Assembly: GCF_001442755.1 (NCBI RefSeq)
Contig: NZ_CP006367.1
Location: forward strand, 3,038,001-3,102,000
Direction of reading: 5' to 3'
DNA from: Aureimonas sp. AU20
Lineage (GTDB): Bacteria > Pseudomonadota > Alphaproteobacteria > Rhizobiales > Rhizobiaceae
DNA: 64,000 bases
The notes below the pieces were generated by a model, which saw only the letters and a program-made list of their open reading frames with translations, made no database searches and was not told where the DNA came from. Shown piece by piece: positions 1 to 64,000 of this stretch. Each line of letters starts with the position of its first letter. Positions within the stretch are counted from its first letter, which is position 1. A program made the translations under genes and the position numbers.

Positions 1-1
1 C

Positions 2-508
2 CTTCCCGAGCTGCTCACGCTGTTCCTCGTTTATTACGGCGGGCAGAATTTGCTGAATTCCGTCAGCGGCGCGCTCGGCTTCGGCAATATTGAGATTTCC
101 AGCTTCCTCGCCGGCATGATCGCGCTCGGCCTCGTGTTCGCGGCCTATTCCAGCGAGGTGTTCCTGTCCGCCTTCCAGGCCATTCCGAACGGGCAATGGG
201 AAGGCGGCCGGGCGCTCGGCCTGCGCGAGCGGCGCATCTTCCGGCTGGTGGTCTTTCCCCAGCTGCTGCGAATCAGCCTGCCCGGCCTGTCCAATGTCTG
301 GCTAAATCTTTTGAAGGACACTGCGCTCGTTTCCGTGGTCGGCCTCGCCGACATTCTTCGGCAGACCGGCGTCGCGGCGCGGGTGACGCGTGAATCCTTC
401 TTCTTCTTCGCGCTGACCTGCGTCCTCTACCTCCTCCTCACCTTCGTCTCCTCGATCGCGCTTCGGCAGTTGGAGCGCTGGACCCGGCGCGGGGAGATGG
501 CCCGATGA
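2..508 (+). CDS. Polar amino acid ABC transporter permease (HisQ-like), 5' end outside window
   Basis: This is the C-terminal 168 residues of an inner-membrane permease of the HisM/HisQ type, which forms half of the channel of an amino acid importer. The reading frame is open from base 2, so the start lies upstream of the window. The visible part begins with a PELLTLFLVYYGG stretch typical of the family, followed by hydrophobic helices. It then has the cytoplasmic EAA loop (EGGRALGLRERRIF...FPQLLR), which docks on the ATPase. Its stop overlaps the next permease by four bases (ATGA), so the two are co-translated. The ATPase and binding protein are not downstream and must lie upstream of the window or elsewhere. 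Confidence 0.9.
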   Translation, partial: LPELLTLFLVYYGGQNLLNSVSGALGFGNIEISSFLAGMIALGLVFAAYSSEVFLSAFQAIPNGQWEGGRALGLRERRIFRLVVFPQLLRISLPGLSNVWLNLLKDTALVSVVGLADILRQTGVAARVTRESFFFFALTCVLYLLLTFVSSIALRQLERWTRRGEMAR

Positions 509-1293
509 GCGTTCGAACCTTCGTTTCAAGGTCGAGTTGGGGCGGCCTCGCCACGCTCGGCGTGTGGCTGGCAGGCGGTATCGGCCTCGTCGCCTATCTC
601 GTGTCGGCGTGGAACCCCGATCTCGTCGCGCGCTATGGGCCACTCTACCTCCAGGGCCTTCGCACCACGCTGATCCTCGTTTCCCTGTCCTATCTCTTCG
701 GCATGGCGCTGTCCGTGCCGCTCGCCGCCGGGCGCCTGTCGCAGAACCGGCTGGCGCTGGCGCTGACGGGCGCCTATGTCGGCTTCTTTCGCGGCACGCC
801 CCTGATCGCCCAGCTCTTTCTGATCTACTACGGCTTCGGCAGCTTCCGCCCCGCCTTCGAGGCGGTGGGTCTCTGGTGGTTCTTCCGCGAGGCCTGGTAC
901 TGCGCGGTGCTGGCGCTGGCGCTGAACACAGCGGCCTATCAGACCGAAATCCTGCGCGGCGCGATCCTCAGCATTCCCAAGGGCCAATGGGAGGGCGCCC
1001 GCTCGCTCGCCCTGCCGCGCTGGGTCACGCTTCGCCGGATCATCGCCCCGCAGGCGCTCATGGTCGCGCTGCGCCCCTATGCCAACGAACTGATTCTAAT
1101 GGTGAAGGCCTCGGCCATCGTCGCCATCATCACGGTGTTCGATCTCTTCGGCGAAACGCGGCGCGCCTTCTCACGCTCCTTCGACTTCCAGACCTATGTC
1201 TGGGCCGCATTGTTCTATCTCGTGATCGTCGAGATCGTGCGCAACCTGACCGCGCTCGCCGAAAAGCGTCTGACGCGGCACCTCCAGCGCTGA
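505..1293 (+). CDS. Polar amino acid ABC transporter permease (HisM-like)
   Basis: This 262-residue membrane protein is the second permease of the importer and pairs with the preceding gene, which it overlaps by four bases. Hydrophobic segments lie near residues 17-34, 50-75, 90-110 and 225-245. The family signature FRGTPLIAQLFLIYYG and an EAA loop (EGARSLALPRWVTLRRIIAPQA) are visible. The normally conserved glycine of the EAA loop is alanine here. The substrate cannot be read from the permease; polar amino acids or opine-like compounds are the usual cargo of this subfamily. Confidence 0.9.
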   Translation: MSVRTFVSRSSWGGLATLGVWLAGGIGLVAYLVSAWNPDLVARYGPLYLQGLRTTLILVSLSYLFGMALSVPLAAGRLSQNRLALALTGAYVGFFRGTPLIAQLFLIYYGFGSFRPAFEAVGLWWFFREAWYCAVLALALNTAAYQTEILRGAILSIPKGQWEGARSLALPRWVTLRRIIAPQALMVALRPYANELILMVKASAIVAIITVFDLFGETRRAFSRSFDFQTYVWAALFYLVIVEIVRNLTALAEKRLTRHLQR

Positions 1294-1348
1294 TCCCTCC
1301 TCTCCGCCACCGGACGGAATGATGCTATGGGGCAGCCAACCTCCATCC

Positions 1349-2236
1349 ATGCGAAAGGCACGCGGCGTGGCGAAGACAGCTTTCATCGGACTGGGCGTCA
1401 TGGGCTTTCCCATGGCCGGGCATCTCACGGCCAAGGGCGGGCACGAGGTCACGGTGTTCAACCGCACGACTGACAAAGCCGAGCGCTGGGCGAGCCAGCA
1501 TGGCGGCGCCTTTTGCGCCACCCCGCGCGAGGCGGCCGAGGGCGCCGATTTCGTCTTCGTCTGTGTTGGCAATGACGACGACGTTCGCTCCGTCGTGCTG
1601 GGTGCGGACGGCGCCTTGGCCGGCATGAAGCCCGGCGCCACGCTGGTCGACCACACCACGGCCTCGGCGGAGCTTGCCCGCGAGCTCGACCAGGCGGCGC
1701 GCGAGAAAGGCCTGCGCTTTCTCGACGCTCCGGTGTCGGGCGGTCAGGCCGGCGCGGAGAACGGGGTTCTCACCGTCATGGTCGGCGGCGAGAGCGAGAC
1801 ATTCGAGGCGGCGCGGCCGGTGATCGATTCCTACGCCCGTATGGTCGGCCTCATGGGCCCGGCGGGCTCGGGCCAGCTTGCCAAGATGATGAACCAGATC
1901 TGCATTGCCGGGCTGGTGGAAGGGCTCGCCGAGGCCATTCATTTCGGCCAGAAGGCCGGGCTCGACATCGCCACCGTCGTGGACGTCATCTCCAAGGGCG
2001 CCGCCGGCTCCTGGCAGATGGAGAACCGGCACAAGACCATGGCCGCCGGGCAGTACGAGTTCGGCTTCGCGGTGGAATGGATGCGCAAGGATCTCGGCAT
2101 CTGCCTCAGCGAAGCCCGCCGCAACGGCGCCTCGCTGCCCGTCACGGCGCTGGTGGACCAGTTCTATGCCGAGGTCGAGGCCGGCGGCGGCAAGCGCTGG
2201 GACACGTCTTCGCTCCTGTCGCGCTTGAACCGCTGA
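1349..2236 (+). CDS. NAD(P)-dependent beta-hydroxyacid dehydrogenase (3-hydroxyisobutyrate dehydrogenase family)
   Basis: A soluble 295-residue oxidoreductase of the GarR/GlxR/MmsB family, which interconverts beta-hydroxyacids and semialdehydes with NAD(P). The N-terminal Rossmann fold starts with GLGVMGFPMAGHL. The substrate-binding motif DAPVSGGQAGAENG and the catalytic-lysine motif GSGQLAKMMNQ follow in the right order. The frame is open from an ATG at 1319, but the alignable protein begins just before KTAFIGLG, so I place the start at the ATG at 1349; a GTG at 1367 is also possible. The exact substrate is not determined by the sequence. It is probably not part of the transporter operon, since a 55-base gap intervenes. 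Confidence 0.88.
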   Translation: MRKARGVAKTAFIGLGVMGFPMAGHLTAKGGHEVTVFNRTTDKAERWASQHGGAFCATPREAAEGADFVFVCVGNDDDVRSVVLGADGALAGMKPGATLVDHTTASAELARELDQAAREKGLRFLDAPVSGGQAGAENGVLTVMVGGESETFEAARPVIDSYARMVGLMGPAGSGQLAKMMNQICIAGLVEGLAEAIHFGQKAGLDIATVVDVISKGAAGSWQMENRHKTMAAGQYEFGFAVEWMRKDLGICLSEARRNGASLPVTALVDQFYAEVEAGGGKRWDTSSLLSRLNR

Positions 2237-2255
2237 CGCCGAATTGGCGGGAGGC

Positions 2256-2741
2256 TCAGGCCTCCCGCTGGTCCTTCTCCAGGATCATGTAGTCGAGCGG
2301 CAGTTCGGTGGTGGTCTTGATCCGCTCCATCGCGAAAGCGGAGGACACGTCGCGAATGTCGATCTTCGAGATCAGCCGCTTGTAGAACCCGTCATAGGCC
2401 GCGATATCGGGCACGACGACGCGCAGGAGATAATCCACGTCGCCACTCATGCGATAGAAATCAACCACTTCCGGAAATTCGTTCACCACTTCCGAGAAGC
2501 GCTTCAACCATTCCGACGAGTGCGAATGGGTGCGGATCGACACGAACACGGTGACGCGCGTGTTGACCTTGTCGGGATCGAGGATCGCGACGCGCCGGCG
2601 AATGACGCCTTCCTCCTCCAGCTTCTGGATTCGGCGCCAGCAGGGCGTCGTGGACAGGCCGACCCGTTTGGCGACATCCGCCACCGCAAGGGTCGCATCC
2701 TCCTGAAGCAGCCTCAGGATCTTCTTGTCCAAACGGTCCAT
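2256..2741 (-). CDS. Lrp/AsnC family transcriptional regulator
   Basis: A 161-residue regulator with the standard Lrp architecture. An N-terminal winged helix-turn-helix (about residues 5-55, including VADVAKRVGLSTTPCWRRIQ) is followed by a C-terminal AsnC/RAM ligand-binding and oligomerisation domain. Members sense amino acids, often leucine or another amino acid used by neighbouring genes. It is transcribed convergently with the dehydrogenase gene, with only about 20 bases between their ends. The target is not evident from the sequence. The upstream gap of 56 bases contains a short palindrome-like TGCACAACGTGCA that could be an operator. Confidence 0.92.
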   Translation of the reverse strand: MDRLDKKILRLLQEDATLAVADVAKRVGLSTTPCWRRIQKLEEEGVIRRRVAILDPDKVNTRVTVFVSIRTHSHSSEWLKRFSEVVNEFPEVVDFYRMSGDVDYLLRVVVPDIAAYDGFYKRLISKIDIRDVSSAFAMERIKTTTELPLDYMILEKDQREA

Positions 2742-2797
2742 GGCCGCCTCTCACATCTGCACAACGTGCACTTTGTACAACAGGCGGGGACGTCTTG

Positions 2798-3487
2798 TCA
2801 GAGCAGGCGCGCGATCCTCCGCCGAAGTTCAGGCAAAATCGTCTCCTCGAACCAGGGATTGCGCGAAATCCATCCGCTGTTGCGCCAGGAGGGATGGGGA
2901 AGCGGCAGAATCGTCGGCCCCTCGCGCACCTCGCCCGCACCCGCCCGCCAGAGGTCCAGCACCTCCGCAACGCTGCGCCCGGCCAACCCCGCTTTCCCCA
3001 GGTGCCAGAGCTGAGCGGCGCGGCCGACCGCCAGGATCAGCTCGAGCCGCGGCATGGCGGCGAACACCTCCCCATGCCAGCGCTGGCGGCATTCCGGGCG
3101 GGGCGGGCGGTCGCCGCCCTTCGGGTCGGTTCCGGGGAAGCAGAAGCCCATCGGCACGATGTTTATGCGCGCCGCGTCGTAGAACACGGCCTCGCCGACG
3201 CCCATCCAGGCCCGCAGGCGGACGCCGGACGGATCTGTGAAAGGCCGGCCGGAGCGATCGGCGAGATTGCCGGGCGCTTGTCCCGCGATACAGATGCGCG
3301 CGGTGTTCGACAGAGTGAACACGGGATTGGGCTCGCGCTCCAGCGGCGCGCCGAGCGGCATATCTCGGCAGATGCGGCAGGCGCGAATGCGCCGATCGAG
3401 CGAGGCGATCTCCCCGCCCTGTGCGTCCGGCCGGGCCACAGCGGGCGCCTTTTCGTGCGCGGGATGTCGTTCCTTGAGGCTTGTCAC
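2798..3487 (-). CDS. Uracil-DNA glycosylase family protein with Fe-S type cysteines
   Basis: A 229-residue protein of the UDG superfamily, which removes uracil or related damaged bases from DNA. Motif 1 appears as IAGQAPG (near residue 67) and the C-terminal histidine motif as LPLPHPSWRN. Four cysteines (residues 37, 40, 116 and 133; CxxC followed by two spaced cysteines) match the pattern that binds a 4Fe-4S cluster in family 4/5 enzymes. Motif 1 has Gln where the better studied family 4 enzymes have Glu, so base specificity may differ. It precedes the Lrp gene on the same strand, 56 bases away. Confidence 0.82.
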   Translation of the reverse strand: MTSLKERHPAHEKAPAVARPDAQGGEIASLDRRIRACRICRDMPLGAPLEREPNPVFTLSNTARICIAGQAPGNLADRSGRPFTDPSGVRLRAWMGVGEAVFYDAARINIVPMGFCFPGTDPKGGDRPPRPECRQRWHGEVFAAMPRLELILAVGRAAQLWHLGKAGLAGRSVAEVLDLWRAGAGEVREGPTILPLPHPSWRNSGWISRNPWFEETILPELRRRIARLL

Positions 3488-3566
3488 CAGCTCTTAATCC
3501 AATTTCTTAAGCTTTTCGCAAGAGCATGAGGGACCGTCTGCGCGGCAACCTCGTGTTCTAGAATTC

Positions 3567-5072
3567 ATGTCCATTGCGGCCCCTCCTTCCCTGAACGAGA
3601 AGCTGCCCCGGCGCGGGCAGGTGCCGCGGCGTGGAGATGTCGCGGAGACCGTGCGCTCGGCGCGCGACCGGCTTCTGTCGCCCGCTGGCCTGCCGCCGCG
3701 CATCGAACTGGCGCTTCTGCGCCAGCATGTGTCGCAGCTTTTTCTCGGCCTGCCCGTGGTCGCGACGATCGTCGCGACGTTGGCCATCGCCATCGGGCTG
3801 CGCGAGACCCTGTTCGCCTGGAGCTGGATCGCCGCCAACATCGCCGGCTGTGGCCTCCTGGTTCTGGCCGTGCTCCGCTTCGAAACCTCGAACCGGCCGA
3901 TCTTTCAGGCGCTGGCCTGGAAGCGTCTGTTTCTGGTCGTGCATTTCCTGGCGGGACTGCCATGGGCGCTGCTCTGGCTCTGGCCTTTGTGCGAATCGTG
4001 CGGCCTCGTCGATACGCAGGCCCTGCGCTTTGCCGCCTCCATGGGCGCGGTGGCGACGATCGCGATCATCGGCGCAGCGCTAGGCGGTGTCGTGGTCGCC
4101 ATGTTCCTGCCCCTGATCGGCGCCCTTCTCTACCGGCTGGCGACGGGCACGAACGTTCTGGATCAGGCGATGCACGGGCTGCTGATCGGCGCCGTGCCGT
4201 TTTTCGCCCTGGTCGCCGACCGGCTGCGCAAGGGCGCGGTGGAGCGGCTGCGCCATCAGGCCGAGAAGGACCAGCTCGTGTCCGAGATCGAGACCGCGCG
4301 CATCCAGTCCGACGAGGCGCGCCAGCGGGCCGAGCATGCCAATCTCGCCAAGTCGCAGTTCCTGGCGACTATGAGCCACGAGTTGCGCACGCCGCTCAAC
4401 GCCATTCTGGGCTTTTCCGAGGTCATCACCAACGAGATTCTCGGCCCCGTCGGCAATGCGACCTATAAGGACTATGTCCACGACATTCACAATTCGGGCC
4501 AGCATCTCCTGGATCTCATCAACGAGATCCTGGACCTGTCGCGCGTCGAGGCCGGCCGTTACACGCTGAACGAAGAGCCGCTGCTTCTGGCCGACACGGC
4601 GCGCGAGGGCATCGGCTATGTCCAGATGAAGGCCGACACCAAGCGCATCTCGATCGTCTCCGAGTTCGAGCCCAACCTGCCGCAGCTCTGGGGCGACCAG
4701 CGCTCGCTGCGACAGGTGGTGCTGAACCTCCTGTCCAACGCGGTGAAGTTCACGCCCGAGGGCGGCCGCGTCGTCTGCCGCGTGGGCTGGACGGCGGGCG
4801 GCGGGCAATATGTCTCGGTCAGCGACAACGGGCCCGGCATCCCCGAAGACGAGCTTCCGACCGTCCTCTCCTCCTTCGGGCAGGGATCGAGCGCGATCAA
4901 ATCCGCCGAACAGGGAACGGGCCTCGGCCTGCCCATCGTCCAGGCGCTGATGGCCCTGCACAATGGCCGGCTGGACCTTAATTCCAAGCTCGGCCACGGC
5001 ACGGAGGCCATAGCCATCTTCCCGCATTCGCGGGTGCTCGAAGTCATGCCGGCGCTGCAGGATTTCGTCTGA
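3567..5072 (+). CDS. Membrane sensor histidine kinase (DivJ/PleC-like)
   Basis: A 501-residue membrane kinase. About five hydrophobic segments lie between residues 57 and 220, a short coiled linker follows, then a HisKA dimerisation domain with the phosphoacceptor His271 in SHELRTPLNAILGFSE. The HATPase_c domain has the N box (NLLSNAVKFTPEGG), G1 (DNGPGIP), F box (SFGQG) and G2 (GTGLGLPIV). The extended HisKA sequence (GFSEVI...ILGPVGN...Y..DIHNSGQHLLDLINEILDLSR) resembles the alphaproteobacterial DivJ/PleC group that controls cell-cycle phosphorelays. No response regulator is adjacent and no PAS domain is visible, so the signal and partner are unknown. Confidence 0.88.
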   Translation: MSIAAPPSLNEKLPRRGQVPRRGDVAETVRSARDRLLSPAGLPPRIELALLRQHVSQLFLGLPVVATIVATLAIAIGLRETLFAWSWIAANIAGCGLLVLAVLRFETSNRPIFQALAWKRLFLVVHFLAGLPWALLWLWPLCESCGLVDTQALRFAASMGAVATIAIIGAALGGVVVAMFLPLIGALLYRLATGTNVLDQAMHGLLIGAVPFFALVADRLRKGAVERLRHQAEKDQLVSEIETARIQSDEARQRAEHANLAKSQFLATMSHELRTPLNAILGFSEVITNEILGPVGNATYKDYVHDIHNSGQHLLDLINEILDLSRVEAGRYTLNEEPLLLADTAREGIGYVQMKADTKRISIVSEFEPNLPQLWGDQRSLRQVVLNLLSNAVKFTPEGGRVVCRVGWTAGGGQYVSVSDNGPGIPEDELPTVLSSFGQGSSAIKSAEQGTGLGLPIVQALMALHNGRLDLNSKLGHGTEAIAIFPHSRVLEVMPALQDFV

Positions 5073-5119
5073 CGAAACCTTCATTTGCGCCATCCCCGAC
5101 CCCGCCCCATCTAGCCGAC

Positions 5120-5323
5120 ATGCCGACCCTTTCCCCACCCGCCACCTCGCCCTGCATCAAGGTCTGCGTCATCGAGCCCGCCAGCGGCTGGTGCCTGGGC
5201 TGCGGCCGTACGATCGAGGAAATCATGGCCTGGGGCTCGCTGAACGAGGGGGACAGGCTCACGGTCATGGCCGGGCTGCCGGAGCGGATGAGCGCGCTCG
5301 CGGCAGGGCAGGAGGCGAGCTGA
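5120..5323 (+). CDS. DUF1289 family small cysteine protein
   Basis: A 67-residue protein of the DUF1289 family. The signature SPCIKVCVIEPASGWCLGCGRT contains four cysteines in a compact arrangement, followed by the typical EI..W....E..R..V...LP.R ending. The cysteines suggest metal or Fe-S binding, but no function is established. Its stop is one base from the next start, so it forms a short operon with the retropepsin-like protease. Confidence 0.88.
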   Translation: MPTLSPPATSPCIKVCVIEPASGWCLGCGRTIEEIMAWGSLNEGDRLTVMAGLPERMSALAAGQEAS

Positions 5324-5324
5324 C

Positions 5325-6020
5325 ATGCGCTTTCTCGCCATCCTGGTCGCCCTCTTCGCGGGCATCGTCCTTCACTGGGCCTATGGCGCGGGCGAGCCGG
5401 TGATCCCGGGGCTCGACAGCGACCGCACGGCTTCCCTCCTTTATCTCGGCCTGTGGTCGATGCTCCTCGGCAGCAGCGTCTTCGTGCTGTTTCGCCATCG
5501 CTGGGGTGAGGCGTTTCGTGCGCTCGTCATCTGGGGCTTCGCCTTTCTCGTGCTGATCGGCGCCTATGCCTATCGCGACGAGTTCGCAGCGGTGCGCAAC
5601 CGCCTCATGGCCGAGCTCTGGCCGGGCTATGCCGTCAGCGCCGGCACGGGCGGCGAGGTCATGGCCGTACGCGCCGACGACCGGCATTTCCATGTCGACG
5701 CCATCGTCAACGGGCGTCCCGTCTCGTTTCTGGTGGACACCGGCGCCAGCGTCGTGGCGATCGACCCGGCGGTGGCGCGCCGGATCGGTATCGACACCGA
5801 CCGCATCGCCTATACCAGCCGCATCCAGACCGCCAACGGCGTCGCCCGTGCGGCGGAGGTGACGCTCGAGAGCGTGCGCATCGGCTCGATCGAGCGCCGC
5901 AACGTGCGCGCCGTGGTGTCGGAAGGCTCGACTATCGGAAGCAGCCTTCTCGGCATGAGCTTTCTCGGCACGCTCGGCTCCTTCGAGTTTCGCGGCGACC
6001 GGCTCATCCTTCGCGATTGA
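5325..6020 (+). CDS. Membrane-anchored clan AA (retropepsin-like) aspartic protease, TIGR02281 type
   Basis: A 231-residue protein with three predicted membrane helices (about residues 3-20, 36-56 and 66-83), followed by a single retropepsin-like domain. The catalytic motif FLVDTGAS places the active aspartate at residue 138. The second flap/hydrophobic motif (SSLLGMSFLGTLGSFEF) is present near the C terminus. Such proteins act as homodimers, with the protease domain probably in the periplasm. Substrates are unknown. It is co-transcribed with the DUF1289 gene. Confidence 0.87.
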   Translation: MRFLAILVALFAGIVLHWAYGAGEPVIPGLDSDRTASLLYLGLWSMLLGSSVFVLFRHRWGEAFRALVIWGFAFLVLIGAYAYRDEFAAVRNRLMAELWPGYAVSAGTGGEVMAVRADDRHFHVDAIVNGRPVSFLVDTGASVVAIDPAVARRIGIDTDRIAYTSRIQTANGVARAAEVTLESVRIGSIERRNVRAVVSEGSTIGSSLLGMSFLGTLGSFEFRGDRLILRD

Positions 6021-6026
6021 CGCGAT

Positions 6027-6179
6027 CTACTTCGAGATCATGCCCAGGAAGAGATAGCCGACGATCGACAGATTGCCGATCAGGCCGAATGCCAGAACGA
6101 CCCAGATGAACAACCAGAGCGGCGAGCGCTTCGGCTTGGAGAATGGGGCGGGCGGCGGGCTGGGGCGTTTGGCCTTCAA
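6027..6179 (-). CDS. Small single-span membrane protein, unknown function
   Basis: A small gene downstream of dusA on the same strand. The frame is open back to an ATG at 6272, which would overlap the dusA end by 41 bases. A TTG at 6179 has a good ribosome-binding site (AAAGGA, nine bases upstream) and gives a 50-residue product, so I prefer that start. The protein has a basic proline-rich N terminus (PSPPPAPFSKPKRSP) and one hydrophobic helix (LWLFIWVVLAFGLIGNLSIVGYLFL is hydrophobic throughout, here described as residues 20-45). I do not recognise a family. Confidence 0.5.
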   Translation of the reverse strand: MKAKRPSPPPAPFSKPKRSPLWLFIWVVLAFGLIGNLSIVGYLFLGMISK

Positions 6180-6231
6180 GACGACGGGTCCTTTTCGATT
6201 GCGGCGAGGTAACGGAAAACGAGTGCCGCCG

Positions 6232-7254
6232 TCAGGCCGCGTTCTCGGCAGTGGGCGGGGCGAGTTCGACATGCGAGAACGCCTCCAGGATCAGGTCCGG
6301 CGTGGCGTCCGGCCGCACGGCTCGCTCCGATAGGATCTGCCGCCAGCGCCGGGCGCCGGGCTGGCCCTGGAACAGACCGACCATGTGCCGCGTGACTTGG
6401 GCGAGACGCCCGCCCCGCGCCATATGCGCCGCCGCGTAGTCCGCCATCCGACTCAGAAGCGCGGGATAGTCGACGGGCTGCGCCGGACGGCCATGGATCA
6501 GCGGCCCAACCTCGGCGAGATCCGACGGATTGCCATAGGCGCCTCGTCCCATCATCACGCCGTCGAGACCCGAAAGCTGCTCCGCCGCCATGCGCACGCT
6601 GGTCAGGCCACCGTTCAAGCCGATGAACATACCCGGCATGCGCGCCTTCAGACGATGAACGCGGCCGTAGTCGAGCGGCGGAATGTCACGGTTTTCCTTG
6701 GGGCTGAGGCCCTGGAGCCAAGCCTTGCGGGCGTGGACCCAGATGGCCGAGACGCCGGCCTCGGCGGCCGCATCGGCCAGCGCGTCGAGCGCGGCTTCGG
6801 GGTCCTGCTCGTCCACCCCGATGCGGCACTTTACCGTCACGGGGATCGACACGGCGTCGCGCATCGCTGCGAGACATTCGCCCACCAGCGCCGGCTGCAG
6901 CATGAGGCAGGCGCCGAACGCGCCGGACTGGACCCGGTCCGACGGGCAGCCGACATTGAGATTGATCTCGTCGTAGCCGAACCCTTCCGCAATGCGCGCC
7001 GCCTCGGCGAGCTTGGCGGGATCTGAGCCGCCGAGTTGCAGCGCCAGCGGATGCTCCGCCGCGTCGAAGCCTAGCAGCCGTTCGCGATCACCATGCAGGA
7101 CGGCGTCCGCCACGATCATCTCGGTATAAAGCAGCGCGTCCGGCGCGAGCAGCCGGTGGAAGAAGCGACACCGTCTGTCCGTCCAATCGATCATCGGCGC
7201 GACGGCGAAGAGCGGGCCTTGCGAGTAATGAGAGGGGCGTGGGGGGGCGGACAT
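6232..7254 (-). CDS. dusA: tRNA dihydrouridine(20/20a) synthase DusA
   Basis: A 340-residue FMN-dependent enzyme that reduces uridine 20/20a in the D loop of tRNAs. The TIM-barrel starts with FAVAPMIDWTDRRCRFFHRLL. The catalytic cysteine (residue 103) sits in EINLNVGCPSDRVQSGAFGACLM, which is diagnostic of the DusA subgroup, and the FMN-contact motif VKCRIGVDEQDP follows. The frame extends 76 codons further upstream, but family alignment and composition support the ATG at 7254. Confidence 0.94.
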   Translation of the reverse strand: MSAPPRPSHYSQGPLFAVAPMIDWTDRRCRFFHRLLAPDALLYTEMIVADAVLHGDRERLLGFDAAEHPLALQLGGSDPAKLAEAARIAEGFGYDEINLNVGCPSDRVQSGAFGACLMLQPALVGECLAAMRDAVSIPVTVKCRIGVDEQDPEAALDALADAAAEAGVSAIWVHARKAWLQGLSPKENRDIPPLDYGRVHRLKARMPGMFIGLNGGLTSVRMAAEQLSGLDGVMMGRGAYGNPSDLAEVGPLIHGRPAQPVDYPALLSRMADYAAAHMARGGRLAQVTRHMVGLFQGQPGARRWRQILSERAVRPDATPDLILEAFSHVELAPPTAENAA

Positions 7255-7476
7255 GGGACGTGCGGCTCTTCCGGTCTGACGGCTCCCGCCGGTGGAGGCG
7301 GCGTGCGGCTGGCGTCTGACCCCGACCGGGCCTGGGCGCGCCGACGGGAGCGGCATTTTCTTGGGCTTGCCCCTATATGCGTGACAAGACAGGCTTGCGC
7401 CACCCGCCGAGGGCTCGGGCGGGTGCGCGCTTGGCCATCCCGACTCGAGCGATCGGGGGCCTGGGCGCGGTGTGCT

Positions 7477-7504
7477 TTGCAAAATCGCCGTGATTGCCTA
7501 TAGG
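7477..7504 (+). promoter_or_regulatory. Candidate sigma-70 promoter of acpXL
   Basis: A -35 box TTGCAA (7477-7482) and a -10 box TATAGG (7499-7504) are separated by 16 bases, about 45 bases upstream of the acpXL start. It lies in the 293-base divergent gap between dusA and acpXL, in which I see no other gene. This is pattern matching only. Confidence 0.5.
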
Positions 7505-7547
7505 GTCCCGACTCGATCAGCCAGCGCTCTTTGCGAAGGAAACCGTC

Positions 7548-7829
7548 TTGACTTCAACGTTCGACCGGGTTGCCGACATCATCGCCGAAACGAGCGAGAT
7601 CGATCGGGACAGCATCACGCCGGAAAGCCACACGATCGACGATCTCGGCATCGACTCGCTCGACTTCCTCGACATCGTCTTCGCGATCGACAAGGAATTC
7701 GGCATCAAGATCCCGCTTGAGAAGTGGACCCAGCGTGTCAACGAGGGCGAGGCCAACACGGAAGAATATTTCGTGATGAAGAACCTCTGCGCCAAGATCG
7801 ACGAGTTGCGCGCCGCCAAGGGCGCTTGA
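7548..7829 (+). CDS. acpXL: Very-long-chain acyl carrier protein AcpXL
   Basis: A 93-residue acyl carrier protein specialised for building the 27-hydroxyoctacosanoate (C28) chain of rhizobial lipid A. The phosphopantetheine site is Ser37 in [18 protein letters not shown], and the acidic ACP character is retained. The start is a TTG at 7548, set by an AAGGA ribosome-binding site seven bases upstream. It also gives the known AcpXL length and N terminus ([19 protein letters not shown]). It leads the cluster that continues through two ketosynthase-like genes and a dehydrogenase to lpxXL. Confidence 0.93.
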
Positions 7830-7965
7830 GCCGAGCATTGACGAACAGGATGCGCCGGCCGATCCGACGCATCCCCTGAAACGACGACCGACCCTCCGGC
7901 GAGCGCCCCGGCGTTCGCGACCTCGATCCGGCGCCCGCGCGCGCCCGGCTCGCGCTGAGAGACCT

Positions 7966-9165
7966 TTGATGACCCAAGCCGCCCGCGACGTTCTCATCAC
8001 CGGACTGGGACTGGTTTCCTCCCTCGGAGAAGGCGTCGAGGCGCATGTCGCGCGGCTGACCGCGCCGGGAACCCCGCAGCCCGTGCTCGAGGCGGAGCGC
8101 TTCGCCCCTTATCTCCTCCATCCCCTGCCCCAGATCGACTGGAGCCGCCAGATCCCCAAGAAGGGTGACCAGCGGCAGATGGAGACCTGGCAGAAGCTCG
8201 GCGTCTATGCTGCGGGCCTCGCGCTGGAGGATGCCGGCATTCCCGCCGACGAGGCGACGCGCGCGGGCATCGACATGATCGTCTCGGCCGGCGGCGGCGA
8301 GCGGGACCCGGAGGTGGACGCGCTGGTCATGTCGCGCGCGCGCGGCCTCGCCGAGCCGCAGCCCCTGATGAACGAGCTTCTGTCGAGCGAGCTTCGCCCG
8401 ACGCTGTTTCTCGCCCAGCTCTCCAATCTCATGGCCGGCAACATTTCGATCGTCCACAAGGTAACGGGCTCCTCTCGCACCTTCATGGGCGAGGAAAGCG
8501 CGGGCATGTCGGCGGTGCAGATCGCCAGCGCCCGCATCCGCTCGGGCCAGAGCCGGGTCTGCCTGGTCGGCGGCGCCTTCTCGGCCGAGCGCAAGGACCT
8601 TTTGACCAATTACGAACTCGGCGGCTTCCTCTTGCGCGACCAGTGGCTTCCGGTGCCGGGCCGCGCGGGCGAGACGGCTGGCCTCGCGCCCGGCAGCATG
8701 GGCGCCTTCCTGATCCTGGAAGACGCCGAGCACGCGGCTGAGCGCCATGCCACGGCCTATGCCAAGCTGCGCTTCGTGGCGGGCGATCGCGGCGGGCGGG
8801 ACGATTCGGCCTTCCGCCGCCGCTTCGGACGCCTGTTGGACGAGGCGGATGCGCGGGACGAAGAGCTTCTGGTTCTCTCGGGCGCGACGGGCCTCGACGG
8901 GGTGACCGAAGCGGAGACCGAGCTTTTGCGCGAGCACTATCCTCACGCGGCCCATCGCGCCTATGGCACGGCGATCGGCCACGGGTTCGAGGCGCATTTT
9001 CCGGCCGGCGTGGCGCTCGCCGCCGCGCTGCTCGCGGCCCGCAAGCTGCCCTCGCCGGCGGCGGGCGGCGAGGAGCGGCCGGCCGAATTCGAGCCAAAGC
9101 GCGCGCTGGTGACCGGCGTCGGCCATGTGCGCGGCGAAGGCGTCTGCCTGATGGAAGCGGTCTGA
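7966..9165 (+). CDS. Ketosynthase-like protein FabF2XL (active-site Cys replaced)
   Basis: A 399-residue protein with the thiolase/ketosynthase fold, encoded second in the AcpXL cluster. It starts with the KAS signature LITGLGLVSSLGEGV. At the position of the nucleophilic cysteine it has Glu177 (MGEESAGMSAVQIAS aligned with the TACASGASAIQLG of the next gene). The first catalytic histidine motif NAHGTST is also lost (SGATGLDGVTEAE). The second histidine (AIGHGFEAHF) remains. This pattern resembles chain-length-factor (KS-beta) subunits, so I infer a non-condensing partner of the following FabF1XL rather than an independent synthase. The start follows a GAGAG motif; a second ATG lies one codon downstream. 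Confidence 0.85.
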   Translation: MMTQAARDVLITGLGLVSSLGEGVEAHVARLTAPGTPQPVLEAERFAPYLLHPLPQIDWSRQIPKKGDQRQMETWQKLGVYAAGLALEDAGIPADEATRAGIDMIVSAGGGERDPEVDALVMSRARGLAEPQPLMNELLSSELRPTLFLAQLSNLMAGNISIVHKVTGSSRTFMGEESAGMSAVQIASARIRSGQSRVCLVGGAFSAERKDLLTNYELGGFLLRDQWLPVPGRAGETAGLAPGSMGAFLILEDAEHAAERHATAYAKLRFVAGDRGGRDDSAFRRRFGRLLDEADARDEELLVLSGATGLDGVTEAETELLREHYPHAAHRAYGTAIGHGFEAHFPAGVALAAALLAARKLPSPAAGGEERPAEFEPKRALVTGVGHVRGEGVCLMEAV

Positions 9166-9231
9166 GGCGGGCTTCAGCCACCTCACCCACGGATCGGCGC
9201 GGCGCACCGTGCCAGGGACGAAAAGACGATC

Positions 9232-10518
9232 ATGGCTTCAAGCGATCTCGATTTCCTCGGCCGCCCGGTGGTCGCCATCACCGGCATCGGCGTCGTGTCC
9301 TCGCTCGGGCGCGGCGTCGCCGACAATTGGTCGGCGCTGGTGTCCGGCCGCTCCGGCATCCACACGATCACGCGCTTTGCCACCGACAATCTGCGCACCA
9401 CGATCGCCGGCACGGTGGACTTCATGGCCGTCGAGCCTTGGAGCGGCATCGATCTTTCCTATGCGCTGGCGGAAGCGGCCGGCACCGAGGCGATCGCCAT
9501 GGCGGGTCTCGACCCCACCGGTTTCGACGCGCCGCTGTTCCTGGCCGCCCCGCCAATCGAGCTGGAATGGTCGCAGCGCCTGGCACTCGACAAGCTGACC
9601 GGCGAAGCGCGCGAGGAAGCCGGCTATGACCGGCTGATGGAACTCGCCCGCCAGCACCGCTCGCGCGCCGTCTACGACCTCACCCTGTTCGGCGGCATTT
9701 CCGACCGATTGGCCGACAAGCTCGGCACGCGCGGCCTACCCGTCACGCTCTCCACCGCCTGCGCGTCTGGCGCCAGCGCCATCCAGCTCGGCGTCGAGGC
9801 GATCCGGCGCGGCGATGCGGAGCGCTGCATCGCCATCGGCACCGACGGCTCGGTCGGCGCCGAGGCGCTAATCCGCTTCTCGCTCCTCTCGGCTCTCTCG
9901 ACGCAGAACGAGCGGCCGGAAAAGGCCTCCAAGCCTTTCTCCAAGGATCGCGACGGCTTCGTCATGGCCGAAGGCGCAGGCGCGCTGGTGCTGGAATCGC
10001 TGAGCGCCGCTAAGGCGCGGGGCGCCACCATCCTCGGTGTTCTGCTCGGCGTCGGCGAGAAGGCCGACGACTTCCATCGCACCCGCTCCAAGCCGGACGG
10101 CTCGCCCATCATCGCGACCATTCGCGCGGGTCTGGAGGATGCCGGGTTGCAGCCCGCCGACATCGGCTATGTCAACGCTCACGGCACCTCGACGCCCGAG
10201 AACGACCGTATGGAATATACCGGCCTCTCCGCGGTGTTCGGCGACGTGCTGACCGGCGTGCCCGTCTCCTCCAACAAGTCGATGATCGGCCACACGCTGA
10301 CGGCGGCCGGCGCCATCGAGGCGGTGTTCTCGGTGCTTTCCATGCGCGAGGGCACGCTGCCCCCTACGATCAACTACGACCAACCCGACCCGGCCATTCC
10401 GCTCGACATGGTGCCCAATGCCGCGCGCTCGGCCGACGTTTCGGCGGTTCTCTCCAATTCCTTCGGCTTCGGCGGCCAGAACGTCTCGCTCGTGATCGGG
10501 CGCGAGCCGCGTAGCTAG
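9232..10518 (+). CDS. Beta-ketoacyl-ACP synthase FabF1XL
   Basis: A 428-residue FabF-type condensing enzyme with a complete catalytic triad: Cys177 in STACASGAS, His in NAHGTSTPENDRMEY, and the second His in NKSMIGHTLTAAG. It would elongate acyl chains on AcpXL towards the C28 hydroxy acid of lipid A. It lies 66 bases after the inactive-looking ketosynthase and 22 bases before the dehydrogenase, consistent with one operon. It probably works as a heterodimer with the preceding gene product, which is inference from the catalytic residues and order. Confidence 0.92.
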   Translation: MASSDLDFLGRPVVAITGIGVVSSLGRGVADNWSALVSGRSGIHTITRFATDNLRTTIAGTVDFMAVEPWSGIDLSYALAEAAGTEAIAMAGLDPTGFDAPLFLAAPPIELEWSQRLALDKLTGEAREEAGYDRLMELARQHRSRAVYDLTLFGGISDRLADKLGTRGLPVTLSTACASGASAIQLGVEAIRRGDAERCIAIGTDGSVGAEALIRFSLLSALSTQNERPEKASKPFSKDRDGFVMAEGAGALVLESLSAAKARGATILGVLLGVGEKADDFHRTRSKPDGSPIIATIRAGLEDAGLQPADIGYVNAHGTSTPENDRMEYTGLSAVFGDVLTGVPVSSNKSMIGHTLTAAGAIEAVFSVLSMREGTLPPTINYDQPDPAIPLDMVPNAARSADVSAVLSNSFGFGGQNVSLVIGREPRS

Positions 10519-10540
10519 GCTCCAAAGGGTTCATCTCTCC

Positions 10541-11590
10541 ATGCAGGCTCTGCAGCTCGTCGCCGACAAGGATCTTCGCCGCGTCGAGATCGACGAACCC
10601 GGCGCGCCCGGTCCCGGCGAAGTCACCGTCCGCATCCAGGTCGTGGCGCTCAACCATATCGACGTCTGGGGCTGGCGGGGCATGGCCTTCGCCAAGCGCA
10701 AGATGCCGCTGACGATCGGCGCCGAGGCTTCGGGCGTGGTGGAGCGGCTGGGCGAAGGGACGTCCGGCCTCGTGCCCGGCCAGCTCGTGTCGATCTACGG
10801 CGCGCGCACCTGCGGCCTGTGCAAGGCCTGCCGCGAGAAGCGGGACAATCTCTGCGAGCACGTCTCGGGCGTCCACGGTTTCCATCTCGACGGCTTTGCG
10901 CAGGAACGGGTGAACCTGCCGGCCCGCCTTCTCGTCCCCGCCCCTCCGGGCTGCGACGCGGTCGGCGCTGCGCTCGCCCCCGTCACCTTCGGCACCGTGG
11001 AACACATGCTGTTCGACAATGCCAAGCTGGAGCCGGGCGAGACGATCCTCGTTCATGCCGGCGGCTCCGGCATCGGCACGGCCGCGATCCAGCTCGCCAA
11101 GCGCCATGGCGCGACCGTCATCACCACGGTCGGCTCCGACGACAAGATCGAGCCCGCGCGAGCCCTCGGCGCCGATCATGTGATCAATTATCGCACCGAC
11201 CGCTTCGAAGGCGTCGTGCGCAAGCTCACCAAGAAGCGCGGCGTCGATGTCGTGTTCGAGCATGTCGGCAAGGACACGTTCGCCGGCTCCATGCTCTGCA
11301 TGAAGCGCGGCGGGCGGCTCGTCACCTGCGGCTCGACGTCGGGCGTCTCCACCGAGATGAACCTGATGATGCTGTTCCAGCAGCAGCTGAAGCTCATGGG
11401 GTCCTTCGGCTGCCGCATGGAGAACATGGCCGACGCCATGCAGAAGATGGCGCGCGGCTTGGTGAAGCCGGTGATCGACACCGAAGTCGGGCTGGACGAC
11501 ATCGCCGTCGCGCTCGACCGGATGGAAGGGCGCCGCGTCTTCGGCAAGATCATCCTCCATATGGACCGTGGGACCGGCACCGCCGGATGA
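10541..11590 (+). CDS. Zinc-binding MDR-type dehydrogenase of the AcpXL cluster (AdhXL-like)
   Basis: A 349-residue medium-chain dehydrogenase/reductase. The structural zinc loop CGLCKACREKRDNLC (four cysteines) and the nucleotide-binding motif VHAGGSGIGTAAIQLAKRHG are present. In rhizobial AcpXL clusters a gene of this type sits between fabF1XL and lpxXL. Its exact reaction on the very-long-chain acyl intermediate is not settled, but reduction of an enoyl or keto intermediate is plausible. The last codons overlap the lpxXL start (ATGA), showing tight co-translation. Confidence 0.88.
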   Translation: MQALQLVADKDLRRVEIDEPGAPGPGEVTVRIQVVALNHIDVWGWRGMAFAKRKMPLTIGAEASGVVERLGEGTSGLVPGQLVSIYGARTCGLCKACREKRDNLCEHVSGVHGFHLDGFAQERVNLPARLLVPAPPGCDAVGAALAPVTFGTVEHMLFDNAKLEPGETILVHAGGSGIGTAAIQLAKRHGATVITTVGSDDKIEPARALGADHVINYRTDRFEGVVRKLTKKRGVDVVFEHVGKDTFAGSMLCMKRGGRLVTCGSTSGVSTEMNLMMLFQQQLKLMGSFGCRMENMADAMQKMARGLVKPVIDTEVGLDDIAVALDRMEGRRVFGKIILHMDRGTGTAG

Positions 11591-12507
11591 ACCCGACGCT
11601 CGCCAAGGCCTGGAAGATCCAGAAGAAGACGCGCGACTTCCTGGCCGCCAAGGCGCTGTTCGCGATCCTGCGCGTCCTGCGCCTGCTTCCGGCCCGTCAG
11701 GGTCTGGAGGCGGCTGACCGCCTCGCCCGGATGATCGGCCCCCTCACCTCGCGCCACAAGCTGGCGGTCGAGAATCTGAAGCTCGCCTATCCCGAGAAGG
11801 ACGCGGCCTGGGTCGAGACGACCGCCCGCGCCAATTGGGGCCAGATGGGACGCATCGCGGCCGAGTACGTGTTCCTGGACGAGATCTTCGACTTCGACCC
11901 CGAGCGGCCGCCGGGCGAAGGGCTGATCGAGGTCGATGGGATCGACCTCTTCCTGGAACTGCGCGACAGCGGCAAGCCGATCATCTTCTTCACAGGCCAT
12001 CTCGGCTGCTTCGAGCTCTTGCCGATCTGCGCCGCGACCTTCGGTCTCGACGTGACCGCGCTGTTCCGCCAGCCCAACAATCGCTATGTCGCCCGCGAGG
12101 TTCTGGCCGCGCGCAAGACGCGGGGCGGTCATCTTGTGCCCTCCAAGGCGGGCGCGGCCTGGGCGCTTGCCAGCATTCTCGACCGGCAAGGCAAGGTCGG
12201 GATGCTGGTGGACCAGAAATTCGCCAAGGGCGTGCCGACGACCTTTTTCGGCCGCCCCTGCCGCACCAACCCGCTCCTGCCCAAGCTGGCCCGTCAGTTC
12301 GACTGCGACGTCTACCCCGCGCGCTCGATTCGCTTACCCAACGGGCGCTACAGGCTGGAACTGCAGCCCCGGCTCGACCTGACGCGCACGGAGACCGGTG
12401 AGATCGACATCGCGGCCAGCTGCCAACAGCTGAACGACGTGGTGGAAGGCTGGGTACGCGAGCATCCCGACCAATGGATGTGGTTCCATCGCCGCTGGCA
12501 GACGTAA
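11587..12507 (+). CDS. lpxXL: Lipid A very-long-chain acyltransferase LpxXL
   Basis: A 306-residue inner-membrane-associated acyltransferase of the LpxL/HtrB family. It transfers the AcpXL-borne C28 acid onto the lipid A precursor as a secondary acyl chain. The catalytic HX4E motif is HLGCFE (around residue 139). The conserved GxxVDQ-like segment GKVGMLVDQKFAKGVPTTFFGR and the ending PDQWMWFHRRW are characteristic. The start overlaps the upstream dehydrogenase stop by four bases. It is the last gene of the cluster; a gap of 100 bases follows. Confidence 0.93.
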   Translation: MNPTLAKAWKIQKKTRDFLAAKALFAILRVLRLLPARQGLEAADRLARMIGPLTSRHKLAVENLKLAYPEKDAAWVETTARANWGQMGRIAAEYVFLDEIFDFDPERPPGEGLIEVDGIDLFLELRDSGKPIIFFTGHLGCFELLPICAATFGLDVTALFRQPNNRYVAREVLAARKTRGGHLVPSKAGAAWALASILDRQGKVGMLVDQKFAKGVPTTFFGRPCRTNPLLPKLARQFDCDVYPARSIRLPNGRYRLELQPRLDLTRTETGEIDIAASCQQLNDVVEGWVREHPDQWMWFHRRWQT

Positions 12508-12607
12508 GCCGCGAGCCGGATAAGGGAAAACCCGACCTTCCACGAGCACGAGGCCGCCCGGGCCAAGGATTTTTAAGGTTCTTCGTCTAAGGCTATCGGC
12601 AAGGGGA

Positions 12608-14569
12608 ATGCCGATGCTTCGGAAACTGGGACGCAAATACGCCTCGACGGTGGCCGGCGCGATTGCCTTGCTGGCCGTGGTCGCGGCTGCCGGCTTCTAT
12701 GCCGGACAAGGAGCGGTGGAATCCCTCGTGCAAGGCGAGGTAGAGACCAGGGCTCAGCGTTTCGCGTCCTTTCTGCTCGAAAATGGCCCCCAGCTCGACG
12801 CTCTCCTGACGGGCCTTTCCCGAACCGCCGACGCCGAGGTCGAGGCCCGCAACGCGGGCGCGGCAGCCAATCTCGTCAATTTCTCGATCTTCGACGCCAA
12901 TGGGCACGAGGTCTTCACGCCGCGTTCGACGCGCCAGGAATGGCTCTTGCGCGAGCGCCCGGGCGGCACCGCGACGGGCGTTTCGCTTTCGACAGACTAC
13001 CTGGAAAAGTCCGGCCCTTGGATCGCGGTGGACGGCGCATCGGGCAGCAAGCCGACGGCGACGCTTCCCCTGTTTCGGGACGGCCAGCGCATCGGATTTC
13101 TTTCCGTCAGCCCCGACATGGCAGAGGAACGGCAGCGTTTCGTGTCCGACATCTCGTCGGTTGCCGCCAGCCTCTTTGGGGCCGCCATCCTTGCGATCGG
13201 CGTTCCCGCCGCGATCTTCTTCCTGCGTCGCCGGATGATCGAACAGGTCAACGAGCGCATCGAATTCCTCGACAATTTCGACCCCCTGACGCACCTTCTC
13301 AACCGGAAGCGCTTTCAGGAACGGGCCGATGGCATCCTGGCGACGTCGCGCGCCACGCGCGAGCGCATGGCCCTTTGGGCGATCAACGTCACCAGCCTGT
13401 CGGACATCAACAGCGGCATGGGGCAACAGGTCGGCGACGAGTTGCTGCGCACCCTGTCGGAGCGCATCGGAGCGGTGATCGACAAGGCCGACCTGTTCGG
13501 CCGGATGAGCGGCGGCGACTTCCGCCTGCTCCAACGCAACAATCTGAGCGGCGTGCAGGCCGTGGAAACGCTCGCGCAGAAAATTCGCGAGACGGTGGAG
13601 ATGCCGATCGAGATCGCCGGCCATACGATCGTGCCCAAGCTCGCCATCGGCGTGTCGCTCGTTCCCGATCATGGCCGCAACATTTCCGACATCGAGCGCC
13701 ATGCCGATCTTGCCCGCACGGCGCACACGGAGGGCAAGTCCGGCTTCTACGCCGTGTTTGATCCGTCCATGGACGTGGAAGCGCATCGCCGGCGGCAGAT
13801 CGAGCGCGACATGCGCATTGCCCTCAAGAACGACCGGTTCGAGCTCTTCTATCAGCCCATCGTCGGCGCCTCGGACGGCGTGCCCAAAGGTTACGAGGCG
13901 CTGATTCGCCTACCCGACGACCAAGGCGGATTCATCTCGCCGGGCGAGTTCATCCCGATCGCCGAAGCGCGCGATCTGATGAAGCCCATCAGCGACTTCG
14001 TGATCGACGAGAGCATCCGCCAGATCGCGCTCTGGCCCGAGCATCTCTACATGTCGATCAACCTCTCCCCAGCGCAGTTCCAGGACAACGATCTCGTCGA
14101 GATCGTCAGCTCGGCGCTCCAGCGCCACGGGGTCAGCGGCAACCGGCTTCAGATCGAGGTCGTGGAAACGTTGCTGCTCGAGCGCAGCGACATCGTGCTG
14201 CACCAGTTGCGCGGCCTGAAGCAACTCGGCATCTCCATCGCCATGGACGACTTCGGCACGGGCTATTCCTCGCTCGGCTATCTCTGGCGCTTCCCGTTCG
14301 ACACGTTGAAGATCGACCAGTCGTTCATGCTCGCCTTCGACGCCGGGGAAGCCAATGTCCGGCAGATCCTCGAGACGATCATCTCGCTCGCCCACAATCT
14401 GGGCATGCGTGTCACCACCGAAGGCGTCGAGACCGCCGAGCAGGCGCGCATGCTCGCAGCTCTGCATTGCGACTCTCTCCAGGGCTTCCATTTTTCCCGG
14501 CCCAAACCCGCGCGGCAGATCGACATCGCCCCGAATGCGACTCTGCGCAAGGTTGAAGCCGCCGCTTGA
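12608..14569 (+). CDS. Membrane GGDEF/EAL protein, probable c-di-GMP phosphodiesterase
   Basis: A 653-residue protein. A membrane helix at about residues 13-35 and a second at 178-203 bracket a periplasmic sensor region, followed by a GGDEF domain and an EAL domain. The GGDEF active site is degenerate (RMSGGDFRLL, one acidic residue missing), so cyclase activity is unlikely. The EAL domain looks intact: GYEALIRL, the NLSPAQF-type asparagine motif, DDFGTGYSSLGYL, KIDQSF and the E.VET glutamate motif. I infer that it degrades c-di-GMP, with the GGDF domain perhaps binding GTP to regulate it. It stands alone. Confidence 0.9.
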   Translation: MPMLRKLGRKYASTVAGAIALLAVVAAAGFYAGQGAVESLVQGEVETRAQRFASFLLENGPQLDALLTGLSRTADAEVEARNAGAAANLVNFSIFDANGHEVFTPRSTRQEWLLRERPGGTATGVSLSTDYLEKSGPWIAVDGASGSKPTATLPLFRDGQRIGFLSVSPDMAEERQRFVSDISSVAASLFGAAILAIGVPAAIFFLRRRMIEQVNERIEFLDNFDPLTHLLNRKRFQERADGILATSRATRERMALWAINVTSLSDINSGMGQQVGDELLRTLSERIGAVIDKADLFGRMSGGDFRLLQRNNLSGVQAVETLAQKIRETVEMPIEIAGHTIVPKLAIGVSLVPDHGRNISDIERHADLARTAHTEGKSGFYAVFDPSMDVEAHRRRQIERDMRIALKNDRFELFYQPIVGASDGVPKGYEALIRLPDDQGGFISPGEFIPIAEARDLMKPISDFVIDESIRQIALWPEHLYMSINLSPAQFQDNDLVEIVSSALQRHGVSGNRLQIEVVETLLLERSDIVLHQLRGLKQLGISIAMDDFGTGYSSLGYLWRFPFDTLKIDQSFMLAFDAGEANVRQILETIISLAHNLGMRVTTEGVETAEQARMLAALHCDSLQGFHFSRPKPARQIDIAPNATLRKVEAAA

Positions 14570-14794
14570 GACCGTAAGACATGGCCGCACGCAAGCATCA
14601 TGGCTCGCTACCATGCGGACTTATCGAGGCCCCTCTCTCTTTCCTGGCAAAGTCGAGCCTCTTTGATACTCTGGCCGCACGCGAGAGCTTGTTAAGAGTT
14701 AAATAATATTTACTTTAAATTGGAAATATTCTCAGCTCTTGCGCGAACCGAACCGAAGTCGGCGCATTCTATCTTCAGGCAACGGAGTTGTGTG

Positions 14795-15124
14795 ATGCGT
14801 GTCCTGATTGTCGAAGACGAGCCGCTGATCGCGATGGATCTGGAAGACTTGGTGCTGGAAGCGTCCAATGCCGACTGCGTCTGGGCTCGAGATGTGGCGG
14901 GAGGCTTGATGCAGGTGGCCCGTGGCGTCGACTTCGCCCTTCTGGACTTCGACCTCGGTGGGCAGACCTCTCTCCCGGTGGCCCTGCGTCTGCAGGCGCA
15001 GTCCATCCCCTTCTGCTTCGTGTCGGGCAGCCTGTCCGACGTTCCGCTTTCGCTGCGGGCCGTTCCCAGCATCGCCAAGCCTTTCCGCCCCGCCGACATC
15101 CGGCGCCTGCTCGCTGTGGCCTGA
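14795..15124 (+). CDS. Stand-alone response regulator receiver protein
   Basis: A 109-residue single-domain receiver. The acidic pocket is VEDEP at residues 6-10, the phosphoacceptor is Asp51 (ALLDFDLGG), the switch Ser/Thr is in FVSGS, and the conserved lysine is in SIAKPFRP. No output domain is present. Such proteins often shuttle phosphate from an orphan or HWE kinase, but no kinase is adjacent. The start follows a GGAG site. An AT-rich stretch 70-100 bases upstream probably carries the promoter. Confidence 0.88.
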   Translation: MRVLIVEDEPLIAMDLEDLVLEASNADCVWARDVAGGLMQVARGVDFALLDFDLGGQTSLPVALRLQAQSIPFCFVSGSLSDVPLSLRAVPSIAKPFRPADIRRLLAVA

Positions 15125-15286
15125 CGGCACGAGACGCAGTTCAGCCTTTCAAGGACAGTCGATCTGGCGTCGCGCCCGAAAAGGGCACGGCGCCAATTTC
15201 GTTTGCTTTGCGCCAGACTTTCACACGACGACGTTGAATGGCCGGAACATCATTCAGGTAGCATTGGCGTTTGTGCCGGACATGCC

Positions 15287-15322
15287 AAAAAGGCTGAACC
15301 GTCCATCGACGGTTCAGCCTTT
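15287..15322 (-). terminator. Rho-independent terminator of the entericidin-like gene
   Basis: A perfect 15-base-pair stem (15289-15303 with 15308-15322) with a 4-base loop. On the minus strand it is followed by a run of five T. It lies 33 bases after the stop of the small lipoprotein gene. Confidence 0.85.
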
Positions 15323-15354
15323 CCAGATAGTCTTTGAGAGGAGGCGGCCTGCCG

Positions 15355-15501
15355 TTAGCGCGCGACATCCTTCACGGCTGCGCCCGTCGCATCGACGGTG
15401 TTGCCGACGTCGCGGCCGACGCCACGAACGGTGTTGGCGCATGCCGAAAGCGCCAGAGTGGCGACCAGGGCGAGAGCGACGGAAGTGACGCGACGGGGCA
15501 T
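15355..15501 (-). CDS. Entericidin A/B family small lipoprotein
   Basis: A 48-residue protein below the usual ORF cutoff. It has a basic N terminus (MPRRVTS), a hydrophobic signal core and a lipobox LALSAC with the lipidated Cys21. A short mature segment CANTVRGVGRDVGNTVDAT has the entericidin repeat-like valine/glycine/asparagine pattern. A ribosome-binding site AGGAGC stands six bases before the ATG, and a strong terminator follows. Entericidin-like lipoproteins are envelope stress proteins whose molecular role is unclear. A candidate general-stress promoter lies upstream. Confidence 0.85.
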   Translation of the reverse strand: MPRRVTSVALALVATLALSACANTVRGVGRDVGNTVDATGAAVKDVAR

Positions 15502-15534
15502 GCTGTGCTCCTATGGACGATGTTCTGGCCTCAA

Positions 15535-15559
15535 AACAAAGCTGCGGCGATTTGGTTCC
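15535..15559 (-). promoter_or_regulatory. Candidate EcfG (general stress) promoter of the entericidin-like gene
   Basis: On the minus strand GGAAC (15555-15559) is followed after 16 bases by TGTT (15535-15538), close to the alphaproteobacterial EcfG consensus GGAAC-N16/17-CGTT. It lies 34 bases upstream of the ATG at 15501. The rest of the 341-base gap up to the next gene at 15843 shows no further gene or clear signal. Confidence 0.45.
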
Positions 15560-15842
15560 CACAATTTCGTCACCTTCGCGACATGGCGAGGTCACGCACT
15601 GGGGATAGGCCCGACAGGATTGGGCGCGACGGGAGCGGCCGGGTTCGCCTTCGAAACCAGCCCGCCTCCGTTCGCGTCCTTGCGAGTGGGGAAATGGCTT
15701 TCTTCAAAGCCGCGTGTGCCCGATCCGTTTGCTTTGCCTTCACCATTTCAATGGCTTATGTGGCAAGGCGTTGGCAGCAGGAATACCGCGTCGAACGGCC
15801 GCCGGAAGGCGGGCCGGCGACACGGGGCGGGAAGGGATTCGC

Positions 15843-16793
15843 ATGAAGTTGAAGGATGCCATCTGGCCCGTGATCGGCATCGGCGCCGTCGTATTTTCCT
15901 GCTGGCTCCTGTTCCGCGAAGTGCGGACCATCTCGCTGGACCAGATCTGGGCGAGCTTCACGGCCATCACGGGATGGCAATGGGCGGGTTCGCTCGCCAG
16001 CGCGGCGCTGGCCTATGTCATGCTCGCCTATTACGACCGGCTGGCGCTCCGCCATATCGGCCGCTCGGTGCCCTTCCCCTTCATCGCCGCGACATCGTTC
16101 GCCACCTATGCGCTGTCGCACAACATCGGCGCTTCGGTGTTCTCGGGGGCCGTGGTGCGCTATCGCGCCTATCGCTCGCGCGGCCTGTCGGGCTCCGAGA
16201 TCGCGCTGCTGATCGCCTTCTGCTCCTTCACCTTCGGCGTCGGCGTGCTTCTGGTCAGCGCCGTGTCGCTCCTGATTCAGCCGGATATCATCCAGCGCTA
16301 TTTCGACATCCACTCCTCCGTGCCACTTTTCATTGCCGGCGCGATCGTGGTGGCCATCGCCTTCTACGTGTTCGGAAGTTTTAAGGGCTTCCAGCCGCTG
16401 ACCATCGGCAAATTCCACCTACACTATCCACGCCGCGACGTGGTGATCCGTCAGTTGATCGCGGCTCCGCTCGAAATCGTGGCCGCCGCCAGCATCATCT
16501 ATTTCGCCCTTCCTCCCGAGCACAATCCGGGCTTCGTGGTGGTTCTGGCGATCTTCGTCGTGTCCTTCTCGCTGGCTCTGGTGTCCCACGCGCCTGGCGG
16601 CCTCGGCGTCTTGGAAGTGACCTTCCTCGCCGGGCTGTCGGACGTGCCGGAAACCAACGTCCTCGCCGCGCTCCTCGTCTTCCGCATCCTCTATCTTCTG
16701 ATCCCCTTCGCCATCGCGATCGTTCTCGTGCTCCTGTTCGAGCAGAGCGCCCTGTGGCGTCGCAAGTCGGCGGACGGCCCCTCGCAGTCCTGA
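15843..16793 (+). CDS. YbhN/UPF0104-type integral membrane protein (LPG synthase TM-like)
   Basis: A 316-residue polytopic membrane protein resembling the transmembrane half of lysylphosphatidylglycerol synthases (YbhN/UPF0104). Eight or so hydrophobic helices are visible. The family motifs FIAATSFATYALSHNIGASVFSGAVVRYRAYRSRGLSG (described by residues 78-115) and SHAPGGLGVLEVTF near residue 248 are present. The soluble aminoacyl-transfer domain is absent, so it is probably a lipid or small-molecule transporter rather than an LPG synthase. The start ATG at 15843 follows GGGAAGGGA. Confidence 0.85.
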   Translation: MKLKDAIWPVIGIGAVVFSCWLLFREVRTISLDQIWASFTAITGWQWAGSLASAALAYVMLAYYDRLALRHIGRSVPFPFIAATSFATYALSHNIGASVFSGAVVRYRAYRSRGLSGSEIALLIAFCSFTFGVGVLLVSAVSLLIQPDIIQRYFDIHSSVPLFIAGAIVVAIAFYVFGSFKGFQPLTIGKFHLHYPRRDVVIRQLIAAPLEIVAAASIIYFALPPEHNPGFVVVLAIFVVSFSLALVSHAPGGLGVLEVTFLAGLSDVPETNVLAALLVFRILYLLIPFAIAIVLVLLFEQSALWRRKSADGPSQS

Positions 16794-16857
16794 CCGCGTC
16801 GGGCGTCTGGCGCGCGCAGCGAGCGGGCGCCTCGGCGCCGATGCGGCAAGGCCGGTT

Positions 16858-17697
16858 CTAGTTGGCGGGCCCCGCGTCGGTCGGCACGCGCCATTGCCGC
16901 TCACCGTCGAGGCAGGAGCCCTTGTCCGGCGCGCCGGCGGTAAGCACGACGCGCGCCATCTCGCGCGGCTTGCGCGGCGCGCGGTCGGCGAGTTCCAGAA
17001 CCAGCTTGCGCCGGATCGCGTCGGGAAACTGGCTCCACTCAGTGACCGGGATCATGAAGGCGCCGGGGCCGCCGATCACGCATTGGCTGTAGTAGCGGTC
17101 GAGATCGGGCATCGATCCCCAGGCGTTAATGTCCTCCGCGCCGCCCTGCGTCATCAAAGGCAGGCCGTTGATGACGATGCCCTTGGCCACCGCCGCGTCG
17201 CGCGCCTCCAGCACCGGGCGGCCCTGGTTGTTGGCGCCGTCCCCCGAGATGTCGATGACCCGCCGATCGCCGGCATAGCCATTCCCATCGAATAGCTTTG
17301 CGGAAAAGTCGATCGCGGCCGAGATCGAGGTCCGCCTCTGGCGATCTGGCTCAGCCGTCGCCAGAAGCGTGGCAAAGCGCTCGGCGCTTTCCTGGCTGTC
17401 GATCAGCGTCCAGGGGATGACGACATTCTGGGTGAGATCGCCCGCCCATTCCACATAGGTGACGGCGACCCGCCCGTTGAGCCCGTCGCGGACGGCGTCC
17501 AGCACCTCCTTGCTGCGCCAGGCCGCGACATAGCCCTGGCGCTGGATGGACTGCTCGTCCTCGTTCATCGACCAGGAAATATCGACCGCCATCACCAGTT
17601 CGACATCGACCGGCAGATCCTCGGCCGCAGCCGGCCTTCCCTCCTCGATCGCGAGAAGGGCGAGGCATGCGAGCAAGGGGGTCCAAACGCCGCGCAT
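16858..17697 (-). CDS. DUF1194 von Willebrand A-like exported protein
   Basis: A 279-residue protein with an N-terminal signal peptide (cleavage near AAAEDLP, residue 25), followed by a DUF1194/VWA-like domain. The metal-ion-dependent adhesion site is recognisable as AVDISWSMNEDEQ (DxSxS) near residues 37-48. VIDISGDGANNQGRP supplies the later conserved aspartate. A periplasmic or extracellular protein-interaction role is inferred; no function is known. It is convergent with the YbhN-like gene, 64 bases apart. Confidence 0.85.
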   Translation of the reverse strand: MRGVWTPLLACLALLAIEEGRPAAAEDLPVDVELVMAVDISWSMNEDEQSIQRQGYVAAWRSKEVLDAVRDGLNGRVAVTYVEWAGDLTQNVVIPWTLIDSQESAERFATLLATAEPDRQRRTSISAAIDFSAKLFDGNGYAGDRRVIDISGDGANNQGRPVLEARDAAVAKGIVINGLPLMTQGGAEDINAWGSMPDLDRYYSQCVIGGPGAFMIPVTEWSQFPDAIRRKLVLELADRAPRKPREMARVVLTAGAPDKGSCLDGERQWRVPTDAGPAN

Positions 17698-17929
17698 GCA
17701 GGAATGGTGAAGTCTTCCTTACGATTTCGCAACAGGCCGGGCGCGAGTTTTTTTGCAAGGCGCCTCCCGGCCTTAGGCGAAAGGTCCGAAGGGCGATCAG
17801 CTTTGAAACACCCCTTTTTGCCCGGCTTAGCGCGAGAAAATGCGCTCTTTCGCATGGTCGTTCACTAGTCGTAACCGCGTTCGCGGCAGGATGGGTACAA
17901 CCCGTTCGCAACTTCCGAGACCCGCGGAT

Positions 17930-19663
17930 ATGTCCACGACACCCCTGTCACGTCCGCTTGGCCCTAGGTCCCACCCGTGGCTCTACTGGCTGTCTCGGCG
18001 CGGCCATGGGCCGCTGGTGCTCTTCGTGCTGGCCGCCTGTGTCGTCGGGCTCTCGCTGCCGCTCACCCTGCCGCTCGGCCCGTTCTACTGGGACACGGTT
18101 CTTTACCTCGACGGCGGCAACCGCGTCCTGACAGGGCAGATCCCCTCGACGGACTTCTTCGCGCCGGTTGGCCCGCTCGGCTATTGGCTGTTCGCCGGCG
18201 GGCTTCGGCTCTTCTCGCAGCCACAGCCGCTGCTTCTCGCGCATTGGATGATGTTTCTCGTCACCCTGCCGCCCTTCCTTCCGGTCCTGCTGCGCGTGGC
18301 GAAGGAGCGACCGGCCCTCGCCTGGGGTCTTCTCCTACCGCTCGTGTTCTTTCAGCTCCTGCCCCTGAACGTCGAGCAGTTCTCCACCTTTCCGAGCTTC
18401 GACGGCTACGGGATGTACAACAGGCAGGTGTCGCAGGTTCTCTATGTGCTCGTCGCTGCCCTTCTGTTCGAGCGCCGCGCCGGGCTGCTCCTATTCGCGA
18501 TCGCCTGGTGCTGCACGGCGCTGTTTCTTCTGAAGATCACCGGCTTCATCGTCGCCGGGCTGATCTGCCTTCTCGCCTTCGCGGCGGGCCGCGTGCCGCT
18601 GCGCGTCGCGCTGGGCGCGGTGGCTTGCTTCCTCCTCGTCCTGGCAGGGCTGGAGCTTCGCTTCGCGTTGGTCAGCCGCTACATTCTCGACATCGCGGCG
18701 CTGGTTCGGCTGAACGAGGGCGGCCTTGCCTCGCGTCTGGTTCAGGCCGCGTCGATCCATTTCGGGCTTTTCGGCGCGGGCTGCGCGCTTCTGGTCGGGC
18801 TGCTCGTCATCCAGTGGACCTCGGTGCGCGAGAGGCTGACGGCGCTCGGGGCGCGCCGCGATCTTCCCTCGCTCACCGCCGTGCTGGATCAAGACATCGT
18901 CTGGCTCGTCGTGCTGCTCGCCGGCGGCATTTTCTTCGAGTCGCAGAACACGGGCGATCAGGCCTTTCTCTTCCTCTGGCCGCTGCTCCTGCGCATTCTG
19001 TCGGGGCCGGCGGGGCGCTCCCTGCCCGTTCTCGTACTGGTCGGCGCGGTGGCGCTGCCGCCCTTCGTCAACGTGGCGCACCGGGCGGCGCGCGCGCTGA
19101 TCGGTCAGATCTACTATGTCGATCTGCCGCTGCCCAACCTGAAGATCCTCGCCCAAGTGAACCAGCGGCCCGAACTGGTGGAGCGCGCCGAGGTCAATCT
19201 CGACATTCTCGGCCGCCGCAAGGAAACCTACGAGGCGTTTGCAGAGCACGGGCAGCTGCCGATCTATGCGATGTATGCCGATCTCGATTTCCAGGCGACC
19301 TGGCTGCTGGCGACCGATCAGGCGGTCGCGGCCATCCAGGCCTTTGAGGCGCGGGAGGGCGTGCGGTTCGAGACGATCATGACACTCAACTTCACCAACC
19401 CCTTTCCCTATCTTCTCGACCGTCAGGCGCCGCGACGGATCGCGATTGGGGCCGATCCATCGCGCGCCGTTCCGCCGCCCGACGCGGAGACGATCGCCGC
19501 CGTGCGCGGCACCGATCTCATTCTATACCCCACCTGCCCGATCACGCCCGCCAACATCGCCCTGCGGACCATCTACGAGGCGGGTCTTGCCGGCCACCGG
19601 ACGGTGGAACTCTCGCCCTGCTGGACCGGCTATGTCCGGGAAGGCCTTCTGGAAAACCGGTGA
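17930..19663 (+). CDS. GT-C-like polytopic membrane glycosyltransferase candidate
   Basis: A 577-residue integral membrane protein with about ten hydrophobic helices. Its first periplasmic loop reads YWDTVLYLDGGNRVLTGQI followed by PSTDFFAPVGPLGY, the acidic GQ.P..DFF...GP layout of GT-C enzymes (GT39/GT83-like) that use polyprenyl-phosphate sugars. The soluble C-terminal portion (about residue 390 on) is of unknown type. The frame opens at 17840, but the ATG at 17930 gives a short cytoplasmic N terminus; 17891 is also possible. It faces the polyprenyl-phosphate pentose operon and shares a terminator with it, which suggests it uses that donor. Acceptor unknown. Confidence 0.65.
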   Translation: MSTTPLSRPLGPRSHPWLYWLSRRGHGPLVLFVLAACVVGLSLPLTLPLGPFYWDTVLYLDGGNRVLTGQIPSTDFFAPVGPLGYWLFAGGLRLFSQPQPLLLAHWMMFLVTLPPFLPVLLRVAKERPALAWGLLLPLVFFQLLPLNVEQFSTFPSFDGYGMYNRQVSQVLYVLVAALLFERRAGLLLFAIAWCCTALFLLKITGFIVAGLICLLAFAAGRVPLRVALGAVACFLLVLAGLELRFALVSRYILDIAALVRLNEGGLASRLVQAASIHFGLFGAGCALLVGLLVIQWTSVRERLTALGARRDLPSLTAVLDQDIVWLVVLLAGGIFFESQNTGDQAFLFLWPLLLRILSGPAGRSLPVLVLVGAVALPPFVNVAHRAARALIGQIYYVDLPLPNLKILAQVNQRPELVERAEVNLDILGRRKETYEAFAEHGQLPIYAMYADLDFQATWLLATDQAVAAIQAFEAREGVRFETIMTLNFTNPFPYLLDRQAPRRIAIGADPSRAVPPPDAETIAAVRGTDLILYPTCPITPANIALRTIYEAGLAGHRTVELSPCWTGYVREGLLENR

Positions 19664-19686
19664 GCGTCGGCAAGACCGCGCAAACG

Positions 19687-19721
19687 AAAGGGCCGGGTCC
19701 TCGAAGGACCCGGCCCTTTTT
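19687..19721. terminator. Bidirectional terminator between the glycosyltransferase and the aminotransferase
   Basis: A perfect 15-base-pair GC-rich stem (19687-19701 with 19705-19719) with a 3-base loop, A-run on one side and T-run on the other. It can terminate both converging transcripts. Confidence 0.9.
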
Positions 19722-19748
19722 GCTTGGGCTGGAAGGGGGAAGCTTCGG

Positions 19749-21221
19749 TCAGCCAATCTGCGTCTTCACGAAATCCTTGACGATCGAGACGATGCCTCGG
19801 CCGAGAAGCGCGTCGAGCGCGTCGCAGAACTGGTCGACATGCTCCGGGTCGCAGATCAGCGGCGGCTCCAGGCGGATGACGTTGCGATTGTACTCGGTGA
19901 AGGCCACGAGACAGTCGTAGTCCTTGAGCAGAAGCGCGCCGACGAAGCCCGACAGCGAGCCCTTCAGCTTCTCGTCGAGCAGCGCCACCATCGGCCGAAG
20001 CGCGAAGGGCAGCGTCTGCGAGAAGTCGTGGAACTCCAGGCCCACCATCAGGCCGCGCCCGCGCACATCCTTGACGATGCTAGGATATTTCGCCTGGATC
20101 GCGGTCAGCCTGTCTTTCAGATAGGTGCCGACGGCCGCCGCGTTGCCGATCAGATCCTCGTCGTAAAGCGTATTCAGCGCCTCGATCGAGGTGGCGCAGC
20201 CCTCGCCGATGCCGCCGAACGTGGCGTGGGCGTGGATCATCGCCGTCTTTGGCGTGCCATAGGCCTTCATATAGACGTCGCGGCGCGCGACCATCGCGGC
20301 CATGGCCGCCTTGCCGCCGCCGAAGCTCTTGGCGAGCGCCGTCACGTCCGGGATCACGCCGTGATGCTCGAAGGCGTAGAAGCGCCCGGTGCGGCCGTAA
20401 CCACACTGGACCTCGTCCGCCACCCAGATCACCCGGTGCTGGTCGCAGAGCGCGCGAACGCCCTGCCAATATTCGGTCGGCGCCTCGATGATGCCGCCAC
20501 CGCCCTGCACGGTTTCCAAGACCACGACCCCGACATCGGGATCGGAGCGCACCACGGCCGTCAGCGCCTTCAGGTCGCCAAAGGGCACGCGATAGGTGTT
20601 CTCCACCAGCTTGAAGTCGCCGCGATAGAGCGACGAGTCGGTCAGCGACAGGACGCCCTTGGTCTTCCCGTGGAAGGAGTTCTCGGCATAGACGATCTTG
20701 CAATTGGTGCGGCCCGAGGCGCGCTCGGCGACCTTGATTGCCGCTTCCATGGCCTCCGAGCCGGACGAGCCGAGAAACACCATGTCGAGCTCGCCAGGCG
20801 AGCACGCCGCGACATTCTTGGCCAGCGCCGCCGCATATTGCGACAGGAAGGCGATGGCGATCTCGTGCCGCTTCTCGTCCTGGAACTGCTTACGCGCGGC
20901 GAGGATACGGGGGTGGTTGTGGCCGAAGGCTAGCGAGCCGAAGCCGCCGAAGAAGTCGAGAATCTTCCGGCCGTTCTGGTCGAAATAATACATGCCCTCG
21001 GCGCGCTCGACCTTCACCTTGTGAAAGCCGAGCAGCTTCATGAAATGAAACTGGCCGGGGTTGATATGCTCCTTGAATAGGTCCGCCATGGTGGCGAGAT
21101 CCATCGCCTTGGCCTGTTCGAGGGAGAGCATGGCGGGCTTGGGCGGCCCGCGCCGGGGCGCCGGGGCGGGCGCGTCAGCGGCGTCGAGACGCGGGGCGGT
21201 GGTCATCGGGCGATCAAGCAT
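19749..21221 (-). CDS. Class III PLP-dependent aminotransferase of the polyprenyl-pentose operon
   Basis: A 490-residue class III (ornithine/acetylornithine/GABA family) aminotransferase. The PLP site is clear: GSSGSEAMEAAIK for phosphate binding, the aspartate in VIWVADEVQCGYGRTGRF, and the Schiff-base lysine in ALAKSFGGGKAAMAA. The N terminus carries an extra 40-residue alanine/proline-rich stretch; an alternative start at 21206 is possible. It is the last gene of a five-gene operon with a UbiA fusion, a DprE1-like oxidase, a flippase-like protein and an SDR. That context suggests it acts on a keto-sugar carried by, or destined for, polyprenyl phosphate, but the substrate is not proven. Confidence 0.88.
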   Translation of the reverse strand: MLDRPMTTAPRLDAADAPAPAPRRGPPKPAMLSLEQAKAMDLATMADLFKEHINPGQFHFMKLLGFHKVKVERAEGMYYFDQNGRKILDFFGGFGSLAFGHNHPRILAARKQFQDEKRHEIAIAFLSQYAAALAKNVAACSPGELDMVFLGSSGSEAMEAAIKVAERASGRTNCKIVYAENSFHGKTKGVLSLTDSSLYRGDFKLVENTYRVPFGDLKALTAVVRSDPDVGVVVLETVQGGGGIIEAPTEYWQGVRALCDQHRVIWVADEVQCGYGRTGRFYAFEHHGVIPDVTALAKSFGGGKAAMAAMVARRDVYMKAYGTPKTAMIHAHATFGGIGEGCATSIEALNTLYDEDLIGNAAAVGTYLKDRLTAIQAKYPSIVKDVRGRGLMVGLEFHDFSQTLPFALRPMVALLDEKLKGSLSGFVGALLLKDYDCLVAFTEYNRNVIRLEPPLICDPEHVDQFCDALDALLGRGIVSIVKDFVKTQIG

Positions 21222-21234
21222 CGAAGCTCAGTCC

Positions 21235-22248
21235 TCACTCGGCCGGATGGGGATAGGCGGAGCCGGGAGCCGAGTGCCCCACCTTCTTCGCGCGGTATTC
21301 GCTATAGGCGGCGATCAGCATGTCCTCGTCGCGGTACTGCGGCACCCAGCCGAGATCGCGCTTGCCCTTGGACACGTCGAGAACGCATTCCTCGTCGGCG
21401 ATGAGGTACTGCTCGGGGTCCATCAGGGGCTTGTTCAGCCAGTCGAGGAAATCGAGCGTGCGCTTCACCGCGAAGCCCGGCGTCGGCACGAGGATCGACT
21501 TCGATCCGGCATGGCGCACGAGGTCGCCCAGGAGCTTCCTGACGGGCGGCGGGTTCAGCGAGCCGAGATTGTAGGCCTCGTTCGGCACGCCCGCCTTCCA
21601 GGCCAGGCGCGCGGCCTCGGCGCAGTCGAACACTGAGATGAACTGGTAGGGATTGCGTCCCGAGCCGATCATCGGCACCGGCAGGTTCGCGTCGATCAGC
21701 TTGAACAGCTTTTCCAGAATGCCGAGGCGACCCGGGCCGATGATGAGGCGTGGGCGAAACAGCGAGATGCGCATGCCGCGCTCGCGCCAGTCGGCGGCCA
21801 GATGCTCGGTGTCGAGCTTGGACTGGCCGTACTCGCCGAGCGGAGCGACCGGATGGTCCTCCGTCATGGGCGTGACGACCGTATGGCCGTAGATCATGTC
21901 CGTGGTGAAGTGGACGAGCTTGTGGGCGCCGGCCCGGTCCATCGCCTCCATGATGTGCTTCGTGCCGTCGTAATTGACGGGATAGAAGAAGTCGTGCCGC
22001 TTGGCCCGCACCTGGATCGGCGACAGCATCTTGGCAGACAGGTTGTAGACCATGTCGTCCGGCGCGATCGGCGCGGCCATCACGGCGTCGCGGTCGGTCA
22101 CGTCGAGCGTGAGGTGGCGCACGCTGCCGTAATGCGGCAGGTCGCTCTTGGCAATGTCGAGGACGACGACCTCGGCGCCCTCCTCGGAGAGCTTCTGCGC
22201 GAGATGACGGCCGACGAACCCGTCGCCGCCGAAAATCACATGTTTCAT
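21235..22248 (-). CDS. Extended SDR, NAD-dependent epimerase/reductase family
   Basis: A 337-residue extended short-chain dehydrogenase. The Rossmann motif is HVIFGGDGFVGRHL and the catalytic YxxxK is YGQSKLD, with the serine/threonine partner in HFTTDMIYG. These enzymes epimerise, dehydrate or reduce sugars. In this operon it occupies the place that the classical SDR DprE2 has beside DprE1 in mycobacteria, but it belongs to a different SDR subfamily. The ATG at 22248 overlaps the upstream stop by one base (TGATG); a GTG one codon earlier is an alternative. Confidence 0.87.
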   Translation of the reverse strand: MKHVIFGGDGFVGRHLAQKLSEEGAEVVVLDIAKSDLPHYGSVRHLTLDVTDRDAVMAAPIAPDDMVYNLSAKMLSPIQVRAKRHDFFYPVNYDGTKHIMEAMDRAGAHKLVHFTTDMIYGHTVVTPMTEDHPVAPLGEYGQSKLDTEHLAADWRERGMRISLFRPRLIIGPGRLGILEKLFKLIDANLPVPMIGSGRNPYQFISVFDCAEAARLAWKAGVPNEAYNLGSLNPPPVRKLLGDLVRHAGSKSILVPTPGFAVKRTLDFLDWLNKPLMDPEQYLIADEECVLDVSKGKRDLGWVPQYRDEDMLIAAYSEYRAKKVGHSAPGSAYPHPAE

Positions 22249-22688
22249 CACCGGTTTCCTTCGATCGAATGGGTCTGGGCTTGCGCGGTCTGGGGCGCCT
22301 CGTCCGCCACGGTCTGGCTGCCGCCCCGGGCGATGAAGACCGTGCCGAGGCAGATCAGCGCGATGCCGCCGATGCGCGCGGGCGTCAGCGCTTCGCCGAA
22401 CAGCGTCCAGGCGGCGAAGGCCACCACGACATAGGCCAGCGACAGGAAGGGATAGGCGTAGGACAGCTCGACCTTGGACAGGACGAAGAGGTGCGAGGCC
22501 ATCGAGATCACGAAGGTCAGCAGCCCCAGGAACACGAAGGGGCTGAAGACGATCTGCAGGATCTTCAAAAGCGGATTGACGCCCGCGAAGGACAGCGGAC
22601 CCAGTTGCATCATCCCATGCTTCAGAAGAATCTGCGCCGCCGCGTTGGTGAACACGGTGAACAGGATGAAGGGAATGTAACGGCTCAT
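22248..22688 (-). CDS. Small multidrug resistance/EamA-type membrane protein, probable lipid-sugar flippase
   Basis: A 146-residue protein with four hydrophobic helices in the SMR/DMT pattern, including SRYIPFILFTVFTNAAAQI and YAYPFLSLAYVVVAFA, and a short polar tail. ArnE/ArnF, which flip undecaprenyl-phosphate-aminoarabinose, have the same size and topology. Because it sits between a DprE1-like oxidase and sugar-modifying enzymes, I infer that it moves a polyprenyl-phosphate sugar across the inner membrane. The start is the ATG at 22688; the frame is open 11 codons further. Confidence 0.75.
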   Translation of the reverse strand: MSRYIPFILFTVFTNAAAQILLKHGMMQLGPLSFAGVNPLLKILQIVFSPFVFLGLLTFVISMASHLFVLSKVELSYAYPFLSLAYVVVAFAAWTLFGEALTPARIGGIALICLGTVFIARGGSQTVADEAPQTAQAQTHSIEGNR

Positions 22689-22775
22689 GCGCGCGCCCTT
22701 TCGTTCGAGCGCCCGAACCATGGCGCCGGGGGAACTGTTCGGGAGTTAAGACGGGAATGGTTTTCGCTCACAACC

Positions 22776-24131
22776 TCAACAAACACTTTCTGACGCTGGG
22801 GTAGCGGCGTCGAGGGAGGGAAGCGGCAGTCGAAGCGCCGTGCGCCGCCAGAAGTCCGACAGAAGCGCGGGATCGCGCAGAGCCTCGAGTTCGCGCCAGC
22901 GCGGAAAGGACGCGGCAAAGGTCGCCGGCGCCATGCGCGCGTCCTTGTAGGGATTGACCCGCCCGCCGGCTGCCACGACGATCGCATCGAGCCTATCCAG
23001 AAGCCGTTCGGTCCGGGGACCGAGATGGGGGAAGTCGAGCGTCAGCGTGTAGCCCTCCGTGGGAAAGCTCAGGAGACCGGGGCTTTGGAGAGCGCCGAAG
23101 CGCTTCAGCACGGTGAGGAACGACCCCTGCCCCGCTTCCAGAGCCGTTTCCATCAGCGCGCGCACGGTCTCGGCCGCATGGCGCGTGGGAACGAGGCTCT
23201 GGTGCTGGTGCAAGCCGCGCGGCCCGTAAAGTCGGTTCCAGCCGCCGATCCGGTCCAGCGGGTAGAAGAAGCCATCGAAGGGCACGGTGCGCCGGCTCAT
23301 TCCGGGGCGGGCTTTGCGGAAGTACAGCTCGTTGAACGCGCGAAGGCCCAGGCCCCGCAACGGGCTGACCGGCGGCGTCCAGGGCACGGTGGCGAGCGGA
23401 GGCCGGGCGCGGCCCGTGCGGTCTCCCTCCGCCGCATGGTCGCCGCAGATGAGATGCCCGCGCCCGAAGGAGGTGCCGCGCGCCAGGGAGTCGATCCAGG
23501 CGACGGCGTATTCGTGGCGCTCGTCGGCCGCCTCGGCTCGCTCAAAATAGTCCGACAGGCGGCTGAAACGCTGCGTCGTCTCCAAGATCGACGCGGAGCC
23601 GACGCGCATCAACCGCAGGCGCAGGCGCGTGACGAAACCGGTGAGGCCCATGCCGCCGATCGTGGCGTGGAAGAGATCGGCATTTTCGCTCGCTGAACAA
23701 TGCAGCGTGCCGCGATTCGAACGCTCTAGCTCGAAGCTCTCGACCCAGCGCCCGAACGTGCCCCGGCGGTGGTGGTTCTTGCCGTGGATGTCGTTGGCGA
23801 GCGCGCCGCCCAGCGTGACGAATTGCGTGCCGGGCGTGACCGGCAGGAACCAGCCTTGCGGCACGATCCGCTCCGTCACCTCGCGCAGCAGAACGCCGGC
23901 ATCGGCATCGAGCAGCCCGGTCTCGGCGTCGAACCCGTGGATGCGCGCGCCCTGCGCGGGCGTCAGAAGCCATCCGGAATCGTTGAGGCAGCTGTCGCCA
24001 TAGGAGCGGCCGTTGCCGTGCGGCAGCATCGTCTCGCCGGCCTGCGCCAGCCTGCCGTCAAAGGGCCGTCGCCTGCGCCCGCCCGGCGGCGGCGCGATCG
24101 TCCCGCCCCAGTTGTCGCCGGCATCACGCAT
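22776..24131 (-). CDS. DprE1-like FAD-binding oxidase (decaprenylphosphoryl-ribose 2'-oxidase family)
   Basis: A 451-residue vanillyl-alcohol-oxidase-type flavoprotein closely resembling mycobacterial DprE1, which oxidises C2' of polyprenyl-phospho-ribose. Diagnostic stretches are GNGRSYGDS, LGGALANDIHGKNHHRRGTF, GGMGLTGFVTRL, WNRLYGPRGLHQHQ and NPYKDAR (containing the catalytic lysine). The FAD domain comes first and the substrate domain second. At the position of the drug-reactive cysteine of the mycobacterial enzyme (ICVDFP) it has threonine (LTLDFP). The start ATG at 24131 overlaps the UbiA gene by eight bases; the frame is open further upstream. Confidence 0.9.
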   Translation of the reverse strand: MRDAGDNWGGTIAPPPGGRRRRPFDGRLAQAGETMLPHGNGRSYGDSCLNDSGWLLTPAQGARIHGFDAETGLLDADAGVLLREVTERIVPQGWFLPVTPGTQFVTLGGALANDIHGKNHHRRGTFGRWVESFELERSNRGTLHCSASENADLFHATIGGMGLTGFVTRLRLRLMRVGSASILETTQRFSRLSDYFERAEAADERHEYAVAWIDSLARGTSFGRGHLICGDHAAEGDRTGRARPPLATVPWTPPVSPLRGLGLRAFNELYFRKARPGMSRRTVPFDGFFYPLDRIGGWNRLYGPRGLHQHQSLVPTRHAAETVRALMETALEAGQGSFLTVLKRFGALQSPGLLSFPTEGYTLTLDFPHLGPRTERLLDRLDAIVVAAGGRVNPYKDARMAPATFAASFPRWRELEALRDPALLSDFWRRTALRLPLPSLDAATPASESVC

Positions 24132-25566
24132 AGGCGGCGGCCAGGAAGAGCAGCGCGCCGAGGCCGACCATGATCTGCGAGCGCCAGTCGCGCAGGATGA
24201 AGACCACGGGGTCGTCATGCATCTCGTTGCGCTTGGCGAGAACCCAGATTCGCACGATGATGTAGAGAACCAGCGGGCAAAGCGGCCAGATCAGATAGGG
24301 ATGGGCCTGGAGCTGCCGGATCTCGGCGCTGTCGATGTAAAGCGCCAGAACCAGAACCGAGGCGAAGCCCGAGGCCATGCCGGCCTGCGCCAGCGTGTCG
24401 AGATCGGCGGGAACATAGCCCCGGCCCGTGGTGCGGCGCGAGGCGCCTTCGCCGAACTCGGCCAGTTCGACATAGCGCTTCACCAGCGCCAGCGAGAAGA
24501 AGAAGAACAGCGAGAAGGCCAGGAGCCAGAAGGACCCGACCGTATCGGCCGAAGCGGCGCCCGCCAGGATACGCAGGGTGTAAAGCCCTGCCAGCGTCAG
24601 CACGTCGATCAGGAGCATGCGTTTGAGCGCGAAGGAATAGGCGGTGGTCAGCACGAGATAGATGCCGAGAACGGCGGTGAACTCGATCGGCAAAAGCAGA
24701 CTGAGGCCGAAGGCGGCCACGAACAGCCCGACGCCCGCCGTTACGCCGATCGGTATGGGCACCTGCCCGCTGGCGAAGGGCCGTCGGCGCTTGGTTCCAT
24801 GGCGACGGTCCGCCGCGAGATCCAGAAGATCGTTGAAGATATAGACCGAGGAGGCCGCCATGGAGAAGCAGACGAAGGCCAGCATTCCCGCCAGCACCAT
24901 CGGCACGTCGACATATTCGTGGTTCAGGACGATGGGCACGAAGAGAAGAAGGTTCTTCATCCACTGGTGCGGACGCATCGCCTTGAGAAGGGCGCGGGGC
25001 AGGTTCCCCTCCCCCTGGATCAGCCGGCTGGCGCGCTCGCTTTCCCGGTGCCAGCGCGCGGCCGCCCGGTCCGGCTGGACAACGGTCACGCCCTCGGCGG
25101 CGTCGAACAGGCAGAGATCGTCGCGCGAATTGCCGATATAGTCGAAGGGGGCGCCGGCGCGCTCGGCCGCGATGCGATCGAGCTTGCGCTCGGCGGACAG
25201 ATTCTCGTCCCGGTTGCTGGCGATCACCCGATCGAACAGTCCGAGATGGTCGGCCACGCCTTGCGCCAGCCGCTCGTTGGCGGCCGTGGCGAGAACGATG
25301 GTGCGCCCGGTCTCGCGCTCGGCGCGCAGGGTTTCGACCACTTCCTCGCGATAGGGCCAGGTCGCGGGATCGACCTCGATCCCGGCCGCAAGCTCATGCT
25401 TGAGAACGGACTTGCCGGCCAACAGCCAGCCGAACAGGCGCCAGGCCTGCAAGGGGTTCTGGCGGGCGAACAGAAACAGGCTTTCCCAGAGCAGGTCGCT
25501 GCGAATGAGCGTGCCGTCCAGATCGACATAGAGAGGCCGATCGGTTCTTGCCTGGAGCGTATCCAT
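24124..25566 (-). CDS. HAD phosphatase - UbiA prenyltransferase fusion (polyprenyl-phosphate phosphoribosyltransferase-like)
   Basis: A 480-residue fusion protein. Residues 1-180 form a haloacid-dehalogenase domain (nucleophile motif YVDLDGTLIRSD with Asp15/Asp17; GNSRDDLCLF as the late acidic motif). Residues 195-480 form a UbiA-type membrane enzyme with eight or nine helices. The segments KAMRPHQWMKNLLLF and NDLLDLAADRRH (Asn255, Asp256, Asp259, Asp263) resemble the enzyme that transfers phosphoribose from PRPP to decaprenyl phosphate. The fused phosphatase would remove the 5-phosphate. It is the first gene of the operon, so it probably makes polyprenyl-phospho-ribose for the next gene, the DprE1-like oxidase. 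Confidence 0.88.
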   Translation of the reverse strand: MDTLQARTDRPLYVDLDGTLIRSDLLWESLFLFARQNPLQAWRLFGWLLAGKSVLKHELAAGIEVDPATWPYREEVVETLRAERETGRTIVLATAANERLAQGVADHLGLFDRVIASNRDENLSAERKLDRIAAERAGAPFDYIGNSRDDLCLFDAAEGVTVVQPDRAAARWHRESERASRLIQGEGNLPRALLKAMRPHQWMKNLLLFVPIVLNHEYVDVPMVLAGMLAFVCFSMAASSVYIFNDLLDLAADRRHGTKRRRPFASGQVPIPIGVTAGVGLFVAAFGLSLLLPIEFTAVLGIYLVLTTAYSFALKRMLLIDVLTLAGLYTLRILAGAASADTVGSFWLLAFSLFFFFSLALVKRYVELAEFGEGASRRTTGRGYVPADLDTLAQAGMASGFASVLVLALYIDSAEIRQLQAHPYLIWPLCPLVLYIIVRIWVLAKRNEMHDDPVVFILRDWRSQIMVGLGALLFLAAAYA

Positions 25567-25742
25567 CTGCGGCCGTCGTCGCTTGGTGAAATCGGACCCT
25601 ATCGTTCCACCCTGGCGGGTTTCGTTCGCGTAAATCCGGCCCCCACGATTCGGTGAGCTGAGAACACCGTGAAGAAGCGCTTAAGAAAGCTGTCGCATTC
25701 CGTGCGATCGCGGCTCCCTGCCGCCGATCGCGAAAGCCCGGG

Positions 25743-26045
25743 TCAGTGGGCCAGCCCGTGGGCGGCGCGCGCCATCAGGCATTCCTCGTCGCCCGGCTGG
25801 CAGGTGCGGCAGACATGGGGGCGCAGCGGATAGATGCCGCATCCCGTCCGCTGGCCGACGATCCCCGTCAGCGCCATGCAGCGCTCGCCCTCGCAGCGCA
25901 TGCCGGACAGATCGGCCGACACAAGTTCTGCGGGAATGCGATCGAGCTCTTCGTCGGTCTCGGTGGAGAAGCGCGGCCATTCCGAGGAATAAGAGCAGCA
26001 GGCGCCGCAGCTTTGACAATCGAAGGAAGATGCGTCCGCCGCCAT
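25743..26045 (-). CDS. YkgJ family cysteine-cluster protein
   Basis: A 100-residue protein with the YkgJ zinc/iron-chelating pattern. It starts with DCQSCGACCSY, and continues with RCEGERCMAL, GCGIYPLRPHVCRTCQPGDEEC. The spaced cysteines indicate a bound metal or Fe-S cluster; the function is unknown. It is preceded on the same strand by the tRNA-Lys gene and followed by a 176-base gap without recognisable features. Confidence 0.88.
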   Translation of the reverse strand: MAADASSFDCQSCGACCSYSSEWPRFSTETDEELDRIPAELVSADLSGMRCEGERCMALTGIVGQRTGCGIYPLRPHVCRTCQPGDEECLMARAAHGLAH

Positions 26046-26151
26046 AGTCTCAACCTTTCGAACGCGCTCATCCCGCCCACAAGCAAACCCGAGAGCTAAA
26101 AAAGCGCATGGGACCCCGGAGGGGACGTCTTGACTTCATCGGAAGGAGAAA

Positions 26152-26227
<76 letters not shown>

Positions 26228-26277
26228 GAAGCGCTGTGTTTCGCGCTTTTCAGTGCCGGTCGGCGTCTGTGAGGCGG

Positions 26278-26306
26278 TGTATACGCAGGGCGATTGGCCC
26301 TGTCCA
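26278..26306 (-). promoter_or_regulatory. Promoter of tRNA-Lys
   Basis: On the minus strand TGGACA (26301-26306) and TATACA (26278-26283) are separated by 17 bases, an excellent sigma-70 match, about 50 bases before the tRNA. Confidence 0.7.
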
Positions 26307-26374
26307 CCCTCTTTTTGCACCGCCCTCGATTTTTCTCGTTTGTTCTTGTGCGACAAGGGCTTGCAGCGGATGCC

Positions 26375-26803
26375 TCAGCCGCGGTGCCAGGGAAGGCGAG
26401 AAGCGATGGAGATCGGCAGCGGCTTGGCGAAGAGGCGCAGCCCCTCCTCCGACTCGGCCTGGGCCACAAGACCGGCCATCGAGGCGGCATGGGGCACGAC
26501 ACTGACGGTCTCTTCCCCGTCATGCGCCACGTCGAGGAAATGGATGCCGGCGAAAAGCTCGCGGCGGTAGACCAGCTTGGCGGAACGGATCGCCTCGTCG
26601 TCGCCCATGCGGAACTCGAAATGCTTGGGCAGCGGCACCGAACCGTCGATCGTCAGTAGGGCGCCGGTCGCGGAAATGTTGCGAACGATGCAGTCCACCG
26701 TCGAATAGCGGTTGTTGAACAGAATCTGGGCGCGCTTGAAGATGCGGGTTCGAGGCGCGACTCGCCGTTCACTGCTGTCGGATTCCGGTTGCGCGAGAGC
26801 CAT
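26375..26803 (-). CDS. PilZ domain protein
   Basis: A 142-residue single-domain protein with the PilZ c-di-GMP-binding signature: RRVAPRTRIFKRAQI (RxxxR-type) and, about 20 residues on, CIVRNISATGALL (a D/NxSxxG-type motif; the usual aspartate is asparagine). A 60-residue C-terminal extension follows the barrel. It would translate c-di-GMP levels into an effect on an unknown partner, and could connect to the EAL protein encoded 12 kb away. The ATG at 26803 is preferred over a GTG one codon earlier. Confidence 0.85.
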   Translation of the reverse strand: MALAQPESDSSERRVAPRTRIFKRAQILFNNRYSTVDCIVRNISATGALLTIDGSVPLPKHFEFRMGDDEAIRSAKLVYRRELFAGIHFLDVAHDGEETVSVVPHAASMAGLVAQAESEEGLRLFAKPLPISIASRLPWHRG

Positions 26804-26930
26804 CACTCCGTTCCTTCGCCGATTTCACGACGTAGTTTTAGCTCGCAATGGTTTGTGCTCCCTGAATCCCCGGCCACGAAGTGGCCGCATACGGTTCTTT
26901 TTCTCGCCGTTTGCAGTTCCTGAACGAAAT

Positions 26931-26963
26931 CGCCCGCCGGACGCGCGAGGCGTCCGGCGGGCG
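26931..26963 (-). terminator. Terminator downstream of ilvC
   Basis: A perfect 14-base-pair GC-rich stem (26931-26944 with 26950-26963) with a 5-base loop lies 53 bases after the ilvC stop. A short T-rich segment follows on the minus strand. Confidence 0.8.
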
Positions 26964-27015
26964 ATCGTGATTCGAAAGCTTGGGCGGGGCGCGAACGGCG
27001 CCCCGACGGGATCGA

Positions 27016-28702
<1,687 letters not shown>

Positions 28703-28750
28703 CACCGCTCGACTCTTCGCCGCTCGCGTTTCGCCGGCCGCCCAACACGT

Positions 28751-28765
28751 ACCGTACGTTACGGT
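28751..28765. promoter_or_regulatory. Palindromic operator upstream of the TetR gene
   Basis: The perfect inverted repeat ACCGTA-CGT-TACGGT is embedded in acgtaccgtacgttacggtt. It lies between the TetR gene (start 28702) and the divergently oriented sequence beyond. Its length and symmetry fit a TetR dimer site. Confidence 0.75.
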
Positions 28766-28817
28766 TCGCACTACACAAGGCTCTGGCGCGAGGCAAGGGG
28801 GCAGAGCGTTCGTTCGG

Positions 28818-29945
28818 CTATTTCACGACGATCAGACGCTCGGCGGCGCGGGTGATGGCGGTGTAGAGCCAGCGCTCGCGCGATTCCTTGAAGGCCCAGC
28901 TTTCGTCGAAGAGCATGACGTCGTCCCATTGCGAGCCCTGCGCCTTATGGACGGTCAGGGCATAGCCATAGTCGAAATCGTCGTAGCGCTTCTTGGTGGC
29001 CCAGGGGATCTCGGCCGTCGGGTCCTCGAAGACCTGCTTCAGGAGCTTGATCTTGGCCATGCCCTTGTCGATGTCGTCATCGTCGGGCTTCACCAAGAGA
29101 TTGGTGCCGGGCTTCACGGTTTCGGGCGAGGCCGTCATGACCTGCCAGAGCGAGCCGTTGAGCAGGCCTTTGGCCGGGTCGTTTCGCAGGCAGACGAGTT
29201 TGTCGCCCGACTGCGGCAATGCGCCGGTGAAGCCCTTCAACTCGCGCAGGCGATTGTTGTAGAGGCGGCGCGTGCGGTTGGTGCCGACCAGAACCTGATC
29301 GGCCGCCAGAACCTCGTCGCGGTCCACCTCCCGCTTGGTGATGACGCGCGCGGCGCCATGGTCGCCGAGCTGCAGCTCGCGCCCTTCCCGCGCGTCGAGC
29401 GCCAAGGCGAGGATCGGATTGTCGCGCGCCTGGCGGTGGATCTCCGTCAAGAGGAAATCCGGTTCGGCTTCGGTGAAGAAGCCACCGCCCGAAACCGGCG
29501 GCAACTGGCCGGGATCGCCCAAAACCAGGATGGGCGTGCCGAAGGACAGGAGATCGCGCCCCAGCGCCTCGTCCACCATGGAGCATTCGTCCACCACCAC
29601 GAGCTTGGCCTTGGCGACCGGGCTCTGGCGGTTGAGCGAGAAGGTCGGCGACACGCGCGCCGTGCCTGTCGTCTCGTCCTCCGAAGCCTCTTCGCCGCGC
29701 GGGCGATAGATCAGGGAGTGGATGGTCTTGGCCGACTTGGCGCCCTTGGAGCGGAGCACCTGCGCCGCCTTGCCGGTGAAGGCGGCGAACTGCACGCCGC
29801 CTTCCACCCCTTCGGCGAAGTGGCGCGCGAGCGTCGTCTTGCCCGTGCCGGCATAGCCGAACAGGCGGAAGATCGGCTGGTCGCCGCGCCGCAGCCAATC
29901 GGCCACACGCGTCAGCGCCTCGTCCTGCTGCGGAGAGAATTTCAT
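28818..29945 (-). CDS. RecD-like/Dda-type ATP-dependent DNA helicase
   Basis: A 375-residue superfamily 1B helicase. Walker A is GYAGTGKTTLARHF, Walker B is VVDECSMVD, motif III is VLGDPGQLPPV, motif V/VI is YALTVHKAQGSQWDDV and YTAITRAAERL. It lacks the long N-terminal RecBCD-binding region of true RecD. It resembles stand-alone RecD2/Dda helicases that unwind 5' to 3' in repair. Start ATG at 29945; the open frame continues upstream. Confidence 0.9.
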   Translation of the reverse strand: MKFSPQQDEALTRVADWLRRGDQPIFRLFGYAGTGKTTLARHFAEGVEGGVQFAAFTGKAAQVLRSKGAKSAKTIHSLIYRPRGEEASEDETTGTARVSPTFSLNRQSPVAKAKLVVVDECSMVDEALGRDLLSFGTPILVLGDPGQLPPVSGGGFFTEAEPDFLLTEIHRQARDNPILALALDAREGRELQLGDHGAARVITKREVDRDEVLAADQVLVGTNRTRRLYNNRLRELKGFTGALPQSGDKLVCLRNDPAKGLLNGSLWQVMTASPETVKPGTNLLVKPDDDDIDKGMAKIKLLKQVFEDPTAEIPWATKKRYDDFDYGYALTVHKAQGSQWDDVMLFDESWAFKESRERWLYTAITRAAERLIVVK

Positions 29946-30139
29946 GGCGCGAGGCGTCGCAGAAAACCGCGCCTTTGCCAAGCGCTCGATGCAACCGGCG
30001 GCGCGCCGACGGCGAGGATCGAGCAGGTAGCATTGTAAAACCGTCATGGGCGCGAACTATGAGCAGTCTCGCGGCCGACCCACCCTCCCCGTTCGGGACG
30101 GCGGCCTTTCCCAGCGCCTCCAACCGAGAGACTCGCTCC

Positions 30140-31057
30140 ATGTCCGGCATCATCTCCGCCATCGGCTTCTGCAACAACACCGGCCCCGGCGATCTGTCGA
30201 CGCTCGACGCCTCGCTGCGCGCGGTCGCCGATACGGGCGCCGACGCCTGCGAAATCGGCATCTATGGCGAGGAGATCATCGCCGGTGGGCGCGTCATCGA
30301 AGATCGCCTCGCCCGCGTCGCCGCCATCGCTTCCAACTATCGGTTCCGCAAGCTGTCGCTGCACGGGCAGATCGTCTCCAACTTCATGGACCGCGAGAAT
30401 CTGCACCTTCAGAAGGGGGTTGTGCGGGCCATGTTGGAGCTTTGCGATCGTCTGGGCGCCGGCGTGCTGGTCCATCATTGCGGCTCGGCCCAGTTGACCG
30501 AGGGCGTGACGCCAGCCGATCTCGATCAGATGGAGCGCGAGGCGCTGTTCGAGATGGCGGAGGTCGCCAAGACCTACGGCACGCGCATCGTGCTGGAAAA
30601 CATCTTCACGACCGAGCCCGGCCAGTATCGTCAGACGCCGACCCAGGTCGCCGAAACCGTGCGCGCCATCGGCCACGCCAACCTCGCGGCGCTGATCGAC
30701 TTCGGCCATGCCTATATCGAATCGCGCTACAAGGGCCTCGACTTCCGCGCCGAGCTGCGCGCCATGGCGGACGTGACCGGCCACCTGCATGTGCACGACA
30801 ATTTCGGCCTGCCCTACACGACGAAGACATTCTACCACCGGGCCGAGGCCACGGCGCTCGGCATCGGCGATCTGCACCTGCCGCTCGGCTGGGGCGATAT
30901 CGCTTGGGAGGACATATTCTCCGAGCTGACCTTCCTGCCCGACACCACCCTCATCATGGAAATCGGCGCGGAGCGCTTCGCGGCCGAGCAGCCCGCCTGC
31001 CTGGAGCGCGCCCGCAAGCTGGCGGACCTCGTCAACGCGCGCAGCATGGCGGCCTGA
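30140..31057 (+). CDS. Sugar phosphate isomerase/epimerase (xylose isomerase-like TIM barrel)
   Basis: A 305-residue protein of the AP endonuclease 2/xylose-isomerase-like TIM-barrel group. Metal ligands are suggested by the glutamate in IVLENIFTTEP, the aspartate/histidine in ALIDFGHAYIESR, HLHVHDNFG, and the glutamate in LIMEIGAERF. The substrate is unknown; sugar or inositol-type isomerisation is usual. Start MSGIISAIGF at 30140; the frame is open upstream. It is divergent from the helicase with a 194-base gap. Confidence 0.82.
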   Translation: MSGIISAIGFCNNTGPGDLSTLDASLRAVADTGADACEIGIYGEEIIAGGRVIEDRLARVAAIASNYRFRKLSLHGQIVSNFMDRENLHLQKGVVRAMLELCDRLGAGVLVHHCGSAQLTEGVTPADLDQMEREALFEMAEVAKTYGTRIVLENIFTTEPGQYRQTPTQVAETVRAIGHANLAALIDFGHAYIESRYKGLDFRAELRAMADVTGHLHVHDNFGLPYTTKTFYHRAEATALGIGDLHLPLGWGDIAWEDIFSELTFLPDTTLIMEIGAERFAAEQPACLERARKLADLVNARSMAA

Positions 31058-31071
31058 GCCAGAACCATCCC

Positions 31072-31111
31072 AGCGACCAGCCGGCCCCGCGATGGGGTTC
31101 GGCTGGTCGCT
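31072..31111. terminator. Terminator between the TIM-barrel gene and lysE-like gene
   Basis: A perfect 12-base-pair stem (31072-31083 with 31100-31111) with a GC-rich loop sits between two convergent genes and can serve both. Confidence 0.75.
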
Positions 31112-31122
31112 TCTCGCCAAGA

Positions 31123-31716
31123 TCAGCGCAGCATGGGCCAGAGCGTCGCCACCAGCGCGAGGCCCATGACGATGTTGAAGACGCGCAGTCGCCTGGGGTC
31201 GGAGAGAAACCCGCGCAAAGCCACGCCGAAGCCGGCCCAGATCGAGACGCTGGGAAAGTTCACCAGCGCGAAGGCGGTGCCGACCAGAAGCACCGAGACG
31301 ACAGGCGATTCGGCCTGCGTGTAGGCGCCCATGGCGACCAGCGACATGGCCCAGGCCTTCGGGTTGACCCATTGGAAAGCTGCGGCCTGCCTGAAGCTCA
31401 GCGGCTGGCCGCCCACCTCCGCCTTTCCGATCGAGCGCGAAAAGGCGATCTTCCAGGCGAGCCAGAGCATGTAGAGGACGCTGAGGAACTTCAGCGCGGT
31501 CTGGAGCGCGGGCACCGCATGAAGCAGCGCGCCGAGGCCGAAGCCGACCGCGAGAAGCAGCGAGAAGAAGCCGATCGCGATGCCCAGCATATGCGGGATC
31601 GTGCGGCGAAAGCCGAAGTTCACGCCCGATGCCATCAGCATCATGTTGTTCGGCCCCGGCGTGATCGAGGTGACGAAGGCGTAGACGAGCAGACCAAGAA
31701 ACAGGTCGAGAGGCAT
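31123..31716 (-). CDS. LysE/RhtB family amino acid exporter
   Basis: A 197-residue membrane protein with about six helices and the LysE signature SITPGPNNMMLMASGVNFGFRR near residues 17-38, and FQWVNPKAWAMSL in the middle. These exporters remove excess amino acids or homoserine-type compounds. It follows ilvH on the same strand after 79 bases, so a link with branched-chain amino acid overflow is possible but unproven. Confidence 0.9.
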   Translation of the reverse strand: MPLDLFLGLLVYAFVTSITPGPNNMMLMASGVNFGFRRTIPHMLGIAIGFFSLLLAVGFGLGALLHAVPALQTALKFLSVLYMLWLAWKIAFSRSIGKAEVGGQPLSFRQAAAFQWVNPKAWAMSLVAMGAYTQAESPVVSVLLVGTAFALVNFPSVSIWAGFGVALRGFLSDPRRLRVFNIVMGLALVATLWPMLR

Positions 31717-31795
31717 GGAAAGCTCCGGGCGCGCCAGCGCGCTGCCCGGAAGCGGGAGCGTCAGACGCCTAAGATAGAAAGAATGGCCGAAATCA

Positions 31796-32377
31796 TCAGC
31801 TCTCGTGCGCCGCTTCGCGACCGCGCGCCATGGCGGCGACGCCCGTGCGGCAGACCTCTACGAGGCCGAGCGGCGCCATGATCTGGATGAACTTCTCGAT
31901 CTTGGAGCCCTTGCCCGTGATCTCGAAGACGAAATGGTCCGTCGTGGAATCCACCACCTTGGCGCGGAACACGTCGGAGAGACGCAGCGCCTCGACCCGG
32001 TCCTCGCCCTTCCCGGCCACCTTCACCAGCGCCAGCTCGCGCTCGATCGGACCGTCGTCGCCCAGGCCCACCGCCGTCTTGGTAAGGTCCACCACGCGGT
32101 GAACCGGGACGATCCGGTCGAGCTGGCTCTTCAGCTGCTCGATGACCGCCGGCACGCCGCGCGTCACCACGGTGATGCGCGAGAGATGCTTGTTGTGGTC
32201 GGTCTCGGAGACGGTCAGGCTCTCGATATTGTAGCCGCGCCCGGAGAACAGGCCGATGACGCGCGCGAGCACGCCCGGCTCGTTGTCGACCACGATCGAT
32301 AGGGTGCGCGATTCCGGCGAGGGCTTCTCGTCGGTGATGAAATAGGCCGAGGCCGGAGGCTGGATCGGTAGGTTCAT
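31796..32377 (-). CDS. ilvH: Acetolactate synthase small (regulatory) subunit
   Basis: A 193-residue regulatory subunit. An ACT domain (LSIVVDNEPGVLARVIGLFSGRGYNIESLTVSET, described by residues 25-58) binds valine for feedback inhibition. The C-terminal IlvN/H domain (ELALVKV...FVFEITGKGSKIEKFI) contacts the catalytic subunit. It lies 60 bases after ilvB in the same attenuator-controlled operon. Confidence 0.95.
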   Translation of the reverse strand: MNLPIQPPASAYFITDEKPSPESRTLSIVVDNEPGVLARVIGLFSGRGYNIESLTVSETDHNKHLSRITVVTRGVPAVIEQLKSQLDRIVPVHRVVDLTKTAVGLGDDGPIERELALVKVAGKGEDRVEALRLSDVFRAKVVDSTTDHFVFEITGKGSKIEKFIQIMAPLGLVEVCRTGVAAMARGREAAHES

Positions 32378-32437
32378 GGCAAAGGCTTCTCGAAAAGCGA
32401 GCGGGGTTCGGCGGGGCTTATGCCCCGCCGCGCGATG

Positions 32438-34231
32438 TCAGACCAGCGCCTTGCCCTTGGCGTCGATGGCGTTGGCGACGACGTCGTCGCTCGCCTCGTC
32501 GGGCAGGAGGATCTCGTTATGCGCCTTACCGCTCGGGATCATCGGGAAGCAGTTGGTGAGATTGGCGACGCAGCAGTCGAAGATGACCGGCCGGTCGACC
32601 GAGATCATCTCTTCGATCGCGGCGTCGAGATCGCCCGCCTTTTCCGCCCGGATGCCGACGCCGCCATAGGCCTCGGCCAGCTTAACGAAGTCCGGCATCG
32701 CCTCCGAGTAGGAGTTGGACAGGCGGTTGCCGTGCAGGAGCTGCTGCCACTGGCGGACCATGCCCATATACTGGTTGTTCAGGATGAACACCTTGACCGG
32801 CGCGCCATGCTGGACGGCGGTCGAGAGTTCCTGCGTCATCATCTGAATCGAGGCGTCGCCCGCGATGTCGATGACCAGCGCATCGGGATGCGCGATCTGA
32901 ACGCCGACCGCCGCCGGCAGGCCGTAGCCCATCGTGCCGAGGCCCCCGGAGGTCATCCAACGGTTAGGCTCCTCGAAGCCGTAGAACTGCGCGGCCCACA
33001 TCTGATGCTGGCCGACCTCCGTGGTGATGAAGGTCTTGCGGTGCTTGGTCAGCTCGTAGAGGCGCTTGACCGCGTGCTGGGGCATGATGACGTCGCCTTC
33101 CTGGCGATAGGCCAGGCAGTTGCGCGCCTTCCAACGGCCGATCTTGGCGTTCCACTCGGCCATCGCCGCCGGGTCGGCCTTGGCGCCGCTGTCGCGCCAG
33201 ATCGAGACCATGGCCTCCAGGACATGCGCGACATCGCCGATGATCGGCAGGTCGACGCGCACGTTCTTGTTGATGGAGGACGGGTCGATGTCGATATGGA
33301 TCTTCTTGGAATTCGGCGAGAAGGCGTCGAGCCGGCCGGTGATCCGGTCGTCGAAGCGCGCGCCGACGCAGATCATGACGTCGCATTCATGCATGGCGAG
33401 GTTGGCCTCGTAGGTGCCGTGCATGCCCAGCATTCCCAGCCAATTGTCGCCCGACGCGGGATAGGCGCCGAGGCCCATCAGGGTCGAGGTGATGGGAAAG
33501 CCGGTCATCGCGACGATCTCGCGCAGCAACTGCGAAGCGTGCGGGCCGGAATTGATGACGCCGCCGCCGGTATAGAAGACCGGGCGCTTGGCCGACTTCA
33601 TCAGATCGACCGCCGCCTGGATGCGGCCGCGCTCGGGCTCGACCCGCGGCTGGTAGCGCTGCGTGGCGCGCGAGAGGCTCGGCGGCGTGTAGGTGCCGGT
33701 CGCGAACTGCACGTCCTTCGGAATGTCGACGACGACCGGGCCGGGACGGCCCGAGGTCGCGACATGGAAGGCCTCGTGCAGGATCTCGGCGAGATCCTCG
33801 ACATTCTTGACCAGCCAATTGTGCTTGGTGCAGGGCCGCGTGATGCCGACCGTGTCGCATTCCTGGAAGGCGTCCGAGCCGATCAGCGTGGTCGGGACCT
33901 GGCCCGTGATGCAGACGAGCGGGATCGAATCCATCAACGCGTCCTGCAGGGGCGTGACGGCATTGGTGGCACCGGGGCCGGAGGTGACCAGCATGACGCC
34001 CGGCTTGCCGGTGGAGCGGGCATAGCCTTCGGCCGCATGGCCGGCGCCTTGCTCGTGGCGAACGAGGATGTGCTTGACGTGGCTCTGCTGGAACAGGACG
34101 TCGTAGATCGGGAGAACCGCGCCGCCGGGATAGCCGAACAGGTGTTCGACGCCATGGTCCTTCATCGCCTGGACCACCATCTGGGCGCCCGTCATCTGGC
34201 GGGTCCCGGTCTCCATCATCATCTCGTTCAT
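32438..34231 (-). CDS. ilvB: Acetolactate synthase large (catalytic) subunit
   Basis: A 597-residue ThDP enzyme that condenses pyruvate with pyruvate or 2-oxobutyrate at the start of valine/leucine/isoleucine synthesis. The catalytic glutamate is in VRHEQGAGHAAEGYARSTG, and the ThDP/Mg motif is IAGDASIQMMTQELSTA...NNQYMGMVRQWQ. Full length. Expression appears to be controlled by the attenuator in the 200-base leader directly upstream. Confidence 0.96.
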   Translation of the reverse strand: MNEMMMETGTRQMTGAQMVVQAMKDHGVEHLFGYPGGAVLPIYDVLFQQSHVKHILVRHEQGAGHAAEGYARSTGKPGVMLVTSGPGATNAVTPLQDALMDSIPLVCITGQVPTTLIGSDAFQECDTVGITRPCTKHNWLVKNVEDLAEILHEAFHVATSGRPGPVVVDIPKDVQFATGTYTPPSLSRATQRYQPRVEPERGRIQAAVDLMKSAKRPVFYTGGGVINSGPHASQLLREIVAMTGFPITSTLMGLGAYPASGDNWLGMLGMHGTYEANLAMHECDVMICVGARFDDRITGRLDAFSPNSKKIHIDIDPSSINKNVRVDLPIIGDVAHVLEAMVSIWRDSGAKADPAAMAEWNAKIGRWKARNCLAYRQEGDVIMPQHAVKRLYELTKHRKTFITTEVGQHQMWAAQFYGFEEPNRWMTSGGLGTMGYGLPAAVGVQIAHPDALVIDIAGDASIQMMTQELSTAVQHGAPVKVFILNNQYMGMVRQWQQLLHGNRLSNSYSEAMPDFVKLAEAYGGVGIRAEKAGDLDAAIEEMISVDRPVIFDCCVANLTNCFPMIPSGKAHNEILLPDEASDDVVANAIDAKGKALV

Positions 34232-34288
34232 CGTGCGGCCTTTGAGGGTTTCGTGCCGGTCGGCGCGGCGTGTCGAATTTCAGGCAAT

Positions 34289-34312
34289 AAAAAAGGCCCT
34301 CCGAGGGGCCTT
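34289..34312 (-). terminator. Attenuator terminator in the ilvB leader
   Basis: On the minus strand a 7-8 base-pair GC-rich stem (34305-34312 with 34293-34300, loop of four) is followed directly by six T. It lies 35 bases after the leader peptide stop and 58 bases before ilvB, as in classical attenuators. Competing upstream stems are 34360-34368 with 34318-34326 (9 perfect pairs) and 34350-34356 with 34339-34345 (7 perfect pairs). Confidence 0.85.
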
Positions 34313-34346
34313 GGGTTGCGCACACGTGGCAAGAGCCGGACGGTCC

Positions 34347-34400
34347 CTAGACCGTCTCGCGTGTGCGCCTGCTTACGAGGAGAATGAGCTTCTTCGACAT
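34347..34400 (-). CDS. ilv leader peptide (attenuator control peptide)
   Basis: A 17-residue peptide MSKKLILLVSRRTRETV with a run Leu-Ile-Leu-Leu-Val, exactly the three amino acids made by the downstream pathway. Ribosome stalling at these codons would favour an alternative fold and prevent the terminator at 34289-34312. The stop codon lies inside the 7-base-pair hairpin, the right place for a ribosome to disturb it. The predicted transcription start is only two or three bases before the ATG, so the peptide is probably translated from a leaderless mRNA. Confidence 0.85.
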   Translation of the reverse strand: MSKKLILLVSRRTRETV

Positions 34401-34408
34401 GGGAGCGG

Positions 34409-34437
34409 ACGTTAGTCGCCCGCCCCGCATCCGTCAA
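34409..34437 (-). promoter_or_regulatory. Promoter of the ilvB-ilvH operon
   Basis: On the minus strand TTGACG (34432-34437) and TAACGT (34409-34414) are 17 bases apart, a near-consensus promoter. It ends just before the leader peptide and overlaps the 3' end of the DUF1206 gene. Confidence 0.75.
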
Positions 34438-35282
34438 GCCGCTCCGCGCGCCTTTCGAATCGCCTCGCTCGGGTCGAGATCGGGCGAGCGGATATGGCCG
34501 TAGCGCGCCAGGAGCAGAGCATAGAGGCCGAAGGCGACGAGCCCAAGCCCGGTGGCCGACAAGATCGCCCAGCCATAGGGCCAGGAGCCGATCTCGCCGA
34601 GCGCATCCTCCAGGCCCGGCGTATGGTCCGGCGTCCAGCGCGAGGCGCCGGTGAAGAACAGAACCGCGATCGCGGCAAAGACGAGCCCGCGCGCCACAAG
34701 GCCGAAGCGGCAGAGCGCGATCATCCACCCGGCATGAGCGGCGGGAAGCGAGAGAAAACGCAGAAAGCTGCCGTCGAAGGCCTTCTTCACCTGTGCGCCC
34801 GCGACGCCCAGCATGACGAGCCCGGCCGGCAACGTGAACCAGGGGCCAAAGACCGGACCCCAGCGGTCGAGAATATTGGACCCGCCCTCCCCGCCGCCGG
34901 CGGACACGCCGAACAGGAGCGAGGCGGCGTAGAGTGCGAGGAACGTATAGGCGAGGCCCGAGACGAAGCGGCCGATGCGGGTGAAGATGCCCTTGGCGTC
35001 GCGGCCATAGCCGTCCGCGTCGAAGATGGCTTGAACGAAGCGCCAGAGCGCGAAACAGGGAAGCGCGAGCACCAGCAGCACCAGCATCACACCGCCGAAG
35101 GGCGAGCCGACGATGCGCGAGATCGCCTCCTCCTCGCTCAGCGTGTTGCCGCCGGCGAAAGCAGTGCGGAAGGCGAAATAGCCGATCGTCATGAACACGG
35201 CGGCGCGGGCGAGATAGCCGAGCCGCGCGCCCTTCTCGATCGCGTCCCGATGATCGCGGATGCCCATAGGCGTGCTCGACAT
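34434..35282 (-). CDS. DUF1206 integral membrane protein
   Basis: A 282-residue membrane protein with six predicted helices in three repeated two-helix units, each beginning with a RxGxxARGxVF/I-like motif (LGYLARAAVFMTIGYF; RFVSGLAYTFLALYA; FGLVARGLVFAAIAVLF). This is the DUF1206 fold. The function is unknown. The gene ends inside the ilvB promoter region. Confidence 0.88.
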   Translation of the reverse strand: MSSTPMGIRDHRDAIEKGARLGYLARAAVFMTIGYFAFRTAFAGGNTLSEEEAISRIVGSPFGGVMLVLLVLALPCFALWRFVQAIFDADGYGRDAKGIFTRIGRFVSGLAYTFLALYAASLLFGVSAGGGEGGSNILDRWGPVFGPWFTLPAGLVMLGVAGAQVKKAFDGSFLRFLSLPAAHAGWMIALCRFGLVARGLVFAAIAVLFFTGASRWTPDHTPGLEDALGEIGSWPYGWAILSATGLGLVAFGLYALLLARYGHIRSPDLDPSEAIRKARGAA

Positions 35283-35355
35283 GGCGTTCCCCCTTTGCGG
35301 GTCAGAACGGCACCACGCGATCGCGGGTTCCGCCCTGCCCGGCCGGGCAGGCGTC

Positions 35356-36129
35356 TCACTTCATGTTGGCATCGACGATCCGGTCGAACTCGCCTGTCGC
35401 CTTGGCGAGATGCAGCCACTGATCGACATAGGCTTTGAAGGCGACATCGCCGCGCGGAAGCATGATGCCCATCTCGCCATATTGCAGGGGCCGGTCGGGG
35501 TTCACCGCGCAGAGGCCGGGATGCAGCTTTTCCTGCAGCTTCACCTCCACCGATTCGGCCACCATCACGTCGGCCCGCCCTTCCAGGATTTCCTTGAAGA
35601 TCACCCGGTTGTCGGGAAAGAGCTGGATCGCGGCCTTGCTGAAGCTGGCACGGGCGAACTTTTCGTTGGTGCCGCCGGGATTGACCACGACGCGCGTGCC
35701 CTCCCGGTCGATCGCCGCGACGGTCTGATACTTCGACACGTCCTCGCAGCGCACGATCGGCGCCTTGCCGTTGACGAGATACATCTGGCTGAAGCCGACC
35801 TGCCGCTGGCGCGGCAGCGTCACGGAAATGCCGCTCAAGGCTACGTCGCACTTGGCGTTGAAGTCCGCGACGAGGTCGGACCATTTGGTCGGCACGAAGA
35901 CCGCTTCCGCCTCCAGCGATTTCGCCAGCGAACGGGCGAGATCGATGTCGATGCCGGTGAACTCGCCCCCGTCGTCCGCTCGGTACGAGAAGGGCCGGTA
36001 GTCGCCCGTCGTGCAGACGTTCAGCACCTTGCGCTCCACCACCTGATCGAGCCGGCTCGACCCCTCCGCAAAAGCGGCGGGCGCGCCGAGAAGGGTGGCG
36101 GCGAGAAGGGCTGAAACGAGGGGCTTCAT
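35356..36129 (-). CDS. Polar amino acid ABC transporter substrate-binding protein
   Basis: A 257-residue periplasmic binding protein (SBP_bac_3 family). The signal peptide covers residues 1-21 (cleavage AAFA-EG). The ligand-binding signature GDYRPFSYR...FTGIDIDLARSLAKSLEAEAVFV and the hinge region VAAIDREGTRVVVNPGGTNEKFA are typical. No permease genes are adjacent, so it is an orphan or serves a transporter elsewhere. The closing residues AKATGEFDRIVDANMK fit the family end. Confidence 0.9.
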   Translation of the reverse strand: MKPLVSALLAATLLGAPAAFAEGSSRLDQVVERKVLNVCTTGDYRPFSYRADDGGEFTGIDIDLARSLAKSLEAEAVFVPTKWSDLVADFNAKCDVALSGISVTLPRQRQVGFSQMYLVNGKAPIVRCEDVSKYQTVAAIDREGTRVVVNPGGTNEKFARASFSKAAIQLFPDNRVIFKEILEGRADVMVAESVEVKLQEKLHPGLCAVNPDRPLQYGEMGIMLPRGDVAFKAYVDQWLHLAKATGEFDRIVDANMK

Positions 36130-36228
36130 CGATCGGGAACCTCTTGGGATGGATGGGGTCGAAGGCTACACAGGGCGGCATGGCCCGTCATGCGCTTTCG
36201 GAAAATCGACGCCTGAGCAGCCGGGGTC

Positions 36229-37146
36229 TCAAAACCGTTCCGCGAGGTCGGCGAGCGCTTGCGCGGGGTCGGAGAAACGCAGCCAGGACGCGTCGAACTG
36301 GTTTCGGAACCAGGTTTCCTGTCGCTTGGCATATTGGCGGGTGCGGGTCACCGCGAGGTCGCGCGCCTCGCCCAAGGTCAGTTCGCCCGCGCGCATCCGG
36401 TGGAGTTCCGCAATCCCGATCGCGCTGGCGGCCAGTCCCGTCGCGGCCTTGGGACGAGCCGAAAAGGCAGCCGCCTCGGCTTGCGCTCCCTCCAGCAGCA
36501 TGGCGTCGAAGCGTTGGGCGATGCGTTGGCGCAAAAGGGAGCGGTCCGGGGCCAGCACGATCTTCAGCGCGCCGTCCGCTTCGACCAACCCGGCGCCCGC
36601 GCCCTTCTGCAGCGTGCCGAGCGCCGCGCCCGTCGTCTCGAAAAGTTCCAGCGCGCGCAGAATGCGCTGCGGATCGCTCGGCCGGATGCGCTGGCCGGCC
36701 TCCGGGTCCCGCCCGGCCAGCACCGCGTGGAGCGCGGCCGGCCCCTCCTCCACCAAGCGCGCGCGCCAGCGCTCGCGGATCTCGGCCGGGATCTCCGGCA
36801 GCGCGTCGAAGCCGCCGAGCAGCGCCTTGAAGTAAAGGCCCGTGCCGCCGCAGAAGACGGGCACGAGGCCCCGCGCGCCGAGATCGGGCAGCAGCGCCCC
36901 CACCTCGCGCATCCAGATGCCGGCGGAATAGGGCTCCTCGGGCGAGACATGGCCGTAAAGGCGATGCTCGACGCCGCCCATTTCCGCCTCGGTCGGCCGG
37001 GCGCTGAGAATGCGAAGGCCTTCGTAGACCTGCATGGAATCGGCGTTGACGACCGCGCCACCGAAGCGCCGGGCGAGCGCCACGGCCAGGGCCGACTTGC
37101 CGCTCGCGGTCGGCCCGGCTATCAGGATCGCCTTCGGCTTTTCCAT
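36229..37146 (-). CDS. miaA: tRNA dimethylallyltransferase MiaA
   Basis: A 305-residue enzyme that attaches a dimethylallyl group to A37 of tRNAs reading UNN codons. The P-loop is LIAGPTASGKSALAVALARR. The catalytic region NADSMQVYEGLRILSARPT and GGTGLYFKALLGG are conserved. The start ATG at 37146 is 18 bases from the divergent serB start, so both promoters must overlap the opposite coding regions. Confidence 0.95.
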   Translation of the reverse strand: MEKPKAILIAGPTASGKSALAVALARRFGGAVVNADSMQVYEGLRILSARPTEAEMGGVEHRLYGHVSPEEPYSAGIWMREVGALLPDLGARGLVPVFCGGTGLYFKALLGGFDALPEIPAEIRERWRARLVEEGPAALHAVLAGRDPEAGQRIRPSDPQRILRALELFETTGAALGTLQKGAGAGLVEADGALKIVLAPDRSLLRQRIAQRFDAMLLEGAQAEAAAFSARPKAATGLAASAIGIAELHRMRAGELTLGEARDLAVTRTRQYAKRQETWFRNQFDASWLRFSDPAQALADLAERF

Positions 37147-37164
37147 CGTCAGGCCCCGTCCCCC

Positions 37165-38046
37165 ATGTATGTCGTCACCCTTCTGTCGTCGCGGCAGGAC
37201 CCCCGCGTTTCGCGCACTCTCGTGAACACCGCCGCCGACCTGATCGGCGAGGTGGACATCCAGTGGCTGGAGACCGAGATCGCCTGCGATCTCGTCACGC
37301 AGGAAAAGCCCGACGCGACGTTGATCGACCGCCTGAAGCGCCTGGCGCTGGATGAGGCGGTGGACTGCGTGGTGCAGGAGGTGGCCGGACGGCGCAAGCG
37401 GATTCTGCTGGCCGACATGGACTCCACAATGATCGAGCAGGAATGCATCGACGAGTTGGCCGCCGCGATCGGGATCAAGGATCAGGTGGCCGCCATCACC
37501 GCGCGCGCCATGAACGGCGAGATCGCCTTCGAGCCCGCGCTGCGCGAGCGCGTCGCGCTGCTCAAGGGCCTGCCGACATCCACCATCTCCGACGTGATCG
37601 AGCGCCACATCACGCTGGCCAAGGGCGGGCGCGAACTCGTCGCCACCATGAGTGCCAACGGCGCCCACACCGCGCTGGTCTCGGGCGGCTTCACCGCCTT
37701 CACCTCCGTCATCGCCGGCCGGCTGGGCTTTTCCGAAAACCGCGCCAACATCCTGAAAATGGCGGGCGAGACGCTGGACGGCACCGTGGCCGAGCCCATT
37801 CTCGGCGCCGAGGCCAAGCTCCAGGCGCTGCGCGAGATCGCTGGCTCGCTCGGCCTTTCGCCAGCGGACGCGATCGCGGTCGGCGACGGCGCCAACGACC
37901 TGCCGATGATCCTGGCAGCGGGCACGGGCGTCGCCATCCACGCCAAACCCTCGGTCGCGGCCAAGGCGCCGGTGCGGATCGACCACGGCGACCTGACCGC
38001 GCTTCTCTTCCTCCAGGGCTACCGGGCGAGCGAATTCAAACGCTGA
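37165..38046 (+). CDS. serB: Phosphoserine phosphatase SerB
   Basis: A 293-residue HAD phosphatase, the last enzyme of serine synthesis. Residues 1-75 form an ACT-like N-terminal domain. The catalytic domain has LADMDSTMIEQECIDELA (nucleophile aspartate), the SGGFTAF motif with the serine, and the acidic motif VGDGANDLPMI. The start ATG at 37165 is close to the divergent miaA. The stop overlaps the acetyltransferase start by one base (TGATG). Confidence 0.95.
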   Translation: MYVVTLLSSRQDPRVSRTLVNTAADLIGEVDIQWLETEIACDLVTQEKPDATLIDRLKRLALDEAVDCVVQEVAGRRKRILLADMDSTMIEQECIDELAAAIGIKDQVAAITARAMNGEIAFEPALRERVALLKGLPTSTISDVIERHITLAKGGRELVATMSANGAHTALVSGGFTAFTSVIAGRLGFSENRANILKMAGETLDGTVAEPILGAEAKLQALREIAGSLGLSPADAIAVGDGANDLPMILAAGTGVAIHAKPSVAAKAPVRIDHGDLTALLFLQGYRASEFKR

Positions 38047-38600
38047 TGGAGGGCCTTCGCACCGAGCGGCTGGTGCTGCGGCGCTGGGTCGAGAGCGACC
38101 GCGCGCTGTTCCATCGTCTGAACCACGACGCCGAGATCATGCGCTTCTTTCCCATGCGCATGACCCGGGCCGAGGCGGACGCCACGATGGACCGCTGGAA
38201 CGCCGATCTCGACACCGACGGGATGGGTTTTCTGGCCGCCATGCGCCTGTCCGACCGCCGCGTCATCGGAGTGATCGGGCTCTCGCCCGTTGTCGAGCCC
38301 GTCTATGACTTCGCGCCGAGCGTGCAGATCGGCTGGCGGCTCCTGCCGGAGGCGCAGGGGCAAGGGCTCGCCACCGAAGGCGCACGCGCCTGCCTCGACC
38401 ATGGCTTCGGCCGCCTGGCGCTACCCGAGATCGTCTCGCAATGCGTGGTGGAGAATCGGGCGTCGGAAGCAGTGATGCTGCGCCTCGGCCTGCGCTTTCG
38501 AAAGACCTTCGACCATCCGCGCGTGCCGCGCAGCCACCCGCATCTCCTGCGCCACAGCCTTTATGGGCTGCGACGGGAGGATTGGCTGGCGAGGGGCTGA
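38046..38600 (+). CDS. GNAT family N-acetyltransferase (RimJ/RimL-like)
   Basis: A 184-residue acetyltransferase of the RimJ/RimL type. It begins with LRTERLVLRRWVESDRALFHRLN. The acetyl-CoA motif A is IGWRLLPEAQGQGLATEGARACLDHGF (Q/RxxGxG/A), followed by VVENRASEAVMLRLGL. Translationally coupled to serB. The substrate could be a protein N terminus or a small molecule. Confidence 0.88.
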   Translation: MEGLRTERLVLRRWVESDRALFHRLNHDAEIMRFFPMRMTRAEADATMDRWNADLDTDGMGFLAAMRLSDRRVIGVIGLSPVVEPVYDFAPSVQIGWRLLPEAQGQGLATEGARACLDHGFGRLALPEIVSQCVVENRASEAVMLRLGLRFRKTFDHPRVPRSHPHLLRHSLYGLRREDWLARG

Positions 38601-38603
38601 CAG

Positions 38604-40265
38604 TCAGTCGATCGGCACCACGACGAGGCGAAGGTCGCCCGCCCGGTCGGCCACCAGAAGCAGCGCGTTCTTGCGCCCGTCCGCCTTGGCCTTGGCGAGC
38701 TTGGTCCTCGCCTCCTCGGCGTTGGCGACCTTTTCCTGGCTCACTTCGCGGATCGTCATGCCGGGCTCCAGGCCCTTGTCGGCCGAGGCGGAGTTCGGCA
38801 CCACCTCCGACACGACGGCGCCTTGCGCCTCCGCCGGCAGATCGAAGCGCTTACGCGTTTCGTCGCTGAGGTCGGCGAAGGTGAGGCCAAGCAGCGGGCC
38901 GGCGCTCGCCGTCTCGGTCTGCTCCTCGGGCGCGTCGTCCTCGTCCTGATCGGTTTGGTTCTCGGCCGCTTCGCTGTCTTCCAGCCGGCCGAGCGTCACG
39001 TCGACATTGACCGGGACGGCCGGTGCATCGAGGGTCTGCTTGCGCAGGATCTCAAGCTTCACGACCTTGCCGACCGGCGTTTCGGCCACCATGCGCGGCA
39101 GATCGCGCGAGGTGGCGACGGCCTTGCCGTCGAAGCGGCGGATGACGTCGCCGATCTCGATCTTGCCGATGTCGGACGGGCCCTGCGGCACGACGCCCAT
39201 GACCAGCGCGCCGGCCGCGCTCGGCAGGCCGAGGCTTTCGGCGATCTCGTCCGTCACCTCCTGAAGCCGCAGGCCGAGCCAGCCGCGCCGCGTTTCGCCG
39301 AACTCGCGAAGCTGCGCCACGACGTTCTGCGCCAGCAGCGAGGGAATGGCGAAGCCGATGCCGATCGAGCCGCCGGTCGGCGAGATGATCGCCGTGTTGA
39401 TGCCGACGACGCGTCCATACATGTCGAAGAGCGGACCGCCGGAATTGCCGCGATTGATCGCTGCGTCCGTCTGGATGAAATTGTCGTAGGGGCCGGCATT
39501 GATGTTGCGCCCGCGCGCCGAAACGATGCCGACCGTGACCGAGCCGCCGAGGCCGAACGGATTGCCGATCGCCATGACCCAGTCGCCGATGCGCACCTGC
39601 TCGCTGTCGCCGAAGGGCACGGCGGGAAGCGGCGTCTCGGACTCGACCTTCAGCACCGCGATGTCGGTCTTGGTGTCGATGCCCACGATCTTGGCGTCGA
39701 GCTGCTTGCCGTCGGCGAAGTTGACGGTGATCTCGTCCGCGTCGGCGATGACGTGGTTGTTGGTGATGATGATGCCGGACGGGTCGATCACGAAGCCCGA
39801 GCCGAGCGACTGCACCTTGCGCGAGCCGTCGCCGCGCTCACCTTGCAGGAGATCGTCGAAGAATTTCTGGAGCGGCGAGCCGTCCGGCGCGGTGAGCGGC
39901 GGCACGGGCGCGGAGGGCGCCGGCTTGGGATCGGTTTCCGAGTCGCCGTCCTCGGACTCGCCCGCCTCCACGGTCTGCGAGGTCGAGATGTTGACCACCG
40001 CGCCGAGCAGGCGCTCGGCGAGATCGGCCACCGACGCCGGTCCCTGCATGCGCGGCTGCGCCGAACCGGGAGCCGCCGGGACGCCCGAGGCGTTCGGGTT
40101 CACCGTGTCGGCAGCCGGCGGCTGGGGCGCAATGGGCTGGCCCTCGGAGGGCGGCGCGATCACCCCCTGCGCAAAGGCCGGCAGCGGCAGCAGAGCCACC
40201 GTCGAAAGAAGCACGGCCAAGGCGCGGATGCGCCCACGGGCGCGTCGGGGAAGTGTCTCGTTCAT
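38604..40265 (-). CDS. Periplasmic Do/HtrA-family serine protease
   Basis: A 553-residue DegP-like protease-chaperone. The signal peptide (ALAVLLSTVALLPLPAFA) ends near residue 32. A proline-rich linker leads to the trypsin-like domain with the triad His (ITNNHVIADADEI), Asp (TKTDIAVLKVE) and Ser (RGNSGGPLFDMYG). Two PDZ domains follow (about residues 305-395 and 460-550), separated by an acidic linker rich in Asp, Glu and Gln. It protects against misfolded envelope proteins. It lies downstream of hflC and its stop is three bases from the convergent acetyltransferase gene. Confidence 0.93.
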   Translation of the reverse strand: MNETLPRRARGRIRALAVLLSTVALLPLPAFAQGVIAPPSEGQPIAPQPPAADTVNPNASGVPAAPGSAQPRMQGPASVADLAERLLGAVVNISTSQTVEAGESEDGDSETDPKPAPSAPVPPLTAPDGSPLQKFFDDLLQGERGDGSRKVQSLGSGFVIDPSGIIITNNHVIADADEITVNFADGKQLDAKIVGIDTKTDIAVLKVESETPLPAVPFGDSEQVRIGDWVMAIGNPFGLGGSVTVGIVSARGRNINAGPYDNFIQTDAAINRGNSGGPLFDMYGRVVGINTAIISPTGGSIGIGFAIPSLLAQNVVAQLREFGETRRGWLGLRLQEVTDEIAESLGLPSAAGALVMGVVPQGPSDIGKIEIGDVIRRFDGKAVATSRDLPRMVAETPVGKVVKLEILRKQTLDAPAVPVNVDVTLGRLEDSEAAENQTDQDEDDAPEEQTETASAGPLLGLTFADLSDETRKRFDLPAEAQGAVVSEVVPNSASADKGLEPGMTIREVSQEKVANAEEARTKLAKAKADGRKNALLLVADRAGDLRLVVVPID

Positions 40266-40467
40266 CAAGCGATCCGTGCCGTTGCAGCCAGAGGGGTCCG
40301 CGCCATCGGGGCCAGGCCCGAGCGGGCCGAAGCGGGATTCGACCTTATGTCGAGGCAAGCGGATAAAAGCGACCGAATCAAGAAGCGCCGCGCGCCATCC
40401 CCCGCTCTCTGGGGCTGGAGGCCTGGCAGGGAGCCCGCGCTGGGTCGGCATGCAAGCTCTTGAAGGC

Positions 40468-40502
40468 GAACCGCCCGCGCTCATGCAGCGCGCGGGCGGT
40501 TC
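40468..40502 (-). terminator. Hairpin downstream of hflC
   Basis: A perfect 13-base-pair GC-rich stem (40468-40480 with 40490-40502) with a nine-base loop begins eight bases after the hflC stop. The following T tract is weak, so it may be a partial terminator or an mRNA-stabilising structure before the htrA gene. Confidence 0.6.
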
Positions 40503-40510
40503 GAGATCGG

Positions 40511-41545
40511 TCAGTTGGCGGGCGCGGTGGCCGGTGCCTGAGGCGGTGCCGGGGGCGCCGGCACGGCGGCCGGTGCCGGGTTCGGCGCGGCCGATCCAGC
40601 CGGTGCCGGAGCCGCACTCGGAGGCGTCGGCGCGGACGTCGCCATCGGCGTCGAGGGGAGATTGCCCCGCGCGGTGCCGGACTCGAAGTAACGGAAGAAC
40701 TCCGTGTCCGGCGACAGCAGCATCGTGGTGCCGCCCTTCGACATCGCCTCGCGATAGGCCTGGAGCGAGCGGTAGAACTCGAAGAACTCCGGGTTGGCGC
40801 CATAGGCGGCGGCGAAGATGGCGTTGCGCTCGGCCTCGCCCTCGCCCTGCAGGATGGTCGCGTCGCGCCGTGCCGCGGCGACGGTCTGCGTCACCTCGCG
40901 GTCGGCGCCGGCCCGGATCTCGCGAGCCGATACACGGCCCCGGGCGCGAACCCGCTCGGCCTCGGCCAGACGCTCGGCCCGCATGCGGGCATAGGTCTGC
41001 TGGGAGACCTCTTGCGTCAGGTCGGTGCGGCGGATGCGCACGTCCTGCAGATCGATGCCGAGCGAAGCGGCGTCGGGGCGGATCTGATCGCGCACCTCCA
41101 CCATCATCTGCCCGCGCTGCTCGGACAGGGCCGACTGGAAGTCGCGCAAGCCGTAGACGCGGCGGATCGCCGCGTCGAAGCGCGTGCGAAGCCGCTGCTC
41201 GGCCTGCGACACCGAGCCCGACAGAGTCTGGCGGAAGCGGGCCGCATCCGAGATGCGATAGACCAGAAAGGCATCCACCTCGTAGAAGGCGCCGCCGGAC
41301 ACCTGAACGCGGATATTGTCGAGGTCGAGCCGCAGGAGCCGGTCCGGCAGCATGGAGACATTGTCCGCCCCGGCGAAGGAGAAGGGCATCTTGAAGTAGA
41401 GGCCGGGCTCGTTCGCAACGCGCTGGATCTCGCCGAAGCGCGTCACCACCGCCTGCTCGCTTTCGCGAACGATGAAGACCGAGTTCCAGAGCACGAATAG
41501 GACGAGGGCGAGACCGACGAGAACGCCGTAGAAGCGGTTGCTCAT
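40511..41545 (-). CDS. hflC: Protease modulator HflC
   Basis: A 344-residue SPFH/band-7 protein anchored by an N-terminal helix (GVLVGLALVLFVLWNSVFIV). With HflK it forms a large complex that cages the FtsH protease in the inner membrane. The band-7 domain (VRESEQAVVTRFGEIQRVANEPGLYFKMPF...) covers residues 22-235. The 60-residue tail is rich in alanine and proline and is longer than in E. coli HflC. The start overlaps the hflK stop by one base. Confidence 0.94.
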   Translation of the reverse strand: MSNRFYGVLVGLALVLFVLWNSVFIVRESEQAVVTRFGEIQRVANEPGLYFKMPFSFAGADNVSMLPDRLLRLDLDNIRVQVSGGAFYEVDAFLVYRISDAARFRQTLSGSVSQAEQRLRTRFDAAIRRVYGLRDFQSALSEQRGQMMVEVRDQIRPDAASLGIDLQDVRIRRTDLTQEVSQQTYARMRAERLAEAERVRARGRVSAREIRAGADREVTQTVAAARRDATILQGEGEAERNAIFAAAYGANPEFFEFYRSLQAYREAMSKGGTTMLLSPDTEFFRYFESGTARGNLPSTPMATSAPTPPSAAPAPAGSAAPNPAPAAVPAPPAPPQAPATAPAN

Positions 41546-42771
41546 CAGTTGTTCCCCTGCGCAGGCGTCGATACGGAGGCGGTGGCGCCAGTGGCCGGCG
41601 CGCGCGTGGTGGCGGCGGTCGGCGTGCCCGTGCCGAGCGTTGCGCCGGGCGCGCCGGCCGGGCGCTGCTGCTGCAGCTCGTTCAGCGGCAGGTAGGGCAC
41701 GACGCCCTGCCCGCCGGCGGACTGGCGGTCCATGATGACCTTGTTGGAATTGGCGAGCACCGCTTCCATCGTTTCCAGATACAGGCGCTCGCGCACGATC
41801 GCCGGCGCCCGCTGGTACTGGGCGAGGATCGCGGTGAAGCGCTGCGATTCACCCTGCGCTTCCTGCACCACGCGGTCCTTATAGGCGGCGGCGTCCTCGC
41901 GGATCTGCACGGCCTCGCCTCGGGCGCGGCCGGTCTGCTCGTTGAGGTAGAGGCGCGCTTCCTCGATGAACTGCGACTCGTTCTGCTCGGCGCGCTGCAC
42001 CTCCTCGAACGCGTCGGCCACCTCGGACGGGGGTGCCGCTTCCTCGATCGAGATCGCGTTCACCACCAGACCCGCCCCATAGGTGTTGAGCGTCGTTTGG
42101 GTGATGAGACGCACCTGCTCGGCGATGCCGGCACGGTCGTCGCGGAACACGTCCTCGACCGGCCGACGGCCGACGACCTCGCGCATGGCGCTTTCGGCCA
42201 CCTGCCGCAGGAGCGACTGCGGGTCCTGCACGTTGAACAGGAAGGCTTTGGGATCTTCCACCGAGTAGAGAACCGCGAACTGCACGTCGACGATGTTCTG
42301 ATCGCCCGACAGCATGAGGCCGGACGAATCGCCCGCGCGCTGGCCGCTGCCGATGGTGATCTGGTTTTCGACCACCGGAACGGTCTCGACCGTTTCGAAG
42401 GGCCACATCACGAAATGGAGGCCTGGCTGCGACAGCTCGGCGCGCGGCTTGCCGAACAGAAGCTCGACGCCGACCTCGTCAGGCTGCACGGTGTAGACCG
42501 CGTTCATCAGCCAGACCACAGCGAGGCCAGCGATCGCGAGGCCGCCAAGCGCCAAGCCGCCGCCCGACCCGCCCGAGCCGCCGGGACCAGAACCACCGCC
42601 GCCGCCCGGCAGGGCGCGGCGCAGCCGGTCCTGCCCGCGGCGCAGAATGTCCTCGAGATCAGGCGAGTTGTTGCCGCCGGGCTTCGGCCCCTGCGGCCCC
42701 TGGCCCCAAGGACCGCCGCCACCGCCGCCGCCCTTCCAGCCGCCATTCCCCGTCTGATTGCTCCAGGGCAT
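41545..42771 (-). CDS. hflK: FtsH protease activity modulator HflK
   Basis: A 408-residue SPFH protein. Residues 1-70 are the Gly/Pro-rich cytoplasmic leader (NGGWKGGGGGGGPWGQGPQG), a membrane helix follows at about 72-95, then the band-7 domain and a long helical segment rich in Glu, Ala and Gln. It partners HflC in the FtsH complex. The gene follows folA on the same strand after 183 bases. Confidence 0.94.
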   Translation of the reverse strand: MPWSNQTGNGGWKGGGGGGGPWGQGPQGPKPGGNNSPDLEDILRRGQDRLRRALPGGGGGSGPGGSGGSGGGLALGGLAIAGLAVVWLMNAVYTVQPDEVGVELLFGKPRAELSQPGLHFVMWPFETVETVPVVENQITIGSGQRAGDSSGLMLSGDQNIVDVQFAVLYSVEDPKAFLFNVQDPQSLLRQVAESAMREVVGRRPVEDVFRDDRAGIAEQVRLITQTTLNTYGAGLVVNAISIEEAAPPSEVADAFEEVQRAEQNESQFIEEARLYLNEQTGRARGEAVQIREDAAAYKDRVVQEAQGESQRFTAILAQYQRAPAIVRERLYLETMEAVLANSNKVIMDRQSAGGQGVVPYLPLNELQQQRPAGAPGATLGTGTPTAATTRAPATGATASVSTPAQGNN

Positions 42772-42954
42772 GAATGTCCTTCCAATGGATCCAGCCGGGC
42801 GCCCAAGCGGCGGCGCGGCGTGTCGAACTCGTCGAAATGCTTATAGGAACTCGAAAAACCGCTTTCAACGAGCGGCCCCCGCTTTCAGGCCAGAGGCGGA
42901 AGGCATGGTTAGCGCCGCGCTCCCGCTCCGGTAGCGCTTCGCCGCCCGCTCACG

Positions 42955-43512
42955 TCAGCCCGGCGCGGACTGCTTCACCCGGCTCCAGGTCTCGAAGCGG
43001 ATCGGCGCGCTATCCCTTGGATTTTGCGGCGGAGCCCGGCTTTCCAGGCGCGCGAAACCCTCCGTCTCGAAGGCGGGAAAGAACGTGTCGCCCTCGGGTT
43101 CGGCCTCCACCAGCGTCAGCTCGATCCGGTCCGTCAGCGGCAGAAAGATGCGGTACATCTCGCCTCCCCCCGCCATCACGATTTCGTTCGCGCCGCGCGA
43201 GGCCGCCATCATACGCGCTGCCTTCACCGCCGTTTCGGCATCCGGCACGGTGAGGACGCCCGCCGCTTCGAAGCCGGCTTGTCGCGTGAGGACGATCGTG
43301 TCGCGCCCGTCCAGCGCCTTGCCGATGCTCTCATAGGTCTTGCGGCCCATGATCATGGGCCGGCCGAGCGTCAGCTCGCGAAAATGCCGCAGGTCGGTCG
43401 GCAGCGTCCAGGGCATCTCGCCTTTCGACCCGATCACGCGGTTGCGCGCAATGGCGACGACCGCAACAAGTTGGGGAGGAGGTTCGAATTGGGTCATAAG
43501 GGGACTCGTCAT
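42955..43512 (-). CDS. folA: Dihydrofolate reductase
   Basis: A 185-residue DHFR, NADPH-dependent, which restores tetrahydrofolate. Conserved: VVAIARNRVIGSKGEMPWTLPTDLRHF with the active-site aspartate, GRPMIMGRKTYESIG, and VMAGGGEMYRIFLPL. The start at 43512 has AGGGG eight bases upstream; an internal ATG at 43497 is an alternative. It is divergent from thyX, and the usual neighbour thyA is absent. Confidence 0.94.
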   Translation of the reverse strand: MTSPLMTQFEPPPQLVAVVAIARNRVIGSKGEMPWTLPTDLRHFRELTLGRPMIMGRKTYESIGKALDGRDTIVLTRQAGFEAAGVLTVPDAETAVKAARMMAASRGANEIVMAGGGEMYRIFLPLTDRIELTLVEAEPEGDTFFPAFETEGFARLESRAPPQNPRDSAPIRFETWSRVKQSAPG

Positions 43513-43686
43513 GAATGAGCCCCTAACTAGAAGGGTCGGCAGCGGAAGAAAGCACGACTCGGCGCGTTCATCCCTCTCAGCCTCTCGGTTGGCATCGTTA
43601 AGCGGACTTAAACGCTACGGGCCTCATAACCGAACGAACAGCGATCCGCGCCGGACGCGGCCGGGTCGAAACAGGAGATGCATCCG

Positions 43687-44634
43687 TTGAGCCAGTTCAC
43701 CAGCGAGCAGATCGCGGAGATCGAGCAGCTGCGCGGGGCGCGCGCCTCCACCATCCGCCCGGTTTCGGACGGGCTGGAGGACATCCTCTATCAGCCGCTT
43801 CCCGTGCTCGATCACGGCTTCATCCGCGTCGTGGACTACATGGGCAACGACGACGCCGTGGTGCAGGCGGCCCGCGTTTCCTATGGGCGCGGCACCAAGC
43901 GCGTGTCGGAGGATCGCGGTCTCATCCACTATCTCCTGCGCCATTGGCACACGACGCCCTTCGAGATGGCCGAGATCAAGCTGCATGTGAAGCTGCCGAT
44001 CTTCGTGGCGCGTCAGTGGATTCGCCACCGCATGTCGAGCGTCAACGAGTATTCCGCGCGCTACTCCGTGCTCGACCGCGAGTTCTATATTCCCGAGCCA
44101 CAGCATCTGGCTGCCCAGTCCGCGTCCAACCGGCAGGGGCGCGGCGAGATCCTGCAAGGCGAGGAGGCAGCCGAGGTGCTCGACCTCCTGCGCCGCGACG
44201 CGGCCCGAAGCTACGACGACTACGCCCTGATGCTGAACGAGGGCGGCGCGGACGAGAGCCGCAAGGGCCTCGCCCGCGAGCTCGCCCGCATGAACCTGTC
44301 TTTGAACTTCTATACCCAATGGTACTGGAAGGCGGACCTGCACAATTTCATGAGCTTTCTGCGCCTGCGCGCCGACCCGCATGCGCAATATGAAATCCGC
44401 GCCTATGCCGACGTGTTGATCGACGTCCTCAAGCGCTGGGTTCCGCTGACGCACGAGGCCTTCCTCGAGCATCGCTTCGGCGCGGCGCAGCTGTCCGCGA
44501 CCGCGCTTACCGCGGTTCGCCGGATGATCGCGGGCGAGCCGATCGATCAGGCATCGAGCGGCCTCACCAAGCGCGAATGGGGCGAGCTTACCGCCGTGCT
44601 CGGCCTGGACGAGAGCGGCGCCTCGGCGAAATAA
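43687..44634 (+). CDS. thyX: FAD-dependent thymidylate synthase ThyX
   Basis: A 315-residue flavin-dependent thymidylate synthase, which methylates dUMP with methylene-tetrahydrofolate and NADPH. The diagnostic RHRxxSxNExSxR motif is [13 protein letters not shown]. Also present are [21 protein letters not shown] and [22 protein letters not shown]. The perfect AGGAG site touches an ATG at 43678 directly, which is too close. The TTG at 43687 lies nine bases after it, so I prefer TTG. ThyX does not oxidise tetrahydrofolate, unlike ThyA, so its placement facing folA is notable. Confidence 0.93.
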
Positions 44635-44738
44635 GGTCGCCCATGCAAGGCCCCGCCGGCTTCGAACCGACCGGGCCTTCTCGCAGATTTCGCCCGTCAC
44701 CCTATATTCCGTGCCAACAAGCCAGGCGGGGACGGAGC

Positions 44739-46151
44739 ATGGAGGCAGGGACACCGGCGCACAGAGGCATTCCCTCGCTTCCTGTCACCATGGTTCTGGC
44801 TGGCGTTTCGGCCATCCTTCTGATCGTCGTCGCCTCGATCGCCATCTGGTCCAGCACCATGGCGCGTGGCGGCGTGGAGGGTTTGCGCGACACATCGCTC
44901 GTGCAGTCGAGCGCCCTCACCTTTCTCAGCCGCCTTCAGGACGCCGAAACCGGCCAACGCGGCTATATCCTGACCGGCAATTCCACGTTTCTGGAGCCTT
45001 ACGAGCGCTCGGTGGGCCAGGTGCCGGCCGATCTGGAGCGCTTGAAAAGCGCGACGGCCGACGATCCCGAACAGGCCCGGCAGGTCGATCACCTCGGCGA
45101 ACTCTTGAACGCCAAGATTCAGGAGCTGACCCGCACGGTCATGCTGGTGCGCGACGATCGGCGCGACGACGCGCTGGCGCTGGTCTCGGCCGCCGGCGGG
45201 AAGGCGGCGATGGACGATATCCGGCTTGTGGTCCGTCATATTCTCGAAAGCGAGGACGAGAAGCAGCTCGAGCGCGAGGCAGCGCTGGCGAGCTGGACGC
45301 GCGTCTCGACCCTTGCCATCGCGGCCTCCGCGCTCGTCGCGCTCGTGCTGGTCGCCATCACCTTCCGGGTCGGGCAAAGGCAATACGCCGTGTCGGAAGA
45401 CATGCGGCGCCGGCTGGCGGAGGCCAACGATCGGCTGGAGGCTGAGGTCGAGCGGCGCACCAGCGAGGCCGAGGGCGCACGCGCCGAGGCGGTGCGAGAG
45501 AAGGAACGCGCCGTTTCCGAGCGCTCGCGCGTCGAGCTTCTCCTGCAGGACGTGAACCACCGGGTCGGCAACAATCTCGCCATGGTCTCGGGCATGCTCG
45601 GCCTGCAGATTTCGGCGACGGGCGACGCCAACACGAAGATGCAGCTGCGCGCCGCGCAGGAGCGCGTGGCGACCATCGCCAATGCGCAGCGGCGGCTGCG
45701 GCTGCGCGATGACCTGTCCACCACGCGGGCGGACGAAATCGTGGAAAGCGCCCTGTCGGACCTGCGCGCGACGCTCGGCCCCGATCGGCCGGTGGAGATC
45801 GAGGCGCAGCTGGAGCCGATCGTGGTGGACGGGCGGGACGCGATCTATCTCGCGATCCTGACCAATGAGATCGTCATGAACGCCGTCAAGCACGCGTTCG
45901 AGGGGCGTGAGCGCGGGCGCATCCTCGTTTCGCTCGCGCGGGCCGAAGAGGGCGTGTGTCTGACGGTCGAGGACGACGGGCGCGGCATGGCGTCTCCGGC
46001 CGCGCTCGGAACGGGCCTCGGCACCAAGCTCGTCACCCGCCTCGCGCGCCAGTTCGGCGGGGAGCCGGACATTTCCTCGCGGCCGGGCGGGGGAACGCGC
46101 ATCGCCCTGCCCCTGCCCCATCTCGGCGCTCCGCTCGGCGCAGGCGCCTGA
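44739..46151 (+). CDS. CHASE3 sensor histidine kinase (HWE/HisKA_2 type)
   Basis: A 470-residue membrane kinase. Two helices (about 22-40 and 197-217) flank a periplasmic CHASE3 domain (SRLQDAETGQRGYILTGNSTFLEPY). A coiled coil at 222-272 leads to the HisKA_2 domain with His274 in LLQDVNHRVGNNLAMVSGMLGLQ. The HATPase domain has NEIVMNAVKHAFEG, EDDGRGM and GTGLGTKLV. In alphaproteobacteria such kinases often feed the PhyR/EcfG general stress system, but no phyR-nepR-ecfG genes are adjacent. The start ATG follows GGAG; the frame is open upstream. Confidence 0.9.
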   Translation: MEAGTPAHRGIPSLPVTMVLAGVSAILLIVVASIAIWSSTMARGGVEGLRDTSLVQSSALTFLSRLQDAETGQRGYILTGNSTFLEPYERSVGQVPADLERLKSATADDPEQARQVDHLGELLNAKIQELTRTVMLVRDDRRDDALALVSAAGGKAAMDDIRLVVRHILESEDEKQLEREAALASWTRVSTLAIAASALVALVLVAITFRVGQRQYAVSEDMRRRLAEANDRLEAEVERRTSEAEGARAEAVREKERAVSERSRVELLLQDVNHRVGNNLAMVSGMLGLQISATGDANTKMQLRAAQERVATIANAQRRLRLRDDLSTTRADEIVESALSDLRATLGPDRPVEIEAQLEPIVVDGRDAIYLAILTNEIVMNAVKHAFEGRERGRILVSLARAEEGVCLTVEDDGRGMASPAALGTGLGTKLVTRLARQFGGEPDISSRPGGGTRIALPLPHLGAPLGAGA

Positions 46152-46240
46152 ACTGGGCGTGCGGGTCTCGCCCAGCCGGCATTCTCGCCTGCGAGCCGAA
46201 CATTCCTTGCGCAGAGGTTGCGAGTTTCGATTTCAGGCCT

Positions 46241-46268
46241 TTCCACCACTGCCGCGAATGCCTATATT
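46241..46268 (+). promoter_or_regulatory. Candidate promoter of ssrA
   Basis: TTCCAC (46241-46246) and TATATT (46263-46268) lie 16 bases apart, just before the acceptor half of the tmRNA. The -10 box is strong, the -35 box moderate. Confidence 0.5.
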
Positions 46269-46274
46269 CGCTGT

Positions 46275-46611
46275 GCTGGGCTCGTCCTGGCTATGGCAAT
46301 AAACTGCCGATGTAATAAACCTTTCGGACCCGGGGGCGGTACCCGGCGCCTCCACCTGAGCCCACTTCGCGAGCGTTGCATCGTGGGTTGAGGCGGGGGC
46401 GAAATAGGATCGACGAGGGCGTAAAGATCGGACTTTTGCTCGGCATGGTACCACCGTCATCGGGCTGTAAAAGTAGTTGCCAACGACAACTATGCGGAAG
46501 TCCGTCTCGCCGCTTAATGCGGTGCGATAGCTTCAAATCAAGCCCTGGGGGTTCGCACTTCTAGGCGGGGCTCGGAGGCGCCTGGCAACAGAAGCCTCCA
46601 CTTCTTTTTTT
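46275..46611 (+). ncRNA. ssrA: Permuted two-piece tmRNA (ssrA)
   Basis: The order is permuted, as in alphaproteobacteria. The acceptor half comes first: T arm CCGGG/CCCGG and acceptor strand CGCCTCC with discriminator A, ending at 46356 (CCA incomplete in DNA). A spacer (46357-46394) would be excised. The coding half starts at 46395 with GGGGGCG, which pairs with the acceptor strand and makes the G3-U70 alanine identity pair, followed by the conserved ATAGGATCGACGAGGG. The tag frame 46479-46517 encodes ANDNYAEVRLAA and a stop, an alphaproteobacterial tag. The outer ends are approximate. It rescues stalled ribosomes and tags products for ClpXP. Confidence 0.92.
46574..46611 (+). terminator. 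Terminator of ssrA
   Basis: GGAGGC (46574-46579) pairs with GCCTCC (46594-46599), followed by CTTC and seven T. It closes the tmRNA precursor, 45 bases before sspB. Confidence 0.7.
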
Positions 46612-46656
46612 AGAGCGCCAGTCCGGCGACCATGTCTGCGAGTTCAGGACGACCGA

Positions 46657-47265
46657 ATGGGTCAGGATCTTATCCGTTACGATGTTCTGGCGCAGGATGC
46701 GCTGCGTGGAGTGATCCGCAAGGTGCTGGGCGAGGTGGTGAAGACCGGCCTGCCCGGGGATCATCATTTCTTCATTACCTTCCTGACCTCGGCTCCCGGC
46801 GTGCGCGTGTCGTCGCGGCTGCGCGAGAAGTATCCGGAGCTGATGACGATCGTCATCCAGCACCAATACTGGGACCTTTCGGTCAACGACACCGCCTTCG
46901 AGGTCGGCCTCTCCTTCTCCGACATCCCCGAGCGCCTGCTCATTCCCTTCAGCGCGATCCGTGGCTTCTACGATCCGGCCGTGAACTTCGAACTCGAGTT
47001 CGACGTGCGGGACATGGATGCCGCCAATTCGCAGGGCGAGGAAGCGGCCGCCCCGACCGCACTCGCGCCGGTCTCCAGCGTTCCGGCCCCCGCGCCCGTC
47101 GTAGCCGCTGCGCCCGCCAAGGCACCGGCCAAGGCCGCGAGCCCTGCCAAGAACAGCAGCAAGGATGCGGCTAAGGATGTGAAGGACGCGGAACCCGCCG
47201 AGGACAAGCCGGCTGAAAAGTCCGCCGAGGTCGTTTCGTTGGACGCATTCCGCAAGAAGACCTGA
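46657..47265 (+). CDS. sspB: SspB, ClpXP adaptor for ssrA-tagged proteins (alpha type)
   Basis: A 202-residue adaptor that binds the AANDNY part of the ssrA tag and delivers tagged proteins to ClpXP. Residues 1-125 form the SspB domain (LIRYDVLAQDALRGVIRKVL...HHFFITFLT...PFSAIRGFYDP). A flexible Ala/Pro/Lys-rich linker (about 130-185) leads to the ClpX-binding tail VVSLDAFRKK. It is placed directly after ssrA, so adaptor and tag RNA are neighbours. AGGA seven bases before the ATG supports the start. Confidence 0.94.
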   Translation: MGQDLIRYDVLAQDALRGVIRKVLGEVVKTGLPGDHHFFITFLTSAPGVRVSSRLREKYPELMTIVIQHQYWDLSVNDTAFEVGLSFSDIPERLLIPFSAIRGFYDPAVNFELEFDVRDMDAANSQGEEAAAPTALAPVSSVPAPAPVVAAAPAKAPAKAASPAKNSSKDAAKDVKDAEPAEDKPAEKSAEVVSLDAFRKKT

Positions 47266-47271
47266 TTCGCC

Positions 47272-47460
47272 ATGGGCGAGATCGTCAATCTACGTCTCGT
47301 GCGCAAGCGCTCCGAACGCGCCTGCGCCGAGACCAAGGCCGCTGAGAATCGCGCCCGCCACGGCCGAACTAAGGCCGATCGGGAACGCGACGAACTCGGT
47401 AAGGAGCGGGCCGATCGCCTGCTCGACGGCGCCAAGCGCGAGCCCCCCGCTTCCGAATGA
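47272..47460 (+). CDS. DUF4169 family small basic protein
   Basis: A 62-residue charged protein with the DUF4169 pattern GEIVNLRLVRKRSERA...AA.NRA.HG.TKA.R. The function is unknown. It follows sspB by six bases and its stop overlaps the next start by four bases, so the three are one operon. The composition (Arg, Lys, Glu) suggests a helical nucleic-acid or protein-binding peptide. Confidence 0.85.
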   Translation: MGEIVNLRLVRKRSERACAETKAAENRARHGRTKADRERDELGKERADRLLDGAKREPPASE

Positions 47461-48110
47461 CCGAAAAACGGTCGCTGTCGATTCGTGGCCACCGCACCTC
47501 GATCAGCATCGAGGAGCCGTTTTGGCTGGAACTCAAGCGATTGGCCGCCCGAAGCGGGTGCTCCGTCGCGGAATGCGTGGCCGAGATCGATGGGGTGCGG
47601 GACCCCGACACCAATCTCTCCTCCGCCATCCGCCTCCATGTTCTGGCCGCCGCGCAGGCGCATGCCGACAATCCGACCGAGCGCGGCGACCCCAACCACG
47701 TCATGCTGTCGCATGTCCATCTCGGCACTGCGGATTTCGATCGCGCCCTCCGGTTCTGGGCGGCGGTGGCACGCGAGATGAACCTGCGCTTTCGTTTCGA
47801 AGATGCCGAGCGCGGCTGGGCCGGCTGGCAGCCGGCCGAAGCCGACCGGCCGCTCCTCCTGATAGGCCGCCCCTATGACGGCGGCCCCGCCTCCCCGGGC
47901 AACGGCGCCATGGTGGCGTTCAATCTCGGCTCGCGCGGGGCAGTCGATCGAACCCATGCCTTGGCTCTGGCACTAGGCGGGCTAGACGAAGGCGGTCCTG
48001 GCCTCCGCCCGCACTACCACCCCCATTATTACGGCGCCTATTTCCGTGACCCCGACGGCAATAAGATCGGCTTGGCTTGCCACCGGCCTGAAGAGGCAAC
48101 GGCTCTATGA
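47457..48110 (+). CDS. Ribbon-helix-helix / VOC fusion protein
   Basis: A 217-residue protein in one frame with two domains normally encoded separately. Residues 1-70 are a ribbon-helix-helix domain of the RHH_4 type (SIRGHRTSISIEEPFWLELKR...GCSVAECVAEID). From Met83 (base 47703) a complete glyoxalase/VOC domain follows (MLSHVHLGTADFDRALRFW...GAYFRDPDGNKIGLACH). No stop or ribosome-binding site separates them. The RHH part fits the usual alphaproteobacterial sspB-DUF4169 neighbourhood. Whether the fusion binds DNA or a metabolite is unknown. Confidence 0.8.
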   Translation: MTEKRSLSIRGHRTSISIEEPFWLELKRLAARSGCSVAECVAEIDGVRDPDTNLSSAIRLHVLAAAQAHADNPTERGDPNHVMLSHVHLGTADFDRALRFWAAVAREMNLRFRFEDAERGWAGWQPAEADRPLLLIGRPYDGGPASPGNGAMVAFNLGSRGAVDRTHALALALGGLDEGGPGLRPHYHPHYYGAYFRDPDGNKIGLACHRPEEATAL

Positions 48111-48653
48111 CGGAAGCCGGTATTTCGGGAACATGCCTGGGGGTTGAGCCGGCCTTGCCTGCGCAGGCATTCCATCTCTTGGGACCGTAACGAAAGCGAC
48201 CTGACCGAAGGGTCAAGCGCGGAAAAAGCACGAGCCTGATTTGCAAGGGATGATAGGGCTGCCGTCTGAGCACCCCAGAGGCCGCGCATAGGTGCGTTTG
48301 CGACCGATCGCTAGGACGATCAGGCGAGATCCGTTGCGTGATCTTTAATCGCCTTCCTGCTTCGGGCGGCAGCGATGGTGCCAAATCAGATCAAGCTGTC
48401 GCTGTTCAGACATCGCTTCTGCATTCAGGCGAAACCTGCTGAGAACAAGCAAATAGCTTTTGTCCGCTTATGTCGTCGCAGATGGCACGCACCGCGCCTC
48501 AGCATTACCCCCAAGCCTCGTCCCTAGCGACCGACAAGGCATCACTCCTATCCTCCTGCCAGCAAGTCTGGTCGTAGGCTCCCAAGCGCTGCCTTCCATC
48601 GAGAGAGACAGCGATTGCACCTAAGCTCCTATCTCTCAGTCCCCTTGCACCGC
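48111..48653. other. 543-base gap without a recognisable gene
   Basis: Between the VOC fusion and the AsmA gene no frame has convincing coding character, and the GC content looks lower than in the flanking genes. The only clear structure is the palindrome TGCCTGCGCAGGCA at 48157-48170. I see no inverted-repeat ends, no transposase fragment and no tRNA. It may be a decayed remnant. Confidence 0.5.
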
Positions 48654-51600
48654 TCAGAACCGCGTCGGATTCTGGACACCGGGAAGACTCGGGAAACCGC
48701 TCTGCGAGGCGGGTTGCGGCACGGTTACCGGAGGGGCTTCGAGATCGAGCGTGCCGGTCGCGGCGGATGGCGGGGTCGGCGTGGCGGCGGCTTCGCTGGC
48801 GGCGCGCCGACGCTCGGTCTCGACCCGGGCGGCCTCCGCGCGAGCCGCCTCCGCACGAGCGGCCTCAGCGCGCTCCAACTCGGCGCGCCGGGCTTCCTCC
48901 TCGCTTTTCAAACGTGCGTCGCGAAGCGCGTCCCGCTCTTTCGCCCGCGCCTCATAAAAGCGAACTTCGCGGCGCAGGCGCACGGTTTCGCGTAGCGCCT
49001 CTTCGAGCGTGCGAACCCGCGCCTGCTCGATCTGATAGGCGCGGGAGGCGAGATAGCTGGTGAGCGGGGCGACGCCGATGTCGCGGCGCGGCTGCGAAAG
49101 CGTGCCCGAGAGCGTGTAGACGAGGGCCGGATCGGGGGCGTCCACGACGTCCTCCTCCACCGGCTTGGGAAGCGCGATGTCGATGCGACCCGAAAGGGCG
49201 CGGTCGGCCAACGCGACGCGCGCCTCCCCATTAAGGGTCAGGCCGCTGGCCTGCGCCTCGGCTGGCCCGATCTGCAGCGTGCCGTTGCCGAGCCGCAGCC
49301 CGGCCGACACCGTACCGAGATCGAGACTGCTCGCGGTCTGCGCCGCGCCTACGAGACGCGCGACTGCCTCGTCCGTCGCGCTGAAGCCTTTCTCGTCGGC
49401 GGCGGCGAGAACGGGTCGCATCACGTCCGGCGACGTGCCGAAGAGCTTGGCGTTGCGCAGCGAGGCGTTTCCGGTTCCGTCGGCCGAAAGGCGCAGCGCC
49501 TGCCAGGTCTGCCCGCCCGCCTGGAAGGTCATGTCGGCGTCGAGCAGCCCGGACAGGATAGCGCCCTCCCCGCCTCCCAGTTGCACCGGTCGATCGGCCA
49601 GGCGCCAGGTCCAACGCGTGCCGACGAGGCCGCCGACATTGCTGAACCGGCCGCTGCCCTCCACCCGTCCTTCGCCGAGCCCGGCCTCGAAATCGCTGAC
49701 GGTCAGTTCCGTGGCCGTGCCGTTCACATTCGCCTTGAGATCGCGAAGAGAGCCAGGCGCCCCCTCCAGCGTTCCCGCCTCCAGCGCCAGCCGGAAGGCG
49801 CGCTCGGGCAGGAAGGGCGCGGCGAAGGGGCGGGTGTCGGCGTCCGCGCCTTCCTGCGCGACGCCCGTCAGCAGGGTAAGCAGCCAGTCGGCCGAGAGAT
49901 GGTCGAGCCGCAGCTTTCCGATGACGCCGCTGCCACCTGCCGCCGAAAGCTGCCCGGTGAAGCGATTGTCGGCGACATGACCCTCCACCTCGTCCAGAAC
50001 CCAGTCGCCGCCGAACCATTTGAGCCGAGCCTTGGCGTCCACCGGCAAGGCGTCGACGCCCTGGCCGAGACCGAGGCCCAGCGTCGTCAGCCAAAGGCTG
50101 GCTTCCTCGCTGCGAAGCGCAAGGCGCGCGTCGAGCGAGGCGAGGCCCGCCTCCGCCAGCGCCGCCGTGCCCTCCAGCGTCAGGCTGGAGCCCGGCGCTT
50201 CCGCGCTCAGCGAAACGCTCGCCCCCTCGCTCGGCGCGCCGGAGGACACGAGATGCAGGGCGAGCGGACCCGGCGCGCCGAGATCGAGCGCGGGAAGGCC
50301 GACCTGCCCGAGAAGATCCACCGGCTTATCGTTGCGCAGCACCATGTCCAGCCCAAAGCGCCCGTCCTTCCAAGCGGCGGCGAGGCCGTTTTCCAACGCG
50401 AGCTTGACCGTGAGATCCGTGCCCCCCGCCTGTCCGCTGAGTTCGGCCACGAGATCGCTTCGGCCGGCAGCGGTGACCGGCGAAGCCGTGCCGCTCAGCG
50501 ACAGCGGCCCGAGCACCGTGCCGCGCGCGGCCACGACCTTGAGAAGCGGGCTTTCCGGCAGGCGGGTGCGCAGGAAGGCGAGGAAGCGGGCCGGCTCGTC
50601 GGCGGAGAGTTCGACGCTGAGATCGGGCACCGGGGCGCTCGACACGGTGGCGATCGTGCCCTCGGCATGAATGTCCGCGCCCGCCAAGCCGTTGGCGTCG
50701 AAGGCGCTGATGTCGAGGAGGTCTCCCGACAGCGTTACGTCCGCCTCGACGCTATCGGCCTGCATCCCGGCATAGCGCAGGGGCGCGGCGGAGAGTTGCA
50801 GCTCGGTCCGCTCCGCCTCGCCCTCGGCCTGCGGCCGCAGCCCGGCCAGCGCCAGAAGCGGTTCGAGGTCCACCGCGTCGCCGCGCAGTTCCACCGCCGT
50901 CGCCACGCCCTCGGGCCGCACGGTTCGGTTGACCGTGCCGCGCAGAACTTGTCCGCCGAGATTGAGTTCGAGCTGATCGAAGCGCTGCGTGGCGGCGCCC
51001 AGCTCCACCTTGGCCTGGAGGCCGGCCTGCTCCAGCTGCGCCAGACTGGCGGTGCCGCCGAGCCCCGCCCAGTTGAAGAAGGTCGCGGGCTGGCGCGCGG
51101 CGAGAAGCAGCAATCCGCGAAACCCAGGGGTTGCGCCGAGTTCCGCGACGCCCGAGGCCTCCACCAGCGTGCGGCCCGGCAGCTCGCCCGACACGCGGTC
51201 GATCGACCAGCCGCCCTGCGACGGTGAGCCGGAAAAACGCACCTCGCGGATCGGCGTATCGCCGATCGTCACGATCGGCAGGGCGATGCGCACGCGGCCG
51301 GGAAAGGGGCTCGCCGGCAAACGCCGCAGGGCGGCGCGCACGGCCTGCACCCGGTCGGTGAAGCTCGGCGCCGTTCCCGCTTCGGTGCCGGCTGGGGCGA
51401 TCTGGTCGAGATCGATGTCCTGGCCGGACAGGTCCACGTCGAAATGCGGGATCGGCGCGAGGTTGAGGGACGCCGCGCCGGTGACGAGATAAGGCGTTTC
51501 GCCCTCGCCCACCGAGGCGCGAAGGTCCGACAGGGCGATGCGCTGGGTGGAAAGCTGAAAGCCGCCGTGAAGCTGGATGGCGGGCCAGGGCGTCACCGCG

Positions 51601-52388
51601 CGAAGGCTGGGCTCGGCCAGCGGCGTGCGCAGGGTCAGCGTTCCGTCCACCAGCGGTTTGCCCGGCACGCTGGAGGCGATGCCGGACACGCTGACCGAAA
51701 GGCTCGGCGAATCGGACTCGGCCGTCACGCGAAGCGACAGGGTTCCGTCGCCCGGCGCGATGCCGGTCGACAGGCTGACGCGCAGCGGCTGGTCGTTGAG
51801 GCGCAGAGTTCCCGTCCCGGAGATGGGGCCGAGAAGCGAGCGGGCGGACAGATCGGCGTCGATCGCATCCAGCCGGACGCGGCGGTCGAGCCTGCGGTCG
51901 GTCAGGAGAACCGAGCCGTCGGCGATGCGAACCTTCTCGAACACGACCGGCAGGCTGGTCGGCAGGCTGGAAGCGGCGATCGGCCAGCGCACCGCGCCGC
52001 TGGCATCGACGGGCAGCGACAGGCGCGGCGCGTCCAGCTCGGTGTTGAAGATGCGGACTTCGCCCGACAGGAAGGGCGCAAGCTCGGCATCCATGCGGAA
52101 GGCCGCCATGGTCAGAATCGGGTCGGCCGCCTCCCCCACCACGACGTCGTTGAAGGCGATGGAGGGAAAGGGCAGGAGCTGGGCGGAGACGGCGCCGCGC
52201 ACTTCGACCTTGCGCCCGACGAGGCGCGAGGCCTCGGTCTCGAACGCCGTGCGATAGCCCGTCCAGTCCACGAAGCGCGGACCCACCAGAAGAGCTAGAA
52301 GACACGCGATCAGCAAGCCGCCGAAGACGATGAACAGCCGCAACGCCTGAGCCTTCCCCTCGAATTTCGCTCGAATCACGGGGCGCAT
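48654..52388 (-). CDS. AsmA family outer-membrane biogenesis protein
   Basis: A 1244-residue protein with one N-terminal membrane helix (about residues 16-36) and a very long periplasmic part. The AsmA N domain begins with VGPRFVDWTGYRTAFETEASRLVGRKVEVRGAV, and the C-terminal AsmA_2 domain includes GRIDIALPKPVEED and YTLSGTLSQPRRDI. These proteins form long beta-rich bridges thought to carry phospholipid between membranes. The last 110 residues are unusual: a charged helix with repeated RAEAARAEA units, then a proline/threonine-rich end. No partner is adjacent. Confidence 0.92.
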   Translation of the reverse strand: MRPVIRAKFEGKAQALRLFIVFGGLLIACLLALLVGPRFVDWTGYRTAFETEASRLVGRKVEVRGAVSAQLLPFPSIAFNDVVVGEAADPILTMAAFRMDAELAPFLSGEVRIFNTELDAPRLSLPVDASGAVRWPIAASSLPTSLPVVFEKVRIADGSVLLTDRRLDRRVRLDAIDADLSARSLLGPISGTGTLRLNDQPLRVSLSTGIAPGDGTLSLRVTAESDSPSLSVSVSGIASSVPGKPLVDGTLTLRTPLAEPSLRAVTPWPAIQLHGGFQLSTQRIALSDLRASVGEGETPYLVTGAASLNLAPIPHFDVDLSGQDIDLDQIAPAGTEAGTAPSFTDRVQAVRAALRRLPASPFPGRVRIALPIVTIGDTPIREVRFSGSPSQGGWSIDRVSGELPGRTLVEASGVAELGATPGFRGLLLLAARQPATFFNWAGLGGTASLAQLEQAGLQAKVELGAATQRFDQLELNLGGQVLRGTVNRTVRPEGVATAVELRGDAVDLEPLLALAGLRPQAEGEAERTELQLSAAPLRYAGMQADSVEADVTLSGDLLDISAFDANGLAGADIHAEGTIATVSSAPVPDLSVELSADEPARFLAFLRTRLPESPLLKVVAARGTVLGPLSLSGTASPVTAAGRSDLVAELSGQAGGTDLTVKLALENGLAAAWKDGRFGLDMVLRNDKPVDLLGQVGLPALDLGAPGPLALHLVSSGAPSEGASVSLSAEAPGSSLTLEGTAALAEAGLASLDARLALRSEEASLWLTTLGLGLGQGVDALPVDAKARLKWFGGDWVLDEVEGHVADNRFTGQLSAAGGSGVIGKLRLDHLSADWLLTLLTGVAQEGADADTRPFAAPFLPERAFRLALEAGTLEGAPGSLRDLKANVNGTATELTVSDFEAGLGEGRVEGSGRFSNVGGLVGTRWTWRLADRPVQLGGGEGAILSGLLDADMTFQAGGQTWQALRLSADGTGNASLRNAKLFGTSPDVMRPVLAAADEKGFSATDEAVARLVGAAQTASSLDLGTVSAGLRLGNGTLQIGPAEAQASGLTLNGEARVALADRALSGRIDIALPKPVEEDVVDAPDPALVYTLSGTLSQPRRDIGVAPLTSYLASRAYQIEQARVRTLEEALRETVRLRREVRFYEARAKERDALRDARLKSEEEARRAELERAEAARAEAARAEAARVETERRRAASEAAATPTPPSAATGTLDLEAPPVTVPQPASQSGFPSLPGVQNPTRF

Positions 52389-52583
52389 GCCCCAACCTCC
52401 GGAAATCCTAACAGTTTTACCACCCGGCGGTCATGCGGCTTGCGCGCATCGGCGATCAACTTGCCAAGCGCGGCAAACAAAGGCTTGCGGGCGAGGATCA
52501 CGAAGCCTGCGTGCGAAATCCCGCTTCACTCCGTGGGGGCTGTTCCCCTAGTGTTCCCGGAAGAATCCATTAAGTAGTCGGCC

Positions 52584-55208
52584 ATGACCGAGATGACCGA
52601 TCCATCCGCGCCGCCCCCGAAGAAATCCTCCGGCATCGCCGCGCGCGCCTTGGCCGCCCGCGGTGGCCCCGTGGCGACGCCGGCGGCCGACTATCTCGCG
52701 GGCCTCAATCCCGAGCAGCGCGCCGCCGTGGAAACCACGGAAGGCCCGGTTCTGGTTCTGGCGGGCGCGGGCACGGGCAAGACGCGGGTGCTCACCACGC
52801 GCATCGCCCATATCCTCAGCCAGCGCCTCGCCTACCCCTCGCAGATCCTGGCCGTGACCTTCACCAACAAGGCCGCGCGCGAGATGAAGACGCGCATCGG
52901 GCTTCTGGTCGGCGGCGAGGTCGAGGGCATGCCCTGGCTCGGCACGTTCCACTCGATCGGCGTGAAGATCCTGCGCCGCCACGCCGAACTCGTGGGGCTG
53001 AAATCGAACTTCACCATTCTCGACACGGACGATCAGATTCGCCTCATCAAGCAATTGCTGCAGGCCGAGAATCTAGACGACAAACGCTGGCCGGCGCGCA
53101 CCTTCGCCAATCTCCTGGACGGCTGGAAGAACAAGGGCCTGACGCCGGAGACGATCCCCGAAGGCGACGCGCGCTCCTTCGGCAACGGCAAGGGGCGCGA
53201 GCTCTACCGCGCCTATCAGGCGCGGCTGGCGACGCTGAACGCCACCGATTTCGGCGATCTGCTTCTGCATCCGATCGCGATCTTTCGCGACCACCCGGAC
53301 ATCCTCGCCGACTATCACCGGCGCTTCCGCTACATCCTGGTGGACGAATATCAGGACACCAACGTCGCGCAGTATCTCTGGCTGCGGCTGCTCGCCCAAA
53401 GCTCGCAGGTGCGCCGCGACGCCGGCCAGGACAAGGTGAACGTCTGCTGCGTCGGCGACGACGACCAGTCCATCTATGGCTGGCGCGGCGCGGAGGTGGA
53501 CAATATCCTGCGCTTCGAGAAGGATTTTCCGGGCGCGAGCGTGATCCGCCTGGAGCGCAACTATCGCTCCACCGCGCATATCCTGGGCGCGGCCTCCGGC
53601 CTCATCGCCGTGAACGAGGACCGGCTGGGCAAGACGCTGTTCACCGATTTCCACGACCCAGAGCACGAGAAGGTCGCCGTCAACGCGGGCTGGGATTCGG
53701 AGGAGGAGGCGCGCTCGATCGGCGAAGAGATCGAGCAGCTACAGCGCAAGGACCACAAGCTGAACGACATGGCGATCCTGGTGCGCGCCTCGTTCCAGAT
53801 GCGCGAGTTCGAGGATCGCTTCGTCACGCTCGGCCTCAACTACCGCGTCATCGGCGGCCCGCGCTTCTACGAGCGCCAGGAGATCCGGGACGCGCTGGCC
53901 TATTTTCGCTGTGTCTGTCAGCCGGCGGATGATCTCGCCTTCGAGCGCATCGTCAACACGCCCAAACGGGGCCTTGGCGACGCGGCGCTGAAGCTCCTGC
54001 ACGAATATGCCAGAGCCAAGGGCATGCCACTTCTGGCGGCGGCGGGCGATCTCGTGCAGGGCGACGAGCTGAAGCCGCGCCCGCGCGCGGCGCTGGCGGA
54101 TGTCGCGCGCAATTTCGACCGCTGGTCCGGCCTCCTGTCCACGACGCGCCACACCGATCTCGCCGAGATGATCCTCGACGAGTCCGGCTATACCGAGATG
54201 TGGCAGGCCGACCGCTCGGCCGAGGCGCCTGGCCGGCTGGAAAACCTCAAGGAGCTGATCCGCTCCATGGACGATTACGAAAGCCTGCCCGGCTTTCTCG
54301 AGCATATCGCCCTCGTCATGGACACCGAGCAGAACGCCCAGACCGACGCCGTGTCAATCATGACGCTGCATTCGGCCAAGGGCCTGGAGTTCGAGACCGT
54401 GTTCCTGCCCGGCTGGGAGGAAGGCCTGTTTCCGCACCAGCGCTCGCTGGACGAAGGCGGGCGCTCGGGGCTGGAGGAGGAACGGCGCCTTGCCTATGTC
54501 GGCATCACGCGCGGCAAGCGGCGGGTGAAGATTTCCTTCGTCTCCAACCGCCGCATCCATGGCATGTGGCAGACCACGATCCCCTCGCGCTTTCTCGATG
54601 AACTGCCAGAGGATCATGTCGAGGTCGTCGAGGCCTCCGCCTCCTATGGCGGCTACGGCGCCGGGGGCATGGGCGGCTACGGCGCCTCGCGCTGGGACGC
54701 CAACGCCTTCAGCGCCTCATCCTACGGCACGCCGGGCTGGCGGCGCGCGCAAGCTGCGAACGGCTCGGGCAGCACCTACGAGGGCGGGCGCGGCCGGCGC
54801 ATCGAATATGGCGAGGGCGGCGTTTCCGGCTCGGGCGCCAGAGCCTCCGCCACGGCCGACAAATACATCGCGCGCGACGGCGGCACAGCCTCCGGCGGTG
54901 GCAGCGGCTTTGCCGGGCGGATGGAGGACGCCCATTCCGCCCAGCGCTCGCGCGGCTCCAACCAGCCGCCGCGCAAGGGCGGCGGCCTCTACTCATCGGC
55001 CAAGAGCGGCGGCCCGCGCGAGATCGAGGGCACGCTCGTCGCCAAGTCCGTATCGGAAGAGGCAAGCCCCTTCTTCGTGGGGGACCGGGTGTTCCACATG
55101 AAGTTCGGCAACGGCACGGTGGCCGTGGTGGAAGGCAACAAGCTGACGGTGGATTTCGACCGGGCCGGGCAGAAGCGCGTTCTGGACGGGTTCGTTTCCC
55201 CGATCTGA
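52584..55208 (+). CDS. uvrD: UvrD/PcrA-type ATP-dependent DNA helicase
   Basis: An 874-residue superfamily 1A helicase for repair and replication restart. It has the Q motif (LNPEQRAAVETTEGPVLVLAG), Walker A AGAGTGKTRVL, Walker B DEYQDTN, QSIYGWRGA, VIRLERNYRS, and motif VI VGITRGKRRVKISF. Between about residues 685 and 805 is a long Gly/Ser/Ala/Tyr-rich low-complexity insertion. The PcrA-type C-terminal Tudor-like domain (FFVGDRVFHMKFGNGTV) follows, and in other bacteria contacts RNA polymerase. Start ATG at 52584; the ATG four codons on is an alternative. Confidence 0.94.
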   Translation: MTEMTDPSAPPPKKSSGIAARALAARGGPVATPAADYLAGLNPEQRAAVETTEGPVLVLAGAGTGKTRVLTTRIAHILSQRLAYPSQILAVTFTNKAAREMKTRIGLLVGGEVEGMPWLGTFHSIGVKILRRHAELVGLKSNFTILDTDDQIRLIKQLLQAENLDDKRWPARTFANLLDGWKNKGLTPETIPEGDARSFGNGKGRELYRAYQARLATLNATDFGDLLLHPIAIFRDHPDILADYHRRFRYILVDEYQDTNVAQYLWLRLLAQSSQVRRDAGQDKVNVCCVGDDDQSIYGWRGAEVDNILRFEKDFPGASVIRLERNYRSTAHILGAASGLIAVNEDRLGKTLFTDFHDPEHEKVAVNAGWDSEEEARSIGEEIEQLQRKDHKLNDMAILVRASFQMREFEDRFVTLGLNYRVIGGPRFYERQEIRDALAYFRCVCQPADDLAFERIVNTPKRGLGDAALKLLHEYARAKGMPLLAAAGDLVQGDELKPRPRAALADVARNFDRWSGLLSTTRHTDLAEMILDESGYTEMWQADRSAEAPGRLENLKELIRSMDDYESLPGFLEHIALVMDTEQNAQTDAVSIMTLHSAKGLEFETVFLPGWEEGLFPHQRSLDEGGRSGLEEERRLAYVGITRGKRRVKISFVSNRRIHGMWQTTIPSRFLDELPEDHVEVVEASASYGGYGAGGMGGYGASRWDANAFSASSYGTPGWRRAQAANGSGSTYEGGRGRRIEYGEGGVSGSGARASATADKYIARDGGTASGGGSGFAGRMEDAHSAQRSRGSNQPPRKGGGLYSSAKSGGPREIEGTLVAKSVSEEASPFFVGDRVFHMKFGNGTVAVVEGNKLTVDFDRAGQKRVLDGFVSPI

Positions 55209-55283
55209 GCGCGGCCGGCTTTGAACGTCTCCGGGCAAAGCGGATAGGTTTTGCCGGGATAAGGCGGAAAGAACCATAGGCTT

Positions 55284-55320
55284 GAGCATTCCCGGCGGAT
55301 CGGGATCACCGAGAATGCTC
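55284..55320. repeat. Long-loop inverted repeat after uvrD
   Basis: The eight-base arms GAGCATTC (55284-55291) and GAATGCTC (55313-55320) are exact inverted repeats around a 21-base loop. It could be a second, weaker terminator or a protein-binding site. Confidence 0.4.
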
Positions 55321-55338
55321 TGGAAGACCAAAACGCGA

Positions 55339-55372
55339 AACGCCCGGATCGCTTCAAGGCAATCCGGGCGTT
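55339..55372. terminator. Bidirectional terminator between uvrD and the coiled-coil operon
   Basis: An 11-base-pair stem AACGCCCGGAT / ATCCGGGCGTT (55339-55349 with 55362-55372) lies between the convergent genes, with A and T residues at its flanks. Confidence 0.8.
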
Positions 55373-55406
55373 CTGCTATTCAGGAGTCTCGGGTCGAGAC
55401 CCGATT

Positions 55407-56000
55407 TCAGGACAGGCCGGCCAGAAGCTCGTGGACCCGGCGCAGATAGGCTTCCGCCTGCCGTGCCCGCGCCTCGGCCTCTTCGGCGCGCTGCTCGGCG
55501 CGCTTGGCGCGAACGGTCGTTTCCCACTCGTTGTATTCGGCGTTGCGCAGGGCGACTTCGGCACCGGCGATCTTCTCGTCCGCCTGCTTCAGCCGCTCTT
55601 CCAGCGACAGGATCTGGGCCTGGGCGCGCTGGTGCTCTTCCGCCGAGCGATCGGCCAGCGAGCGATTCTGCTTCTCCAGCTGCGCAAAGCGCTTCTCGTA
55701 GCTGCGGATCGTGCCGGCCGCCTGCTCTACCATGGTGAGCGTCTGCGTCCAGTCGCCGCCGGGCGCGTCGACCGGCAGATTGGCGGCGGGCTCGATCAGG
55801 TCCGTCGACGGGGCGACGAGGATCGCGCTGCCCTCGTTGGCGGGGGGCGGAATGTCACCCTCGCGCAGCGGCAGCGGTTCGCCGCCGCGAAACAGGCTCC
55901 CGAGTTCCTCGGCCGCCATGTCGAACAGCGCCGAGGGGCGGTCCGGCTGGCCGGGATCGAGATCCAGATCGTCGGCAATCTCGGTGCGGATCGCGCTCAT
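55407..56000 (-). CDS. Coiled-coil protein, third gene of a three-gene operon
   Basis: A 197-residue acidic protein. Residues 1-85 are low in helix and rich in Pro, Asp and Glu. Residues 90-190 form a continuous coiled coil (QAAGTIRSYEKRFAQLEKQN..., RAKRAEQRAEEAEARARQAEAYLRRVHELL). Its C-terminal ending resembles that of the middle gene (RAEEAEARARQAEAYLRRVHELL compared with RARRAEARASEAEAWLAKMHDAI), so the two are probably paralogues. It overlaps the middle gene by four bases. No known family is recognised. Confidence 0.7.
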   Translation of the reverse strand: MSAIRTEIADDLDLDPGQPDRPSALFDMAAEELGSLFRGGEPLPLREGDIPPPANEGSAILVAPSTDLIEPAANLPVDAPGGDWTQTLTMVEQAAGTIRSYEKRFAQLEKQNRSLADRSAEEHQRAQAQILSLEERLKQADEKIAGAEVALRNAEYNEWETTVRAKRAEQRAEEAEARARQAEAYLRRVHELLAGLS

Positions 56001-56470
56001 TGCTCATCTCCCTGCGGATTGTTCAAGAAGGCGGCGCGCAGATCGGCCTCGACCTGCGCGTCGTCGCTTTCCGTCCCGACCACCTTGCTGAAACTGCCGA
56101 TTATGGCGTCGTGCATCTTGGCGAGCCAAGCTTCCGCCTCGCTGGCGCGGGCCTCGGCCCGGCGCGCGCGCGCCTCGGACTCGGCCAGGCGCACCTCGGT
56201 CTCGTCGAGCTGCTCCTGCAGAGAGCGGATCTCCTCGGCCGCCCGCTCGGCGTCGAGCCGGTGCTCGATCTCCATCTCGGTCGTGCGCTCGTCGCGGATG
56301 CGGATGGCTTCGCTCGCCTCGCGCACGAGGTCGAGCGCCGCCGACCAGTCCCGCTTCGGCTCGCTCCCCGTCGTGACCAGCGAGTAGCCGGCGTCACCGC
56401 GCTCGTCGGCCATGTCGGACAGGCTCTGACGCAGGCTCAACCCGATCTCTTCGTTCCCTCTGATCGTCAT
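55997..56470 (-). CDS. Coiled-coil protein, second gene of a three-gene operon
   Basis: A 157-residue protein that is almost entirely helical and charged after residue 40 (DLVREASEAIRIRDERTTEMEIEHRLDAERAAEEI...). Its end, EARARRAEARASEAEAWLAKMHDAIIGSF, parallels the third gene. The ATG at 56470 (MTIRGNEEIGLSLRQSL) is chosen over one at 56500 because it follows a shorter gap from the first gene. Function unknown. Confidence 0.68.
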   Translation of the reverse strand: MTIRGNEEIGLSLRQSLSDMADERGDAGYSLVTTGSEPKRDWSAALDLVREASEAIRIRDERTTEMEIEHRLDAERAAEEIRSLQEQLDETEVRLAESEARARRAEARASEAEAWLAKMHDAIIGSFSKVVGTESDDAQVEADLRAAFLNNPQGDEQ

Positions 56471-56520
56471 GCCTCGGTTTCCCCTCGTCCCTTGCCGCAT
56501 TCCTCAACGCCCGAAGGCGC

Positions 56521-58044
56521 TCAATCGTTCTTGTCGGGCGCCGTGAAGGGGCGCACGTTGGATGGCCTGTCCTCGCGCGCGGCGGTTTCCGGCGGCAGGT
56601 CGATGGCCCCTTCGCCATGGCGGCCGCGCGTGGCGCGTTTGAGGCTTTCGTTCTGCCGCTGGAGCGCCGAGCGGCTTTCGCGCGCGATGTCGAGCGCCCC
56701 TTGCGCGAGTGTGCGTTCGGCGCGCTCGTTCTGCAACTCCTCGATCAATCGACGGTTAGCGACCTCGAGCGCCATGCGCTCCTGCTCGAAACGCAGGGTC
56801 AGCGCTTCCACCCGGTCGGTGAGATTGGCGGCGCGCGAATTGACGCTTTCGAGCGAGGCGTCCTTGGCCGCCAGCGCCTTCACCAGCATGTCGCAGCGCG
56901 CTTCCATCTCGTTGCGGCCCTTGTCGGCCTCCTGGAGCATGGTGGAAAGGCGGCCGTTATCGGCGCGCAGGCTTTCCACGCGCCGCTCCAGGGTGGTGCG
57001 GTCGGCCGAAGCCTCCTTCACCGCCCGGTCGGCCGAGCGCACCGTTTCCTCGCGCTCGCGCAGCTGGTTGCGCACCTGCACCAGGATCTGGTCCGTGGCG
57101 GCGAGGCGCGCGCTCAAGGTCTCGATCTTCATGGCCGAGTTGGCGCGCTCGGTCTTCAAGGCGCCGAGATCGGCCTCGTGCTGGGCGACGCTGCGCTGGC
57201 GCGCCGCCTGCTCGGAGGCGAGCTGGGTTTCCAGCGTCGAAATTGTCTGGAGGTTCTGGTCGACCTGCTGCTCGATCTCGTTGAGGCGACCGTAGAGCGC
57301 CACGAGTTCGGCCGACTGCTCCTCGGCCAGAAGCTGCAACCGGCGGTTCTCGCCGTCCAGAATCTGCCGCTTCTCCTCGGTTTCCGACAGCAGCCGCTCG
57401 GCCTCGTTGAGGGCCTGTTCGGAAATCTGCGCCTCGGCGCGCAGCGTCTTCACCTCGAGCGAGAGCGACTGGTTCTGCTCGACCTCGGCTAGGAGCTGCC
57501 GCTCCAGCGCGTTGGCATGGGAGGTGCGTTCGCGCAGCGTCAGGCGCTGCTCGTCCAGGATCGTCTCGTTCTCGCGCAGCGTGGTTTCCAGCCGCCCGAC
57601 CCGGCCGGTCATGGCCGTGAGATCGGCCATCGCCTGCGAGTTGCGGCTGAGAAGATCGTCCACCTCGCGGCGGAGCGACTGGTTGCCGTCGACCTCCTGC
57701 GAATGGAGCGCTTCGAGTTCGAGAACGCGCGCCTTGGTCTGTGAGAGTTCGCCGGCGATCGTCTCGATCGGCGCAATCAGGAGCGAGAAGTCGTCCGTCA
57801 GCGTGCGCAGCTCGCCGAGCCGTTCCGACATTTCGCCGATCCGAACCCGCAGCACCTCGTTGCGCTGCCCGATCCCGTCCAGGGGAGGAAGCGAGGCGGG
57901 CACGGACGTCGTCTCCATCGGAGGGGGTCTCCTGACCGTCTGCGCCTGCGGCGGGATCGGCGCCTGCGCCTGGCCTTCGCCATTCCCAGCGGCTTCAGGC
58001 CGCGGCGAGCCGAGCCGGAGGAAGAAGGACAAAGGTGACGTCAT
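56521..58044 (-). CDS. Large coiled-coil (rod-domain) protein, first gene of a three-gene operon
   Basis: A 507-residue protein. Residues 1-55 are proline-rich and probably disordered. Residues 58-460 are an almost uninterrupted heptad-repeat rod (ETTLRENETILDEQ..., EAERLLSETEEKRQILDGEN...). The tail is basic then acidic (RHGEGAIDLPPETAAREDRP). The layout of a head, a long segmented rod and a short tail resembles bacterial intermediate-filament-like proteins such as crescentin. That is structural resemblance only, since coiled coils score alike for many reasons. No ATPase head is present, so it is not an SMC protein. Confidence 0.75.
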   Translation of the reverse strand: MTSPLSFFLRLGSPRPEAAGNGEGQAQAPIPPQAQTVRRPPPMETTSVPASLPPLDGIGQRNEVLRVRIGEMSERLGELRTLTDDFSLLIAPIETIAGELSQTKARVLELEALHSQEVDGNQSLRREVDDLLSRNSQAMADLTAMTGRVGRLETTLRENETILDEQRLTLRERTSHANALERQLLAEVEQNQSLSLEVKTLRAEAQISEQALNEAERLLSETEEKRQILDGENRRLQLLAEEQSAELVALYGRLNEIEQQVDQNLQTISTLETQLASEQAARQRSVAQHEADLGALKTERANSAMKIETLSARLAATDQILVQVRNQLREREETVRSADRAVKEASADRTTLERRVESLRADNGRLSTMLQEADKGRNEMEARCDMLVKALAAKDASLESVNSRAANLTDRVEALTLRFEQERMALEVANRRLIEELQNERAERTLAQGALDIARESRSALQRQNESLKRATRGRHGEGAIDLPPETAAREDRPSNVRPFTAPDKND

Positions 58045-58261
58045 GGAACGGGACCCCGAAGGCTAAGGCTTCATCGCCTGTCTTGCCGCCTCGCGCGTGC
58101 CGAAGCAATTGCCTTAAGAATTGGTAACCGAAGTTTTCCGCAAATTGTCGTTTTTGAACGTCACTCGTCGCACCCAAGCCCCTTTCTCGGGTCAGGTGGC
58201 AGATAGAAGCGTCGAGATCACGAGGATATGATCGGCCGAGCCTTCAGGCGGCTTACGTTCA

Positions 58262-58286
58262 GGAACCGTTCAGGCGGCGCGTTGTT
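58262..58286 (+). promoter_or_regulatory. Candidate EcfG promoter of the first BA14K gene
   Basis: GGAAC (58262-58266) is followed after 16 bases by TGTT (58283-58286), near the general-stress sigma factor consensus. It lies 36 bases upstream of the BA14K start. The same segment is also part of a loose inverted repeat (GGAAC...GTTCC). Confidence 0.35.
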
Positions 58287-58321
58287 CCTTAGGCAGACTT
58301 ATAGCTTTGCCGGAGTGATCC

Positions 58322-58828
58322 ATGCGTATCGCAAGAATGCTCGGGGGTAAGGTCTTGGCCGTCGCGATTGCGCTGACCATGTTGCCTGCTGCCATCCCGG
58401 CCAGTGTTCCCATCGTCGGCGCCACCGCGGCCAAGGCCGATCCTTATTGGGGCGGCGGCTATGGCTACCGCCCGTACCGGGGTGGCCCCGGCTATTATCG
58501 CGGCGGCCCGGGTCCGGGCTATTACGGCGGCGGCCCCGGCTACTACGGGGGCCCGCGCTATTATGGCGGTGGTCCCCGCTACTATCGCCATCGCCACAAC
58601 AATGGCGGCGCGGCCATCGCTGGCGCGATCCTGGGCCTGGGTGTCGGCGCGGCGATCGCCAGCGCCAACCAGCCCCGCTACGCCGCACCGCGCTATGTGG
58701 CACCGGCCTACGGACTCCGCCCGTGGACACGCGATTGGTATCGCTATTGCGCGTCCCGCTACCGGTCCTTCGACCCCGGTTCGGGTACGTTCCAGCCCTA
58801 TAACGGCCCGCGTCAGCTCTGCCGCTGA
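58322..58828 (+). CDS. BA14K family exported protein, Gly/Tyr-rich
   Basis: A 168-residue secreted or periplasmic protein. A signal peptide (cleavage near AKADPY, residue 40) is followed by a Gly/Tyr/Pro-rich stretch (residues 42-95, GGGPGYYGG-like units) and a hydrophobic glycine-zipper helix (AAIAGAILGLGVGAAIASA). The C-terminal BA14K motif is WYRYCASRYRSFDPGSGTFQ with YNGPRQLCR. BA14K proteins of Brucella are immunoreactive and may bind sugars. A tandem relative follows. Confidence 0.9.
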   Translation: MRIARMLGGKVLAVAIALTMLPAAIPASVPIVGATAAKADPYWGGGYGYRPYRGGPGYYRGGPGPGYYGGGPGYYGGPRYYGGGPRYYRHRHNNGGAAIAGAILGLGVGAAIASANQPRYAAPRYVAPAYGLRPWTRDWYRYCASRYRSFDPGSGTFQPYNGPRQLCR

Positions 58829-58847
58829 ACGCATCGGCCTGACCTGC

Positions 58848-58880
58848 AAGATGGCCGCGTCCCTTGGGCGCGGCCATCTT
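58848..58880 (+). terminator. Terminator between the two BA14K genes
   Basis: A perfect 12-base-pair stem AAGATGGCCGCG / CGCGGCCATCTT (58848-58859 with 58869-58880), with a further CCC/GGG pairing in the loop. It has little T-run. Confidence 0.65.
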
Positions 58881-58955
58881 GCTGTCCGGGGAACTCGAAC
58901 CCCCATGCCGCATTCCCTCCAGACCAGTTTGGCGCAAGGTTGGGGAGAGGTTGAT

Positions 58956-59435
58956 ATGGCGAGGCGAACGAAATTGAAGGCGGGCCTTCTGGCGCTCGCC
59001 AGCTTGATGGCGCTCCCGACTTGGGCATCGGCCGGCGAGTTCGTCGGCATCGATCCCTACAATCGCCCCGTCTATGCGCGGGAGACTCAGTTTCCCATTG
59101 TGCCAAGCCGGGTCACCGGCCCTTATTATCGCAAGACGGTCGGCCAGTTCGGCGGACCTGCAGTGGCTGGCCCGCTCTATTATGCCGAACCGGCGCCTCC
59201 CGTTCCCGGCTACTACAGGCCCGATCCGCTCGTTCAGGCCGGCGCCGTTCTCGCCTTCGACCAGAATGCCGCCATCGGACAGGCCGAGCGCAATGCACGC
59301 GCGGAGCGAGGCATTGGTCGCCCCGCTCCATTCAGCGCCGAATGGTATCGCTGGTGCGAGGCGCGCTACCGCTCCTTCGACCACGATTCGGGCACCTTTC
59401 AGCCGAGCAACGGCCCTCGCCGCCTCTGCCGCTAG
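58956..59435 (+). CDS. BA14K family exported protein
   Basis: A 159-residue exported protein with a signal peptide (LKAGLLALASLMALPTWASA-GE) and the C-terminal BA14K motif WYRWCEARYRSFDHDSGTFQ with SNGPRRLCR. The last 35 residues are nearly the same as in the preceding gene, whereas the middle differs (no Gly/Tyr repeats). The start ATG follows GGGGAGAGG. The stop overlaps the end of the convergent aminopeptidase gene by four bases. Confidence 0.9.
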   Translation: MARRTKLKAGLLALASLMALPTWASAGEFVGIDPYNRPVYARETQFPIVPSRVTGPYYRKTVGQFGGPAVAGPLYYAEPAPPVPGYYRPDPLVQAGAVLAFDQNAAIGQAERNARAERGIGRPAPFSAEWYRWCEARYRSFDHDSGTFQPSNGPRRLCR

Positions 59436-61264
59436 GCGGGGTCGGGCAAGGGCCGGGTCGCCAGTTCCAGCCAGTGACGGTCTTCGGCGTCCAGCCGAGG
59501 GCCGATCCGTTTCGCCACCTCGGCATGGTAGGCGTTCAGCCAGTCGATCTCGTCCGCAGTCATGAGTGAGCGCACGACGAGCCGGCGGTCGATCGGCGCG
59601 AAGGTCAGCGTCTCGAACCCATGCATGGGCAGATCGCCGCCCTCGATGGGTGCGGCATCTTGCGTCAACAAGAGGTTCTCGATCCGGATGCCGAAGGCGC
59701 CCTCACGGTAATAGCCCGGCTCGTTTGAGACAATCATGCCGGGCTCCAGCACCGCCACGCCCCGGCGCGAGATGGATTGCGGCCCTTCGTGAACTGCGAG
59801 GAACGCGCCGACCCCATGCCCCGTGCCATGGGCGAAGTCGCAACTTGCGCGCCAGAGCGCGATGCGGGCGAGCGGATCGAGGTCCATCCCGCGCGTGCCC
59901 TTGGGAAAGCGTGCCGTGGAAATGGCGATCATGCCCTTCAGCACCAGCGTGAACTTCTGCCGCACCTCGTCCGGCACGACGCCCAGCGCCACGGTCCGCG
60001 TGATGTCGGTCGTACCGTCCTGATACTGCGCGCCGGAATCGACGAGAAAAATCTCTCCTTCCCCCAGCGTGCGGTTGGACGCGCGATTGACCCGGTAGTG
60101 CGGCAGCGCCGCATTGGGGCCGGCGGCGGAGATCGTGTCGAAGGACAGGTCGCGGAGCGGCATTCCGTCCGCTTCGCCGAACCGGCCGCGGATGGCTTCC
60201 AGCCTCTCGGCGGCGTCGATTTCGGTGACGCTGCCGGCCGGCTGCCGGTCCAGCCAGGCCAGGAACGAGGTGATAGCCGCGCCGTCGCGCAGATGGGCGC
60301 GTCGCGACCCCTCGATCTCAACCGCGTTCTTGCGCGCGCGGGGCAATCGGGCGGGGTCTTCCTTCTCGACGATGCGCCCGCCCGCGCCCGCTACGATGCG
60401 ACCCAGCCGGTCGGCGGTGAGCGCGGGGTCCAGCATCACCGTCTTGCCTTCCGCGAAGGCCGCGAGCGCTGGCTCCAGGCGCTCGGGCGCCTCGATCGCG
60501 GCGAGGCTGGAAAACGCCGCTCTCGCTTCCCCGTCCAGCTTGTCCCCATCGATGAAAAGCACCGCCGGCCCCGCAGCAGGAATCAGCGCGAAGGACAGCG
60601 GCAGGGGCGTGTGGGGAACGTCGCTGCCTCGAATGTTGAAGACCCAGGCGACCGAACTCGGGTCGGTCAGAACGACACCGTCAGCCTTGGCCTTGCGCAG
60701 GCCTTCGCGGATCATTTCCAGCTTCTCGCCGGCCTCCACGCCGGCATAGGCGACGGGTTGCAGCGCCACCCGGCCCTTGGGAGCGACCGGGCGATCCTGC
60801 CAGATGCGGTCCACCGGATTGTGCTGGAGCGGCACCAGTGCGCCGCCCGCCTCCTCCATGGTCTTCGTCAGCGCCTTCACTTCGGCCAGCGTGTGGAGCC
60901 AAGGGTCGAAGCCGATGCGAAGGCCCTTGGCCTTGTCGCCGAGATAGCTGGCGAGCGGCGTCTCGACCGAATTCTCCGGCGTGAAGACCGTGCCGTCGAT
61001 CTGCGCGCGCACCTGCACGGTGTAGCGCCCATCGGTGAAGAGCACGGCGCTCTGGGGCAGAACCAGGGCCGTGCCGGCCGAACCGGTGAAGCCGGTCAGC
61101 CAGCCGAGGCGCGCGGCGGAGGGCGGGATGTACTCGCCCTGGTGCTCGTCGGCGCGCGGCACCACGAACCCATCGACGCCCGCCTCCGCCAGCGCGGCGC
61201 GCAGGCGCTCGACGCGCGAAGCCGATTGCGAGGAGTCGGACATCTCGTCGAAATCCTGGAACAT
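59432..61264 (-). CDS. Xaa-Pro aminopeptidase family (M24B) protein
   Basis: A 610-residue creatinase/aminopeptidase-P family peptidase with two N-terminal creatinase-like domains and a pita-bread C-terminal catalytic domain. Metal ligands: Asp in VDSGAQYQDG and TTDITRT, His in GTGHGVGAFLAVHEGP, Glu in IVSNEPGYYREG and the final Glu in RIENLLLT. It would release N-terminal residues ahead of proline. Start ATG at 61264; the frame is open to 61324, and an ATG at 61243 is also possible. Confidence 0.92.
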   Translation of the reverse strand: MFQDFDEMSDSSQSASRVERLRAALAEAGVDGFVVPRADEHQGEYIPPSAARLGWLTGFTGSAGTALVLPQSAVLFTDGRYTVQVRAQIDGTVFTPENSVETPLASYLGDKAKGLRIGFDPWLHTLAEVKALTKTMEEAGGALVPLQHNPVDRIWQDRPVAPKGRVALQPVAYAGVEAGEKLEMIREGLRKAKADGVVLTDPSSVAWVFNIRGSDVPHTPLPLSFALIPAAGPAVLFIDGDKLDGEARAAFSSLAAIEAPERLEPALAAFAEGKTVMLDPALTADRLGRIVAGAGGRIVEKEDPARLPRARKNAVEIEGSRRAHLRDGAAITSFLAWLDRQPAGSVTEIDAAERLEAIRGRFGEADGMPLRDLSFDTISAAGPNAALPHYRVNRASNRTLGEGEIFLVDSGAQYQDGTTDITRTVALGVVPDEVRQKFTLVLKGMIAISTARFPKGTRGMDLDPLARIALWRASCDFAHGTGHGVGAFLAVHEGPQSISRRGVAVLEPGMIVSNEPGYYREGAFGIRIENLLLTQDAAPIEGGDLPMHGFETLTFAPIDRRLVVRSLMTADEIDWLNAYHAEVAKRIGPRLDAEDRHWLELATRPLPDPA

Positions 61265-61402
61265 GGGTGGCTTCCCTTTGTCGCGGCAGGTTGAAGAGGC
61301 AGAGTCTGCCTTCGTCTGTTCCAAATCCGCACGCCCGGCTCAAGCGAAAAGGTTCATCATGGGGGTGCTTGCACGTCGCGATCAGGCTCGCTATGTTCGA
61401 TC

Positions 61403-61423
61403 TTACGTTTACGCAAACGTCAA
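61403..61423 (+). promoter_or_regulatory. ACGTTT-ACGC-AAACGT inverted repeat upstream of the acyl-CoA dehydrogenase
   Basis: TTACGTTTACGCAAACGTCA is a 6+4+6 inverted repeat 28 bases upstream of the acyl-CoA dehydrogenase. It resembles operators of MerR-type regulators of branched-chain and fatty-acid degradation (LiuR-like, TTACGTTTACGTAAA type). Assignment is by resemblance. Confidence 0.5.
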
Positions 61424-61450
61424 AATCGCTTCATCCGAGGAGGGATCGCG

Positions 61451-63247
61451 ATGCCGGTCTATCAGGCGCCCGTGGCCGATACGCTGTTCGTGCTCAACGA
61501 TCTGTTGGGTATCGAGCGACACAGCAACCTTGCAGCCTTCGCGGAAGCCTCGCCCGATATCGTGGAAGCCGTGCTGGGCGAAGCCGGACGGTTTGCGCAG
61601 GATGTGTTCTTCCCACTGAACCAGACGGGCGACCGCGAGGGTTGCCATCGCCACGAGGACGGCTCGGTCACGACACCCACCGGTTTCAAGCAGGCCTATA
61701 ACCAGTTCCGCGAAGCCGGCTGGGGCGGGCTCTCGGCCGACCCGGCCTATGGCGGCCAGGGCCTGCCGCACACGGTGGCCGCCGCCGTGAACGAATATCT
61801 CTCCTCCGCCAACATGGCCTTCGCCATGTATCCCGGCCTGACGCGCGGCGCGATCGCGGCGCTGGAGCAGCACGGGACGCAGGAGCAGAAGCAGCTCTAC
61901 CTGCCCAAGATGATCGAGGGCATCTGGACCGGCACGATGAACCTGACGGAGCCCCATTGCGGCACCGATCTGGGCCTCTTGCGCACGAAGGCCGCGCCGG
62001 TGGGCGACGGGTCCTATCGCATCACCGGCCAGAAGATCTTCATCTCGGCCGGCGAGCACGATCTCTCCGACAACATCATCCATCTCGTTCTCGCCCGCAT
62101 CGAGGGCGCGCCGGAAGGCGTGAAAGGCATCTCGCTTTTCGTCGTGCCGAAGTTCCTCACCGACAAGTCCGGTGCCATCGGCGCGCGCAATGCCGTCTCC
62201 TGCGGTTCGATCGAGGAGAAGATGGGCATCCACGGCAACGCCACCTGCGTCATGAACTATGACGGGGCAACGGGCTGGCTGGTGGGCGAGGCCGACAAGG
62301 GCCTGCGCGCCATGTTCACCATGATGAACGAGGCGCGGCTCGGCGTCGGCGTGCAGGGGCTCGCCGTTTCCGAGATCGCCTATCAGAATGCCGTCGCCTA
62401 CGCCCGCGAGCGCATTCAGGGCCGTTCGCTCTCCGGCACCAAGGCGCCGGAGAAGCGCGCCGACCCGATCATCGTCCATCCCGACATCCGCCGCATGCTG
62501 ATGACCATCCGCGCGGTGAACGAGGGCGGCCGAGCGCTGATTCTCTGGACCGCGCTGAAGGGCGACCTGTTCCACCTGTCGCAGGACGCCAAGGAGCGCG
62601 AGGCGGCGGACGACTGGCTGGGTCTGATGACCCCCGTCATCAAGGGCGTGCTGACCGACAAGGGCTTCGACAACGCCGTGATGGCGCAGCAGGTCTATGG
62701 CGGCCACGGCTATATCGCGGAATGGGGCATGGAGCAGTATGTGCGCGACGCGCGCATCGCCCAGATCTACGAGGGCGCCAACGGCATCCAGGCGCTCGAC
62801 CTCGTCGGCCGCAAGCTGGCGCTGAACAACGGCCGCGCCGTGCAGAGCTTCTTCGCCGAGGTCGGCGCCTTCTGCGAGGCGCATCGCGCCGACGAGCGCC
62901 TGTCGCCCTTCACCAAGGGGCTGAAGAAGGGGCTGAACGACCTGCAGGCGGCGACGCTCTGGCTGATGGGCAACGCCATGGGCAAGCCCGACAACGCGGG
63001 CGCGGCCTCGACCGACTACATGCATCTCTTCGGCCTCGTGGCGCTCGGCTACATGTGGGCGCAGATGGCCAAGGTGGCGGCGGAGAAGCTCGGCGACGGC
63101 AGCGCGGCCGATCCCGCCTTCCTGGAGGCCAAGCTCGTGACGGCGCGTTTCTTCATGGACCGCCTGATGCCGGAAACGGCCGCCCACCTTGCCCGCATCT
63201 CCTCGGGCTCCACCTCGATGATGGCGCTGGACGCCGCCGTCTTCTAA
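61451..63247 (+). CDS. Acyl-CoA dehydrogenase (FadE-like, with C-terminal extension)
   Basis: A 598-residue flavoprotein that introduces the first double bond in fatty-acyl-CoA oxidation. The FAD-binding region (MNLTEPHCGTDLGLLRTKA) and catalytic-domain stretches (GYIAEWGMEQYVRDARIAQIYEGANGIQALDLVGRKL) are conserved, with the family glutamate in IYEGANG. A long C-terminal acyl-CoA dehydrogenase extension is present. The start follows GGAGGGA. It begins the operon that continues with a small winged-helix-like protein and a thiolase. Confidence 0.94.
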   Translation: MPVYQAPVADTLFVLNDLLGIERHSNLAAFAEASPDIVEAVLGEAGRFAQDVFFPLNQTGDREGCHRHEDGSVTTPTGFKQAYNQFREAGWGGLSADPAYGGQGLPHTVAAAVNEYLSSANMAFAMYPGLTRGAIAALEQHGTQEQKQLYLPKMIEGIWTGTMNLTEPHCGTDLGLLRTKAAPVGDGSYRITGQKIFISAGEHDLSDNIIHLVLARIEGAPEGVKGISLFVVPKFLTDKSGAIGARNAVSCGSIEEKMGIHGNATCVMNYDGATGWLVGEADKGLRAMFTMMNEARLGVGVQGLAVSEIAYQNAVAYARERIQGRSLSGTKAPEKRADPIIVHPDIRRMLMTIRAVNEGGRALILWTALKGDLFHLSQDAKEREAADDWLGLMTPVIKGVLTDKGFDNAVMAQQVYGGHGYIAEWGMEQYVRDARIAQIYEGANGIQALDLVGRKLALNNGRAVQSFFAEVGAFCEAHRADERLSPFTKGLKKGLNDLQAATLWLMGNAMGKPDNAGAASTDYMHLFGLVALGYMWAQMAKVAAEKLGDGSAADPAFLEAKLVTARFFMDRLMPETAAHLARISSGSTSMMALDAAVF

Positions 63248-63272
63248 GACGCAAACTTATCTTGGAGTCATC

Positions 63273-63515
63273 GTGCGAGAGCAGTTTGTAGAATGGGTTA
63301 CTGCAGCCTTACGAGACCATAGAGATGGAGCAACCATCGTCGAGGTTGCGCGGCATATATGGACTCATCATGAGCCGGAGCTCCGTGATTCCGGAGATCA
63401 TTTCTACACTTGGCAATACGACGTTCGCTGGGCCGCCAATCAATTAGCTCGAAATGGGCTGCTTGATTACGGCCGTCGCGGGCGAAACAATCTCTGGATT
63501 CTTCGAGGCGTCTGA
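63273..63515 (+). CDS. Small winged-helix-like protein, conserved hypothetical
   Basis: An 80-residue protein starting with GTG (GGAG seven bases upstream). The fold pattern is helical with a likely winged-helix segment (GATIVEVARHIWTHHEPEL...YDVRWAANQLARNGLL.YGRRGRNNLWILRG). Its DNA is visibly poorer in GC than its two neighbours. The stop overlaps the thiolase ATG by one base (TGATG), so it is translated within the fatty-acid oxidation operon. I cannot assign a function; DNA binding is possible. Confidence 0.72.
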   Translation: MREQFVEWVTAALRDHRDGATIVEVARHIWTHHEPELRDSGDHFYTWQYDVRWAANQLARNGLLDYGRRGRNNLWILRGV

Positions 63516-64000
63516 TGACTGAAGCCTTCATCTACGATCATGTTCGCACCCCGCGCGGCCGGGGCAAGAAGGACGGCGCCCTTCACGAGGTGCCGGCCGT
63601 TCGCCTCGCCGCCCGGGTCTTGGAATCGCTGCGCGAGCGCAACGGGCTGGACACCGCCAAGGTCGACGACATCATCTTCGGCTGCGTCGACCCCGTGGGC
63701 GAAGCCGGCTCGGTGATCCCCAAGGCCGCCGCCTTCGAGGCGGGATACGACTTCGCGGCGCCCGGCATTCAGATCTCGCGCTTCTGCGCCTCCGGGCTGG
63801 ATGCGGTGAACCTCGGCGCCGCCAAGATCGGCTTCGGCTCCGACGACATCGTGATCGCGGGCGGCGTGGAATCCATGTCGCGCGTCGGTATGGGCATGTC
63901 GGGCGGCGCCTGGATCATGGACCCCTCGGTCGGCATCCCCGCCTATTTCATGCCGCAGGGCATCTCGGCCGATCTGATCGCCACCAAATACGGCTTCAGC
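63515..64000 (+). CDS. Acetyl-CoA acetyltransferase (thiolase), 3' end outside window
   Basis: The first 162 residues of a thiolase, which cleaves 3-ketoacyl-CoA at the end of beta-oxidation. It starts ATG ACT GAA with VRTPRGRGKKDGALHEV, and the nucleophilic cysteine lies in ISRFCASGLDAVNLGA. It follows directly on the winged-helix gene (one-base overlap) and is cut by the window end. Confidence 0.93.
   Translation, partial: MTEAFIYDHVRTPRGRGKKDGALHEVPAVRLAARVLESLRERNGLDTAKVDDIIFGCVDPVGEAGSVIPKAAAFEAGYDFAAPGIQISRFCASGLDAVNLGAAKIGFGSDDIVIAGGVESMSRVGMGMSGGAWIMDPSVGIPAYFMPQGISADLIATKYGFS

Follow-up and report, generated by a model that had tools for sequence, protein, structure and literature searches.

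Six genes of Aureimonas sp. AU20 pair a DprE1-like oxidase with a class III aminotransferase (AT), and raise the question of which sugar is built on polyprenyl phosphate at a locus with no apparent partner of the DprE2 type, DprE2 being the reductase that finishes arabinose. In the window, i.e. the whole stretch of 64,000 nucleotides that was analysed, the sequence-only reading had described five genes on one strand and a sixth facing them, and both this arrangement and its coordinates are borne out. On the (-) strand lie a HAD phosphatase fused to a UbiA-type polyprenyl-phosphate phosphoribosyltransferase (HAD-UbiA; 24124-25566), the FAD oxidase resembling DprE1 (22776-24131, overlapping HAD-UbiA by 8 bp), an SMR/EamA small membrane protein (22248-22721, after a gap of 54 bp), an extended SDR of the NAD-dependent epimerase type (21235-22248, overlapping the SMR gene by 1 bp when the ATG is taken as its start, with an alternative GTG start one codon upstream) and the PLP-dependent AT (19749-21221, after a gap of 13 bp). 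A gene for a GT-C protein of ArnT/AftA fold (17930-19663) is convergent with them on the (+) strand, 85 bp from the AT gene. The open reading frame list starts the DprE1-like gene further upstream at 24218 and the GT-C gene at 17840, the gene caller starts the latter at 18017, and the true start of the SMR gene may be an ATG inside it, at about 22688. In the gap that separates the GT-C gene from the AT gene convergent with it, a hairpin with an 11 bp stem, a 5 nt loop and a T run could be read by eye (19690..19721, no strand assigned) and is a probable terminator; the motif scan returned no promoter-like sites, and this hairpin is likewise missing from its output.

Among 71 loci fetched with the AT, the order HAD-UbiA, DprE1, SMR, SDR, AT on one strand is kept in 63, and since this order recurs so often, the block is not due to chance. 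The loci come from Aurantimonadaceae, Rhizobiaceae, Phyllobacteriaceae, Stappiaceae and others, and in a sample of the order the AT and DprE1 genes lie within 5 kb of each other in 13 of the 14 AT-positive genomes. Linkage across Hyphomicrobiales thus stands for the five-gene block but does not extend to all six genes envisaged earlier, as the GT-C gene that faces the block here has a homologue in just 25/71 loci and is not a constant companion. Two proteins that clustered with the AT (L043_13 and L046_12) are other aminotransferases and not true members.

We propose, with a probability of roughly 0.6, that the block makes a polyprenyl-phospho amino-pentose donor, with the AT in the place of DprE2, and that this donor is flipped and transferred. 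The UbiA domain would put ribose-5-phosphate from PRPP onto polyprenyl phosphate and the HAD domain would strip the 5-phosphate; the DprE1-like oxidase would convert the C2' hydroxyl to a ketone, which the AT would aminate where DprE2 reduces it in arabinose makers, giving polyprenyl-phospho-2-amino-2-deoxypentofuranose. The extended SDR would be a tailoring enzyme that the system can do without, perhaps an epimerase acting at C3, like Citrobacter ORF13. The SMR protein would flip the donor, and the periplasmic GT-C protein (P0006 here; elsewhere perhaps other membrane proteins) would transfer the amino-pentose onto a glycan of the envelope. For the proposed UbiA/HAD and DprE1 steps we rely on conserved residues and on homology to enzymes of known function, and for the amination step on comparative genomics; the SDR, flipping and transfer steps are ones that we infer.

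The HAD-UbiA protein carries the Pfam domains PF12710 (HAD) and PF01040 (UbiA) and matches NCBIfam NF006088 with 625 bits, above the cut-off of 351. Its residues 184-383 match DPPR synthase 8j8j with an E-value of 1e-29, while the DPPR synthase models score it below their own cut-offs, and the NDxxDxxxD motif is present in 69/69 orthologues, that of the window included. From these sequence features the protein is predicted to form polyprenyl-phospho-ribofuranose-5-phosphate from PRPP and then to remove the 5-phosphate; Kelly 2024 (PMC11127046) assigns synthesis and dephosphorylation of polyprenyl-phosphoribose to the same domain pair in Citrobacter. The DprE1-like protein (Pfam FAD domain PF01565) finds by far its best family in NF053785, with 329 bits against a curated cut-off of 500. 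The curated DprE1 cut-off is reached in none of the 297 genomes of the order and the curated DprE2 cut-off in none of the 44 DprE1-positive genomes, and the names DprE1 and DprE2 therefore rest on E-values here. The DprE1-like, SMR and AT proteins of the window all lie below the cut-offs of every NCBIfam family listed. Equivalents of Y60, H132, K134, Q334, Q336, K367 and K418 are retained in all 36 AT-partnered DprE1 proteins, and the oxidase would act on polyprenyl-phospho-ribofuranose to give the 2'-keto sugar.

The AT matches the class III aminotransferase family PF00202 with 279 bits (cut-off 30.5), and its D269, Q272 and K298, the last being the PLP lysine, are invariant across 30 aligned sequences; the predicted structure is weak (pLDDT 70) and served to assign the fold class only. 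Known nucleotide-sugar aminotransferases mostly belong to another class. Identification as PigE or putrescine aminotransferase was rejected, the scores being 352 bits against a cut-off of 850 and 287 against 612, respectively. In the genomes tested the AT always occurs with DprE1 (14/14, 19/19 and 54/54, the last set from 50 loci with L005 excluded), and it adjoins DprE1 also in a metagenome-assembled genome (L062) and in a genome of another family (G223). We propose that it aminates the DprE1 ketone in DprE2's stead.

The distribution of DprE2 bears on this proposal. Among the 297 genomes of the order, DprE1 was found in 44 and the AT in 14, all 14 within the 44, and DprE2 was detected in 0/14 AT-positive genomes as against 29/30 of the remaining DprE1-positive genomes. 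Detection here and in a wider survey covers DprE2 candidates up to a fixed number per genome. The wider survey has 73 entries, corresponding to at most 72 genomes because G1013 and G1036 have identical coordinates and are one genome; it excludes L021 and L030, and one of its genomes is also in the DprE2 test of the 297-genome sample. The genome of L061 (G006) gives the same coordinates as G581. In G000, no DprE2 was found at E<=1e-30 among 46 of 70 first-look candidates. G604 has a DprE1 match with neither AT nor DprE2, and this match lacks the H132, K134 and K367 equivalents. In the DprE1 tree, from which L131 and L134 were left out as repeats of the AT-positive genomes L168 and L161, the partner of DprE1 has switched about four times. 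The exclusion is not absolute, since the AT-positive genomes L013 and L014 also carry a UbiA-DprE1-DprE2 cluster. A phylogeny-aware test gave five independent pairs, with DprE2 opposite in 3-4 and in the same direction in none (sign test p 0.125, not significant). No AT remnant was found by tblastn at E<=10 in L175 or L169. The sequence-only reading had left the pentose as oxidised, reduced or aminated at C2'; this choice can be narrowed because the AT and DprE2 largely exclude each other.

The extended SDR (Pfam epimerase family PF01370; 63 bits to HpnA, TIGR03466, cut-off 368) retains its YxxxK motif in 70/70 orthologues and its Gly-rich motif in 69/70, the single exception being truncated by a contig end. 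A hopanoid role of the HpnO kind was also considered. It was considered as a stand-in for DprE2, acting as a C2' reductase or epimerase that yields plain arabinose or another pentose while the AT acts elsewhere. Its place beside DprE1 and the AT in 63/71 loci would suit such a role, as would an extended SDR of Citrobacter that alone epimerises und-P-Ribf according to PMC11127046. The two genes nevertheless dissociate in both directions: the SDR is found in 12/14 AT-positive genomes and is absent from G559, G581 and the L062 locus, the AT-positive loci L061, L062 and L161 lack it in genomes where no DprE2 was detected either, and G443 has the SDR together with DprE2 but without the AT. We therefore consider this explanation unlikely. 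The extended SDR, named earlier among the features that set the route apart from the mycobacterial one, is probably not the substitute for DprE2 and is better seen as an accessory enzyme, possibly a C3 epimerase.

Amination at another carbon, either C3 once the SDR has oxidised it or C5 once some other enzyme has done so, would fit the usual adjacency of the SDR and AT genes and the nearest named families of the AT, PigE and putrescine aminotransferase, which work on terminal aldehydes or amines. We regard it as quite unlikely, given that the SDR is missing from two AT-positive genomes (G559, G581) but DprE1 from none in the three sets above. The locus could also be an ordinary arabinofuranose system that carries the AT and SDR as passengers, with a general reductase serving instead of DprE2, most of these genomes having dozens of SDR candidates in first-look counts. 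The retention of the five-gene order in 63/71 loci and the adjacency of the AT and DprE1 in L062 and G223 make this very improbable. Amination of the C2' ketone by the AT is the reading we prefer, and we would give somewhat better than even odds to its wider form, in which polyprenyl-phospho-ribose has three fates at C2: it stays ribose, becomes arabinose or is transaminated. In this form, polyprenyl-phospho-2-amino-2-deoxypentofuranose would be a donor not described so far, which Aurantimonadaceae, some of the Rhizobiaceae and Stappiaceae and a few other bacteria would produce and use for periplasmic aminopentosylation of the envelope.

For export, the SMR protein (Pfam EamA, PF00892) scores under the cut-offs of the Arn flippase models, with 55 bits to ArnF (cut-off 99) and 39 to ArnE (92), and is probably a flippase or half of one. 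The GT-C protein has no Pfam match; its predicted model (pLDDT 86.8) finds its best PDB match in ArnT, with AftA among the next, and W54, D55 and D61 are invariant in 17 sequences, making it a candidate transferase on the strength of this modelled fold. The earlier reading from the sequence is supported as far as it describes a polyprenyl-phosphate pentose system that oxidises C2' and includes an aminotransferase, a candidate for a small flippase and a GT-C enzyme.

If true, the proposal would extend the set of donors by an amino sugar and open a new branch point at the DprE1 ketone, the formation of which is prevented by antitubercular DprE1 inhibitors. Aureimonas, Aurantimonas, Jiella and some Rhizobium and Roseibium relatives would then be expected to display an amino-furanose at their surface. 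The donor would differ by -0.984 Da from polyprenyl-phospho-pentose; with an undecaprenyl carrier, the calculated [M-H]- values are 976.72 for the amino-pentose and 977.70 for the pentose. A literature search for amino-pentofuranose or for DprE1 with an aminotransferase returned no earlier description in listings and the opening lines of abstracts, which fits novelty and is at the same time a point against the proposal. The words arabinosamine, pentosamine and xylosamine were met among the amino-pentofuranose matches.

Among known systems, the Arn system (undecaprenyl-phospho-4-amino-arabinose; ArnE/F, ArnT) would share with the block an amino-pentose on polyprenyl phosphate, a small ArnE/F-like flippase candidate and a GT-C protein with the ArnT fold. 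The Arn amine is made on a UDP-sugar, at C4, by another aminotransferase class, whereas the sugar of the block would come from PRPP and be aminated on the lipid at C2. A flavin dehydrogenase followed by a class III aminotransferase acting on a sugar has precedents in GenQ/GenB1 and Neo11/Neo18, the former pair including a ketone according to PMC4039129, but these act on antibiotic intermediates, at C6' and with no lipid carrier. The three-component pentofuranose systems of Kelly 2024 (Citrobacter youngae O1/O2, GT136; PMC11127046) likewise have a HAD-UbiA polyprenyl-phosphoribose synthase, and their flippase, GT-C protein and optional SDR epimerase have candidate counterparts in the block; their flippase is of the MATE type in contrast to the SMR/EamA candidate here, the block adds a DprE1-like oxidase and an aminotransferase, and the word aminotransferase is absent from the main text of that paper. 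The mycobacterial decaprenyl-phospho-arabinose pathway (Rv3806c, Rv3807c, DprE1, DprE2, Rv3789, Emb/Aft) has in common with the block a UbiA-type phosphoribosyltransferase, a DprE1-like oxidase with active-site lysine and histidine and, as candidates in the block, an SMR-type exporter and a GT-C transferase, whereas the block differs in the fusion of its HAD phosphatase to UbiA, in the extra extended SDR and in having a class III aminotransferase where DprE2 is undetected.

The five genes of the block lie on the minus strand of the window, and our gene reading bore out the positions that the sequence-only reading had given for these and for the gene facing them. In transcription order they are HAD-UbiA (24124-25566), the DprE1-like oxidase (22776-24131, overlapping HAD-UbiA by 8 bp), the small membrane protein SMR (22248-22721, after a gap of 54 bp), an extended SDR (21235-22248, with a 1 bp overlap counted from its ATG) and a class III aminotransferase, hereafter AT (19749-21221, after a gap of 13 bp). 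The gene of the membrane protein GT-C, a candidate glycosyltransferase (17930-19663, plus strand), converges on the block and ends 85 bp from AT; a GC-rich hairpin followed by a T run (19690-19721), read by eye and absent from the automated scan listing, lies between the two. The window occupies C1:3038001-3102000 of a 5.21 Mb genome. Elsewhere in it, an acyl carrier protein (by eye), ketoacyl synthases, a zinc dehydrogenase and a lipid A acyltransferase are encoded consecutively (7548-12507), an arrangement that looks like the locus which equips lipid A with a very-long-chain fatty acid in rhizobia, and a crescentin rod-domain protein (56521-57918; PF19220, E 1.7e-119) is, judging from its sequence, a putative intermediate-filament-like cell shape protein in Aureimonas.

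A single scan of genome contigs with AT as query gave 71 AT loci, the closest being those of Aureimonas ureilytica (95% identity). The order HADUbiA-DprE1-SMR-SDR-AT is retained on a single strand in 63 of the 71. DprE1 is missing from the block in five loci (L013, L014, L023, L031 and L032) and the SDR in L061, while L062 has DprE1-AT with UbiA on the opposite strand and the block of L059 is cut by a contig end. In genome G672 the block is divided into HADUbiA-DprE1 and SMR-SDR-AT. The flanks outside the block genes differ from genus to genus; a homologue of the window GT-C is found in 25/71 loci, and another membrane protein family, exemplified by L018:11518-12735, lies close to the block in 23/71. 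Thus, the unit consists of the five genes of the block, and the transferase can be exchanged. The linkage that the sequence-only reading had suggested checking for six genes is borne out for the five of the block, and not for all six. Proteins of the L018 family have about 400 residues with an NWD motif, seen by eye, past the first hydrophobic stretch; the member at L018:11518-12735 has no Pfam or NCBIfam match, and the family is possibly a second kind of transferase.

AT is uncommon. At E<=1e-120 it was found in 14 of the 297 genomes sampled from the order, and at E<=1e-80 in 7 of 398 genomes of a phylum sample, all seven from the same order; a search of 385 genomes from the class gave nine matches at E<=1e-60, of which only the window's own AT and that of G223 (64%) exceed 36% identity. 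DprE1 occurs in 44 of the 297 genomes of the order (E<=1e-50), namely in 14/14 genomes with AT versus 30/283 without it (Fisher p 3e-13, uncorrected for kinship), and all but one of the 14 have AT and DprE1 at most 5 kb apart. All 19 genomes examined behind AT loci, that of the window counted, have one strong DprE1 (>296 bits), the remaining listed matches scoring at most 62.4 bits, and exactly one DprE1 (E<=1e-50) is found in 54/54 entries, two of which are the same genome. The five genomes whose operons lack DprE1, which are among the 19, each keep it elsewhere: inside a UbiA - LPG_synthase_TM - DprE1 - DprE2 - DUF212 cluster (L013 and L014), amid unrelated genes (L031 and L023), or at a contig end with neighbours visible on one side only (L032).

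DprE2, the reductase that completes arabinose in the mycobacterial pathway, was scored with NF053786 (E<=1e-30), which among 14 control genomes was positive only in Corynebacterium glutamicum; no match reached the curated cut-off of 250 bits, and DprE2 therefore denotes here a homologue at 148-206 bits. Among the candidates scored, whose number was capped for each genome, it is present in 0/14 genomes with AT versus 29/30 genomes with DprE1 and without AT (Fisher p 1.3e-10, uncorrected for kinship). In 28 of these 30 it lies within the ~4 kb fetched around DprE1, and in G443 it is located away from DprE1. No DprE2 was found among the candidates scored in G604. The DprE1-like protein of G604 (L169:9718-11052), in whose genome neither AT nor DprE2 was found, lacks equivalents of H132, K134 and K367 and is probably a different or dead enzyme. 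In a second set, comprising the genomes of 69 AT loci and four more, DprE2 is seen in 2 of 73 entries among the candidates scored. These two, L013 and L014, have both AT and DprE2 and are counter-evidence to strict exclusion; as their AT operons have no DprE1 of their own, the one in the arabinose-type cluster may serve both pathways. Thus, AT largely excludes DprE2.

DprE1 has changed its partner several times. In a phylogeny of 68 DprE1 proteins, built by a quick method with SH-aLRT as the sole support measure, the DprE2 label requires four changes, all four forced by starred branches, and the linked-AT label five, of which four are forced. The DprE1 of L175 (G443) falls inside the AT group without having an AT, and the single DprE2 of its genome is not linked to it. 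The DprE1 proteins of the AT loci L062 and L107 group with those of L102-L104, in a branch that contains 19 of the 29 DprE2-partnered proteins, and the unlinked DprE1 of L105 and L106, from genomes with AT, adjoin four DprE2-partnered proteins. In an independent-pairs test, DprE2 went the opposite way in 3-4 of five pairs and the same way in none (p 0.125); with so few pairs this hints at exclusion but does not by itself reach significance.

In the order sample the SDR is found in 12/14 genomes with AT versus 2/283 without, the two being G443 (67%) and G628 (45%; without DprE1). G559 and G581 have AT with no SDR found genome-wide and no DprE2 detected, the L062 locus has no SDR and its genome no detected DprE2, and G443 combines SDR with DprE2; the SDR is therefore probably not the substitute for DprE2. 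The constant new partner of DprE1 is AT. The L062 set (LPG_synthase_TM - DprE1 - AT - GT-C, with DUF212 and UbiA) parallels that of L103, with AT in the position of DprE2. In the work of Kelly et al. 2024 (PMC11127046), NMR of a mutant showed that the choice between ribofuranose and xylofuranose depends on a GalE-like SDR; by analogy, the block SDR may have a similar role at C3.

A precedent for amination by AT is the worked-out action on a sugar of the flavin dehydrogenase GenQ followed by the class III aminotransferase GenB1, in which one intermediate is a ketone (PMC4039129), and the block is therefore read as oxidation and then amination of a lipid-linked sugar. HAD-UbiA would form polyprenyl-P-ribose from PRPP, DprE1 would oxidize this to the 2'-ketone, and AT would convert the ketone to a 2-amino-2-deoxypentofuranose; the SDR would provide optional tailoring of the sugar, SMR would flip the lipid-linked product and GT-C would transfer it. 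Gene content, conservation, co-occurrence, exclusion and the fold of the GT-C model are what was observed; all these reactions in this organism, along with the C2 configuration, the nature of the lipid and of the acceptor, and which way the product is transported, are inferred. AT has a conserved stretch at residues about 401-437, with an invariant KLKGSL and two helices in a weak model, which exceeds its counterpart in putrescine aminotransferase by ~22 residues, that of PigE being longer still; this stretch may touch the membrane or a lipid.

At L108:8624-11600 of genome G345, a class III aminotransferase far more distant from the window AT (33%) adjoins a distant DprE1-like oxidase (28%), near an LPG_synthase_TM-like protein and, by eye, one GT2 and two GT-C-like genes; HAD-UbiA is absent from this stretch, and the pair possibly oxidises and then aminates a different lipid-linked sugar in the same manner. 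The portions of open-licence PubMed Central literature consulted describe neither a pairing of DprE1 and an aminotransferase nor an amino-pentofuranose of the proposed type. When compared with the two closest known systems, the block lacks the DprE2 that defines the arabinose pathway and the MATE flippase that defines the Citrobacter system; as it fails one tested defining feature of each, we assign the block system to neither.
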